In this document: positions 1-44,106 of the stretch, one piece after another
How positions within the stretch are numbered: the stretch's first letter is position 1
How the letters are laid out: each line of letters opens with the position of its first letter
Source of the DNA: Minisyncoccota bacterium
Lineage (GTDB): Bacteria > Patescibacteriota > Minisyncoccia > Minisyncoccales > CG1-02-41-26
Assembly: GCA_028718965.1 (NCBI GenBank)
Contig: JAQUKS010000004.1
Span: 1-44,106 of the forward strand
Length of the DNA: 44,106 bases
Reading direction: 5' to 3'
Made by a program: the position numbers and the translations under genes
The notes under the pieces: generated by a model
Databases searched by the model: none
The model's input: only the letters and a program-made list of their open reading frames with translations
Told to the model about the DNA's origin: nothing

Positions 1-1113
1 GAGGAAAAATTAGACAGGCAAAGGGAAGCCTGGGCCGTCTGCCGGACGGTCACCGAAGAGAAGATCGAGGCCAACCATGATATTCCCAAGGAAGAAATGC
101 TTGGCATAGTCAAACAATTCGCCTCAAATTATGGCTTCGCGGAGCGGCACATCAAGACCGCGGAACAGTCGATTGACAGGTATACAGAGATGCGCAGTCG
201 TGTAGTAGAGACCAGAGAAAAATACCCTGACGATATTGAACTTGTGAATAAATTGACCGGGGTGGGGTTCACTGAAGCCGATAAAAGCGACTTCACCGTT
301 GGCGTGGGCCCGATGTCTTTTGAAATATCGTGTTCTGGATCCAATGCTGCAAGAATATATGAAAAAGCCTATGAAGAGGCACACGGGAAATCGGGGAAAC
401 CAATACCAAAGTTTGAAGGCGGAGGATTTCTTTTCAAGAGCCCAGGCCTAGAATCAGTCCTCTACATTGTCATAAACAATGATTACGCGAAATACTCGAG
501 ATTTTACGCCGCTACGATTCCTCACGAGAAACAGCACTATAAAGATAGAGTTTTGTCCTTATCGTCGAAAGATAGCATACGGGCTGATGCCAAAAAGAGA
601 TTGAATCGCGGCATGTTGGGATTTTTGAGACATCGGGTGGGAGAACAACTGTTCGGATTTGAAAGAGATTTCGAGGACGAATTATGGCAAAGATATGAGT
701 CACAGAAGAACCAGGAGGAGAAGGCTTTTTTGCTCGGAGAATATATGCGGCTAAGGAGGGAGCATGCTTTGAATCAAGCTAAAGAAGAAATTATGGCCAT
801 GAAAGCGGAAGATCTTCCTCGCTACAATTGGCATAAAAGCTTCTTTGAGCAGGGCCCTGACTCTTATGACTTTTTGGCATATTTGAGAGATCACGAGGAA
901 AAGAAAACCGACGCTTTATGGCAAGAAACGGCAGAAAGAGTGTTGGTCAATGAATATAGAAAGATAATTCTTGCTGCTGTTGCCGCTTTCGATGATCTGG
1001 AAAATTTGGGTTACACGAAAGCGGAAACCATCGCGATACTTACAGATAAAAGATTGCCGGATTGGCCAAAGACCGTTAAAAGACTGGCGGCACAAAAACA
1101 GGCGAAAAGTTAA
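1..1113 (+). CDS. Hypothetical protein with HExxH motif (possible metallopeptidase), 5' partial
   Basis: Frame 1 is open from base 1 through the listed ORF at 97; translation includes IPHEKQHYKDR (HExxH at 523-537); stop TAA at 1111-1113. Confidence 0.6.
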   Translation, partial: EEKLDRQREAWAVCRTVTEEKIEANHDIPKEEMLGIVKQFASNYGFAERHIKTAEQSIDRYTEMRSRVVETREKYPDDIELVNKLTGVGFTEADKSDFTVGVGPMSFEISCSGSNAARIYEKAYEEAHGKSGKPIPKFEGGGFLFKSPGLESVLYIVINNDYAKYSRFYAATIPHEKQHYKDRVLSLSSKDSIRADAKKRLNRGMLGFLRHRVGEQLFGFERDFEDELWQRYESQKNQEEKAFLLGEYMRLRREHALNQAKEEIMAMKAEDLPRYNWHKSFFEQGPDSYDFLAYLRDHEEKKTDALWQETAERVLVNEYRKIILAAVAAFDDLENLGYTKAETIAILTDKRLPDWPKTVKRLAAQKQAKS

Positions 1114-1243
1114 GATGGACTTATTGCTGAATGGCTCGGTTTGTTTTCTTTTTTGCCACCCGGCGGTATAATATGAGGCATCAGGCGTATTTTCGTCAAA
1201 ACAATAAAAGTCGATTAAAAATAAATAAATAACAAATAAAAAT

Positions 1244-1711
1244 ATGACAAATAACAAAACTTTGTATGTTGTTATAATCATTTTGATAGTGGTCGCCATA
1301 GGGGGCGGACTGTTCTTTTTGGGCAACAAGACCTCCGCGCCCGAAGAGGGCCAGGCGCCCGTTGTTAATGAGCAAGAATCAACCGAACCGGCGGCTTCAT
1401 CCCCGGCCGAAGAGGAGATGGTTGATTGCGGTGAAATAACGGACCCGGAATGTTTTTTGGGCAGGATGAACCAATGTCTGCCCGTAACCGCCAAGATGAC
1501 CGGTTCGGACGGCAAAACATCCATTAAGATAGCGATTTTGGGAATCGAAAACGACAAGTGCCATTTTCAGAGAAAGTTGAATGGTGTCGTGGACCTCAAT
1601 TGTCTTTTTCCAAAAGGAACCATGAACATGGACACCCTTGACCAGACCTTTGGCAATGATAAGGGTTTGCAGCAGGTGGTTGATGACGCCTGTTCGCCGG
1701 CCGGGTGGTAG
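1244..1711 (+). CDS. Membrane-anchored/secreted Cys-containing hypothetical protein
   Basis: N-terminal single TM helix (LYVVIIILIVVAIGGGLFFLG), Pro/Glu/Ser-rich linker, C-terminal domain with several Cys. Confidence 0.65.
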   Translation: MTNNKTLYVVIIILIVVAIGGGLFFLGNKTSAPEEGQAPVVNEQESTEPAASSPAEEEMVDCGEITDPECFLGRMNQCLPVTAKMTGSDGKTSIKIAILGIENDKCHFQRKLNGVVDLNCLFPKGTMNMDTLDQTFGNDKGLQQVVDDACSPAGW

Positions 1712-1723
1712 TCGAGTATTATT

Positions 1724-2593
1724 ATGAGAAATCCCGAGAATCCAAAAGCAGAGGACAGAATTGTCCGCGAGCTGCGTTTTGAATTATCAGCCATACCCGA
1801 AGGCAGGGAGGCAGGAAAAATTCTGCGAGAGGAATATGAGCGGCGCATAGCGGTTCTAAAGAACGCCTTAGGAGCTTTGAATTTGTCCGAAGAGTCGCTT
1901 GTAATCGTACCGCCTGTTTCGGAGCGTACTGATTTCGGCTATGGCACCGACCTGGATATTATTTTTTTCGGCTCGCAGGAGCAAGGCGATTTACTGCACA
2001 GTCGTTTGTACGAGGAGGGAGGGTTGTTCGCTGACATTGACTGCATTGGCCAGGAAAGATTATCGGACATCAAAAACAAAATGCCCGAGTTTTACGACTT
2101 TTTAACGGATCGTCGCGGCAAAATACCATTTCACAGTTTGCCAGAGTCCATTGAATCATCCCGGGATGCGGGAAAACGCTTCCTGGAGCAGGCCGAATCC
2201 CTGGAAGCGAAAATAAGAACAGTGGTATCCCCTGAAGACAAAGCGAACCTGAAAGAATATCGCCTGGCCATCGGCCGGCAATTTATCAAAGAATCGGCGG
2301 AAAAAATCAAAATAGTCGCTACCGCGTTTTCCGGCTCGATGATGGAAGATATGGATCGTTTCAGCATCAATTCCGATCTGGACATTGACCTTGTAATCGA
2401 CTCGCCCGACACGGCAGCCGAGGACAACGCGCGCGAGTGGCTGTTATATCTTAAATTAAAATACGCTCTTGAATACGGCATAAAAGCCGATGTTTTTCCG
2501 ACCGAGCTGGAGCATTTCAAGAACATGGCCGCTTTCGATAAAGACATGACTGATTTTTATCAGCGTTATTTCGGCGTTAATTTTTCAGAATAG
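1724..2593 (+). CDS. Nucleotidyltransferase-fold protein with two NTase-like motifs
   Basis: DFGYGTDLDIIFFG and FSGSMMEDMDRFSINSDLDIDLVID both resemble G-S...DxD signatures. Confidence 0.6.
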   Translation: MRNPENPKAEDRIVRELRFELSAIPEGREAGKILREEYERRIAVLKNALGALNLSEESLVIVPPVSERTDFGYGTDLDIIFFGSQEQGDLLHSRLYEEGGLFADIDCIGQERLSDIKNKMPEFYDFLTDRRGKIPFHSLPESIESSRDAGKRFLEQAESLEAKIRTVVSPEDKANLKEYRLAIGRQFIKESAEKIKIVATAFSGSMMEDMDRFSINSDLDIDLVIDSPDTAAEDNAREWLLYLKLKYALEYGIKADVFPTELEHFKNMAAFDKDMTDFYQRYFGVNFSE

Positions 2594-2615
2594 CAGGTTT
2601 TCGGAAAGGAAATAT

Positions 2616-2639
2616 AAAATCCGGAATTTTTCGGATTTT
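2616..2639. terminator. Bidirectional intrinsic terminator between convergent genes
   Basis: AAAATCCG-gaattttt-CGGATTTT hairpin with T/A flanks between the 3' ends of the NTase gene and comF. Confidence 0.6.
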
Positions 2640-2682
2640 TCGATTATATCTCTGTTTTGTTTCAAGCGTTTCGCGGTTTTCG

Positions 2683-3414
2683 TTAATTGCCGTCCAGTGT
2701 TTCCCGGGCCACGGCTATGCCCCACACCGAGCGGGCTTTGGCTGCTTCCAGAGTTTTGGCCGCCTCTTCCATAGTGGCCCCGGTGGTAAATACGTCGTCA
2801 ATTAGGAAAATTTTTTTGCCTGCTATTTGAGCGGGATTTTTTATCGCGAAAGCATTTTTAAGATTATCGGCGCGTTCTTGCGAGGAAAGTCCGACCTGGG
2901 GAGCGGTTTTTTTGATTTTAAATAGGACGTTGTCAAGGAAAGGCACCTGAAAATACGCCGCGACGATTCGGCCTATCACCTCGGATTGGTTGAAGCCGCG
3001 TTTTCTTTTTTTGCTCTTGTACAGGGGTATTGGCACGAGAGCGGAGTTTTCCCCATTTTCAAAAATCATTGTATTTTTGGTTTTTATAAAGTGTGTTATT
3101 ATGAGAGAAGCAAGGGTTGGTGCGAGAGTTTTGAGATAGGGTTGATACTTGAATCGGGTTATCATATTTTTCACCAGTTTGTCCCGGTAGGAAGCGGCGA
3201 AATAAAGGCCTTTGAGATGGCGCGAGCGATGTTTCGGGCAAAGGCCGCCCTGAAAAAGCCGTGTCGGCCTGGAGCAAAAAGGACAGAAAACAAAACAGGT
3301 GATTTCAATCAGGGAAAAACAGTCCGCGCAGAGCATTGTGCCCTCTTTGCCGCAATTCAGGCAGAATCGGGGGAATAATGCGTCTAAAAATATTTTTTTC
3401 GCGTTTGCAAGCAT
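2683..3414 (-). CDS. comF: ComF family phosphoribosyltransferase
   Basis: N-terminal CxxC pairs (CLNCGKEG..CADC..CPFCSRP) and PRPP-binding motif IFLIDDVFTTGATM. Confidence 0.9.
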   Translation of the reverse strand: MLANAKKIFLDALFPRFCLNCGKEGTMLCADCFSLIEITCFVFCPFCSRPTRLFQGGLCPKHRSRHLKGLYFAASYRDKLVKNMITRFKYQPYLKTLAPTLASLIITHFIKTKNTMIFENGENSALVPIPLYKSKKRKRGFNQSEVIGRIVAAYFQVPFLDNVLFKIKKTAPQVGLSSQERADNLKNAFAIKNPAQIAGKKIFLIDDVFTTGATMEEAAKTLEAAKARSVWGIAVARETLDGN

Positions 3415-3431
3415 TATTTACAGTTTATAAT

Positions 3432-4487
3432 ATGCAATTCTTTTCCAAAAGAGCCATGGGCATTGACATAGGGGCTGCCAGCATCAAGGTGGTGGAGCTA
3501 TCCGCGTCCGGAGACAAGAAAACGCTGGAAAATTATCTGGAATTCAAACTGCCCAAAACAGCCGTTCCTTTGAAAACATTTTACGGTAATTCCATGCTGC
3601 TTTTAAGCAACGAGGTTTCCGACATTTTGCAGGCGCTGTTTAAAAAAGCTAAAATAGAAATAAGAAAAGTCGCTTTTTCCATTCCTGACTTTTCCACTTT
3701 TTTCACTACCTTTGATTTACCTCCTATGACCGAAGCGGAAATCCCGCGGGCCATAGAATTTGAGGCGCGCCATCACATTCCTCTACCGCTATCGGAAGTG
3801 GTTTTCGACTGGCAGATTATCGAAAAAGAACAGGTAGCTCCGGGCGTGAAGCTCAAAGTGCTGCTTGTGGCCGTGCCTAATAAGGTTTTGGACAGCTACC
3901 AGCGTCTGGGGGCTTTATGCAACCTGGAGGTAAAAGGACTGGAAGCCGAGGTTTTCGGGTTGATGCGTTCATCGGTGAAAGCGGGCAAGCATTGGGGTCC
4001 TGTATGCCTGGTAGACATCGGCTGGCAATCGACCACGGTGAGCATTGTCGATAAAATGATTCTGCGGGCCAGCCACAGTTTCGATTTTTCCAGCAGCAGC
4101 CTTACCAAGGTCTTAAGTAAGGCTCTTGGTTTGAGCGAGGAGCAGGCCGAGGATTTGAAAAATCGCGAGGGTCTGGACCCGAAAAACGAGCAGGTGGCCG
4201 GCGTCTTGTTGAAAGAAATCGATACCCTGGCTTTGGAGGTGGAAAAGATTTGCGCGAATTTTTCACAGACGAATAATAATCCTTTGAACGACGTAATACT
4301 GGCTGGCGGGGCATCTGTTTTGTTCGGGCTGAAAGAATACTTCGCGTCCCGCCTCAAGAAAAACGTCCAGATAACTGATCCGTTTTCCGTGTTCGCTTAT
4401 CCGCCGATCCTGCAAAACCGCCTGGAAGAAATCGGCGCTTCATTCGCGGTTGCTTCGGGCGTTGCTATGATGGCCCTGGAAGCCTGA
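3432..4487 (+). CDS. pilM: Type IV pilus assembly protein PilM
   Basis: MGIDIGAASIKVVELS actin-like motif; first gene of pilMNO-like order; start at 3432 (or 3456) preferred over 3336, which would overlap divergent comF. Confidence 0.88.
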   Translation: MQFFSKRAMGIDIGAASIKVVELSASGDKKTLENYLEFKLPKTAVPLKTFYGNSMLLLSNEVSDILQALFKKAKIEIRKVAFSIPDFSTFFTTFDLPPMTEAEIPRAIEFEARHHIPLPLSEVVFDWQIIEKEQVAPGVKLKVLLVAVPNKVLDSYQRLGALCNLEVKGLEAEVFGLMRSSVKAGKHWGPVCLVDIGWQSTTVSIVDKMILRASHSFDFSSSSLTKVLSKALGLSEEQAEDLKNREGLDPKNEQVAGVLLKEIDTLALEVEKICANFSQTNNNPLNDVILAGGASVLFGLKEYFASRLKKNVQITDPFSVFAYPPILQNRLEEIGASFAVASGVAMMALEA

Positions 4488-4496
4488 TAAATTCGT

Positions 4497-5048
4497 ATGG
4501 CAAAAAATCCTTCGTTCAGCATTATTCCCAAGCCGAAAGAAACGGACCCGGTATGGGTATCGGCGGTTTTTTGGTCTTTGCTGGCTGTTTTGGTATTGCT
4601 GGTTGTTCCGGTTTTTATGTTTAGGGCGGAGGCAGGCGGTTTGGTCAAAAAGAATGCCGCCTTGCAAGAGGAAAGAGAGCAATTGATTGCGGACAACGCG
4701 GAGCTTGCCCAGCGTATGACTTTGGCGTTCCGGCGTTTGAATGATTTTTCGCGCTGATTAAGGGAGCATCGTCTGAATTCCAATCTTTTCGTGTTTCTGG
4801 GAACCATTTGCCATCCGCGGGTACAGTTCACCGGCCTGGCTGTTTCGGAAACCGAAAATCACCTTACATTGAGCATGAAAACGGAAAATTTCAAAACACT
4901 CGGCGAGCAGCTTTTGATATTAAAAGCCAGTCCGCAGGTAAGCGATCCGAAGTTTTCCGGCTTGGCCGTTGACAAGGACGGCAGGATTGTCTGCACGCTG
5001 GATTTCGATTACGACAAAAAAATCATTACTCCTTTTGAGGGTTTATGA
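4497..5048 (+). pseudogene. pilN: PilN-like protein interrupted by one in-frame TGA (4755-4757)
   Basis: ORFs 4497-4757 and 4791-5048 are in the same frame, separated only by TGA; concatenated translation ...RRLNDFSR*LREHRLNSNLFVFLGTICHPRVQFTGLAV... reads as one PilN-like protein. Confidence 0.7.
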
Positions 5049-5611
5049 AAAAAACATTTTTTTTGCCAATTTTATCTTTCTTGATTTTCGCGTTCGTCTT
5101 ATACGGATTGGTCCCGCCGCTTTCTGAATTGCGCCTGCTGAAAGAGAACAACAAAAAACAAACCATGGCCCTGGAACAGGCAAAGGATTATTTCGTAAGG
5201 CTGGCGGCCATATCAGACGAGCTTGAACAAAATCAGGAGATTTTAACCAACATTGAAAGAGCTTTGCCCGAGGAAGTTTCAGTGCCTTCGTTGATGAATT
5301 TTTTTCAGATAACTGCCGCCGAAAGCGGGCTTCTGCTGCATAACTTCGGTTATGATGATGCCGCGGGCCAGGGGAACATAGCCGGCCAGGCGCAGACTCC
5401 GGCAATGCCCATGGAAACGGATTCCGAAGTAAAATCCGTTGTTTTTGACCTTTCGCTCGAAGGCAATCTGGCTTCGTTTCTTGCTTTTATGAAAAATCTC
5501 GAAGTATCTTCGCGGCTTTTGGAGGTCGGCTCGATGAGTTTTCAGGTTGGGGGCGATGCCGGCGATGCTAAGGAACAGTTCAACGTAGCGGTAAAGGCTT
5601 ATTCTTATTAA
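5045..5611 (+). CDS. pilO: PilO-like type IV pilus assembly protein
   Basis: N-terminal TM followed by coiled coil, position after pilN, ATGA overlap with the preceding stop. Confidence 0.75.
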   Translation: MKKTFFLPILSFLIFAFVLYGLVPPLSELRLLKENNKKQTMALEQAKDYFVRLAAISDELEQNQEILTNIERALPEEVSVPSLMNFFQITAAESGLLLHNFGYDDAAGQGNIAGQAQTPAMPMETDSEVKSVVFDLSLEGNLASFLAFMKNLEVSSRLLEVGSMSFQVGGDAGDAKEQFNVAVKAYSY

Positions 5612-5619
5612 TCGTCATT

Positions 5620-6033
5620 ATGGCTAACATTTTTCAGGATAAAATAATAAAATATCTTACTTTGGGCTTGGCCTTGGCGGCTGTGGCGATGTTGCTGCAG
5701 TTCTTGCTTGCGAAGCCCGGGGCTTCTCCTGGCTTGCAGCCCGCGGTTATCGAGGCTTTGCCGCTGGACTTGCCTGAAGTGCCGGCAGTTGCTTTAGATC
5801 CTAAAAATCTGGATAATTTGAAAATAGAAAATTTGCAGCCTTTCGAGGCCGTGGATTTTCCGGCGCGCGTCGGTCGCGAGAATCCTTTTGAAGCATATCC
5901 CCTCGTAGAGCCTACTTCCACCGCCACGACCACTTCGGAAAAGAGTTCTGCGACCAGTAGTGCCCCTGTTTCGGGAGCGACGACCAGTCCCGCGACAACG
6001 ACCGTAACATCCGCGACCACAAGCGAATTTTGA
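5620..6033 (+). CDS. PilP-like membrane-anchored pilus protein with Ser/Thr-rich tail
   Basis: N-terminal TM, GRENPFEAYP motif, STAT-rich C terminus; position between pilO and pilB. Confidence 0.5.
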   Translation: MANIFQDKIIKYLTLGLALAAVAMLLQFLLAKPGASPGLQPAVIEALPLDLPEVPAVALDPKNLDNLKIENLQPFEAVDFPARVGRENPFEAYPLVEPTSTATTTSEKSSATSSAPVSGATTSPATTTVTSATTSEF

Positions 6034-6046
6034 CGCCACATCATAT

Positions 6047-7780
6047 ATGGAAATTTATCAGTTTCTCATCAAGAAAAAGTTTTTCACCAAAGAGGAAGCC
6101 GCTCAACTGAAAAAAGAAGCGGGCGAAACCGGTAAAACGCCGGAGGAGATAATCGCGGCCAAAGATGTCCTTCGGGAAGCTGAATTTTTCAGATGGAAGA
6201 GCGAGATGTTGAGTATCCCTTTTCATAAGGACTTGCCCGATGACATTCCTCACGATATTCTTTCGATCATCCCAAGGGAATCCGCTGATTTTTATAAAAT
6301 AATGCCGCTGGGCATAAAAAGCGATGACAATATTTTGGAGGTGGGCATGGTTTATCCGGAAAATCCGCAGGCCCAGGAAGCGTTGAAATTCTTGGTACGC
6401 CAGCAAAAACTCGTTCCCCGGGTGTATTTGATAACTCTTTCCGATTTCAAAAAGGGATTTGGCAAATACCAGGCAGTAGAGAGAGAAGTAAAGCAGGCCC
6501 TGGAGAGCCTGGAAAAGGATGTTTTTTTGGAGGATAAAAGAACAACTCGGGCCAACAAGGGCGAATTCGACCGGCTGGTGGAAGAAGCCCCGACTATCAA
6601 AATCGTTTCGGTAATTCTGCGCCAGGCTGTCGAGGGAAAGGCTTCGGATATTCATATTGAGCCGGCGCGTGATTCCTTAAGGGTAAGGTACCGCCTGGAT
6701 GGAGTGCTTTATCCCTCCTTGATACTGCCCTTGCAAGTGCATCCGGCAGTGGTGGGCAGAATAAAAATATTAAGCCGTTTGAAGATTGACGAAACGCGTC
6801 TGCCCCAGGACGGCCGCTTTTCCGCTAAGATAGAACAAAAATTGATTGATTTCCGGGTTTCCACTCTGCCGACGGCCTTGGGCGAGAAAGTCGTTTTAAG
6901 GGTTTTGGACGCGAGCTCCGGAGCCAAAACTCTGAAAGAGCTCGGTTTGAGCGGCCGCAATTATGACCTGATGGAAAGGGCCGCCCAACTGCCTTACAAA
7001 ATGATTTTGGTTACCGGTCCCACGGGTTCGGGCAAAAGCACTACTTTGTATTCGATGCTTCATCTGATGAACAGCGACGAGGTGAATATCATTACTTTGG
7101 AAGACCCCGTTGAGTATTTTATCCAGGGAGTGAATCAATCGCAGGTAAATCCCGACATTGGCTATACTTTTGCCAACGGCCTGCGCCAGATTTTGCGCCA
7201 GGACCCGGATATTATTATGGTGGGCGAGATTCGCGACGAGGAAACTGCCAGTTTGGCCGTGCACGCGGCCCTTACCGGCCACTTGGTGCTTTCTTCCTTG
7301 CACACCAACTCGGCAGTGGGGGCCGTGCCGCGCCTGATGGATATGGGCATCAAATCTTTTTTGCTCGCACCTACCTTGAGCACTGTTTTGAGCCAGCGTC
7401 TGGTAAGAATTTTATGCCCTGTTTGCAGAAAAAAAGTGGAGCTCACCGGCGAATTGAAAAAATATGTTTTAGATAAAGTCGAACATTTGCCTTTGGCGGA
7501 GAAAGAGCAGCTGAAGATTGAAACGCCTTTGACTGTTTTCCAGTCCGTGGGGTGCAAAAAGTGTAACAATACCGGATACAGCGGCCGTATGGGAATTTTC
7601 GAAGTGTTTGAAATGAACGAAAATATGGCGCGTCTGATTCTTGATAAAGCCGGCGAGCATGAAATTTTTTTGGAGGCCCGCAAGCAGGGCATGATCACTA
7701 TGGAAGAAGACGGCGTGCTGAAAGTTTTGCGGGGCATTACTTCTTTGGAAGAAGTAATGAGCACCACTAGCGAAGATTAA
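6047..7780 (+). CDS. pilB: Type IV pilus assembly ATPase PilB/GspE
   Basis: Walker A GPTGSGKSTTLY, LEDPVEY, IRDEETA, LSSLHTN, zinc CPVC...CKKC. Confidence 0.95.
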   Translation: MEIYQFLIKKKFFTKEEAAQLKKEAGETGKTPEEIIAAKDVLREAEFFRWKSEMLSIPFHKDLPDDIPHDILSIIPRESADFYKIMPLGIKSDDNILEVGMVYPENPQAQEALKFLVRQQKLVPRVYLITLSDFKKGFGKYQAVEREVKQALESLEKDVFLEDKRTTRANKGEFDRLVEEAPTIKIVSVILRQAVEGKASDIHIEPARDSLRVRYRLDGVLYPSLILPLQVHPAVVGRIKILSRLKIDETRLPQDGRFSAKIEQKLIDFRVSTLPTALGEKVVLRVLDASSGAKTLKELGLSGRNYDLMERAAQLPYKMILVTGPTGSGKSTTLYSMLHLMNSDEVNIITLEDPVEYFIQGVNQSQVNPDIGYTFANGLRQILRQDPDIIMVGEIRDEETASLAVHAALTGHLVLSSLHTNSAVGAVPRLMDMGIKSFLLAPTLSTVLSQRLVRILCPVCRKKVELTGELKKYVLDKVEHLPLAEKEQLKIETPLTVFQSVGCKKCNNTGYSGRMGIFEVFEMNENMARLILDKAGEHEIFLEARKQGMITMEEDGVLKVLRGITSLEEVMSTTSED

Positions 7781-7800
7781 TTTATCGTAAACGCGCGTTT

Positions 7801-8172
7801 ATGCCTAACAAAAACATTCTTTTGGTTGAAGACGACCCGTTTTTGGCGGACATATACACCAAAAAATTGCAGCAGGCTGGCTTTGACGTTACTGTCGCGG
7901 ATAATGGCGAGCAGGCGCTGAAGGACGCGGATAACGTTGCTTTCGACTTGGTGCTGCTGGATATCGTAATGCCTTACATAGACGGCTGGGAAATTTTAAA
8001 GCGAATCAAAAGCCCCAAGGCCAAAAACCATCCCAAAGTAATTATTTTCAGCAATTTGGGGCAAAGCTCGGAAGTGAAAAAGGGTCTGGACCTGGGGGCC
8101 GACAAATACTTGATTAAGGCGAATTTTACTCCTTCGGAGGTTGTCGAAGAAATTAAAAAAGTAATATTATAA
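7801..8172 (+). CDS. Single-domain CheY-like response regulator
   Basis: ILLVEDDPFLADIY, DLVLLDIVMP, conserved K (LGADKYLIKA). Confidence 0.92.
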   Translation: MPNKNILLVEDDPFLADIYTKKLQQAGFDVTVADNGEQALKDADNVAFDLVLLDIVMPYIDGWEILKRIKSPKAKNHPKVIIFSNLGQSSEVKKGLDLGADKYLIKANFTPSEVVEEIKKVIL

Positions 8173-8203
8173 ATCCGGTCTGGCCGGATTGCAAAGCATA
8201 TTT

Positions 8204-9274
8204 ATGGATTTTAGCAGGGAAATCAGCCGGTTGCTGGCGGAGGCCATACAAAGAGGCGCTTCGGATTTACATTTATCCGTCGGCTATCCGCCGGTCTTAA
8301 GGGTCAACAAACGTTTGGTAGAATTGGAAGGCGAAAAAATATTGGATTCCTTGGACACCGAGGCTTTGGCTTTGGAGCTAATGACCGAACCCCAGCAGGC
8401 GAAATTCTTAAAGGAGAAAGACGCTGATTTCGCCTATGAGTTGGAAGATAAAACCCGTTTTAGGGTGAATATTTTTTTGCAAAGAGGGTGCTACAGCGTG
8501 GCTTTGCGGGTCATACCCTCACAAATTAAAACCATCGATGATTTGAACCTGCCGCCTGTCCTGCATCAGTTCAGCCAGGCCAAACAGGGATTCGTTCTGA
8601 TTACTGGCCCTACTTCCCAGGGTAAATCCACGAGCCTGGCCGCGATTATTGATGAAATCAACCACCAGAGATGCGAGCACATCATTACCGTTGAAGATCC
8701 GATCGAATATATTTTCCATAAGGACAAATGTTTGATTAACCAGAGGGAAGTTTATGGTGATACTTTGAGTTTTTCGCGCGCCCTGAAAGCATCCTTGAGA
8801 GAAGACCCCAATGTGATTATGGTGGGCGAGATGCGCGATTTAGAAACGATTTCCACAGCCATTACTGCCGCGGAAACCGGCCACCTGGTGCTCTCTACTC
8901 TGCATACCAATTCCGCCAGCCAGACGATTCACCGGTTGATCGATGTTTTTCCGGCTTATCAGCAGAGCCAGATCAGGGCGCAGCTGGCCGCGGTGCTTCT
9001 GGGCGTGGTATCGCAGCGTCTGGTGCCGAGGATAGACGGTGATTTTATGCCCGCCTGCGAGATTATGCTTAATAACGCGGCAGTGGCCAATCTAATCCGT
9101 GAAAACAAGGTTCATGAAATTCCTTCGGTTATCGAAACATCCGGGCAGTTCGGTATGAATTCTTTGAACAAGTATCTGGCTGATTTGGTGGCTACGGGCG
9201 CCATTGCTCCTGAAACTGCCCTGAGATACTCTCTTAGCCCTGAAGAGCTGAAAACCCGGTTAAAAAGATTATGA
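8204..9274 (+). CDS. pilT: Twitching motility ATPase PilT
   Basis: GPTSQGKSTSLAA, VEDPIEYIF, GEMRDLETI, LSTLHTNSA; ATG at 8204 preferred over TTG at 8189. Confidence 0.93.
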   Translation: MDFSREISRLLAEAIQRGASDLHLSVGYPPVLRVNKRLVELEGEKILDSLDTEALALELMTEPQQAKFLKEKDADFAYELEDKTRFRVNIFLQRGCYSVALRVIPSQIKTIDDLNLPPVLHQFSQAKQGFVLITGPTSQGKSTSLAAIIDEINHQRCEHIITVEDPIEYIFHKDKCLINQREVYGDTLSFSRALKASLREDPNVIMVGEMRDLETISTAITAAETGHLVLSTLHTNSASQTIHRLIDVFPAYQQSQIRAQLAAVLLGVVSQRLVPRIDGDFMPACEIMLNNAAVANLIRENKVHEIPSVIETSGQFGMNSLNKYLADLVATGAIAPETALRYSLSPEELKTRLKRL

Positions 9275-10479
9275 AATTCATTTATAAGGCACGCAACAAG
9301 GACGGCCAGGAGCAAAAAGGAGAAATCGAGGCTTCTTCGAAAAAAAGCGCTTTAGAGCTTCTGGAAAGCCACGGCTTTTACGTGATTTCCTTGCAGGCAA
9401 GCGGCGGCCGGTTAAACATGAGCCTCAACATTACTTCGGGGGTTTCATCCAAAGACCTGGTGCTTTTTACCCGGCAATTCAGCATTATGCTACGTTCGGC
9501 TATTCCGCCCTTGGAGGCCTTGAGAGCGCAGATTCTGCAGACCGCCAAAGAACCGTTCAAAAGAAAGCTAATCAGGATGGCCGAAGCCGTGGAAACCGGC
9601 AGCTCTTTGAGTCGCGCCCTTTCCCTGGAAAGCAGGATTTTCAATCCTTTTTATATAAGTATGGTCAAGTCGGGCGAGGCAACGGGCAAGGTGGCTGATT
9701 CTTTGAATTATCTGGCCGAGCATCTGGAGCGCGAGTATAACTTAAAACATAAAATTCAGGGAGCGATGATTTATCCGGCTTTTATCGTTGTCGCTTTTGT
9801 TGGCGCTTTCTTTTTGGTAACGTTTTTCATCGTGCCGCGCCTGGGCCAGTTGTTGTCTTCTTTTGAAGGGAAACTGCCATGGACTACCGGTTTGCTGTTG
9901 AGTCTTTCCGATTTTGTTCGCAAAGGCGGCTGGATACTGGTAGTCGTTATCCTGGGGTTTTTGTTTATCCTGCCGTGGCTTTTGCAAAAAACTCCGAAAA
10001 CAAAAAAAATGTATGACCAGCTTATTTTGAAAGTGCCGATTCTCGGCAATTTCAAAAAAAAGACCTACTTGGCCCAGTTTTCTGAAAACCTTTCTGTTTT
10101 GATCGCGGCCGGTTTGCCCATTACCCAGGCCATCAAGATTACCAAAGACATTATCGGCAATACTCTTTATCAGTCCATTTTGGAAAGAGCCGAAGAAAGG
10201 GTGTCGCGGGGTGAAAAAATCAGTGCTGTCTTAAGCGGCTTTCCCCGACAGTTTCCGGCTTTTGTCGTGCAGATGGTTTATACGGGCGAAGAAACCGGCC
10301 GCCTGGACGATACCCTGATGAACGTAGTGAAGTTTTATCAGGAAGAAATCAGCCGTATAGCGGACAACCTTACTTCCATCCTGGAGCCGGTTTTGATTGT
10401 CTGTATGGGTATCGGCATCGCGATACTGGCCGTTTCCCTATTTGTTCCGCTTTTTCAGATGGGCCTGGGCGGAGTATAG
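9271..10479 (+). CDS. pilC: Type IV pilus inner-membrane platform protein PilC/GspF
   Basis: KARNKDGQEQKGEIEA start, FTRQFSIMLRSAIPPLEAL, GEETGRLDDTL motifs. Confidence 0.95.
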   Translation: MKFIYKARNKDGQEQKGEIEASSKKSALELLESHGFYVISLQASGGRLNMSLNITSGVSSKDLVLFTRQFSIMLRSAIPPLEALRAQILQTAKEPFKRKLIRMAEAVETGSSLSRALSLESRIFNPFYISMVKSGEATGKVADSLNYLAEHLEREYNLKHKIQGAMIYPAFIVVAFVGAFFLVTFFIVPRLGQLLSSFEGKLPWTTGLLLSLSDFVRKGGWILVVVILGFLFILPWLLQKTPKTKKMYDQLILKVPILGNFKKKTYLAQFSENLSVLIAAGLPITQAIKITKDIIGNTLYQSILERAEERVSRGEKISAVLSGFPRQFPAFVVQMVYTGEETGRLDDTLMNVVKFYQEEISRIADNLTSILEPVLIVCMGIGIAILAVSLFVPLFQMGLGGV

Positions 10480-10514
10480 CAATCGGCCTTATAGCCGCCG
10501 CTGTGGATAAAAGA

Positions 10515-10545
10515 TTGACTTTTTCCGCGCCGAGTGTGATATAAT
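10515..10545 (+). promoter_or_regulatory. Promoter of tandem pilin genes (TTGACT-N19-TATAAT, extended -10 TGA)
   Basis: TTGACT 10515-10520, TGATATAAT with TATAAT 10540-10545; DnaA-box-like TGTGGATAA at 10502-10510. Confidence 0.65.
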
Positions 10546-10614
10546 TAGTTATCTAAAATAAAATAAAGATATAAAGGTCGTTCGCTAATCATTAACTCAT
10601 TAAATTCAATGCTT

Positions 10615-11052
10615 ATGAAGAAAGGTTTCACTTTAATTGAGCTATTGGTTGTTATTGCCATTATCGGCATTCTGGCTTCCATTGTTCTGGTTTCTTTTCC
10701 GTCAGCCACCAAGAAAGCCAATGATTCCAGGATAATATCCGACATGTCGCAGGTAAGAAGTTTGGCAGCCGAGTTCTACACCACCGGTAGCACTTTCACC
10801 GGGTTCACGGTTCCCACTACATTAAGCAGCGATATTTCCGGAAAGGGAGGCACTTTTACTGCTCCCCGCATCAACACCAACGGCAGCGGTTATTGCACGT
10901 ACAGCACGCTTAACAGCGGCGGTTATTATTGCGCCGATAGCGCGGGCCTGATCGGCAAGATTGCCACTGATCCCGGGGCCGCGGGCGCTCTTTGCGCATC
11001 CACTTGCGTCGCCGCCAACACTTGCGCCTGCCCTCCTGGAACATCGCTTTAA
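10615..11052 (+). CDS. Type IV pilin (prepilin-type N-terminal methylation)
   Basis: [35 protein letters not shown]. Confidence 0.93.
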
Positions 11053-11222
11053 TAGGGGATAAAGGCTGTTGTTTTATTTTTATTTTTATTTATTATGAAC
11101 TTCAAGAAAGGTTTCACTTTAATTGAGCTATTGGTTGTTATTGCCATTATCGGCATTCTGGCTTCCATTGTTCTGGTTTCTTTTCCGTCAGCCACCAAGA
11201 AAGCCAATGATTCCAGGATAAT
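10618..11222 (+). repeat. 119-bp perfect direct repeat (10618-10736 and 11104-11222) in tandem pilin 5' regions
   Basis: Base-by-base reading of both copies shows identity from aagaaaggtttcac to ccaggataat. Confidence 0.92.
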
Positions 11223-11523
11223 GGCGGCCGTATCCCAGGCGAACAGCCAGGCAGCCGAGTTTTATACCACCGACAGCACTTATACCGGCTATACCATAAA
11301 CACCAATTTGGCCAGCGATATAGCCTCTAAGGGGGGTTCACCCGCTACCGGCCAGCTTTACATCGGCACGGGCGGGGCGAGCTACTGCATCGCAAGTAAA
11401 CTGAATTCAGGAGGCGTATATTGCGCTGACTCAGCCGGGCTGATTGGCAAAGCGACCGCTACCACTTCGGCTTGCGCGACTGGCTGCACGACTTGCGCCT
11501 GTCCCGCGGGCACGACTTTATAA
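11095..11523 (+). CDS. Type IV pilin, tandem paralogue
   Basis: [37 protein letters not shown]; 119-bp segment identical to the upstream pilin. Confidence 0.93.
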   Translation: MNFKKGFTLIELLVVIAIIGILASIVLVSFPSATKKANDSRIMAAVSQANSQAAEFYTTDSTYTGYTINTNLASDIASKGGSPATGQLYIGTGGASYCIASKLNSGGVYCADSAGLIGKATATTSACATGCTTCACPAGTTL

Positions 11524-11545
11524 TTCGCGTGTTTTTACATTGAAC

Positions 11546-11581
11546 AAAAAATCAGCGGGATTTTTTTCCCGCTGATTTTTT
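11546..11581 (+). terminator. Intrinsic terminator after pilin pair
   Basis: AAAAATCAGCGGG-attttttt-CCCGCTGATTTTTT perfect stem with T run. Confidence 0.88.
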
Positions 11582-11595
11582 GATACAATGAATGA

Positions 11596-12363
11596 ATGGC
11601 GCTAAGAATCTCAATCAGCTTTTTCGTTTTTTTACTGGGAGCCTGCTGGGGCAGTTTTTTGAATTGCCTGGTTTATCGCTGGGAGCAGGGCAAAAGAATA
11701 AACAGCGGCCGGTCGTTTTGCCCGAAGTGCCGTCACCAGCTAGGATTTTGGGATTTGATTCCTGTCGCGAGTTTTGTTTTTTTAAAAAGAAAGTGCCGTT
11801 ATTGCGGCGGGAAAATTTCCTGGCAGTATTTTTTGGCGGAAACAGCGACCGGTGGCCTGTTCCTTGCCTCTTACATTTTATTCCACAATGATTTTACGTT
11901 TCTTGTTTTTTCCTGGCCGGTTATCATTTTGCTGGTTATCATTTTTATCTACGACCTGAAGCACTATATTATACCTGACAGGGTTATTTATTCGGCCATT
12001 GGCATAGTTTTCTTTTATCGCTTGTTCGCGGGTCACGAGCCGTTTTTCGGCTTTCTGTGGGCCGCCCTGGCCGCGGCCGGATTTTTTTTCTGCATCTGGG
12101 CTGTTTCACGAGGCCGCTGGATGGCTTTTGGCGATGTCAAACTGGCTTTTTTTATGGGTTTGTTTTTGGGACTTCCGGGAGTTATTTTGGCTTTATTCGC
12201 GGCTTTTCTAAGCGGAGCTGCGACAGGCGTTATCCTTTTGGCTTTGGGCCGCAAGAAAATGCAAAGCCAAGTGCCCTTCGGGCCGTTCCTGGTCGCAGGC
12301 ACTTTCATAGGATTGTTTTGGGGAGATAAAATCATCCGATGGTATTTGAATTTATCGGGTTGA
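11596..12363 (+). CDS. pilD: Prepilin peptidase (A24 family)
   Basis: GSFLNCLVYRWEQGK, two CxxC pairs (CPKC, CRYC), FGDVKLAFFMG. Confidence 0.93.
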   Translation: MALRISISFFVFLLGACWGSFLNCLVYRWEQGKRINSGRSFCPKCRHQLGFWDLIPVASFVFLKRKCRYCGGKISWQYFLAETATGGLFLASYILFHNDFTFLVFSWPVIILLVIIFIYDLKHYIIPDRVIYSAIGIVFFYRLFAGHEPFFGFLWAALAAAGFFFCIWAVSRGRWMAFGDVKLAFFMGLFLGLPGVILALFAAFLSGAATGVILLALGRKKMQSQVPFGPFLVAGTFIGLFWGDKIIRWYLNLSG

Positions 12364-12383
12364 CCGGAGCAATAAGGAATTTT

Positions 12384-12914
12384 ATGCGAAAAGGCTTCAC
12401 CCTCGTCGAACTGATTGTAACCATATCTGTTATCGCCATTATTAGCGCGGTGGTTTTCGTGGATTTCAACGGCACTGAAAAACGTCTTGCTCTGAAGAGG
12501 GCTTCCTATCAGGTAGCCCAGGATATGAGGGAGGCCGAGGAAATGGCTCTGGCCTCGGTTTCCGGAACTGATTGCGGGGGCGGACAGAGCATTTGCGGAT
12601 TCGGTCTTGAATTCAACACAACATCTTTCCCCAACTCTTATTTGGTTTTCGCGGACTGCAGCAACGATTGCGCGAGCAGCAATTATCAGTATGGCGCCAA
12701 TGACAAAAGCATAAAAAGAATTTTTTTGGAAAAGGACATTCAGATTCAGGGAGTGTCCCCCTCGCCCCTGGACATTGTTTTTACCGCTCCTGATCCGGTG
12801 GTCCGGATAAACAATATCAGCTGGGGAAATGAGGGGGTGATTACCCTGAAAACTCCGCAAAACGAAACCCGTACCGTGAAAGTGAATTCAGCCGGCCGGG
12901 TAGAAATAGAATAA
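12384..12914 (+). CDS. Minor pilin / pseudopilin (GspH-like)
   Basis: MRKGFTLVELIVTISVIAIISAVVFVDF; internal ATG at 12384 preferred over 12339. Confidence 0.8.
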   Translation: MRKGFTLVELIVTISVIAIISAVVFVDFNGTEKRLALKRASYQVAQDMREAEEMALASVSGTDCGGGQSICGFGLEFNTTSFPNSYLVFADCSNDCASSNYQYGANDKSIKRIFLEKDIQIQGVSPSPLDIVFTAPDPVVRINNISWGNEGVITLKTPQNETRTVKVNSAGRVEIE

Positions 12915-12916
12915 AT

Positions 12917-13426
12917 ATGAAGCTTATGGGCAACAGACAAGGATTCACTCTTATTGAAATAATGGCCGCTATTTCGGTAATGGCCATCGGCGTTTTGGGT
13001 GTTTTTGCTTTATCGCCGACAATTATCAGGGGCGGCGCGGCGAACAGCGACAGATTCACCGCCAGCCAGCTGGCTCTGGAAGGCTTGGAGATTGTAAAAA
13101 ATATTCGCGACAGCAACTGGCTGGAGCAAAACATCAACCCGGCCAATCCCTGGAACGAGGGCCTCACCAACTGCGCCGCCGGGTGTGAGGCCGATTACGC
13201 GACTATGCAGGCTTTTGACCCGGTTTTAGCCTCTTATGGCTCGGGCCGCTATCTGAAAATGAACACCCAGGGATTTTTTAATTATGCTTCGGGCACGGAC
13301 ACCAAGTTTAAAAGAAAGATTACTATTATAAATGGCGCTGATGTTATGGACGTTTCGGTGGTCGTGGAGTGGTCCCCGAAATATCCCGCTTTGGTTTTGC
13401 AGGAAAAGTTATATGACTGGCGTTAA
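12917..13426 (+). CDS. Minor pilin (PilV-like)
   Basis: GFTLIEIMAAISVMAIGVLGVFAL, LALEGLEIVKNIRDSNW. Confidence 0.8.
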   Translation: MKLMGNRQGFTLIEIMAAISVMAIGVLGVFALSPTIIRGGAANSDRFTASQLALEGLEIVKNIRDSNWLEQNINPANPWNEGLTNCAAGCEADYATMQAFDPVLASYGSGRYLKMNTQGFFNYASGTDTKFKRKITIINGADVMDVSVVVEWSPKYPALVLQEKLYDWR

Positions 13427-14015
13427 AACGAAACAAAAATATGCTATCGGCACCACGCTGATTGAGTTGTTGGTTTCCATAAGCATTTTTTCCATTTTGA
13501 TTACGGTGAGTTCCCAGTTGTTCGCCAAGGCGCTGGGCGACCACCAGCGGGCGCTTGAACGGGCCGAATTGCTCAATCAGGCTTCCTATGCTTTGGAGTA
13601 TATGAACCGCAGCCTGCGTATGGCTCAAAAAGACGTTTCGGGCGGGTGCATAGCCAAGAACCTGAACTATGACAATCCCGCGGGCAATGTTTCGGCGATA
13701 AGATTTCTCAACTACCAGGGGAAATGTGTGGAGTTTTCCAGCCAGGACGTGTCGCAGGGCGGTAAAGTATTCAAGGTAGTGATGGTAAGAAAGTCGCCCA
13801 ACGGCGGGTCGGCTGGCCTGGGGAGTTATATTTCCCTTACGCCTGCCGGACTCTCGGCCGATAATTTGCATTTTTTGCTTAATGGCCAAAGCCAGGGCGA
13901 CTCTTTGCAGCCCGGCGTAAGCATTGCCATGGAAATCAAAGGCCGCACGTCCCCCGCCGAGGAGATAAAAATCCAAAGCACTGTTTCTCAAAGAGAATTA
14001 GATGCCCAATATTGA
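13413..14015 (+). CDS. Minor pilin (PilW-like)
   Basis: GTTLIELLVSISIFSILITVSSQLF; ATG at 13413 overlaps preceding gene by 14 nt. Confidence 0.78.
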   Translation: MTGVKTKQKYAIGTTLIELLVSISIFSILITVSSQLFAKALGDHQRALERAELLNQASYALEYMNRSLRMAQKDVSGGCIAKNLNYDNPAGNVSAIRFLNYQGKCVEFSSQDVSQGGKVFKVVMVRKSPNGGSAGLGSYISLTPAGLSADNLHFLLNGQSQGDSLQPGVSIAMEIKGRTSPAEEIKIQSTVSQRELDAQY

Positions 14016-14364
14016 AAAAATAAAAAAAACGGGTAAGGAACGGGGAGCGGCTTTGTATCTTACAATGATGATTTTGGCCGTGGTGTCGGCATCGTTTTTT
14101 ACCTTAACCGGCGTTTTGGTGAGCCAGATAAAAATAACCGGTAATTTAAGCAATTCAGTAATGGCGTTCGCCGCGGCCGACGCGGGCATCGAAGATGCTT
14201 TATACAAAATCCGGCGCCAGGATTATTCATCCGGCACTTTTAGCGGAACATTGAGCAATGGCGGTTCCTACACGGTTACGGTGGTTTTACAGGGTTCGCT
14301 CACTGTCGCCAGATCGGTGGGCGTTTACCAGAACAGCCGTCGGGCCCTTGAAATCCAGTTTTAA
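14002..14364 (+). CDS. PilX-like pilus assembly protein
   Basis: ERGAALYLTMMILAVVSASFFTLTGVL, AAADAGIEDALYKI; overlaps preceding gene. Confidence 0.68.
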   Translation: MPNIEKIKKTGKERGAALYLTMMILAVVSASFFTLTGVLVSQIKITGNLSNSVMAFAAADAGIEDALYKIRRQDYSSGTFSGTLSNGGSYTVTVVLQGSLTVARSVGVYQNSRRALEIQF

Positions 14365-14369
14365 CTAAT

Positions 14370-16406
14370 ATGACCAGACAAGAAGCTGAAAAAAGAATCG
14401 AAAAGCTAAAAAAGGTAATCAACCGCCACAGGTATCTTTACCACGTTTTGGACAAACAGGAAATTTCCGAGGCGGCTTTGGATTCTTTGAAAAAAGAGCT
14501 TTTCGATTTGGAGCAGGATTTTCCGGATTTGATTACCCCGGACTCCCCCACGCAAAGAGTTGCCGGGGCGCCCCTGGCCAAATTCAAAAAAGTCGGCCAT
14601 ACCAGGCCGATGCTTTCCTTGCAGGATGGATTTTCGAACGATGATATGCTGGCCTGGGAAGAAAGGATAAAGCGGCTTTTGACTGAAAAAGAGATTTCCG
14701 GCCTGGATTATTTCGCCGAACTTAAATTCGACGGCCTGGCTGTCGAGCTTTCATACCGCGACGGGATTTTCGTTTCCGGCGCGACCAGAGGTAACGGCTT
14801 AATCGGTGAAGATATAACTCAAAACCTGAAGACCATTGAGGCGATTCCCTTGAAATTGAATCATCCCGAAGGCATGGAAAAATTTTCCTCCAATGATGAC
14901 ATTGTCGTGAGAGGCGAGGTTTTGATTTCCAAAAAAGAGTTCGCAAAGATAAACAAGGAGCAGGAGAAAGCCGGCCTGCCTCTTTATGCCAATCCCCGCA
15001 ACATAGCGGCCGGCTCAATAAGGCAGCTTGACCCTAAAATAACCGCCGGGCGCCGGCTTGATTTCTTTGCCTGGGACCTGGTTTCCGGCATAAAAAATCA
15101 GGCCGCGCACAGCCAAAAGCATCGTACCCTTAAAGAGCTGGGCTTTAAAACGCACTCTGATAATTTTTCCAGGCATTGCTCATCATTGACGGAGGTTTTT
15201 AAATTCAGGGAATATTGGCTCTCGCACAGGGAGAAACTGCCCTTTGAAATAGACGGCCTGGTGGTTCAGGTCGATGATGTCGGGATTTTCGAAAAACTGG
15301 GCGTGGCGGGCAAGTCGCCCCGGGCTGCCATTGCTTTCAAGTTTCCTTTGAAAGAGGCCCAAACCATTGTCGAAGATATAATCGTGCAGGTGGGCAGGAC
15401 AGGAGCTGTGACCCCCCTGGCCATTTTGAAGCCGGTGGAGATCGGCGGCACGACGGTATCGCGGGCCACCTTGCACAACGAAGACGAGATAAAACGGCTG
15501 GGCATCAAAGTAAATGACACGGTTATCGTGGGCCGCGCCGGGGACGTTATCCCCGATATTATCAAGGTTTTACCGGGGTTGAGGAGCGGTAGGGAAAAAT
15601 CTTTTCATATGCCCAAAGAATGTCCGGTTTGCGGAACAAAGCTTGAAAAAAAGCCCGATGACGTCATTTGGAGATGCCTTAATCCGAAATGCAAGGCGCG
15701 TCAAAGGCGGTATTTCTATTATTTCGTAAGCCGGCCGGCTTTCAATATCGAAGGCCTGGGCCCGCGCATCATCGACCAGCTTTCAGAGGCCGGGCTGATA
15801 TCCGATCCGGCTGATTTGTTTTCTTTGACCGAGTCCGGCCTTACTAGCCTGGAACGTTTTGCAGAAAAGTCAGCGGCCAATCTGGTAAGAGCCATTCAAA
15901 GCAAAAAGCGAGTTTCTTTTAACCGTTTCATTTACGCTTTGGGCATCGGCGGCGTGGGCGAGGAAACAGCCAATGACCTTGCCGGCCGCTTTTCCTCGCT
16001 GGAGAAACTGCGCGAAGCCGGTTTGCAAGAGCTGGAAAACATCCAGGACATCGGGCCGAAAACCGCCAAAGCCATTTATGAATTCTTTCAAAAGAAAGAC
16101 AGTGCCATTTTCATAAGCAAGCTCCTCAAGGCCGGCGTGAAGATAATCGCCCCTGAAAAGACGTCGGGTGTGGCGTCCAGACTCAAAGGCAAAACATTCG
16201 TTCTCACCGGAACTTTGGAAACAATGGCCCGGGAAATCGCCAAGGAAAAAATCCGCGCCCTGGGTGGGGACGTTTCCGAGTCGGTCTCCGGACAAACCGA
16301 TTACGTGGTCGCGGGAGAGAACCCCGGCTCCAAGATGGCCAGGGCCAGAGAAGCGGGCGTTAAAACAATCAACGAGAAAGAATTTTTGGCAATGCTCGGC
16401 TCTTAG
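14370..16406 (+). CDS. ligA: NAD-dependent DNA ligase LigA
   Basis: AELKFDGLAVEL (KxDG), VVRGEVLISKKEF, zinc CPVC..CLNPKC, HhH motifs, C-terminal BRCT. Confidence 0.97.
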   Translation: MTRQEAEKRIEKLKKVINRHRYLYHVLDKQEISEAALDSLKKELFDLEQDFPDLITPDSPTQRVAGAPLAKFKKVGHTRPMLSLQDGFSNDDMLAWEERIKRLLTEKEISGLDYFAELKFDGLAVELSYRDGIFVSGATRGNGLIGEDITQNLKTIEAIPLKLNHPEGMEKFSSNDDIVVRGEVLISKKEFAKINKEQEKAGLPLYANPRNIAAGSIRQLDPKITAGRRLDFFAWDLVSGIKNQAAHSQKHRTLKELGFKTHSDNFSRHCSSLTEVFKFREYWLSHREKLPFEIDGLVVQVDDVGIFEKLGVAGKSPRAAIAFKFPLKEAQTIVEDIIVQVGRTGAVTPLAILKPVEIGGTTVSRATLHNEDEIKRLGIKVNDTVIVGRAGDVIPDIIKVLPGLRSGREKSFHMPKECPVCGTKLEKKPDDVIWRCLNPKCKARQRRYFYYFVSRPAFNIEGLGPRIIDQLSEAGLISDPADLFSLTESGLTSLERFAEKSAANLVRAIQSKKRVSFNRFIYALGIGGVGEETANDLAGRFSSLEKLREAGLQELENIQDIGPKTAKAIYEFFQKKDSAIFISKLLKAGVKIIAPEKTSGVASRLKGKTFVLTGTLETMAREIAKEKIRALGGDVSESVSGQTDYVVAGENPGSKMARAREAGVKTINEKEFLAMLGS

Positions 16407-16429
16407 GATATTTTTATCGGACGCGTAAT

Positions 16430-16459
16430 TTGCAGCTCGGGAGCCAAAAGTGCTAAAAT
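16430..16459 (+). promoter_or_regulatory. Promoter, TTGCAG-N18-TAAAAT with CAAAAGTGC extended -10
   Basis: Same architecture as 18206-18235 and 29541-29570. Confidence 0.55.
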
Positions 16460-16477
16460 CGAAAATGAATAAAACAT

Positions 16478-16855
16478 ATGGCCAGGAAGTCAAAAATATT
16501 TTTCATAGTTTTCTTTTTTCTGGTATTGGCCGGCGTGGGCGTATCGTTTTGCAAATACTTCGTTCTGAAAGATTACTACATCAGGGCCGAGGTAGAATGC
16601 GACCCTCGAATGGAGAATTGCTTTATGGCCGAATGTGACCCGCTTTCAGATGATGAATGTCCGGAAAGCCCTGATGAGAGAATCAGCTATTACAAGATAG
16701 TGGAGAAAAAGGCTTACGATATTCCGTTATGCGATTCGGATTCCCCTGATTGCCAGCCTTTTACCTGCGGCCAAAGCGACAATTGCCGGGAGATTTTCTG
16801 CGACGAAACCGCCAGGCCCGAAGGCGCGTCTTGCAGCAATCCCGGGATGTTTTAA
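16478..16855 (+). CDS. Cys-rich, membrane-anchored hypothetical protein
   Basis: N-terminal TM helix then many Cys in acidic context (CDPRMENCFMAECDPLSDDECPES). Confidence 0.6.
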   Translation: MARKSKIFFIVFFFLVLAGVGVSFCKYFVLKDYYIRAEVECDPRMENCFMAECDPLSDDECPESPDERISYYKIVEKKAYDIPLCDSDSPDCQPFTCGQSDNCREIFCDETARPEGASCSNPGMF

Positions 16856-16918
16856 TAATTCAACAGTCGGATTTTTCGGAGTGCCTTGGGCGCTCGTTTT
16901 TTAAACAATTCAAACAAA

Positions 16919-17320
16919 ATGGAAAAAATTTATTGCAATTTCGGAGAGCATTTCACCCTTGACGGCTACGAAGGCGACTCCGCAAAACTTAATGACAAGC
17001 AGCTCATACTCGGGTGCCTTGATGAGCTTCCGGAGATGCTCGGTATGAAAAAGCTTGCCGAGCCGCGAGTTTATTCCGCCCCGGACAACGACCTCAAAGA
17101 CCCTGGAGGATGGAGCGGTTTCGTGGTGATAGCCGAATCCCATATCAGCATACATACTTTTCCTAAACGCGGTTTCGTAAGCATTGACGTATATACCTGC
17201 AGAAACGGAATGGACAGAGAATTCGTTTCCGGCTATTTCGTCGAAAAGTTCGGTTTGAAAGACATTGAAACCAATTTTATCAAAAGAGGCACCAAATATC
17301 CGGTCGCGGACATTTGGTAA
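16919..17320 (+). CDS. speD: S-adenosylmethionine decarboxylase family proenzyme (SpeD-like)
   Basis: Autocleavage region ESHISIHTFPKRGFVSIDVYTC; ATG at 16919 preferred over 16886. Confidence 0.9.
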   Translation: MEKIYCNFGEHFTLDGYEGDSAKLNDKQLILGCLDELPEMLGMKKLAEPRVYSAPDNDLKDPGGWSGFVVIAESHISIHTFPKRGFVSIDVYTCRNGMDREFVSGYFVEKFGLKDIETNFIKRGTKYPVADIW

Positions 17321-17344
17321 AACCGGTAACAGCCGAAAAAGATA

Positions 17345-17387
17345 CGGCTGGAGGGGAAAGCGCGCTGATTTCCCTTCAGCCGTTTTT
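17345..17387 (+). terminator. Intrinsic terminator/attenuator upstream of methyltransferase
   Basis: CGGCTGgaGGGGAAA-gcgcgctga-TTTCCCttCAGCCG followed by TTTTT; competing CAGCCG at 17330-17335. Confidence 0.65.
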
Positions 17388-17393
17388 GAATCA

Positions 17394-17933
17394 ATGGCAA
17401 TTGACTTCAAAATTATTGTTCTATTGTTAGCTGCTTTGTTTTTGCTTATTTGGTTTTGGCCGTCAAGCTTGAGAGCGGCGATAATGTGGGCGCCTTTTAT
17501 GGCAACGCCGAAATCGGCTTTAAGAAGGGCATTGCGGGCGGCCAAGCTGGAACAAGGCGAAACCCTTTATGATTTGGGTTCAGGCACGGCCAGAGCGCTG
17601 ATAATCGGCGAAAAAGAGTTCGGGGCAAAGGGCATCGGTTTTGAAATAGGCCTGCCCATTTTCATTTCTTCCAGAATCAATCTGTTCCTGCGCCGCGCGA
17701 AATCCGTAAGAGTTTTTCGAAAAAGTTTTTTTGACGCGGATTTGAGCAAGGCCGATGTTATTTTTATGTTTCTTACTCCGAGAGCTTTCGTCGGGCTTGA
17801 AGATAAATTCGTTTCTGAAATCAGGCCGGGCTGCCGCGTAGTGACGTTTTCATCCCCTTTGAAATTCTGGCAACCGCAGGAAACGATCAGTCTGCCTGAC
17901 AGGCAGGAAAAATTGTATTTGTATAAAGCATAA
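17394..17933 (+). CDS. Membrane-anchored class I SAM-dependent methyltransferase (FAM173/ATPSCKMT-like)
   Basis: TM helix, motif I LYDLGSGTARALIIGEKEFGAKGIGFE; ATG at 17394 preferred over 17265. Confidence 0.7.
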   Translation: MAIDFKIIVLLLAALFLLIWFWPSSLRAAIMWAPFMATPKSALRRALRAAKLEQGETLYDLGSGTARALIIGEKEFGAKGIGFEIGLPIFISSRINLFLRRAKSVRVFRKSFFDADLSKADVIFMFLTPRAFVGLEDKFVSEIRPGCRVVTFSSPLKFWQPQETISLPDRQEKLYLYKA

Positions 17934-18017
17934 AGCCTGTTGCCAGAATCAAGGCCAAAGCGAAGATGCCGATGACGCTTAGCACAATTTCGATTTTTCA
18001 ACCTGTGGATAACTCGT

Positions 18018-18187
18018 TTGACATCTCTGACGGGTTTTTTTATTATAAATATGCATACAGCACTTTCTTTCATTTTTTTCTTCAAGGGGTCATTCGCAAT
18101 TTTTTGCAATTTGACCCCTGCTTTCTTTTAGGAATGATTTTTTTGTTCTCAAACCCGTCTGTTTCACGTTAAGGCGGTTTTTTTGAT
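18018..18187 (+). ncRNA. Candidate small non-coding transcript (promoter, hairpin, terminator)
   Basis: TTGACA 18018-18023, TATTAT 18041-18046, stem AGGGGTCA(18085)/TGACCCCT(18112), AAACC..GGTTTTTTT terminator ending about 18185; no convincing ORF. Confidence 0.35.
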
Positions 18188-18205
18188 TATTAAAATATGC
18201 GTTTA

Positions 18206-18235
18206 TTGCGGACAGGGACGCAAAAATGTTAGAAT
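18206..18235 (+). promoter_or_regulatory. Promoter, TTGCGG-N18-TAGAAT with CAAAAATGT extended -10
   Basis: Upstream of short ORF and EamA transporter. Confidence 0.5.
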
Positions 18236-18250
18236 TAAAACAGTGCAGTT

Positions 18251-18328
18251 ATGTCTCACACCGAACAGCCGCAGCCGCCGGAACGATGGCCCCTATGGCA
18301 TCAAGGCCTGGCGGAGGGAGCTGCATGA
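18251..18328 (+). CDS. Candidate 25-aa short ORF (MSHTEQPQPPERWPLWHQGLAEGAA)
   Basis: ATG to TGA read directly; starts 15 nt after a promoter-like -10 box. Confidence 0.3.
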   Translation: MSHTEQPQPPERWPLWHQGLAEGAA

Positions 18329-18352
18329 TTTAATCGGAAGACCCCACATAAC

Positions 18353-19333
18353 ATGGATTTTTTAATTCCTTTAATCGATTTTCTGCAAAACCACTGGCTG
18401 ATCCTCGCTTTTTTGGCGCCGATGTTCTGGGCTTTGGTCAACATCATTGATGTTTATTTTGTCGGCAATGTTTACAAGGACGCCCTGGACGGAACCATCA
18501 TCGCCGGCCTTTTTCAGATACTGCCATGGACAATCCTTATTTTTTTCCTGAAGGTCAATCCGGGCCGGCTTGTCAATATCAATCAAACTTTGTTTATCTC
18601 CCTGCTCGGGGGTTTTTTATTCGCGTCGTCTTTTTATTTCTATTTCAGGGCCCTGTTCAGCCACAATGACGCGGCTCTTTTGCAAATTATTTGGGGCTTG
18701 ACCATAATTGTCGTGCCTGTTCTTTCTTTTCTTTTTTGGGGCGAAAGGCTGTCTCTTTACAAATATTCAGGCATGGCCATAATACTTTCAGGGGCCACCA
18801 TGCTTTCAATGAGCAAGGGATTAAAGGCGAAAATCGAGAAAAGCTATCTTTTGATGATGTCCGGAGGAATCGTTTTTCTTTCTTTAAGCATGGTTTTTGA
18901 AAACAGGGCTTATGCTAACCTGGCGGCAAGAGGTCTTGGCAATCAGGGATTTTTAATCGGTTTTTTGTTTTTTTCCATCGGGGCCTTTTTGGCCGGAATA
19001 TTTTTTGCCATAGTGGGCAAAAGAAACCCCTGGCCGCTGATCAAAAAATATCTGAAAATACTTTTATTGCTGGAAGGAATTTCATTTTTGGGCAATTTTG
19101 CCTCCCAAGGCGCCATCAGCATGGCTCCGTCGGTGTCTTATGTGGCCGCTGTGGAAACATTCCTACCCGCTTTTATAGTTTTGTTCAGTCTGCTGATTTT
19201 ATTTTACTTTACGTATATCGCCAAAAAGCAAGGTCAGATCGTGAAAAAGATATATCAGGAGCAGGTCGGCGGCCTTTGGGTAAAGATCATTGCCACCATT
19301 ATTATGGCTGTCGGGGTTTACATAATCAGTTAA
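18353..19333 (+). CDS. EamA/DMT family transporter
   Basis: About 10 TM helices in DMT-like pattern. Confidence 0.8.
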   Translation: MDFLIPLIDFLQNHWLILAFLAPMFWALVNIIDVYFVGNVYKDALDGTIIAGLFQILPWTILIFFLKVNPGRLVNINQTLFISLLGGFLFASSFYFYFRALFSHNDAALLQIIWGLTIIVVPVLSFLFWGERLSLYKYSGMAIILSGATMLSMSKGLKAKIEKSYLLMMSGGIVFLSLSMVFENRAYANLAARGLGNQGFLIGFLFFSIGAFLAGIFFAIVGKRNPWPLIKKYLKILLLLEGISFLGNFASQGAISMAPSVSYVAAVETFLPAFIVLFSLLILFYFTYIAKKQGQIVKKIYQEQVGGLWVKIIATIIMAVGVYIIS

Positions 19334-19337
19334 ATTT

Positions 19338-20636
19338 ATGAGGGTATTATTTATTTCAGGAGAACTCATCGCCGGAGACATAGCATACCGGCTGAAGCAG
19401 GAGGGCTGCGAAGTAAAGCTATACATAGAAGATAAAAGCAGAAAGGACTGTCTCGAAGGCATGGTAGAAAAAACAGATGATTGGAAAAAGGAACTTGAAT
19501 GGGTTGGCAAGGACGGGCTTATTGTTTTTGACGATGTTGGCTATGGAAAAATTCAGGATGATTTGAGAAAAGACGGCTATAATGTGTTTGGGGGTTGCGA
19601 AGAAGGCGACAGACTGGAAAAAGACAGGGAGTTTGGAGAGAAAATTTTCCGTGACTACGGCATAAAGACGCTCGACACTTTTAATTTTGACAGTATCAAA
19701 TCAGCGGTGAGCTATATTAAAAGCCATAAGGGCGCGTGGGTTGTGAAACAAAACGGTCATGAAAGCGCGTTCAATTATGTCGGGATGATGGACGATGGAA
19801 GTGATTCGATAAGTATGCTTGAAAGTTATGACAAGCATTTAGGGGAGGATATGCTGATAAGCTTGCAAAAAAAGGTTTATGGCATAGAAATAGGAGTGGC
19901 CAGATACTTTAACGGTAAGGACTGGGTTGGTCCGGTTGAGATCAATATTGAGCACAAGGCGCTATTTAACGGCGGCATCGGCCCTCAAACTGGCGAAATG
20001 GGCACCATAATTTGGTATGAAAATAATGAGGAAAACAGGCTTTTTCAGGCAACCCTGGCAAAATTGAAGCCGTTTTTGGAGAAAATAAATTTTAAAGGAG
20101 ACATCGATATAAACTGCATCGTCAACAGGAAGGACTTTTATCCCCTTGAAGCCACGGCCCGGCTTGGCTGTCCTTCGGCGCATTTACAGGCGGAGATACA
20201 TTCTTCGCCGTGGAAAGATTTTTTAATGGCCGTGGCTAAGGGTGATAAATACAATCTGAAGTATAAAAAGGGCCATGGAATCGTCGTGTCGGTTTCTATT
20301 CCGCCGTTTCCCTATAAGGCGATTTCCGATAAGTTTTATTCGAAAGACGCCAAGATTTTATTTAAAAAGAAGCTTTCAGACAAAGAACGGCGCAGGATTC
20401 ATTTTGAAGAGGTTTCGTTAAAAGAGGAGGGCGGCAAGAAACATTATTTTATCGCGGGAAACAACGGATATATCATTTACATCACCGGCTTCGGGAATAC
20501 CGTCCAAAAAGCGAGAAAGCAGGCTTATGAGCTAATCGATGAAATAGTCATTCCGAAAATGTTTTACCGAACAGACATTGGCGCAGGATTCTTGCAAGCC
20601 GACGAAGAATTGCTAAAAAAATGGGGGTGGATATGA
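19338..20636 (+). CDS. ATP-grasp enzyme, PurD-like
   Basis: GGCEEGDRLEKDREFGEKIFRDYGIKT, FKGDIDINCIVNRKDFYPLEATARLGCPS resemble PurD ATP-grasp motifs. Confidence 0.75.
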   Translation: MRVLFISGELIAGDIAYRLKQEGCEVKLYIEDKSRKDCLEGMVEKTDDWKKELEWVGKDGLIVFDDVGYGKIQDDLRKDGYNVFGGCEEGDRLEKDREFGEKIFRDYGIKTLDTFNFDSIKSAVSYIKSHKGAWVVKQNGHESAFNYVGMMDDGSDSISMLESYDKHLGEDMLISLQKKVYGIEIGVARYFNGKDWVGPVEINIEHKALFNGGIGPQTGEMGTIIWYENNEENRLFQATLAKLKPFLEKINFKGDIDINCIVNRKDFYPLEATARLGCPSAHLQAEIHSSPWKDFLMAVAKGDKYNLKYKKGHGIVVSVSIPPFPYKAISDKFYSKDAKILFKKKLSDKERRRIHFEEVSLKEEGGKKHYFIAGNNGYIIYITGFGNTVQKARKQAYELIDEIVIPKMFYRTDIGAGFLQADEELLKKWGWI

Positions 20637-21142
20637 AGAATGTCACTACTACAAAAAAATGCGCAGATTGCGGGCTATGCTGCTATTTCACTAAGGAACA
20701 AACTTGTCTTGCTCCATATTTTTCAAAACGCGAGGCAAGATTAGTTGATAAAAAGAAACTGAAAAAAGCTTCTGGCAATCTTTTTCAGGCAAAAGTAGTA
20801 AAATCAATAAAAAAAGAAGGGTTCTTCGTGTGTTTGTTCTTAGATGAAGCAAAATATAAATGTTCAATTTACAAAAAGAGGCCCATTGATTGCGTCACCT
20901 GGCCATTTATTGTAGGATGGGACAAAGGGAAGAAAGATTTGTATTTATGGATTGCCGACGGTTCGTTTTGTCCTGCGGTAAAGAATGTCAACGAGATAAA
21001 GAGGTCTAGCATTGTGGACGAAGTTATAAACTATTTAAAAACGAAAAATTTTTTTAAAGAGGTGAAAAACGGCGAAAGATATTTATGGCCGTATGAAAGT
21101 TATCAAGTAAAAATAAAAAGAATAACAGAACTAATATCGTAA
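20633..21142 (+). CDS. YkgJ-like CxxCxxCC zinc/iron-chelating protein
   Basis: CADCGLCCYF...CSIYKKRPIDCVTWPF; ATGA overlap with upstream gene. Confidence 0.75.
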   Translation: MKNVTTTKKCADCGLCCYFTKEQTCLAPYFSKREARLVDKKKLKKASGNLFQAKVVKSIKKEGFFVCLFLDEAKYKCSIYKKRPIDCVTWPFIVGWDKGKKDLYLWIADGSFCPAVKNVNEIKRSSIVDEVINYLKTKNFFKEVKNGERYLWPYESYQVKIKRITELIS

Positions 21143-21145
21143 TTT

Positions 21146-22852
21146 ATGTTTTGTACTGATATCCCAAATCCTGTATTCTTCATATTCTCAAATTCAGTTC
21201 CCCATCTTTTATATTTTTCTCATATACCCAGTGCGATTATAGCGTTAATTCTGGGTTTTTTTATTTTCAATAAAAATAGAAGTGGCAGCCGCATTGTCGG
21301 AGGATTATTATTGTTTGTATCAATAACTTTTTTCGTTTGGATTATATTTGATTTGATTTTGTGGACTAATAATAGCAGCAATTTGATTATTTTCATTTGG
21401 TCCGCAATAAACCTGTTGGAAATGTTTATTTCGGCTTCCACCCTGTACTTCTCTTACGTTTTTTTAGAAAAAAGGGATATTTCTTTCAAAATAAAATTAT
21501 TCGTCGGAATATTATTTTTGATATACGTAGCTTTTATACCGACAAGTTTTAATCTGGTAAAATTTACCCTGAACGATTGCGGTGTAGAACAGGGCCTGCT
21601 GTTTTATTACTTTTACTTTCTTGAGATATTGTTTTCTTCGTGGCTGGCGATTTATTTAATCAAAAAGATTATAACTTCAAAGAAAGGCGAAAGGGCAATG
21701 ACGACCTATTTTTCCATTGGAGCCATTGGTTTTTTGGCGTCGTTTTCCGGGGCGAATGTAGTGGCGAGTATAACCGAAAGATGGGAAATATTGCAGTATG
21801 GGCTGTTCGGCATGCCATTTTTTATGGCGTTTTTGGTTTATTTGATAGTAAGGTATAAGGCCTTTAACATCAAACTTCTCGGCGCTGAGGCTTTGATTGT
21901 GGCGATGATTGTGCTGACGGGTTCGCAGTTCTTTTTTATCCAAAATCCAACCAACAGAGTTTTGACAACCATTACTTTTGTATTGATTACATTTTTCGGT
22001 TGGCTGCTGGTAAAAAGCGTTGCCAGGGAGATTAAGCAGAAAGAAGAGATCGATAGATACGCCGAGGAGTTGGGCCAGGCCAAAGAAAAACTGGAGGCGT
22101 CCTACAGGGTCGAGAAACAGGCCAAGGAAGAGCTTGAGCGCATCGGCGAGGCCAAGAGCCAGTTTATAATGGCTACCCAGCACCACTTGCGGACTCCTCT
22201 CACCGCGTTAAAAGGTTATCTCTCGATGGCCATTGAGGGCGATTTCGGAAGAGTGAACAAAATATTAAAAGAAAAATTGGGGTTTTGCTTCGAATCGACC
22301 AATCGGCTGATTAAGCTGGTAAACGAATTTTTGGATATTTCCAAGCTTCAACTGGGCAGGGATATTTTGGAGGTTAAAGAGGCCTCAATAACCGAGATAT
22401 TGCAGGATGTCATTGCCGAGGTGAAGCCCGAGGCCGACAAAAAAAGCATTTACTTAACCTTAGGCCTGCCCCCGGGCAGCGTTGCCCCGGCTATGGCCGA
22501 CCCGATTAAAATTAGGGAGGCTCTCTATAATCTGATTGACAACGCGGTTAAATATACCGAAAAAGGCGGGGTAAGGGTTAGTCTGGAGGCGGGCAAGGGA
22601 GAAGCCGGCAAAAATACTTTGCTCATTACCGTGGTTGATACCGGCATCGGCATGAGTAAGCAGGAGGTGGCTGATGTCTTCGGCCGGCAGTTCGAGAGGG
22701 GCAAAGAGGCCAAGAAGGTCTATGCTCTGGGAAGAGGCATCGGGCTCTATATAGCTGCCAGCATCATCAAAGCGCATAAGGGCAGAATCTGGGCCGAATC
22801 GCTCGGCCAGGGCAAGGGCAGCTCGTTTTTTGTGGAGCTGGTTGCAAAGTAA
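21146..22852 (+). CDS. Sensor histidine kinase with N-terminal multi-TM region
   Basis: H-box ATQHHLRTPLTALKGYLSM, N-box NLIDNAVKYTEKGG, DTGIGM, GRGIGLYIA. Confidence 0.95.
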   Translation: MFCTDIPNPVFFIFSNSVPHLLYFSHIPSAIIALILGFFIFNKNRSGSRIVGGLLLFVSITFFVWIIFDLILWTNNSSNLIIFIWSAINLLEMFISASTLYFSYVFLEKRDISFKIKLFVGILFLIYVAFIPTSFNLVKFTLNDCGVEQGLLFYYFYFLEILFSSWLAIYLIKKIITSKKGERAMTTYFSIGAIGFLASFSGANVVASITERWEILQYGLFGMPFFMAFLVYLIVRYKAFNIKLLGAEALIVAMIVLTGSQFFFIQNPTNRVLTTITFVLITFFGWLLVKSVAREIKQKEEIDRYAEELGQAKEKLEASYRVEKQAKEELERIGEAKSQFIMATQHHLRTPLTALKGYLSMAIEGDFGRVNKILKEKLGFCFESTNRLIKLVNEFLDISKLQLGRDILEVKEASITEILQDVIAEVKPEADKKSIYLTLGLPPGSVAPAMADPIKIREALYNLIDNAVKYTEKGGVRVSLEAGKGEAGKNTLLITVVDTGIGMSKQEVADVFGRQFERGKEAKKVYALGRGIGLYIAASIIKAHKGRIWAESLGQGKGSSFFVELVAK

Positions 22853-22881
22853 ATGAAAGGTCGGAATTTTCAAAAAACAAT

Positions 22882-23268
22882 ATGGCTCGTAAAATTCTGT
22901 TAATTGAGGACGAACCGCAATTGATCGACATTTATACTTCGGTCTTGAAAAAGGCCGGTTTTTCCGTGGGAACGCTGAAATACGGGGAGGACGCCAAAAA
23001 ACGCCTGGCGGCCATGCGCGAGGGCGCAGCCAAGCCCGATATGATGCTGATTGACTTGATCTTGCCTGATATGAACGGCATTGAGGTCTTGGAAGAGGCC
23101 AAAAAGTATTCCCAAACAAGCGATATTCCCTGTTTTATTTCAACCAATTATTCCGATGGCAATCTTGAGAGAAGATGCTTGGAGCTTAAAGCGGAAAAGT
23201 TTATTTTAAAAACCAACTACACGCCCGGAGAACTAGCCGAGTTGATTAAAAAACGTTTGGACGGTTGA
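22882..23268 (+). CDS. Response regulator receiver protein
   Basis: ILLIEDEPQLIDIY, MMLIDLILPDMNG, KFILKTNYTPGE. Confidence 0.93.
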   Translation: MARKILLIEDEPQLIDIYTSVLKKAGFSVGTLKYGEDAKKRLAAMREGAAKPDMMLIDLILPDMNGIEVLEEAKKYSQTSDIPCFISTNYSDGNLERRCLELKAEKFILKTNYTPGELAELIKKRLDG

Positions 23269-23323
23269 TCGTTAGGTTTTCGCATATTTTCACGCAGAAC
23301 AGCCTTACTAACCGAATTTTGTT

Positions 23324-24412
23324 TTGGCTATGAAGATTTTCAAATATTTCAACTGGTCGCTGTTGGCTCCGGCGCTTCTTCTCACGGGTATCGGGCTCAC
23401 GTCAATTTACAGTGCTTCCATCTCGCGGGGTAATTTTTTTGATTTCAAAAAGCAGTTGATATATTTCGGCCTGTCTTTGATTCTTTTTGTTGTTTTGTCG
23501 CGCCTGGATCTGCGGTTTTTGAGGACAAATTCTTATCTGGTCTTCGGATTTTATCTTTTGTTTTTATTATTGATAGCCGGGCTGTTGTTCGCCGCTCCTC
23601 TTACGCGCGGCATTCGCGGTTGGTATAAGCTGGGGCCGGTCGCTTTTGATCCGGAGCCCCTGGCTGCTATATCGCTGATAATCGTTCTGGCCAAATTTTT
23701 TTCCACCCGCCATACCGGACTGCGCAGCTGGCGTCTTTTACTGTTTTCCTCTCTTTACATGGTCGTGCCTTTCGCGCTGGTCTTTTTGCAGCCTGATCTG
23801 GGATCTTCGGCCTGTTTCGTGGCGATCTGGCTGGGCGCGATATTTTTTTCCGGGCTTCCTTTAAAACGTTTCCTGGCGGTTTTGCTGGTGTTCGCGGTTC
23901 TGGCTGGGATAGGCTGGCAGTTCTTTTTGCAGGATTATCAGAAACAAAGGATATTGAGCTTTTTGAATCCGCAGGTTGATCAGAAAGGCATTTCCTGGAG
24001 CGTCAATCAGTCGAAGATCGCAATTGGCTCGGCCGGGCTTTTGGGCAAGGGCCTGGGCAAAGGCCCGCAAACCCAGTATGGCTTTCTTACCGAACCGAAA
24101 ACCGACTTTATATTTTCGGCCTGGGCCGAAGAGACCGGCTTTCTGGGCACGCTGTTTCTTTTCGCGGTCTTGTTCTTTCTTTTTTGGCGCATCATTCAGA
24201 TAGCTTTCGCTTCAGCCAATAATTTTACGCGGCTTTTCGCCTCGGGCCTGGCTTCGCTGTTTTTGACCCAGAGCGCCATAAACATAGGGATGTGCCTGGG
24301 GCTTTTGCCCGTGGTGGGCATACCTTTGCCCATGGTTTCTTACGGAGGCAACACTCTTTTGGCTTTTTACGTGGGCCTGGGCATTTTGACGAGCCTGGAG
24401 AGGCAGGTATAG
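23324..24412 (+). CDS. rodA: RodA/FtsW/SpoVE family glycosyltransferase
   Basis: GIGLTSIYSAS, KTDFIFSAWAEETGFLG, GIPLPMVSYGGNTLLA. Confidence 0.93.
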   Translation: MAMKIFKYFNWSLLAPALLLTGIGLTSIYSASISRGNFFDFKKQLIYFGLSLILFVVLSRLDLRFLRTNSYLVFGFYLLFLLLIAGLLFAAPLTRGIRGWYKLGPVAFDPEPLAAISLIIVLAKFFSTRHTGLRSWRLLLFSSLYMVVPFALVFLQPDLGSSACFVAIWLGAIFFSGLPLKRFLAVLLVFAVLAGIGWQFFLQDYQKQRILSFLNPQVDQKGISWSVNQSKIAIGSAGLLGKGLGKGPQTQYGFLTEPKTDFIFSAWAEETGFLGTLFLFAVLFFLFWRIIQIAFASANNFTRLFASGLASLFLTQSAINIGMCLGLLPVVGIPLPMVSYGGNTLLAFYVGLGILTSLERQV

Positions 24413-24428
24413 CGAACATCGTCAGCAT

Positions 24429-24992
24429 ATGATCGTCAACGTAATCACAAAAAATCCGGGAAAGCTGGCCTCGATAAAGGCAGCTTTTTCTAAGTTCGGT
24501 ATCAAGGTGAATCAGATAGAAAAAGGCTTTTTCGAAATCCAGGCCGATTCGAGTCTGGAAATAGCGGAGAATGTCGCTCTGCAAGCTCTTAGAGAATTGA
24601 ACGCGCCGGTGATCAGGGAGGATCACAGCCTTTTTATAAACTCCCTGGGCATACCCGGGCCTTATACGAGCTTTATGGAGAAAAAGATGCCGGTGGAGAA
24701 GCTGCTGGAGATACTCGAAACGCAGGAAGACAGAAGCGGTTATTTCGAGATAGCGACCGTCTACCTTGAACCGTCCGGCTTGGCAAAAAGATACGTTTGT
24801 AAGATTCCTGTTTTTTTCGAAAAAGAAGTAAAGGTGTCCGATCCGAGGGGCGGATGGAACGGGATAATAAGACTGGCTGACGAAAAAAGAACTTTCACCG
24901 AATATCCCGAGGAAGAAAGATTGCATATTTGGGGCAAAAACTGTCTTGCTTTGGCGGAATTTTTGGCGAATCGCGAAAAGAAGGAGGTCTGA
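24429..24992 (+). CDS. Non-canonical purine NTP pyrophosphatase (RdgB/HAM1-like)
   Basis: TKNPGKLASIKAAF, REDHSLFINSLGIPGPYTSF. Confidence 0.82.
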   Translation: MIVNVITKNPGKLASIKAAFSKFGIKVNQIEKGFFEIQADSSLEIAENVALQALRELNAPVIREDHSLFINSLGIPGPYTSFMEKKMPVEKLLEILETQEDRSGYFEIATVYLEPSGLAKRYVCKIPVFFEKEVKVSDPRGGWNGIIRLADEKRTFTEYPEEERLHIWGKNCLALAEFLANREKKEV

Positions 24993-25000
24993 AGCGCGAA

Positions 25001-25029
25001 TTGACTTTTTCTCGATCATCGCGTAAAAT
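25001..25029 (+). promoter_or_regulatory. Promoter of the T-box/proBCA transcript (TTGACT-N17-TAAAAT)
   Basis: TTGACT 25001-25006, TAAAAT 25024-25029. Confidence 0.72.
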
Positions 25030-25035
25030 ATGAAT

Positions 25036-25295
25036 ATCAATGCGAAGGGAAGAATAGTATCCCCAAAGGGAGAACCCGCTTCCCACCCTTTTAGGGGCAT
25101 TGCCCTGGAAAATCCGGCCAGGCCGGGATTAACAGGGGCGGTCACCCGGCCGTATCAGAAAGTGGGTAACCATTGATAAAAAGATGGTGAGGCCCTGATT
25201 TTATTCAGGGCAAAGATGGGTGGTACCACGAGAACCCTCGTCCCATTACAATAACTTTCGTTTCAACGCGGTTATTGTGGCAGGACGAGGGTTTT
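25036..25295 (+). promoter_or_regulatory. T-box leader riboswitch upstream of proBCA
   Basis: AGTA near start of Stem I-like region, GCCCTGA/TCAGGGC hairpin (Stem III-like), T-box GGGTGGTACCACG at 25218-25230, terminator stem ACCCTCGTCC...GGACGAGGGTTTTT. Confidence 0.92.
25234..25295 (+). terminator. T-box-controlled intrinsic terminator
   Basis: CCCTCGTCC (25235-25243) pairs GGACGAGGG (25283-25291) plus inner ACAATAAC/GTTATTGT, then TTTTT. Confidence 0.88.
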
Positions 25296-25301
25296 TGTTT
25301 T

Positions 25302-26375
25302 ATGAAAATAGTCATAAAAGTCGGATCAAACGTGTTGTGCGCCGAATCAAAAAGTTTGGACCTGGGTTTGATTGAACGACTGATCGAGCAGATAGCCGCG
25401 CTTTATGAGAAAGGCCATGAGATTATTTTGATCACATCCGGGGCGGTAGCCGGCGGCCGCGGTATTTTGAAAAATCCCGAGGCTGTTTCAAAAGCGGCTT
25501 TGGCGGCCGCGGGCCAGGTTGAGATAATGAATCATTATCACGACTTTTTCGGTAAACATAAAATAAAGACGGCCCAGCTGCTGCTCTCGCCTAATTGCTT
25601 CAAAAACAGGGCCAGATACGATGCTTTGAAGAATACCATCATTGAACTTGTCGAGAGCCGTATCATTCCCATTATCAACGAAAACGACGCCACGACCGTC
25701 AATGATTCTTTCCGCGACAACGATTCTTTGGCCAGCATGATAGCGGTTCTTTTTAATGCTGAAAGATTGATATTTCTGACCAATTTGGACGGCCTTTATT
25801 CGGCCGATCCCAATATCAATAAGGACGCGCGGATGATCAAGGAGGTAAAAAACGTTGATCTTGCGATACAGAAGATGTGTTCAAAGGGTAAATCCAGTTT
25901 GGGCAGCGGCGGCATGCTTTCAAAATTAAAGGGGGCCAAGCTGGCGGCCACCTGCGGGGTGGAGGTCAATATCATAAACGGTTTGGAGCCCGAGAACATC
26001 GGACGTTTATTATCGGAGAATAAGCCGTTGGGAACAAGATTTTTGGCGCAAAAAAGCGGATTATCACACAGGAAGAAATGGCTGCTTATAGGCGCGGCTT
26101 CCCAAGGCAAGATTATCGTCGATCAGGGAGCGAGGAAGGCTTTGCAAGGCAAGAACAGCCTTTTGGCTGTCGGGGTAAAGGACGTCAAAGGCAATTTTAT
26201 TCAAAGGGATTTCGTCAATATCGCTGACCAAAAAGGCGAGATATTCGCTTTGGGCATTGTCAATTATGGCTCTTGCGATCTGTCAAAGATCAAAGGTTTG
26301 AAAGATAAAGATAGTATCAAAAAAATATGTCCGCGCGAGGTCGTGCACATGGACAATCTAACTTTGCTTAAATGA
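25302..26375 (+). CDS. proB: Glutamate 5-kinase
   Basis: MKIVIKVGSNVLC, NENDATTVNDSFRDNDSLAS, C-terminal PUA; ATG at 25302 because the longer ORF starts inside the terminator. Confidence 0.95.
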   Translation: MKIVIKVGSNVLCAESKSLDLGLIERLIEQIAALYEKGHEIILITSGAVAGGRGILKNPEAVSKAALAAAGQVEIMNHYHDFFGKHKIKTAQLLLSPNCFKNRARYDALKNTIIELVESRIIPIINENDATTVNDSFRDNDSLASMIAVLFNAERLIFLTNLDGLYSADPNINKDARMIKEVKNVDLAIQKMCSKGKSSLGSGGMLSKLKGAKLAATCGVEVNIINGLEPENIGRLLSENKPLGTRFLAQKSGLSHRKKWLLIGAASQGKIIVDQGARKALQGKNSLLAVGVKDVKGNFIQRDFVNIADQKGEIFALGIVNYGSCDLSKIKGLKDKDSIKKICPREVVHMDNLTLLK

Positions 26376-27205
26376 TCATGAAGTTGAAAAATATCAAAAT
26401 CGGTCTGATCGGATGCGGCACGATGGGCGGCATCATCGTTCAAAAGTTGTTGAGCGAGGGCGTTGTCAGTAAAAGCCAAATCGTTGTCAACGATAAAGTT
26501 TTCGAAAAAGCCCGGGCCATGGCCTCTTTGCGAAAAGTCGGGATGTCAAAAGACGCGAAAGCCCTTGTTGAAAAAAGCGACATTTTGGTTTTGGCGGTGA
26601 AGCCCCAGGATTTCAAAGATCTGGCCAAGGAGATAGCGCCTTATACCGGAAAGAAAAGAATACCGGTGATTTCGATCATGGCGGGAGTCGAAATCAAGAC
26701 CATCAGAAAGTTTTTGCTGTGCGAGGCCGTAGCAAGGGTCATGCCCAACATGGCTTCGCGTATCGGCAAAGGGGTGAGCGTTTGGCTGTCTTCACCAGCC
26801 TTTACTCAAAGCGGAAAAAGGCAAGTCGAGATCATTTTGCGGTCTCTGGGCGTGGCGATAGAAGCGCGAAAGGAAAAATACATCGATATGGCCACGGCGG
26901 TTTCCGGATCAGGTCCGGCTTATGTTTTTCTTTTTCAGGAATTGTTTTTGAAAGCAGCCAAGTCTTTGGGCATGCCCAAAGACTTGGCTGAAAAATTGTC
27001 TTTGGAAACGATTCGCGGGGCGGTGAGCCTGCAGGAGGAAACAAAAGAAAGCCCCGACGTTTTAAGGAAAAAGGTAACTTCCAAAGGCGGGACCACCGAA
27101 AGGGCGATTAAAGTTTTCCAAGCCAGGCGATCGGCGGAAACGTTTTGTTCGGCCGTTGAGGAGGCTTTCAAAAGAAGCCAGCAATTAAAGAAAACGATAA
27201 AATGA
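26372..27205 (+). CDS. proC: Pyrroline-5-carboxylate reductase
   Basis: IGLIGCGTMGGIIVQKL, GSGPAYVFLFQEL, KKVTSKGGTTERAI; ATGA overlap with proB. Confidence 0.95.
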   Translation: MIMKLKNIKIGLIGCGTMGGIIVQKLLSEGVVSKSQIVVNDKVFEKARAMASLRKVGMSKDAKALVEKSDILVLAVKPQDFKDLAKEIAPYTGKKRIPVISIMAGVEIKTIRKFLLCEAVARVMPNMASRIGKGVSVWLSSPAFTQSGKRQVEIILRSLGVAIEARKEKYIDMATAVSGSGPAYVFLFQELFLKAAKSLGMPKDLAEKLSLETIRGAVSLQEETKESPDVLRKKVTSKGGTTERAIKVFQARRSAETFCSAVEEAFKRSQQLKKTIK

Positions 27206-28458
27206 CCAAGCAAAATTTTTTAAAACAACTTATCAAAACGAAAAAAGCCGGCGTTGAGCTGGCCGCCTCTTCCCTGAAGACAAGGAACGCCGCTTTGCGG
27301 GAGATCGCCGGGCAATTAAGGCAGGCCAAAGGCCTGATCCTGAAAGAAAACCGGAAAGATGTCCGGAAGTTCAAGACAGAAGACCCGTTGCGCGATCGTC
27401 TTCTGCTTACCGAAGAACGCATTGCGGCAATGATCAATGACATTCAAACGGTTATTAAGCTGCCGGATCATTTGAACGTGATTCTCGAAGAGAAGACGAT
27501 CGAAAACGGCCTGTCCGTCAGAAAGGTCTCATCGGCTTTCGGAGTGGTTGGGGTCATTTACGAATCCAGGCCGAACGTGACCGTTGATGTGGCTGTTTTG
27601 AATTTAAAAGTCGGCAACGCGGTGGTTCTGAAGGGCGGGGATGACGCTTGTTTCAGCAACAGGATTTTGGTTGAGCTGATGCGCGAAGCGCTTAGGAAAG
27701 CCGGGCTTGCTCAAGAAACCATCTTGCATATTGATCCCAGAGACAAGGACTTGATTGGTTTCATGTTGAAGAGACGGGACTTGATCGATTTGATCATTCC
27801 AAGGGGCGGGCACGGGCTTATCAAGTTTGTCCGGGAAAATTCCGAAATACCGGTCATAGAAACCGGCGCGGGCGTTTGCCACACTTTTGTTGATGATTCG
27901 GCTGATATGGAAATGGCCGGCAATATCGTTTACAACGCCAAAGTGTCGCGGCCTTCGGTCTGTAATTCTCTGGATACCCTGTTGGTTCACAAGAAAGCGG
28001 CTTTGAGTTTGCTAAAGAATCTTGACGCCAGACTGCGGGAAAAAGGCGTGGAGATTTACGCTGACGAAAAAAGTTTTGCCATATTGAAGGCGCGAGCTTA
28101 TCCTTATCTGAAAAGAGCCAAGAAACATGATTACGGCAGGGAGTTTTTATCTTTGAAAATGGCGATCAGGGTTGTTGAGGGCATTGATGAAGCGATCAGA
28201 CATATCGGGACATACTCGACCAAACATTCGGAAGCCATAGTCACCGGAAACAACAGAAATGCCGACAAATTTTTGAATTCGGTGGATGCCGCTTGCGTTT
28301 ATCACAATGCCTCCACCCGCTTCACCGACGGTTCGCAATTCGGCTTGGGCGGGGAGATAGGCATATCCACCCAAAAGCTCCACGCCAGGGGTCCCATGAG
28401 CGTAAAAGAGCTTACAACCTATAAGTGGATCATCAAGGGGCGAGGGCAAACAAGATAA
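27202..28458 (+). CDS. proA: Gamma-glutamyl phosphate reductase
   Basis: GVVGVIYESRPNVTVDVAVLNLKVGNAVVLKGG, VSRPSVCNSLDTLLVH, FGLGGEIGISTQKLHARGPM. Confidence 0.96.
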   Translation: MTKQNFLKQLIKTKKAGVELAASSLKTRNAALREIAGQLRQAKGLILKENRKDVRKFKTEDPLRDRLLLTEERIAAMINDIQTVIKLPDHLNVILEEKTIENGLSVRKVSSAFGVVGVIYESRPNVTVDVAVLNLKVGNAVVLKGGDDACFSNRILVELMREALRKAGLAQETILHIDPRDKDLIGFMLKRRDLIDLIIPRGGHGLIKFVRENSEIPVIETGAGVCHTFVDDSADMEMAGNIVYNAKVSRPSVCNSLDTLLVHKKAALSLLKNLDARLREKGVEIYADEKSFAILKARAYPYLKRAKKHDYGREFLSLKMAIRVVEGIDEAIRHIGTYSTKHSEAIVTGNNRNADKFLNSVDAACVYHNASTRFTDGSQFGLGGEIGISTQKLHARGPMSVKELTTYKWIIKGRGQTR

Positions 28459-28498
28459 TGCTTTGTTGCATTATCCCTCGGACAACTTATAATAAGTA

Positions 28499-29037
28499 AT
28501 GCGTCAGAGTGTTTTTTTAAGACTTATAATAATTGTTTTCGGTCTGGCGTTTTATCCTTGGCCGTTTTTCTGTTCTGGCGTAATTCGCAAGCTGACAGAA
28601 ATGTTGCTTCTGTCCCGATGTCAAACCGTCCGGATAATAAAGAAGAGGAGCGTTCAACTGAAGAAAATATTGAAAGTCCCGAGGAGGTTGTTTCCGGTTT
28701 TTACTCTTGCTATCTTGGATGTAATCAGGGAAACGAATACGTAAAAAGCAAGGAAAGTCCGGGTGATTTCTGCGTCAAAAAATGCGACGGTTTGAGCGAA
28801 GTTTTCAAACAACGCCTTCTTCGGCCGGATGAAGTCAGGCTGGCGGACATGATTATTTGGGCTTCCGATGTTCCAGATATTGACAACGTGACCATAGTCA
28901 GCGCGCAAGTCGATTCAGGGGAGGCCGTTGTCTTCATAAATTTTTCTCCGTTTTGGCCCGATCATCGTTTGAAGGTTTACTTGGAATCGGTTAGCGGTCA
29001 GTGGGAAATTACCAACGTGAAAGACGTAATAAGATAG
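28499..29037 (+). pseudogene. Membrane-anchored hypothetical protein with apparent -1 frameshift near 28550-28555
   Basis: Frame from ATG 28499 gives MRQSVFLRLIIIVFGLAF; switching at TTTTA gives LSLAVFLFWRNSQADRN..., completing one TM helix and the 28558 ORF. Confidence 0.55.
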
Positions 29038-29148
29038 ACGCGCATCCGACTTTTTTTGGCCAAACATATTAACAAGGAGTTCGCCCGAATTAACCACACA
29101 CATATGGCGGTTTTGACTTGCATAAATTTAGGTTATTAGATTTTAATT

Positions 29149-29472
29149 ATGGGAATTCTAAAGCTAGAAAAAAAATATAGCGATTGCTATCCGTACATCG
29201 GCCATTACTTTAACGGACAGAAGGCAGTAAGATATATCTTCAAGTTGGAAAGATTGAATAAGCCAATTGAGGCTTCAGCTTATCACCAACAAGTTGACGG
29301 CAGGACGATAAAAGTGGCCGTTGAGATTTTTTCGATGTTTAGTCGTCCGGTTGGTTGTAAGTTTTGTGCCAGTGGTTCTCTGGGTAAGGTTCAACTTTTG
29401 ACGGTTGATGAAATAGTTGAACAGGGCAAAGTAATCGCCAAGACTGTTGACAGGTCGATTCCTATTCATTGA
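29149..29472 (+). CDS. Short radical-SAM-like fragment (RlmN-type CxFCASG region), possibly decayed
   Basis: VEIFSMFSRPVGCKFCASGSLGKVQLLTVDEIVEQGKV; only two Cys of CxxxCxxC retained. Confidence 0.45.
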   Translation: MGILKLEKKYSDCYPYIGHYFNGQKAVRYIFKLERLNKPIEASAYHQQVDGRTIKVAVEIFSMFSRPVGCKFCASGSLGKVQLLTVDEIVEQGKVIAKTVDRSIPIH

Positions 29473-29484
29473 GCCGTCCGGCTT

Positions 29485-29524
29485 GGCAAAATAAAAACCG
29501 GTTTACGCCGGTTTTTGTTTTGCC
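29485..29524. terminator. Long near-perfect intrinsic terminator
   Basis: TGGCAAAAtAAAAACCGG-tttacg-CCGGTTTTTgTTTTGCCA. Confidence 0.85.
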
Positions 29525-29540
29525 AGGCGGCGGCGGGTTG

Positions 29541-29570
29541 TTGTAGATAGCGGGACAAAAGTGTTAAAAT
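29541..29570 (+). promoter_or_regulatory. Promoter, TTGTAG-N18-TAAAAT with CAAAAGTGT extended -10
   Basis: Upstream of BNR-propeller gene. Confidence 0.6.
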
Positions 29571-29591
29571 TAAAAAAAACAGAAAAGAAAA

Positions 29592-32162
29592 ATGCCCAAG
29601 AAAACAACAGTTCTAACCGGAATCATAGTAATGACAATTTTCATTACTGTTTTTTTTGTTTTCATCTGGCAAACAAAAGGTAGCTTAAAGACCGAACTGG
29701 TTCAGGCTCAAATATCCTATCCCCAAGACGACTCAATCACCTGGCAATCCATCGGCCCTGGCGGCGGCGGCGGTTTTACGGCCCTTGCCATTGACCCCAT
29801 TGATGAAAATATTGTTTATACGGGAGGAGATTTGTCAGGAGCATTCAAATCAACTGACGGAGGAGCAAGCTGGAAGTTTATTAATAATGGTTTGGAGGAA
29901 TTTGTCATTCAGGAAATAGCCGTTGATCAAACCGACCCAAACACTCTTTATTTAGGGACTACGGGAGGTGTTTATAAAAGCACTAATAAAGGAGAAACCT
30001 GGCAGAGGAAAAGAAGCGGTTTCCCCGCGATTAGCAGTTCCACTTATTCAGCTCCGGCCAAAGCCATTGCCATTGACCCCAACAATCATAATGTCGTTTA
30101 CGTTTCCATAGCCGAGACCCATGGCAACAACTACTATTATGAAGATCGGGCTCAAAGATATAACAAGGGTCAAATTTACAAAACCACCAGCGGAGGAGAT
30201 TATTGGCAGGCCATTAACACTCCGGGGGCTAATGGTATTCCATCGGATGCCACAATTTTCGAATTGGCTGTTCGGCCAGGGGATTCCAATACTGTTTTGG
30301 CTTCAACTAACCGGGGTTTTTTCAAATCAACAGACGGGGGAGTAAATTGGACCAAGAAGTCTTTCGGGCTTCCTTATGATGATATCAGAGGCCTGGCCGT
30401 TCACCCTGCTAATCCGGATATTATTTATGTTACTGTTTGGACCCCGCAGGAACCATGGAACGGAGGAGTATTCAAATCAACTGACAATGGCGAAACTTGG
30501 GTGGCCAAGAATACGGGGTTGAAGCACAGGAATGACGGAGCGGGTAGTTTGACATCAAATTATCCCGAGGTAATTATTGACAAGAACAATCCAGAAACAA
30601 TTTTTACTGGCGATCGAAGCTGGGGCACGTATGGCGTTCAAAAAAGCACTGATGGCGGCGACACTTGGACAGGACTTATTTCTTATGATTACAGCGCTAA
30701 GAAATGGACCAATGTTGACACATTACCTTATGGAGGGGTGAATGTTTCCACAATGGCTATATCCCCAACGAACGGAAATAAATTATTTTTTGGCACTTCA
30801 ATGACGCTTTATAAAACCGAAAATCAGGGGTTAAGCTGGATGGCTAGCCATATTCAGGAGTTCGGCTCTGACACATGGAAGGGCCGCGGAGTTGAAAACA
30901 CTTGTGTCCAGAGTCTGGCGGTTAACCCAGACGACTCTAACTTGCTTTATCTTGGCTATGCGGACATATCTTTAGTGAGAAGCAAAGATGGCGGAGCGAC
31001 TTTTCATAGATCAAAGCCCGGGTTCAAAAACTGGGATGATGTTGACGCGATAGCCTTTGACCCTGATAATTCCGCTATTGTTTATGTGGGAGATAATATT
31101 TCCAGCGGCTCGGGAACGTTGCTCAAAAGCACTAATTCTGGCAATACTTGGACGATTATAGGCTCGGACAGTAATGGGCTTGCCAATGGTCAGGTTTTTG
31201 GCATAGCCATAGATCCAAAAAGCCCCCAGGCCTCAAGAATTATTTATGCCGCTGTTGTTGGCAAGGGAGTATACAAAAGCGTAAACGGAGGAACAAGCTG
31301 GTCAGTTTTTAACAGCGGGCTTAACAATGATTTTGTTGTTCGTAGTTTGGCCATTGACCCTATCAATCCCGCCACGCTTTATTTGGGCACCTGGGATAAT
31401 ATGTACAAGACCATAGACGGAGGAACAAACTGGACAATGATTGCGGGCAAGGATAAAAGAAATTTTTCGGCTGTTTACAGTATTGCCGTTGATTATAATA
31501 ATCCGAACATCGTTTACGCTACCGCCAGGCAAAGATATTTTTCGGGCGTGGGGACATTGCAAGGAGGCGTTTATAAAAGCCTTGATTCTGGGGAAACCTG
31601 GACAAAGATTTTGAGCGAGTTTTGGATTGAAGACATAGCAATGAATCCTTATGATCCGAGCATTCTTTATGCTGGCGCGCAAGCTTATAATTATTTTGAC
31701 GCTTATCGACAAAAAGGGCTTTATCGCACTAAAGATGGCGGGCAAACTTGGACTTTGATAAGCAACAATTTGCCCCACACTAATATTTCCGCCTTAGCCA
31801 TTGATAAACAGGACCCAAGAGTTATTTACATCGGCACGGGTGGGGGCGGCGTATTCAAAGGTATCGATTATTCAATTCCTCTTCCGGTTCAAAAAGCTCC
31901 GAATATTGCCATTACCATGACCGCTGACAAAACCCAGGCTTATGCCAATGAAGAAGTTGCTTATACTATAAGTTTTCAGAACATCGGAGACGGCCCGGCC
32001 CGAAACATAATCATTACTGATACGATTCCCAACGGTATGATCTATATAGCGGGTTCGGCCACTGGCGGCGGAACGCTGTCGAGTAGTACTCTTACATGGA
32101 ATGTCGTCGCTCTGGATGCGGGCGAAAGCGGTTCGGTAAGTTTTCGGGTGAGAGTGGAATAA
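29592..32162 (+). CDS. Secreted/surface BNR-repeat beta-propeller (sortilin/xyloglucanase-like) with C-terminal DUF11 domain
   Basis: N-terminal TM, many (V/F)(Y/F)KSTDGGxTW repeats, C-terminal DUF11-like ITDTIPNGMIYIAGSATGGGTLSSSTLTWNV. Confidence 0.85.
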   Translation: MPKKTTVLTGIIVMTIFITVFFVFIWQTKGSLKTELVQAQISYPQDDSITWQSIGPGGGGGFTALAIDPIDENIVYTGGDLSGAFKSTDGGASWKFINNGLEEFVIQEIAVDQTDPNTLYLGTTGGVYKSTNKGETWQRKRSGFPAISSSTYSAPAKAIAIDPNNHNVVYVSIAETHGNNYYYEDRAQRYNKGQIYKTTSGGDYWQAINTPGANGIPSDATIFELAVRPGDSNTVLASTNRGFFKSTDGGVNWTKKSFGLPYDDIRGLAVHPANPDIIYVTVWTPQEPWNGGVFKSTDNGETWVAKNTGLKHRNDGAGSLTSNYPEVIIDKNNPETIFTGDRSWGTYGVQKSTDGGDTWTGLISYDYSAKKWTNVDTLPYGGVNVSTMAISPTNGNKLFFGTSMTLYKTENQGLSWMASHIQEFGSDTWKGRGVENTCVQSLAVNPDDSNLLYLGYADISLVRSKDGGATFHRSKPGFKNWDDVDAIAFDPDNSAIVYVGDNISSGSGTLLKSTNSGNTWTIIGSDSNGLANGQVFGIAIDPKSPQASRIIYAAVVGKGVYKSVNGGTSWSVFNSGLNNDFVVRSLAIDPINPATLYLGTWDNMYKTIDGGTNWTMIAGKDKRNFSAVYSIAVDYNNPNIVYATARQRYFSGVGTLQGGVYKSLDSGETWTKILSEFWIEDIAMNPYDPSILYAGAQAYNYFDAYRQKGLYRTKDGGQTWTLISNNLPHTNISALAIDKQDPRVIYIGTGGGGVFKGIDYSIPLPVQKAPNIAITMTADKTQAYANEEVAYTISFQNIGDGPARNIIITDTIPNGMIYIAGSATGGGTLSSSTLTWNVVALDAGESGSVSFRVRVE

Positions 32163-32223
32163 AAAAACCGCGGGCGCGCGATTCTTTAAGAAGCGGCGAC
32201 ATAGCGGTAAAGATTAATTGAGT

Positions 32224-32943
32224 ATGGAAAATTTCGTAAAATTCAAATTGGAGAAAAGTGACTTCAAGAACAAGCGATTTGTTATTTTATGCGTTATTTT
32301 CGTTTTTTCGTTTTTTTCTTTTGTTTTTTTGAAAAAAGCCGGGCCGATAATTCCTTATTTGAGAACAGCCCCGGTTTCGGTCGGCACGTCAATAACGAAT
32401 ACAGCCCGGGTTGTTTACGAAGACGATTCGGGCGGCAGTTACGGTCCGGTTTACTCCAACGAGGCGATTGTTTTTAAAATAGCCGCTCCGGTTTCTCCGG
32501 CGAATAAGTTCTCCATCCAGTTCTCAAAGGAAAGACAGACAAATTATCAGGAAGCAGCTACCTTAAGATTCAAAAATGCTTCCGGACAGATAGTTAGAGA
32601 AATGACCGTTTCCACGAATGTTTCGGGAAAGAGTGGCGATATCAATAACCCCGCGGAGCTAGTGAACGGCCAAAGCTATGGCTGTGTTTTAAAAGTTAGA
32701 TACCACCTGACTAAAAGAATAGATAATGTGGTCTGGCCCCCTTCGTCGTTTTTAGATTTTGGGGAGCTTTTGGCTGGCAATCTCATAGATACCGACAATA
32801 CCGTTGATTCGGCTGATTTTTCTTATCTTGGCTCGAAATGGAGGACGAACGATTCGGTGGCTGATATCAACAAAGACGGGATAGTTAATGCTATTGATTG
32901 GGGTATTATGAACAAGAATTGGCACATTACGGGCACGGAATAA
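32224..32943 (+). CDS. Membrane-anchored protein with C-terminal dockerin-like domain
   Basis: Two Ca-binding-like repeats: DTDNTVDSADFSYLGSKW and DINKDGIVNAIDWGIMNKNW; ATG 32224 preferred over TTG 32218. Confidence 0.82.
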   Translation: MENFVKFKLEKSDFKNKRFVILCVIFVFSFFSFVFLKKAGPIIPYLRTAPVSVGTSITNTARVVYEDDSGGSYGPVYSNEAIVFKIAAPVSPANKFSIQFSKERQTNYQEAATLRFKNASGQIVREMTVSTNVSGKSGDINNPAELVNGQSYGCVLKVRYHLTKRIDNVVWPPSSFLDFGELLAGNLIDTDNTVDSADFSYLGSKWRTNDSVADINKDGIVNAIDWGIMNKNWHITGTE

Positions 32944-32959
32944 AGCCACGATGACGTTT

Positions 32960-33685
32960 TCAGCCGGGAATTTTTATTTCAAAAGTTTCCCGCTCTTTCT
33001 GCCATTTGTAAAGGAGGAAAGACAGAAGAGATATGGTTATTACCGAATAAGCCGGATTTTCCGAAAAGATGAAAAGATTGAATAATCCGTGGATGATTAT
33101 CGGAACAAGCAGTGCCCTGCCCCAGAGAAATTTACGCTGTATTTTTCGGAATCTTCCCAGCGCCAAGTAATATCCCATTGCTCCCGAATAACATATTTGA
33201 GCCACTGTTGAGACGAAAAATCTTAAGGCGAACACGAAGAACACCGTATTCGTTCCGGCGTAATTTCCGACAAGCGATAAATGAAGAATATTCTCGCCCA
33301 GGGCGAATCCCAGCCCCAGACAAAGCCCGAGCTGGAGGCCGTCGGCTATCTGGTTTATCTGTTTTCCAGTTGATATTATCTTTTTCAGAATCAGAAATTT
33401 GGGAATTTCTTCCAGTGGGGCGATTAAGAAGAAGCTGAATAAGAACAGCGAAAGCGGAGCGTTAAACGCCGGAGTCTGGCGAAACTTTAAAAAATAAGAA
33501 GAAAAAGAAGGAAAAATTTCGGGGATTATTTTATTTTCCAGACCGGATAAAAGGACGAAAAGTCCCATGCCGCTAATAAAAGAAAAGAGTAGCCATCTTG
33601 AGGGAATATATCTTTTCCGCAGATAGAACCAAAACCAGAAAGCAATTGGAGCAATGGACAGTAAAACGATAAAAAGTATCTTCAT
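32960..33685 (-). CDS. PrsW-family intramembrane metalloprotease
   Basis: Multi-TM, FFLIAPLEEIPKFLIL, GFALGENILHL, IIHGLFN. Confidence 0.78.
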   Translation of the reverse strand: MKILFIVLLSIAPIAFWFWFYLRKRYIPSRWLLFSFISGMGLFVLLSGLENKIIPEIFPSFSSYFLKFRQTPAFNAPLSLFLFSFFLIAPLEEIPKFLILKKIISTGKQINQIADGLQLGLCLGLGFALGENILHLSLVGNYAGTNTVFFVFALRFFVSTVAQICYSGAMGYYLALGRFRKIQRKFLWGRALLVPIIIHGLFNLFIFSENPAYSVITISLLSFLLYKWQKERETFEIKIPG

Positions 33686-33727
33686 AGAAATTCCTTGGAC
33701 ACAGATTTATATTAACATAAAAAATAT

Positions 33728-34834
33728 ATGAAAAAGAGTGCTGCGTTTTTATTTGTTCCGGTTGTTGCGTTTCTTTTATTATTTTCGTTTTCTCCGGTTA
33801 TGGCTGACGGGGCTTCCTTGAGTGCTTCTCCCTCATCGGGGTCTTATGATCAGGACGATGTTTTTCAGGTTCAAATATTATTAAATACAGGCGGGCAACA
33901 GAGCGACGGCGTGGATATTTTTTATCTTCATTATCCGGCTGATATCTTACAGCTTCAGGACGCAGATGCCCAGGCTTCCGGCGTTCAAATTCAGCCCGGG
34001 ACGCTTTACCCGACAACTCTTTCCAATTTAGCCACCACAAGCGGCAATGACGGAAAAATTGATTTTTCGCAGATAAGCTCGGGAGGAGGGCATTACACCG
34101 GAAGCGGAATTTTAGCCACGCTTACTTTTAAGGCTATAAGAAATGGAACGGCTGGCTTGACCTTTGATCATACTTCGGGGGCTTCGGTTGATTGCAATGT
34201 CGCAGTCCAGGGGAGCGATATTTTGTCTTCGGCTACCGGCGCGTCTTTTACGGTAGCAGTGGCGTCCGTCCAGACGCCCGTCGCTCCTACGGGCGGAGGC
34301 TCTACGGGCGGAGGCTCTACGGGCGGAGGCTCCGCATCGGTGATTAATTCCACTAGTAGCAATGTAAGCGCGGGAACAACATCTACTTCTGCGGTTTCCG
34401 GCCAGGGACAAACGCCTGTTTCTCAAATGACGATTTCGCAATTACAGGCCGAGATAAGCAGAATTGTCGCTTTGATCGCACAGCTTAAAAATATGCTGTT
34501 GGCGAGCTCGGGTAGCGATTCGCTTTTATCGGAGATTCCCGCATCTTTTTCTTTTAATCGCAATTTGAAATTGGGAGCCAGGGTAACGGATGTCTTTTAT
34601 CTTCAAATAATTTTGAACTCCGACCCGGAGACAATGATTGCTCCAAGCGGAGTTGGCTCGCCCGGAAAGGAAACGAATTATTTCGGCATCAGGACATATG
34701 GCGCTTTGATAAAATTCCAGCAAAAATATTATCAGGACATCCTAAGTAAGACTTCCTCAAAAAAAGCCACCGGCATTACCGGACCGCTCACCAGAGTAAA
34801 ATTAAACCAAATTCTGGAAGACTCCCGGAATTGA
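33728..34834 (+). CDS. Secreted cohesin-like domain protein with C-terminal peptidoglycan-binding-like domain
   Basis: Signal peptide, LSASPSSGSYDQDDVFQVQILLNTGG...GILATLTFKAIRNGTAGLTF (cohesin-like), GGGST linker, LGARVTDVFYLQIILNSD...TYGALIKFQQKY...GITGPLTRVKLNQIL. Confidence 0.75.
   Translation: MKKSAAFLFVPVVAFLLLFSFSPVMADGASLSASPSSGSYDQDDVFQVQILLNTGGQQSDGVDIFYLHYPADILQLQDADAQASGVQIQPGTLYPTTLSNLATTSGNDGKIDFSQISSGGGHYTGSGILATLTFKAIRNGTAGLTFDHTSGASVDCNVAVQGSDILSSATGASFTVAVASVQTPVAPTGGGSTGGGSTGGGSASVINSTSSNVSAGTTSTSAVSGQGQTPVSQMTISQLQAEISRIVALIAQLKNMLLASSGSDSLLSEIPASFSFNRNLKLGARVTDVFYLQIILNSDPETMIAPSGVGSPGKETNYFGIRTYGALIKFQQKYYQDILSKTSSKKATGITGPLTRVKLNQILEDSRN
34291..34335 (+). repeat. Three tandem copies of a 15-bp unit (GGGCGGAGGCTCTAC) encoding a Gly/Ser/Thr linker
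   Basis: Direct reading; third copy ends TCCGC. Confidence 0.9.
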
Positions 34835-34862
34835 GTATATGTGTGGACATTACCCGCCCCTC

Positions 34863-34890
34863 TTGACTTTTTCTCTCGAATGTTTATAAT
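34863..34890 (+). promoter_or_regulatory. Promoter for rpoBC (TTGACT-N16-TATAAT)
   Basis: TTGACT 34863-34868, TATAAT 34885-34890, about 180-nt leader to rpoB. Confidence 0.8.
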
Positions 34891-35073
34891 CAATATTGTT
34901 TTTAGCAAACTGTTACTTTGCCTGTTTTGTTTACTTTTTTTAAACTAAAATCTCGTTAGTTTTTATTCTATTTTAATCCTTTCTTAAGGGAAGGGGATTT
35001 TTATTGTATTACTTAGGCGAATGCCCTCTTTTTTGCGCTTTGCGCTTTAGCGATTCTCTAATCAGCCAAAACC

Positions 35074-38000
35074 ATGAAAGTGAAAAATTTTTCTAAGTCG
35101 CGGCTTTCGTTTCCTTTACCTTATTTGCTGCAGCTGCAAAAGGACGGCTGGGAGCAGCTTTGGGAAAGGGATATGAGAGAACTCTTCCAGGAGATGTTTC
35201 CTGTGCGGGATTATACCGGCAAGCAGTTTGAGTTGGACTTTGTCGATTTCTATCTGGGCAAGTCCAAATACCAGGACGGCTACCAGGCCAAAGAGGAAGA
35301 AGATTCATATAGCGCGCCCTTGCGTCTCAAATTCGCTTTAAAGAATCTCAAAACAAAAGAAATCAAAGAGCAGGAAGTTTTTCTGGCTGATTTTCCGTTG
35401 ATGATGGACAACGGAATTTTTATTATCAACGGCGTGGAAAGGGTGGTTATCCCGCAGTTAATCCGTTCCTCGGGCGTTTTCTTTACCTTAAAGAATTTCA
35501 AAGGCAAGCGCTATTTCGGCGCGAAGATGATTCCTTCCAGGGGCGCCTGGCTAGAGTTTTCCACTGATACCTCCGGATTTTTGGGCGTCAAGGTAAACCG
35601 CCAGAGAAAAGTGGCAGCTACTACGCTGTTGCGGGTTTTTGGCTTAGAAGACAACAAAGAAATTAAAAACCAATTCAAAGACGTTGATAAGGGCGAGGTA
35701 AAGTATCTGGAGAAAACGCTTTCCCGCGATTCGGCCAGCAATGCCGCGGAGGCCTTTGTCGAAGTTTACCGCAAACTGCGGCCCGGTGATTTGGTAAGCC
35801 CTGACGCGGCCCGGGAATTGGTTTGGAATATGTTTTGCAATTTTCAGCGCTATGATTTGAGCAAAGTCGGCCGATGGAAAATCTGGGAGAGATTACCCCA
35901 GCTTAATCCGGAAAACAAAACGGAAATCAATAAAGAAGAGCGGGTGCTGAACCAGGCCGACATTTTGGAAACTATCAGAGAAATCATCCGGCTTAACAAC
36001 GACCCCGAGGCCAACCCCGACCAGATCGACCACTTGGGCAACCGGCGCATCAAGAATTTTTCCGAGTTGTGCGTCGCTCGGGTGAGGGTGGGCCTGATGC
36101 GCATGGAAAGGATTATCAAAGACAGAATGTCCACTTTGGATGCGGCCACCTTGACTCCATCACAATTGATCAATTCGCGCCCGGTGATGGCGGTGATTCA
36201 GGAGTTTTTTGCTTCGTCGCAATTTTCACAGTTTATGGACGCGGAGAATCCTTTGGCCGAGCTGGAGCACAAGCGGCGTTTGACCGCTACCGGGCCGGGC
36301 GGCCTTACAAGAGAGAGAGCTGGCTTTGAAGTGCGTGATGTTCAGCCGTCTCACTACGGAAGAATCTGCCCCATTCAGACGCCTGAAGGCCAGAATGTCG
36401 GCTTGATTAACCATTTGGCAAGTTACGCTTCGGTAAATCCGTACGGATTTTTACAAACCCCTTATTTTGAAGTAAAGCAGGGGAAGGTGAACGATCATAT
36501 TCGTTATTTGACGGCTCCCCAGGAAGAAAATCATTTTATCACCAACAGCGGCGTCGAGGTTGACGAAAAGGGCAATATAGTCGAGGCGGAGGTGGAGGCC
36601 AGAAGAAGAGGCGATCCCGTGGTGGTATCCAAAAAAACCGTTGATTTCGTGGATGTTTCTCCCAATCAGCCGTTGAGCATGGCGACCTCGCTGATCCCTT
36701 TTTTGCAGAATGACGATGCCAACAGGGCATTGATGGGTTCCAATATGCAGCGTCAGGCAGTGCCGCTCGTAAAGCCCGAAGCGCCTTTGGTCGGCACGGG
36801 CCTGGAAGCAAGGGTTGCCTATGACTCGGGCGAAATAATTTTAGCCCCCGCTGACGGTGAAATCAAAGAAGTGGATGCCGCTGAAATCAAACTGAAAACC
36901 AAAGACAATAAAATCATTACCTTGAAGCTGCGCAATTTCAAGCGCCGCAATCAATATACCGCCGCTCATCAAAGGCCGGTGGTTCAAAAAGGGGAAAAGG
37001 TAAAGAAAGGGGATATTCTTACGGACGGCACTGCGATTGATAACGGCCGCCTGGCCCTGGGCCGCAATGTTTTTGTTGCGTTTTTGCCTTTTCGGGGAGG
37101 TAATTACGAAGACGCCATTGTTGTTTCGCAACGTTTGGCCAGAGAGGACGCTTTTTCATCGGTGCATATCGAGGATTTTACCTGCGATGTAAGGGAAACG
37201 AAACTGGGGCCTGAAATGACTACTTGCGACATTCCCAACGTGTCTGAAGAAAAACTCAAGGATTTGGACGAAGAAGGTGTTATAAGAATCGGCGCCCAGG
37301 TGGGGCCTAATGACATTTTGGTTGGTAAGATTTCACCCAAGGGCGAAAAGGCTTTGACAGCCGAAGAGCGCCTCTTGAAGGCCATTTTCGGCGAAAAAGC
37401 CAAAGAGGTAAAAGACACTTCTCTGCGCATGGAACATGGCAAATACGGGCGAATTATCAATGTAAAGGTTTTCTCGCGCGAGAAGGGCGACCGTCTGGAG
37501 CCCGGGGTCTTGAAAAGAATCAGAGTGGAGGTGGCCCAGCTTCGCCACGTGAGAGTGGGCGATAAGCTGGCTGGCCGGCATGGCAACAAGGGCGTTGTTT
37601 CAATGGTTTTGCCCGAGGAGGAAATGCCTTTCATGGAAGACGGCACGCCCGTGGACATTGTTTTAAATCCTTTGGGCGTGGTGTCCCGTATGAACATCGG
37701 CCAGATTTTGGAAACTCATTTGGGCTGGGCAGCTGCCAAGCTAGGCTATTTGGCTGAAACGCCTTCGTTGCTGGGTGCGAGGGAGGAGGATATCAAGGAG
37801 GAGCTGCGCAAGGCCGGTTTGCCTGAATCTGGCCAGGTTACGCTTTATGACGGAAGGACGGGCCTTCCTTTTCCTAGGAAAGCGACGGTGGGTTATATGT
37901 ATATGATGAAGCTGATACATATGGTTGAAGACAAAATCCATATGCGTTCCATCGGCCCTTATTCGTTAATCACCCAGCAGCCTTTGGGCGGAAAGGCGCA

Positions 38001-38304
38001 GTTTGGCGGCCAGCGGTTCGGCGAAATGGAAGTTTGGACGCTTGAGGCCTACGGGGCAGCCCACACCTTGCAGGAAGTCTTGACCATCAAATCGGATGAC
38101 GTGGCAGGCAGAGCCGCTGCTTACGAATCGATTCTGAAGGGCTTGCCCGTGAAAAAACCCAATATTCCCGCTTCTTTTAATCTGCTTGTTGCGGAATTGA
38201 AATCATTGGGGCTTAATATCGAGGTAAAAGGCCTTATCAGGGACGAAGAAAGCGAAGCCCTGGAAAACCGTCTGCCTATTGCCACCGAAGAAGAAGTTGA
38301 GTAA
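35074..38304 (+). CDS. rpoB: DNA-directed RNA polymerase subunit beta
   Basis: GPGGLTRERAGFEVRDVQPSHYGRICPIQTPEGQNVGLI, GNKGVVS. Confidence 0.98.
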   Translation: MKVKNFSKSRLSFPLPYLLQLQKDGWEQLWERDMRELFQEMFPVRDYTGKQFELDFVDFYLGKSKYQDGYQAKEEEDSYSAPLRLKFALKNLKTKEIKEQEVFLADFPLMMDNGIFIINGVERVVIPQLIRSSGVFFTLKNFKGKRYFGAKMIPSRGAWLEFSTDTSGFLGVKVNRQRKVAATTLLRVFGLEDNKEIKNQFKDVDKGEVKYLEKTLSRDSASNAAEAFVEVYRKLRPGDLVSPDAARELVWNMFCNFQRYDLSKVGRWKIWERLPQLNPENKTEINKEERVLNQADILETIREIIRLNNDPEANPDQIDHLGNRRIKNFSELCVARVRVGLMRMERIIKDRMSTLDAATLTPSQLINSRPVMAVIQEFFASSQFSQFMDAENPLAELEHKRRLTATGPGGLTRERAGFEVRDVQPSHYGRICPIQTPEGQNVGLINHLASYASVNPYGFLQTPYFEVKQGKVNDHIRYLTAPQEENHFITNSGVEVDEKGNIVEAEVEARRRGDPVVVSKKTVDFVDVSPNQPLSMATSLIPFLQNDDANRALMGSNMQRQAVPLVKPEAPLVGTGLEARVAYDSGEIILAPADGEIKEVDAAEIKLKTKDNKIITLKLRNFKRRNQYTAAHQRPVVQKGEKVKKGDILTDGTAIDNGRLALGRNVFVAFLPFRGGNYEDAIVVSQRLAREDAFSSVHIEDFTCDVRETKLGPEMTTCDIPNVSEEKLKDLDEEGVIRIGAQVGPNDILVGKISPKGEKALTAEERLLKAIFGEKAKEVKDTSLRMEHGKYGRIINVKVFSREKGDRLEPGVLKRIRVEVAQLRHVRVGDKLAGRHGNKGVVSMVLPEEEMPFMEDGTPVDIVLNPLGVVSRMNIGQILETHLGWAAAKLGYLAETPSLLGAREEDIKEELRKAGLPESGQVTLYDGRTGLPFPRKATVGYMYMMKLIHMVEDKIHMRSIGPYSLITQQPLGGKAQFGGQRFGEMEVWTLEAYGAAHTLQEVLTIKSDDVAGRAAAYESILKGLPVKKPNIPASFNLLVAELKSLGLNIEVKGLIRDEESEALENRLPIATEEEVE

Positions 38305-38355
38305 TACATAATAATTCGCGATATCGACATTTCGATATTGTGACATATCATTTTT

Positions 38356-41300
38356 ATGCGCGCTGCCGATTTACAAGCTATCAGGATAAAAGTAGCCTCC
38401 TTTGAGGAGATTTTGAGCTGGTCGCACGGTGAGGTCAAAAAGCCCGAGACCATCAATTACCGCACCCAGCGGCCCGAGAAGGACGGGCTTTTTTGCGAAA
38501 AGATTTTCGGCCCGACCAAGGATTTCGAGTGCTATTGCAGCAAGTACAAAGGGATTCGTTTCAAGGGCATTATTTGCGACAGATGCGGCGTTGAGGTTAC
38601 CAAGAGTTCGGTGCGTAGGGAGCGAATGGGCCATATCAAGCTGGCCACGCCGGTTTCGCATATCTGGTTCTTACGGGGGGTCCCTTCGCGGATTGGCATG
38701 GTTTTGGGTTTGCCCTCGCAAAAGCTGGAAAAAGTGATTTATTTTGCCGCTTATATCATCACTAAGGTTGATGAACAGGCCAAAGCCAGTTTGCTCAAAG
38801 AGCTGGATGAGGAATTTAAGAATAAGAGCCAGAACATCAAGAAACAGGCAAAAGATAAGAATAAAATATCCAGCCCCGAGCAGGATAAACTCAAAGAGAC
38901 TTATCTTAGTCGCAAGCAGGAGATTTCATCTCTGGAGCCGTTGGCCATTCTTTCAGAAGCCCAGTATCGGGAATACATTTCCCGCTATGGAGAGATTTTC
39001 GAGGCAGGCACCGGGGCTGAAACCGTCAGGACTCTTTTTGAAAAAATCGATTTGAAAAAAGAAATCGCTATTTTGCGCGAAAGAGCGGAAAACGAGATAG
39101 GGGCGGCGCGCAAGAAAACGCTGGCCGGGTTGCGTTTGGCCGAAGGTATGCAAAAAGCCGGGTTGCGTCCGGAATGGATGATCATGACCGTTCTGCCGGT
39201 ATTGCCCCCTGACTTGCGTCCGATGGTGCAGTTGGACGGTGGAAGATATGCTTCTTCGGATTTGAACGACCTTTATCGCAGGGTAATCAACCGCAACAAC
39301 CGCTTGAAATATCTTTTGGAAATCGCCGCTCCGGACGTGATTGTCCGGAACGAAAAGCGTATGCTCCAGGAGGCAGTAGACGCTTTGATGGATAATAAGA
39401 TGAGAAAAAGCCAGATGGTAACGGCCACAACCGGAGGCAAAAGGGTTTTGAAATCATTGGCTGATATCTTGAGCGGCAAGCAGGGCAGATTCAGAAAAAA
39501 TTTGCTGGGTAAGCGCGTTGATTATTCCGGCCGTTCGGTAATCGCGCCCGGACCTGAATTCCAGCTGTTCCAGTGCGGTATTCCCAAGGTTATGGCCCTG
39601 GAGCTTTTCCGGCCGTTTGTCATTAAAAAACTTTTGGAAAAAGAACTGGCCTATAACATCAGGGGCGCGGCGCGTTTGATTGAAGAGGCCGTGGATGAGG
39701 TTTGGGCTTGTTTGGAAGAAGTAGTGGAAGGCAAATTAGTGCTTTTGAATAGGGCCCCTACCCTGCATCGCCTGGGTATTCAGGCATTTGAGCCCAAACT
39801 GATCGAAGGAGAGGCTATCAAGCTGCATCCGATGGTTTGCGCTCCTTTTAACGCTGATTTCGACGGCGACCAGATGGCTGTGCACGTTCCTTTGTCCGAT
39901 GCGGCCCAGGAGGAAGCTGTTAATCTGATGCTATCGGCGAAAAACATCCTGAAGCCCGCCGACGGTTTGCCTATCGTTACCCCGGCCAAAGATATGATTT
40001 TGGGATGTTATTATCTCACTGGCATAGATGAAGGCGGTCTGGGCGAGGGTATGATTTTTAGCTCTCTTGAAGAAACCATTATGGCCGAACAAATGGGCGT
40101 TTTGGGCCTGCGCTCAAAAATCAAGGTTTTGATGCCGAAACGTCAAGACAGCGATAAAAAATCAAAAGCGAAAAGCAGCCGCGGTGAGGAAACCGAGCTG
40201 ATTGAAACGACCTGCGGCCGTTTGATATTCAATCAGGCGCTACCGGAGGATTCTCCTTTTTTCAACGACCAGGTTACTTCCAAGAAAGTTTCCAAAATTC
40301 TAAGCCGGCTCGTGGAAAGTCATTCTTTGGAGGATATTCAAAAAACACTGGACAGAATCAAGGACATCGGCTTTGAATACGCTACTCGATCTGGAGTGAG
40401 CTGGGGTATGGATGATTTGATTGTGCCCAAAGGAAAAGAATCTTTAATGAAAGAAGCCGAAGTTGAGGTGGAAAAAATCGAGGCGCATTATAAGAAAGGA
40501 TTTTTATCGCGCCAGGAGCGCAGCAACAAACTGATTGAAATCTGGCAAAAGGCAAAAGCCCAGATTGAAAAAATGATTCCCGATGCCTTGCCCAAGGACG
40601 GTCCGGTATTTTCCATGATCAACTCGGGAGCGAGAGGTTCCTGGGCCCAGCCCGTGCAGATGGCTGGTATGAAGGGCCTGGTAACGTCGCCTTCGGGCCG
40701 CATTATCGAGATGCCTGTAAAGAGTTCGTTTAAAGAGGGTTTTGGCATCCTGGAGTATTTTATTTCCACGCACGGCGCGAGAAAAGGCACCTCCGACACT
40801 GCTTTGAGAACCTCGGCCTCGGGTTATCTTACCCGTCGGCTTGTTGACGTCGTGCACGAAATGATTATCTCTGACAAGGATTGCCATGACCAGGACGGCC
40901 TGGAGGTTTTGAGAAAGGAAGCGAGCGACATCGGCCAGGATTTTCGCTTTAAAATCGTGGGACGGGTTGTTTTGGAAGATATAAAGAATCCCGAAACCAA
41001 GAAAACCATTGTTGAAAAGGGTGAAATTATCAGCTGGCAGGCGGCCAATGAAATCGACGAATTGAAAATCGAGAAATTGAAAGTCCGTTCTCCTTTGACC
41101 TGCAAGAACGCCCGCCGGGTTTGCCAGATGTGCTATGGCTGGGATATGGGTCGCAACACCCTTGTCCAGCTGGGCGAGGCCGTGGGTATTGTTGCCGCCC
41201 AGTCCATCGGCGAGCCGGGCACCCAGTTGACCATGAGAACTTTCCATACCGGAGGCGTGTCCGGAGCGAGCGATATTACGCGGGGCTTGCCGCGCATCGA

Positions 41301-42012
41301 AGAGATTTTTGAATCGCGTATTCCCAAGGGCGAAGGCACCTTGACTTTGAATAAGGGCAGAGTGCAGGAAGTTGATTTGGAAAAGGGCATTATAAAAATA
41401 CAGGTTATTGAAAAGAAAACAGCCAAGGCGAAAACAACCTCCAAGAAGAAAACCAAAGACGGGGACGTGGTGGAATACCGCATTCCCCTGGAAACCGAGG
41501 TTTACGTGAAAAAAGGCGATATGGTCGAGGCGGGTCAGGCGCTGTGCCAGGGCAGTCTGGATTTGAAAAAATTGTTCAAGACCATTGGGTTACTGGCCAC
41601 TCAAAGATATATTCTGCGCGAGATTCAGAGGATCTACACCGCCGAGGGCATCAACATCCACGACAAGCATATTGAAATCGTGGTCAAGCAGATGTTCTCC
41701 CGGCTAAGGGTTGTCGACCCGGGCGACGGGCCCTGGGTAATCGGCCAGATTGTTTCCTTGGCTGAATTCGATGACATTCAAAAAGACCTGATTAAAAACA
41801 AAAAGAAGCCTGCCAAAGGCCGCCGGATTATTCTGGGCATCTCGCGGGTTGCCTTAACCTCGGACAGCTTTTTATCAGCAGCTTCTTTCCAGGAAACATC
41901 GCGTATTTTGATTAAATCTGCTTTGGAAGGCCGAGAGGACCATCTCAACGGCCTCAAAGAAAACGTAATCCTGGGCCGCCTGATACCCGCCGGCACCGGA
42001 TTCAGAGGATAA
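38356..42012 (+). CDS. rpoC: DNA-directed RNA polymerase subunit beta'
   Basis: NADFDGDQMAVHVPLS, GKRVDYSGRSVI, zinc-binding Cys clusters. Confidence 0.98.
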   Translation: MRAADLQAIRIKVASFEEILSWSHGEVKKPETINYRTQRPEKDGLFCEKIFGPTKDFECYCSKYKGIRFKGIICDRCGVEVTKSSVRRERMGHIKLATPVSHIWFLRGVPSRIGMVLGLPSQKLEKVIYFAAYIITKVDEQAKASLLKELDEEFKNKSQNIKKQAKDKNKISSPEQDKLKETYLSRKQEISSLEPLAILSEAQYREYISRYGEIFEAGTGAETVRTLFEKIDLKKEIAILRERAENEIGAARKKTLAGLRLAEGMQKAGLRPEWMIMTVLPVLPPDLRPMVQLDGGRYASSDLNDLYRRVINRNNRLKYLLEIAAPDVIVRNEKRMLQEAVDALMDNKMRKSQMVTATTGGKRVLKSLADILSGKQGRFRKNLLGKRVDYSGRSVIAPGPEFQLFQCGIPKVMALELFRPFVIKKLLEKELAYNIRGAARLIEEAVDEVWACLEEVVEGKLVLLNRAPTLHRLGIQAFEPKLIEGEAIKLHPMVCAPFNADFDGDQMAVHVPLSDAAQEEAVNLMLSAKNILKPADGLPIVTPAKDMILGCYYLTGIDEGGLGEGMIFSSLEETIMAEQMGVLGLRSKIKVLMPKRQDSDKKSKAKSSRGEETELIETTCGRLIFNQALPEDSPFFNDQVTSKKVSKILSRLVESHSLEDIQKTLDRIKDIGFEYATRSGVSWGMDDLIVPKGKESLMKEAEVEVEKIEAHYKKGFLSRQERSNKLIEIWQKAKAQIEKMIPDALPKDGPVFSMINSGARGSWAQPVQMAGMKGLVTSPSGRIIEMPVKSSFKEGFGILEYFISTHGARKGTSDTALRTSASGYLTRRLVDVVHEMIISDKDCHDQDGLEVLRKEASDIGQDFRFKIVGRVVLEDIKNPETKKTIVEKGEIISWQAANEIDELKIEKLKVRSPLTCKNARRVCQMCYGWDMGRNTLVQLGEAVGIVAAQSIGEPGTQLTMRTFHTGGVSGASDITRGLPRIEEIFESRIPKGEGTLTLNKGRVQEVDLEKGIIKIQVIEKKTAKAKTTSKKKTKDGDVVEYRIPLETEVYVKKGDMVEAGQALCQGSLDLKKLFKTIGLLATQRYILREIQRIYTAEGINIHDKHIEIVVKQMFSRLRVVDPGDGPWVIGQIVSLAEFDDIQKDLIKNKKKPAKGRRIILGISRVALTSDSFLSAASFQETSRILIKSALEGREDHLNGLKENVILGRLIPAGTGFRG

Positions 42013-42022
42013 TTCGTTTTTT

Positions 42023-42055
42023 AACCGCCCCTTTCTACGGGGCGGTTTGTTTTTG
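42023..42055 (+). terminator. Intrinsic terminator after rpoC
   Basis: AACCGCCCC-tttcta-cGGGGCGGTT followed by T-rich tract. Confidence 0.9.
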
Positions 42056-42090
42056 GACGCCGTGTTTCCCGGCACCTGGGGAAAACTTTT

Positions 42091-42120
42091 TTGACTGTAC
42101 GCTCTGATGTACACTATAAT
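42091..42120 (+). promoter_or_regulatory. Toxin-antitoxin promoter with TGTACA operator in the spacer
   Basis: TTGACT 42091-42096, TATAAT 42115-42120; TGTACG 42096-42101 and TGTACA 42108-42113. Confidence 0.78.
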
Positions 42121-42144
42121 GGAAGTGCATCGCTGTGACATTTT

Positions 42145-42495
42145 ATGAATAAAAAACTGGAAAAAATATTGCCAGCCAGCGAAGCGAGAAGGAATTTCTT
42201 CGCCATCCTGCGCGATGCTCAAAACCCCGGTTGCGTCTATACCATAACGCTTGATGGCCGTCCCAAGGCAGTAGTTCTTTCCAGCAAAACCTATGATGCC
42301 TGGAAAGAAACCATAAGCATTGTCAAAGACGGCTGTCTGGCCAAAGGTATCCGGAAGGCCCAAAAAGAAGTTGATTTCGGGGATTATTTCGTCTTGGACG
42401 AAATTCTCAAAGAAAATGGCTATGTCCTCTGCGATGAACAAAAACGAAAATATTCGGTTCGTGCGCCTGGCAAGAAGCGTGGGAAAAAGCCTTAA
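42145..42495 (+). CDS. Phd/YefM family antitoxin
   Basis: ILPASEARRNFFAILRDAQNPGCVYTITLDGRPKAVVLSSKTYDAW. Confidence 0.88.
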   Translation: MNKKLEKILPASEARRNFFAILRDAQNPGCVYTITLDGRPKAVVLSSKTYDAWKETISIVKDGCLAKGIRKAQKEVDFGDYFVLDEILKENGYVLCDEQKRKYSVRAPGKKRGKKP

Positions 42496-42670
42496 TACTA
42501 TGCCCCAGCCTATGCGCAGGTTGATTTTGGCTTCGCTGCTTGAACTCGCTTCCAATCCATCGCTGGGCGAGCCCCTCCAAGGCTTCAAAGGAAAATACTG
42601 CCTTGTTGTTCATCCTTATCGCATAGTTTATAAAAAATCGGGCGATAGGATTTCTGTTTTGGGCATTTAG
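42434..42670 (+). CDS. RelE/ParE-superfamily toxin
   Basis: MPQPMRRLILASLLELASNPSLGEPLQGFKGKYCLVVHPYRIVYKKSGDRISVLGI; probable start 42422 or 42434, overlapping the antitoxin 3' end. Confidence 0.82.
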   Translation: MNKNENIRFVRLARSVGKSLNTMPQPMRRLILASLLELASNPSLGEPLQGFKGKYCLVVHPYRIVYKKSGDRISVLGI

Positions 42671-42681
42671 CCCGTTTATTT

Positions 42682-43374
42682 ATGTCCGGCCAACCAAAGA
42701 CCGCTTGCAAAATCAAAGAGCTTCCCCTTGCGGAGCGGCCACGGGAAAAACTGATTGAAAAAGGCGCGAAAAATTTGAAAGACAGCGAGCTTTTGGCTAT
42801 TATGCTGGGTTCGGGAGTAAAAGGGAAAAACGCGCTGGCCCTGGCCGAGGAAATCTTAAGCGATTATCCGAAAAAGAAGCTACTTAATCTGGATTTTCAG
42901 AAACTCTCGGCGCTTAAGAGTATTGGCGAGGCTAAGGCCTGCGTGATTTTGGCGGCTCAGGAGCTCGTAAAAAGAGCTTTGGCTGTAAAAGAAGATACCT
43001 TGCCTTTTATCAGCAACATCAACGACATTATCGCCCAGGCAGCTTATTTGAGGGAGAAGCAGCGGGAGCATTTTTTAGTTTTGTATCTCAACGGCCGGGG
43101 CGAGATGATTTACAAAAAGCCCATGTTCGTGGGCACCCTGAACGCCAACCTGGTTCACCCGCGGGAAATTTTCGCCTTGGCTTTGAGGCAAAACGCTGCC
43201 GCGGTGGTTTTTGTGCATAACCACCCCTCGGGCAACCCTGAGCCATCTGAAAGTGATTTGACGATAAACAAGCAGCTGGTGGAGGCGGGCAAGATTATGG
43301 GCATCGCGGCGGTCGACCATATTATTTTAACTAAAAATAAATTCGTCAGCTTCAAACAAAGGCGGCTGATGTGA
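42682..43374 (+). CDS. radC: RadC family (JAB/MPN domain) protein
   Basis: RPREKLIEKGAKNLKDSELLAIMLGSG, FVHNHPSGNPEPSESD. Confidence 0.95.
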   Translation: MSGQPKTACKIKELPLAERPREKLIEKGAKNLKDSELLAIMLGSGVKGKNALALAEEILSDYPKKKLLNLDFQKLSALKSIGEAKACVILAAQELVKRALAVKEDTLPFISNINDIIAQAAYLREKQREHFLVLYLNGRGEMIYKKPMFVGTLNANLVHPREIFALALRQNAAAVVFVHNHPSGNPEPSESDLTINKQLVEAGKIMGIAAVDHIILTKNKFVSFKQRRLM

Positions 43375-43383
43375 TATTTTTTT

Positions 43384-43857
43384 ATGCTGCGGGAAATACA
43401 AACAATCAATTTTTTCGTTCTGCGCGAGGGTGGCAGAAGCGCCGGTTGTTCCGGCGACGAAGACAGCGATTTCTACAAGCCGGTCTTTATTTTTAGCAAA
43501 ACGAACGAGCAGAAAGAGATTGAGGAAATCAAATCAAGGTTTTTGATAGAATTGATGGAAAAATACGGCTACCAGACCGAAGAGATTACCTTTGACGCCG
43601 GGTTCGGACTGGGTATGTTCGATTTCGCCGGCTTGATTGTCTGGCAGAAAAACGCTCCCTATATCATAGCTGATTTTTTAAGTAAAAACGCCCCCAAGGA
43701 ACAGACACAAAAAGCCAAAAAAAGGCTGTTGGATAAAGCCAAAACATTCGGGGTCGAGTTCGCCGTTCTGGTCAAGGGGGACAAGCGGAAGGCATTTATG
43801 GTCGCCGGGCAAACGATTCGTCCGGCCCGGATTCCCAAAAAAGAAAAGCAGTCGTGA
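43384..43857 (+). CDS. Hypothetical protein, possible HsdR-N-like nuclease fold
   Basis: FDFAGLIVWQKNAPYIIADFLSKNAPKEQTQKAKKRLLDKAKTFGVEFAVLVKGDKRKAF resembles HSDR_N-type regions. Confidence 0.4.
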   Translation: MLREIQTINFFVLREGGRSAGCSGDEDSDFYKPVFIFSKTNEQKEIEEIKSRFLIELMEKYGYQTEEITFDAGFGLGMFDFAGLIVWQKNAPYIIADFLSKNAPKEQTQKAKKRLLDKAKTFGVEFAVLVKGDKRKAFMVAGQTIRPARIPKKEKQS

Positions 43858-43878
43858 TGCCTTTATTGCTTCTTAGGC

Positions 43879-43906
43879 TTGAGAATATCCGGAGCGTTGG
43901 TATAAT
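43879..43906 (+). promoter_or_regulatory. Promoter upstream of the edge pilin gene (TTGAGA-N16-TATAAT)
   Basis: TTGAGA 43879-43884, TATAAT 43901-43906. Confidence 0.55.
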
Positions 43907-43946
43907 AAAAATATATAAAAGGCAGCTTTAAGCGTAGCAAATTATT

Positions 43947-44106
43947 ATGTTTTTTTCACGTAACAAATTTTTCCGGCGTCATCAAGCCTTCACCCTCATC
44001 GAACTCCTTGTCGTAATAGCCATCATCGGCATCTTAGCCTCCATTGTAATCGTGTCCTTTCCCACCGCCACCCAGAAAGCCAGGCTGGCCAAGACTCTCT
44101 CCTGGG
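43947..44106 (+). CDS. Type IV pilin, 3' truncated by the window edge (absent from the ORF track)
   Basis: Translation from ATG 43947: [53 protein letters not shown]. Confidence 0.88.

Follow-up and report, generated by a model that had tools for sequence, protein, structure and literature searches.

T-box riboswitches are currently divided into four classes. Classes I and II combine a long Stem I with an elbow module and generally act on transcription; in classes III and IV Stem I is short or intermediate and lacks that module, and control is mostly translational (PMC10482949). According to a review, transcriptional T-boxes as a rule need the long Stem I, whose elbow-binding module allows fast capture of the tRNA, and those with Stem II are likely to need a K-turn as well; it raises the question of whether a T-box, particularly one having Stem II, can ever function without a K-turn (PMC7583486). 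Among the closest described systems are the proBA and proI T-boxes of Bacillus subtilis, which share ligand class and genes with the locus studied here and in which tRNA-Pro controls full-length transcription (PMC9245794). Compared with these leaders, by general features and not base by base, the leader described here precedes proB, proC and proA joined in one operon, has a short Stem I and belongs to a patescibacterial host.

In the window (the whole 44,106-nucleotide stretch analysed), a T-box leader occupies 25036-25301, ahead of proB-proC-proA (Table 1). The RF00230 search bore out the T-box identity proposed in the original prediction: the match covers 25041-25248 over the full length of the model (positions 1-219) at 53.9 bits, with E 3.2e-11 in a relaxed scan and E 1.7e-11 against the whole genome. 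The default Rfam scan of the window returned no T-box match because this score lies below the gathering score of 93 bits, a shortfall due to the short Stem I; matches above 93 bits occur in only 13 of the 389 sampled genomes of the phylum, most of whose T-boxes score lower. The MFE fold of the leader is far more stable than those of shuffled sequences (z = -6.9), and the pattern RGGTGGNACCRCG matches once in the window and in 0 of 100 shuffles. The T-box motif itself, GGGTGGTACCACG, was found where predicted, at 25218-25230, as were the GCCCTGA/TCAGGGC hairpin, the AGTA at the start of Stem I, which lies within AATAGTA, and the TTGACT-N17-TAAAAT promoter. This promoter-like match sets the predicted transcription start at about 25036 and directly follows the upstream neighbour, an RdgB/HAM1-like gene (under its family cut-offs) that ends at 24992. 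Matches of its kind are not rare by chance (0.7 expected per shuffle), and a sigma-70-like sequence alone is not evidence of function.

Table 1. Predicted features of the proB leader and the genes it precedes (positions in the window)
Feature	Position	Strand	Basis
Sigma-70-like promoter: TTGACT 25001-25006, 17 nt, TAAAAT 25024-25029	25001-25029	+	Direct reading and consensus scan
T-box leader RNA, predicted to extend to the proB start codon	25036-25301	+	RF00230 match and folding z
Stem I, short, without elbow-binding distal module	25038-25102	+	MFE fold; compensatory changes against L089 and L127
Stem I base helix CAAUGC/GCAUUG	25038-25043/25097-25102	+	MFE fold
Stem I lower helix GGGAAG/CUUCCC	25047-25052/25079-25084	+	MFE fold
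Specifier loop, 5' side, AAUAGUA, with AGUA of loop E / S-turn	25053-25059	+	Identical in L089 and L127
Stem I upper helix, about 4 pairs, closed by a tetraloop	about 25060-25063/25068-25071	+	MFE fold
Specifier loop, 3' side, GAACCCG	25072-25078	+	Identical in L089 and L127
Specifier CCC, followed by a purine	25075-25077	+	Frame from L005 (hisS) and L004 (proB)
Extra small hairpin CCCU-UUU-AGGG at the K-turn strand position	25086-25096	+	MFE fold
Stem II, purine-rich internal loop GAAAA/UUAA	25103-25137	+	MFE fold
Predicted Stem IIA/B pseudoknot region (GCGGUCACCCGGCCGUAUC), F-box-like CCGUA	25138-25156	+	RF00230 alignment
Stem III, GCCCUGA/UCAGGGC	25192-25211	+	Sequence and fold
Antiterminator AUGGG-UGGUACC-ACGAG/CUCGU-CCCAU	25216-25246	+	RF00230 alignment; MFE of transcript up to 25262
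T-box bulge UGGU, complementary to tRNA 3' ACCA	25221-25224	+	RF00230 alignment
Intrinsic terminator, core stem ACCCUCGUCC/GGACGAGGGU	25234-25301	+	Fold of -38 kcal/mol for 25229-25301
proB, glutamate 5-kinase	25302-26375	+	TIGR01027, 344 bits (cut-off 186)
proC, pyrroline-5-carboxylate reductase	26372-27205	+	TIGR00112, 234 bits (cut-off 197)
proA, glutamate-5-semialdehyde dehydrogenase	27202-28458	+	NF001221, 538 bits (cut-off 289)

The predicted proBCA operon is supported too, its three genes being tightly ordered and each exceeding its curated NCBIfam cut-off. The nearest named relative of proB, 57% identical, belongs to Candidatus Nealsonbacteria, in line with the Patescibacteria-like genome that had been proposed; the other named relative, from a Chloroflexi MAG, is 38% identical. 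A ProB at E 1e-30 or better was present in only 27 of the 389 sampled phylum genomes, and proline synthesis by this route is therefore exceptional in the phylum. With 48 contigs, the assembly is about 96% complete. Elsewhere in the window, the protein encoded by 29592-32162 is 856 aa long; its repeats match the F510_1955 glycosylhydrolase family, and it has a DUF11 repeat close to the C terminus.

Stem I had been called short and unusual. It is short, and the distal elbow-binding module (IDTM) was not found in its MFE fold, which makes it not unusual but a recognised elbow-module-free architecture, here combined with a terminator. The specifier loop folds as a 7x7 internal loop, AAUAGUA/GAACCCG, and is letter for letter common to two other leaders from this order (L127 and L089); in the helices that flank it three pairs have changed on both sides and all cells are paired, among only three sequences. 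The specifier had been left unassigned. We place it, from the GAA-CAC-A of a hisS leader (L005) and the GAA-CCU-A of a proB-like leader (L004) in the same order, at the triplet right after GAA, which here reads CCC, a proline codon in agreement with the amino acid of the downstream genes. Among proline specifiers held in TBDB 14% are CCC, and specifiers in general favour C as their third base (PMC7778990). At the base of Stem I a K-turn consensus was not found by eye, and the RF00230 alignment deletes that part; in the MFE fold the extra hairpin makes a predicted three-way junction there.

Downstream of Stem I, the internal loop of Stem II may form an S-turn, to judge from the predicted fold, and the GUGAG flanking Stem III on its 5' side fits the conserved RRRxG motif in part. 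The antiterminator appears in the fold of the transcript ending at 25262. The terminator core stem (25234-25292) is followed by GTTTTTGTTTT up to 25301, with a U tract at 25291-25301 and the proB ATG directly after, at 25302; the strong terminator that had been predicted is present, and whether it ends the stated 6 nt short of proB turns on how far pairing is taken to extend into the U tract. Since the terminator overlaps the 3' half of the antiterminator, the two structures are mutually exclusive, and in the full leader the terminator state is more stable by 15 kcal/mol than a forced antiterminator state.

The genome encodes the cognate tRNA. The gene for tRNA-Pro(GGG), with anticodon GGG and A73, lies at C25:2635-2705 (L230/L252) and was recovered through a homologue in the same genus (G002); RF00005 and ARAGORN detect tRNA-Pro(UGG) and miss tRNA-Pro(GGG), as does a T-loop pattern, and tRNA-Pro(CGG) was also found. 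A CCC specifier without a cognate tRNA was ruled out once this homologue had led to the gene. An alignment of 7 tRNA-Pro(GGG) genes shows pairing in 98.6% of cells, two-sided changes in 8 pairs and covariation at all five pairs of the anticodon stem, indicating that the gene is maintained. Since ARAGORN and RF00005 both missed it, tRNAs are probably undercounted in these genomes; tRNA-Asp was likewise not found in this genome. The codon-anticodon match CCC:GGG comprises three Watson-Crick pairs, UGGU pairs with ACCA, and all three tRNA-Pro species (GGG, UGG and CGG) carry the A73 complementary to UGGU. The tRNA-Pro specificity of the original prediction is thus supported by CCC, UGGU and a tRNA-Pro(GGG) with discriminator A.

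This tRNA also has an altered elbow. G18 and U55 are near-universal in tRNAs. Among the tRNA loci of the genome considered here (L021-L065, L252 and L265), A18/G55 occurs in nine: Cys, Gly-GCC, His, one Met, Phe, Pro-CGG, Pro-GGG, Thr-GGU and Thr-UGU. The T-loop of tRNA-Pro(GGG) reads CGCGCUA. In an alignment of about 70 tRNA-Pro genes from the order, neither A18 nor G55 is seen without the other (11 genes from several families have both), and G19-C56 is kept. A18/G55 has the look of a coupled elbow change. All three genomes having a short proline T-box have the A18/G55 tRNA-Pro(GGG). We considered a dedicated regulatory tRNA that had coevolved with the T-box and rejected it: 7 other genomes of the order carry A18/G55 tRNA-Pro(GGG) with no detected proline T-box, and the change is shared with the Cys, Gly(GCC), His, one Met, Phe, Pro(CGG) and two Thr tRNAs of the genome studied here.

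Taken together, we infer that a tRNA-Pro-sensing T-box very probably controls proB-proC-proA transcription by antitermination, as originally proposed and as the predicted mutually exclusive antiterminator and terminator support. In the cell, the Stem I specifier CCC would pair with the anticodon GGG of tRNA-Pro. When this tRNA is uncharged, its 3' A73-C-C-A would pair with the UGGU bulge and hold the antiterminator, and polymerase would enter proB; when it carries proline, its 3' end would be unable to pair, and the stronger terminator would form and stop transcription just before proB. The net effect of such tRNA binding and charging-dependent switching would be transcription of proBCA only when proline is short. 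Stem II may replace the missing elbow contact, by analogy with known short T-boxes. Against the antitermination reading stand the score below the gathering cut-off, the sporadic occurrence at proB, the absence of a recognisable K-turn and the partial RRRxG.

Because the terminator covers GAGGG (25287-25291, 10 nt before the ATG), a possible Shine-Dalgarno inside its 3' arm, an added translational effect is possible, and we found no other purine-rich or Shine-Dalgarno-like stretch ahead of the ATG. A T-box acting on translation, or on both levels, through a terminator hairpin that also hides this ribosome site would fit the mostly translational mode of T-boxes without the elbow module (PMC10482949, PMC7583486). 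We regard it as unlikely, since the hairpin is a textbook terminator with UUUUUGUUUU. By a simple heuristic, a terminator-like hairpin and T run also follow 68 of the 72 T-boxes of the order, with most start codons well beyond the hairpin, and in L004 and L176 the Shine-Dalgarno sequence lies past the terminator. A tRNA-unresponsive, decaying T-box left behind as a constitutive attenuator is considerably less likely. The replaced K-turn, the T-box-free orthologous proB genes and the low family score could be taken as signs of decay, but every working part, from the specifier loop and UGGU bulge through Stem II and Stem III to the antiterminator and terminator, is whole and compatible with the others, the genome has the cognate tRNA, and leaders in another family carry the very same loop.

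The specifier frame was assigned from loop position, and one-base shifts in either direction are known (PMC7778990), so that a -1 frame would give ACC and a T-box for tRNA-Thr. That the leader serves another tRNA is nevertheless highly improbable: the +0 and +1 frames, CCC and CCG, both specify proline, UGGU mismatches the discriminator U of the tRNA-Thr of this genome, and the downstream genes are proline genes. There is also hardly any likelihood that 25036-25301 holds a plain terminator of the upstream gene next to a chance T-box-like motif; the terminator is there, but so are a full-length family match, a motif found in 0 of 100 shuffles and a promoter between the upstream stop codon (24992) and the leader.

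The antiterminating proline T-box that we favour is a T-box by every feature testable here, and it resembles two classes at once. With class I (the B. subtilis tyrS type) it shares an internal-loop specifier of the AGUA/GAA kind, Stem II, Stem III, an antiterminator and a terminator, but it has neither the interdigitated double T-loop module which, at the end of the long class I Stem I, stacks on the tRNA elbow, nor a recognisable version of the class I K-turn (PMC10482949). With class IV, exemplified by Actinomyces odontolyticus ileS, it shares an intermediate Stem I without the elbow module, a side-loop specifier and Stem II (class definition, PMC10482949); it ends in a terminator, with the Shine-Dalgarno-like GAGGG inside it, where classes III and IV are described as mostly translational, and unlike ileS it specifies proline, not isoleucine. 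Set against the published class descriptions, a class IV-like Stem I joined to a terminator makes this a T-box that fits none of the four classes cleanly. The closest likenesses are L127 and L089, which have the identical specifier loop, UGGU and a terminator; both keep K-turn-like sequences at the base of Stem I, where the proB leader has the predicted three-way junction and extra hairpin. L127 precedes an ornithine aminotransferase gene (TIGR01885, 486 bits; cut-off 378), whose product feeds proline synthesis. L089 lies about 390 nt before proS (TIGR00409, 342; cut-off 307), with a short ORF between; this Cys/His-rich ORF, directly downstream of the T-box, starts MTATQNHVCQGVFHVCYYCGKQGCENC.

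T-box control of proB is sporadic. T-boxes precede a shorter proB-like gene in G018 (L004; product slightly under the proB cut-off) and, directly and with UGGU and a terminator, proB in G286, of a distant family (L176), but the orthologous proBCA loci of G173, G067 and G058 have none, nor have most other proB genes. General conservation upstream of proB was not found in relatives, and this check of the original prediction is borne out only in part; its other two checks, an RF00230 hit and a proline specifier, both came out clearly in its favour.

T-boxes as such are widespread in these bacteria. At E 0.001 or better, RF00230 has matches in 60 of the order's 247 genomes, and at E 0.0001 or better in 127 of the 389 sampled phylum genomes; in the control set, matches at the same thresholds came only from Bacillus, Lactococcus, Corynebacterium, Thermus and Deinobacterium. 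The original prediction, which placed T-boxes mainly in Firmicutes, with fewer cases in Actinobacteria and some other phyla, has to be amended: they are common in Patescibacteria, and the present case is not a one-genome oddity. The genes downstream, mostly named by reading the translation and in few cases by NCBIfam, include serS, serB-like phosphatases, thrS, glyS, hisS, tyrS, trpB-/trpE-like genes, argG-like genes, an aminotransferase and proB. In the leaders of the order, UGGN varies with the gene, mostly UGGC at serS/serB, UGGA at thrS/glyS, UGGG at hisS and UGGU at tyrS/proB, and the discriminators in this genome (Ser G, Thr U, Gly U, His C, Tyr A, Pro A) complement the N. By the same terminator heuristic, such a hairpin also follows 33 of the 34 leaders whose Stem I domain is predicted to be at most 60 nt long, the domain calls being rough.

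This genome has a second T-box (L001) at C1:36690-36877 on the minus strand; it precedes serS, its Stem I is ultrashort, and the apical loop apparently contains UCC. A third RF00230 match (C6, 13 bits, E 0.6), which overlaps coding sequence, was discarded. G173 carries two near-identical T-boxes (L098 and L103, on C7 and C56), one at a contig edge and neither with an assigned ORF, which resemble the T-box before an aminotransferase gene in G025 (L010).

In the searchable, non-subscription literature, no report links T-boxes with Patescibacteria, Parcubacteria or the Candidate Phyla Radiation; patescibacterial T-box sequences may already be present in RF00230 or TBDB. The switch is of a known type, and its compact, terminator-joined form in these bacteria has hardly been described before. 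A wider proposal, tentative and on balance doubtful, is that Patescibacteria hold a separate, widespread line of terminating T-boxes without the elbow module, whose proline member is also free of the K-turn and acts on an elbow-remodelled (A18/G55) tRNA-Pro(GGG). If so, fast tRNA capture ahead of a terminator would be possible without the elbow contact. The proB leader offers a natural test of the long-Stem-I and K-turn requirements, with its two K-turn-keeping relatives as controls. Little is known about regulation in ultrasmall bacteria (PMC11665869), and the leader suggests that those with few biosynthetic pathways still couple the remaining ones to tRNA charging.

Follow-up and report, generated by a model that had tools for sequence, protein, structure and literature searches.

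The locus lies in a window of 44,106 nucleotides, the whole stretch of DNA analysed, which corresponds to contig C4 of a source genome that is 865 kb in size and 96% complete. On the forward strand, a gene for an 856-aa protein (29592-32162) is followed by a gene for a 239-aa protein with a predicted N-in membrane anchor and an X-dockerin (32224-32943) and, further on, by a gene for a secreted, 368-aa protein composed of a cohesin, a linker and a wall-type module (33728-34834). A gene for a PrsW-family intramembrane protease (32960-33685; PF13367, E=2e-25) lies between the two partners on the reverse strand. The dockerin and cohesin reading frames were both found at the positions given in the preliminary description. 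Downstream of the cohesin gene are two large ORFs, one of 1076 aa and one of 1218 aa, taken from their sequences to be rpoB and rpoC. A 107-aa ORF at 29149-29472, which looks like a gene remnant, has a weak match (E=8e-5) to RlmN/Cfr radical-SAM methyltransferases, in their N-terminal part. No family was found in an Rfam search, the counts from a promoter and terminator scan were no better than chance, and a search of viral contigs and phage records gave no match.

The cohesin protein begins with a signal peptide (33728-33805, forward strand), recognized in the sequence by its hydrophobic segment and ending in SFSPVMA before DG. The cohesin domain (33806-34249) and a GGGST and Ser/Thr-rich linker (34274-34414; GGGSTGGGSTGGGS) follow on the same strand. 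The Pfam cohesin model (PF00963) matched the protein with an E of 1.5e-4 and 22.4 bits against a cut-off of 24.1, and the genome scan gave 25.2 bits, above that cut-off. The Pfam Dockerin_1 model (PF00404) matched the 239-aa protein with an E of 0.0019 and 18.8 bits (cut-off 22.9) when hmmscan was used; the genome scan gave 22.1 bits, and 31.5 bits with neighbors in frame. Because Pfam scored both partners only marginally, lineage profiles were built from 41 cohesins and 27 dockerins of relatives, with the window pair left out of both. The window cohesin matched its window-free profile with an E of 1.2e-25 and the window dockerin matched the other with an E of 2.8e-10. The best PDB matches of the cohesin profile were solved cohesins (best 1e-4), and the dockerin profile matched solved cellulosomal dockerins (1.7e-12).

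The AF2 model of the cohesin domain, made with 42 aligned sequences (pLDDT 84, pTM 0.80), has the nine-stranded jelly-roll fold of cohesins. Foldseek returned 46 PDB matches for this model at E<=1e-3, nearly all of which were cohesin or cellulosomal-scaffoldin chains, with TM values up to 0.75. The matches of the whole cohesin protein to the PDB were mostly GS-linker antibodies and were discarded as an artefact caused by the linker.

The 239-aa protein carries a Lys/Arg-rich N-tail and a hydrophobic anchor (32278-32331, forward strand; FVILCVIFVFSFFSFVFL), which has no obvious signal-peptidase site. An N-terminal hydrophobic anchor is also present in the related proteins of loci L136-L138, described below. 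The X-like beta-sandwich module (32506-32769, forward strand) was modeled by AF2 with a pLDDT of 92 and aligns with the corresponding modules of X-dockerins of known structure. The dockerin (32785-32922, forward strand) consists of two Ca-loop/helix repeats and was recognized by the lineage profile, AF2 and Foldseek. The AF2 model of residues 89-239 had a pLDDT of 92 and a pTM of 0.84, with the F-helices of the two repeats at model positions 108-116 and 135-143. Loop 2 (DINKDGIVNAID) is canonical, and loop 1 (NLIDTDNTVDSAD) is a variant, N-L-I-D-T-D-N-T-V-D-S-A-D, with N/D at the Ca-coordinating equivalents and a one-residue insertion that is subtype-wide and common to L136-L138. Asp or Asn fills Ca positions 1, 3, 5, 9, and 12 of both loops, in loop 1 by equivalent positions.

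In Foldseek, each of the ten best PDB matches of the X-dockerin model was an X-dockerin chain from a type II complex; the alignments spanned the full length, with TM values up to 0.74 and less than 20% identity. Because the model matches these chains, the window dockerin is better read as a type II-like X-dockerin than as a plain type I dockerin. The preliminary description had proposed a duplicated dockerin repeat at the C-terminus of one protein and a cohesin-like domain on the other, secreted protein, and both are borne out; its type I label is better replaced, with an X-like module preceding the dockerin. Since the AF2 models of the two domains resemble cohesins and X-dockerins of known structure, respectively, the identity of the two domains is, at the level of predicted structure, more than chance.

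Scanned with the window-free profiles, the genome contains one cohesin and two dockerins. The second dockerin, on a 203-aa secreted protein of contig C2, scored 37 bits with Pfam and is itself a row of the lineage dockerin profile. Among 120 related genomes, 54 have a cohesin and 51 a dockerin; both are present in 48 genomes, only a cohesin in 6, only a dockerin in 3 and neither in 63 (Fisher p=5e-23; this and the following p-values ignore kinship between genomes). The corresponding counts for the 70 genomes that do not belong to the set supplying profile rows were 23, 4, 2, and 41 (p=2e-12), and the Pfam models alone gave p=0.002 for co-occurrence in 40 genomes. A cohesin was <=3 kb away for 61 of the 71 dockerins, with a median gap of 118 bp. 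In 33 of the 34 loci examined, the two genes share a strand and the dockerin lies upstream of the cohesin; the remaining locus is a single ORF with both domains. Almost half of the genomes surveyed contain such dockerin-first clusters, which can be divided into partner subtypes. Judged by sequence, the window pair is a diverged member of this cluster, which recurs in the order and in which the dockerin gene comes immediately before the cohesin genes.

Distances among dockerins were correlated with the distances among their adjacent cohesins (Mantel r=0.66, reached by 0 of 5000 permutations). Comparison of loci within one genome removes the effect of species relatedness. The loci of G003 and of G016 belong to different subtypes, and r was 0.74-0.83 with a dockerin's own partner and -0.29 to 0.14 when partners were crossed. 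In G075, which has two loci of similar subtypes, own and crossed r were alike, about 0.75. Cognate, subtype-specific pairs would be expected to produce this pattern. The co-conservation in related genomes for which the preliminary description had asked is strong and includes adjacency, fixed order and partner co-variation.

The clusters at L064, L066, L067, L070, and L071 contain a ~310-aa protein of the form GISPLTFEL...NPGD, a secreted dockerin protein and then two to four cohesin proteins, which have a C-terminal transmembrane segment and a tail. Dockerin proteins that end in TTWGAIK or TWGKIK and have no nearby cohesin are encoded at L005:8313-8924 (G000, contig C2), L072:278-1627 (G002), and L079:2101-3420 (G017). 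They form a second kind of dockerin protein, and their common tail after the dockerin possibly serves for sorting or anchoring. A dockerin-cohesin protein with a FlgD-like C-terminus (L062:1748-2581; G001, contig C62) adjoins an IS3-type transposase, is unlike the rest of the order and possibly represents contamination or transfer.

An X-dockerin scan of genome contigs detected three named loci, L136 (JAGGTM010000036.1; AUK048), L137 (MNWF01000025.1; Parcubacteria CG1_02_40_25), and L138 (MHJU01000003.1; Ca. Jacksonbacteria). With one of these relatives of the dockerin protein labeled Parcubacteria and another Ca. Jacksonbacteria, the window probably comes from Patescibacteria of the Parcubacteria type. 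All three have an anchored X-dockerin gene and then a small anchored cohesin gene, which is absent from the window, where the PrsW gene occupies its place. The next gene in L136 and L137 encodes a long secreted protein with an N-terminal cohesin, and these two loci hold relatives of both window partners; a third cohesin of this kind was not found in L138. Identity to the window cohesin was 54% in L136, 45% in L137, and 48% in G026. The larger cohesin protein contains FN3 and other repeats in L136 and L137, whereas that of the window contains the PG_binding_1-like module. The dockerin proteins of the named relatives have FN3, cohesin or no other recognized domain, and no enzymes.

Because the PrsW gene interrupts the pair, the dockerin and cohesin genes of the window are not one operon. 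The window PrsW is an accessory paralog, with a second PrsW encoded elsewhere in the genome. A PrsW gene lies upstream of the cohesin-dockerin locus in L136 as well, and only the window and L136 have PrsW at such a locus. The window PrsW groups with the L136 copy and with an additional PrsW of G061 and is separate from the PrsW copies of the other genomes sampled. The members of this accessory clade are window 32960-33685, L136:711-1697 and L149:585-1487, of which two of the three are at cohesin-dockerin loci. The G061 gene follows groEL and is not near cohesins; for this reason, a functional link between PrsW and the cohesin-dockerin pair is treated as a lead. PrsW was rejected as a general partner, being present in 107 of the 120 genomes, mostly as a single copy away from cohesin clusters.

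The C-terminal part of the cohesin protein (34415-34816, forward strand; residues 230-363) is a coiled coil plus a PG_binding_1-like module, assigned by the match of its family to PF01471. The window module alone fell below the cut-off for PF01471 (E=0.03-0.29); all 28 aligned members of the module family matched PF01471 (best 1e-7), and a search of the PDB gave a match to a peptidoglycan-binding/hydrolysing protein (5tv7) with an E of 0.003. The GGGST linker and C-terminal PG_binding_1-like domain named in the preliminary description are both present. The family was detected in 117 of the 120 related genomes, in many cases on ORFs of very large size, and in the shorter proteins examined the module sits after FN3 and other ectodomains. 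In the relatives L082-L110, the coiled coil and module are N- or C-terminal on large surface proteins. By these sequence comparisons, the module is a candidate for a general wall or S-layer anchor of the order and is probably the wall anchor of the window cohesin protein. Among the cohesin proteins fetched, only that of the window joins a cohesin to the wall module, and most of the complete ones have a C-terminal transmembrane segment instead; the dockerin proteins fetched have only an N-terminal hydrophobic segment. Because the cohesin plus wall-module architecture was seen in the window alone, the exact membrane-wall bridge is not conserved.

The 856-aa protein is a GH74-xyloglucanase-like double beta-propeller with a DUF11 domain. 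Residues 47-757 align with GH74 xyloglucanases (E=1e-19), and Asp residues align with the two positions that we presume to be catalytic in GH74. The protein was searched for a dockerin, a cohesin and the wall module and none was found; it has no full-length relative in the 120 related genomes and is absent from L136-L138. The suggestion that the pair tethers this protein is unsupported because the protein lacks all three modules and a full-length relative. The protein was perhaps horizontally acquired. Its DUF11 domain (31908-32159) stops at profile position 84 of 114, and a segment of the dockerin protein after the membrane anchor (32377-32490) scores as the missing end. The joined DUF11 scored 71.6 bits with the window segment and 71.0 bits with a segment from L137, vs. 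61.4 bits alone and 64.2 bits with another segment. The idea that one gene was split into the 856-aa and dockerin proteins was rejected: the same kind of ending is seen in a DUF11 protein of G022, and the L137 segment completes the domain equally well. DUF11 half-domains may be a separate module type.

It is likely, from their sequences and those of their relatives, that the window cohesin and dockerin bind each other. Somewhat less firmly, we think it probable that the pair is a non-cellulosomal, Ca2+-dependent clasp of the cell envelope that both binds and tethers. Its topology, wall attachment, Ca2+ dependence, binding and biological role are inferred as follows. The N-terminal anchor would keep the X-dockerin protein in the cytoplasmic membrane, so that the X-module and dockerin lie outside. 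The cohesin protein would be exported via its signal peptide and fixed to the wall by the coiled coil and PG_binding_1-like module at its C-terminus. The cohesin at its N-terminus, carried on the flexible linker, would clamp the Ca2+-loaded dockerin. The outcome would be a non-covalent, Ca2+-dependent bridge from membrane to wall. More tentatively, and leaning slightly against it, we consider a broader reading in which the order generally uses cohesin-dockerin pairing to assemble its envelope and the window pair is a reversed-polarity, Ca2+-dependent membrane-to-wall or S-layer rivet, possibly trimmed by a dedicated PrsW.

With two dockerins vs. one cohesin in the genome, and with the C2 dockerin a genuine one, the wall-displayed cohesin might serve mainly the C2 protein or proteins of other cells, rather than the adjacent X-dockerin. 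We regard this as unlikely, as the C2 dockerin is far from any cohesin and has a different tail (...TTWGAIKGRP), co-variation is seen between adjacent partners across the lineage, and the loci L136 and L137 each hold relatives of the two window partners. A clasp that links two cells, either episymbiont to host or sister cells, and not the layers of one envelope, is quite improbable. The dockerin protein SEML1_0315, which is essential in the epibiont Southlakia epibionticum, has been speculated to target host glycans (PMC10633639), but no feature of the locus studied here suggests a host ligand. A single genome encodes the two partners and they are conserved together, which fits self-assembly.

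Slightly less probable again is a small, cellulosome-like degradative complex that displays the GH74-like protein or other enzymes. The GH74 similarity of the 856-aa protein over its full length, together with the Asp residues aligned at the presumed catalytic positions, favors such a complex, and Shapirobacterales cohesin/dockerin genes, seen as transcripts, were interpreted as a cellulosome (PMC9123182). However, neither dockerin protein has an enzyme domain, neither a dockerin nor a cohesin is present in the GH74-like protein, and the dockerin proteins of the named relatives are likewise free of enzymes. With its single cohesin, the nearly complete genome has no multi-cohesin scaffoldin and no dockerin-bearing enzyme. 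Least probable of all is that the dockerin is a Ca-binding structural domain with no cohesin partner and that the two are neighbors merely as surface-protein domains; dockerin-like EF repeats also occur in organisms that have no cohesin and 10 of the 71 dockerin matches have no nearby cohesin, but the two domains co-occur, adjoin in a fixed gene order and co-vary as partners, in the within-genome control as well, which argues against it.

Cohesin-dockerin pairs are familiar chiefly from bacteria that digest cellulose. The clasp proposed here resembles the clostridial type II cohesin/X-dockerin pair (PDB 2b59, 3kcp, 4fl4, 5g5d, 4u3s), in which, as in the window, the X-module and dockerin form one unit. 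The cohesin fold is also in common, and the clostridial pair is used for cell-surface attachment. Unlike clostridial cellulosomes, the window pair comes with no enzymes and no scaffoldin of repeated cohesins. The polarity also looks reversed relative to clostridial anchoring scaffoldins, the window dockerin being predicted to be membrane-anchored and the cohesin being probably wall-bound.

Non-cellulosomal cohesin and dockerin modules were reportedly treated by Peer et al. in 2009. Such modules occur in ANME archaea, Archaeoglobus and Omnitrophota, where their function is unclear (PMC9012536, PMC10066038). They are likewise outside cellulose degradation; in contrast to them, the modules studied here form a recurrent, adjacent pair with fixed order and co-variation and, in the window, a fusion to a wall module. 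The Shapirobacterales and Southlakia reports concern the same superphylum and domains as the window but are single passing mentions without analysis of a cluster, a partner or an X-dockerin. No paper was found that contains both "cohesin domain" and "Parcubacteria"; subscription papers were outside the scope of this search, so priority is uncertain.

The short, strongly conserved, dockerin-first pair can be expressed and studied in vitro and provides a handle on how the streamlined CPR bacteria build and anchor their surface and how they attach to hosts. The clusters would yield many new candidate cohesin-dockerin pairs of differing specificity. Scattered dockerin and cohesin annotations in CPR genomes, such as that of the essential dockerin protein in Southlakia epibionticum, would be read less as "cellulosome" or "glycan binding" components and more as protein-protein clasps. 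Cohesin-dockerin pairing is probably a way in which related ultrasmall bacteria assemble their cell surface.
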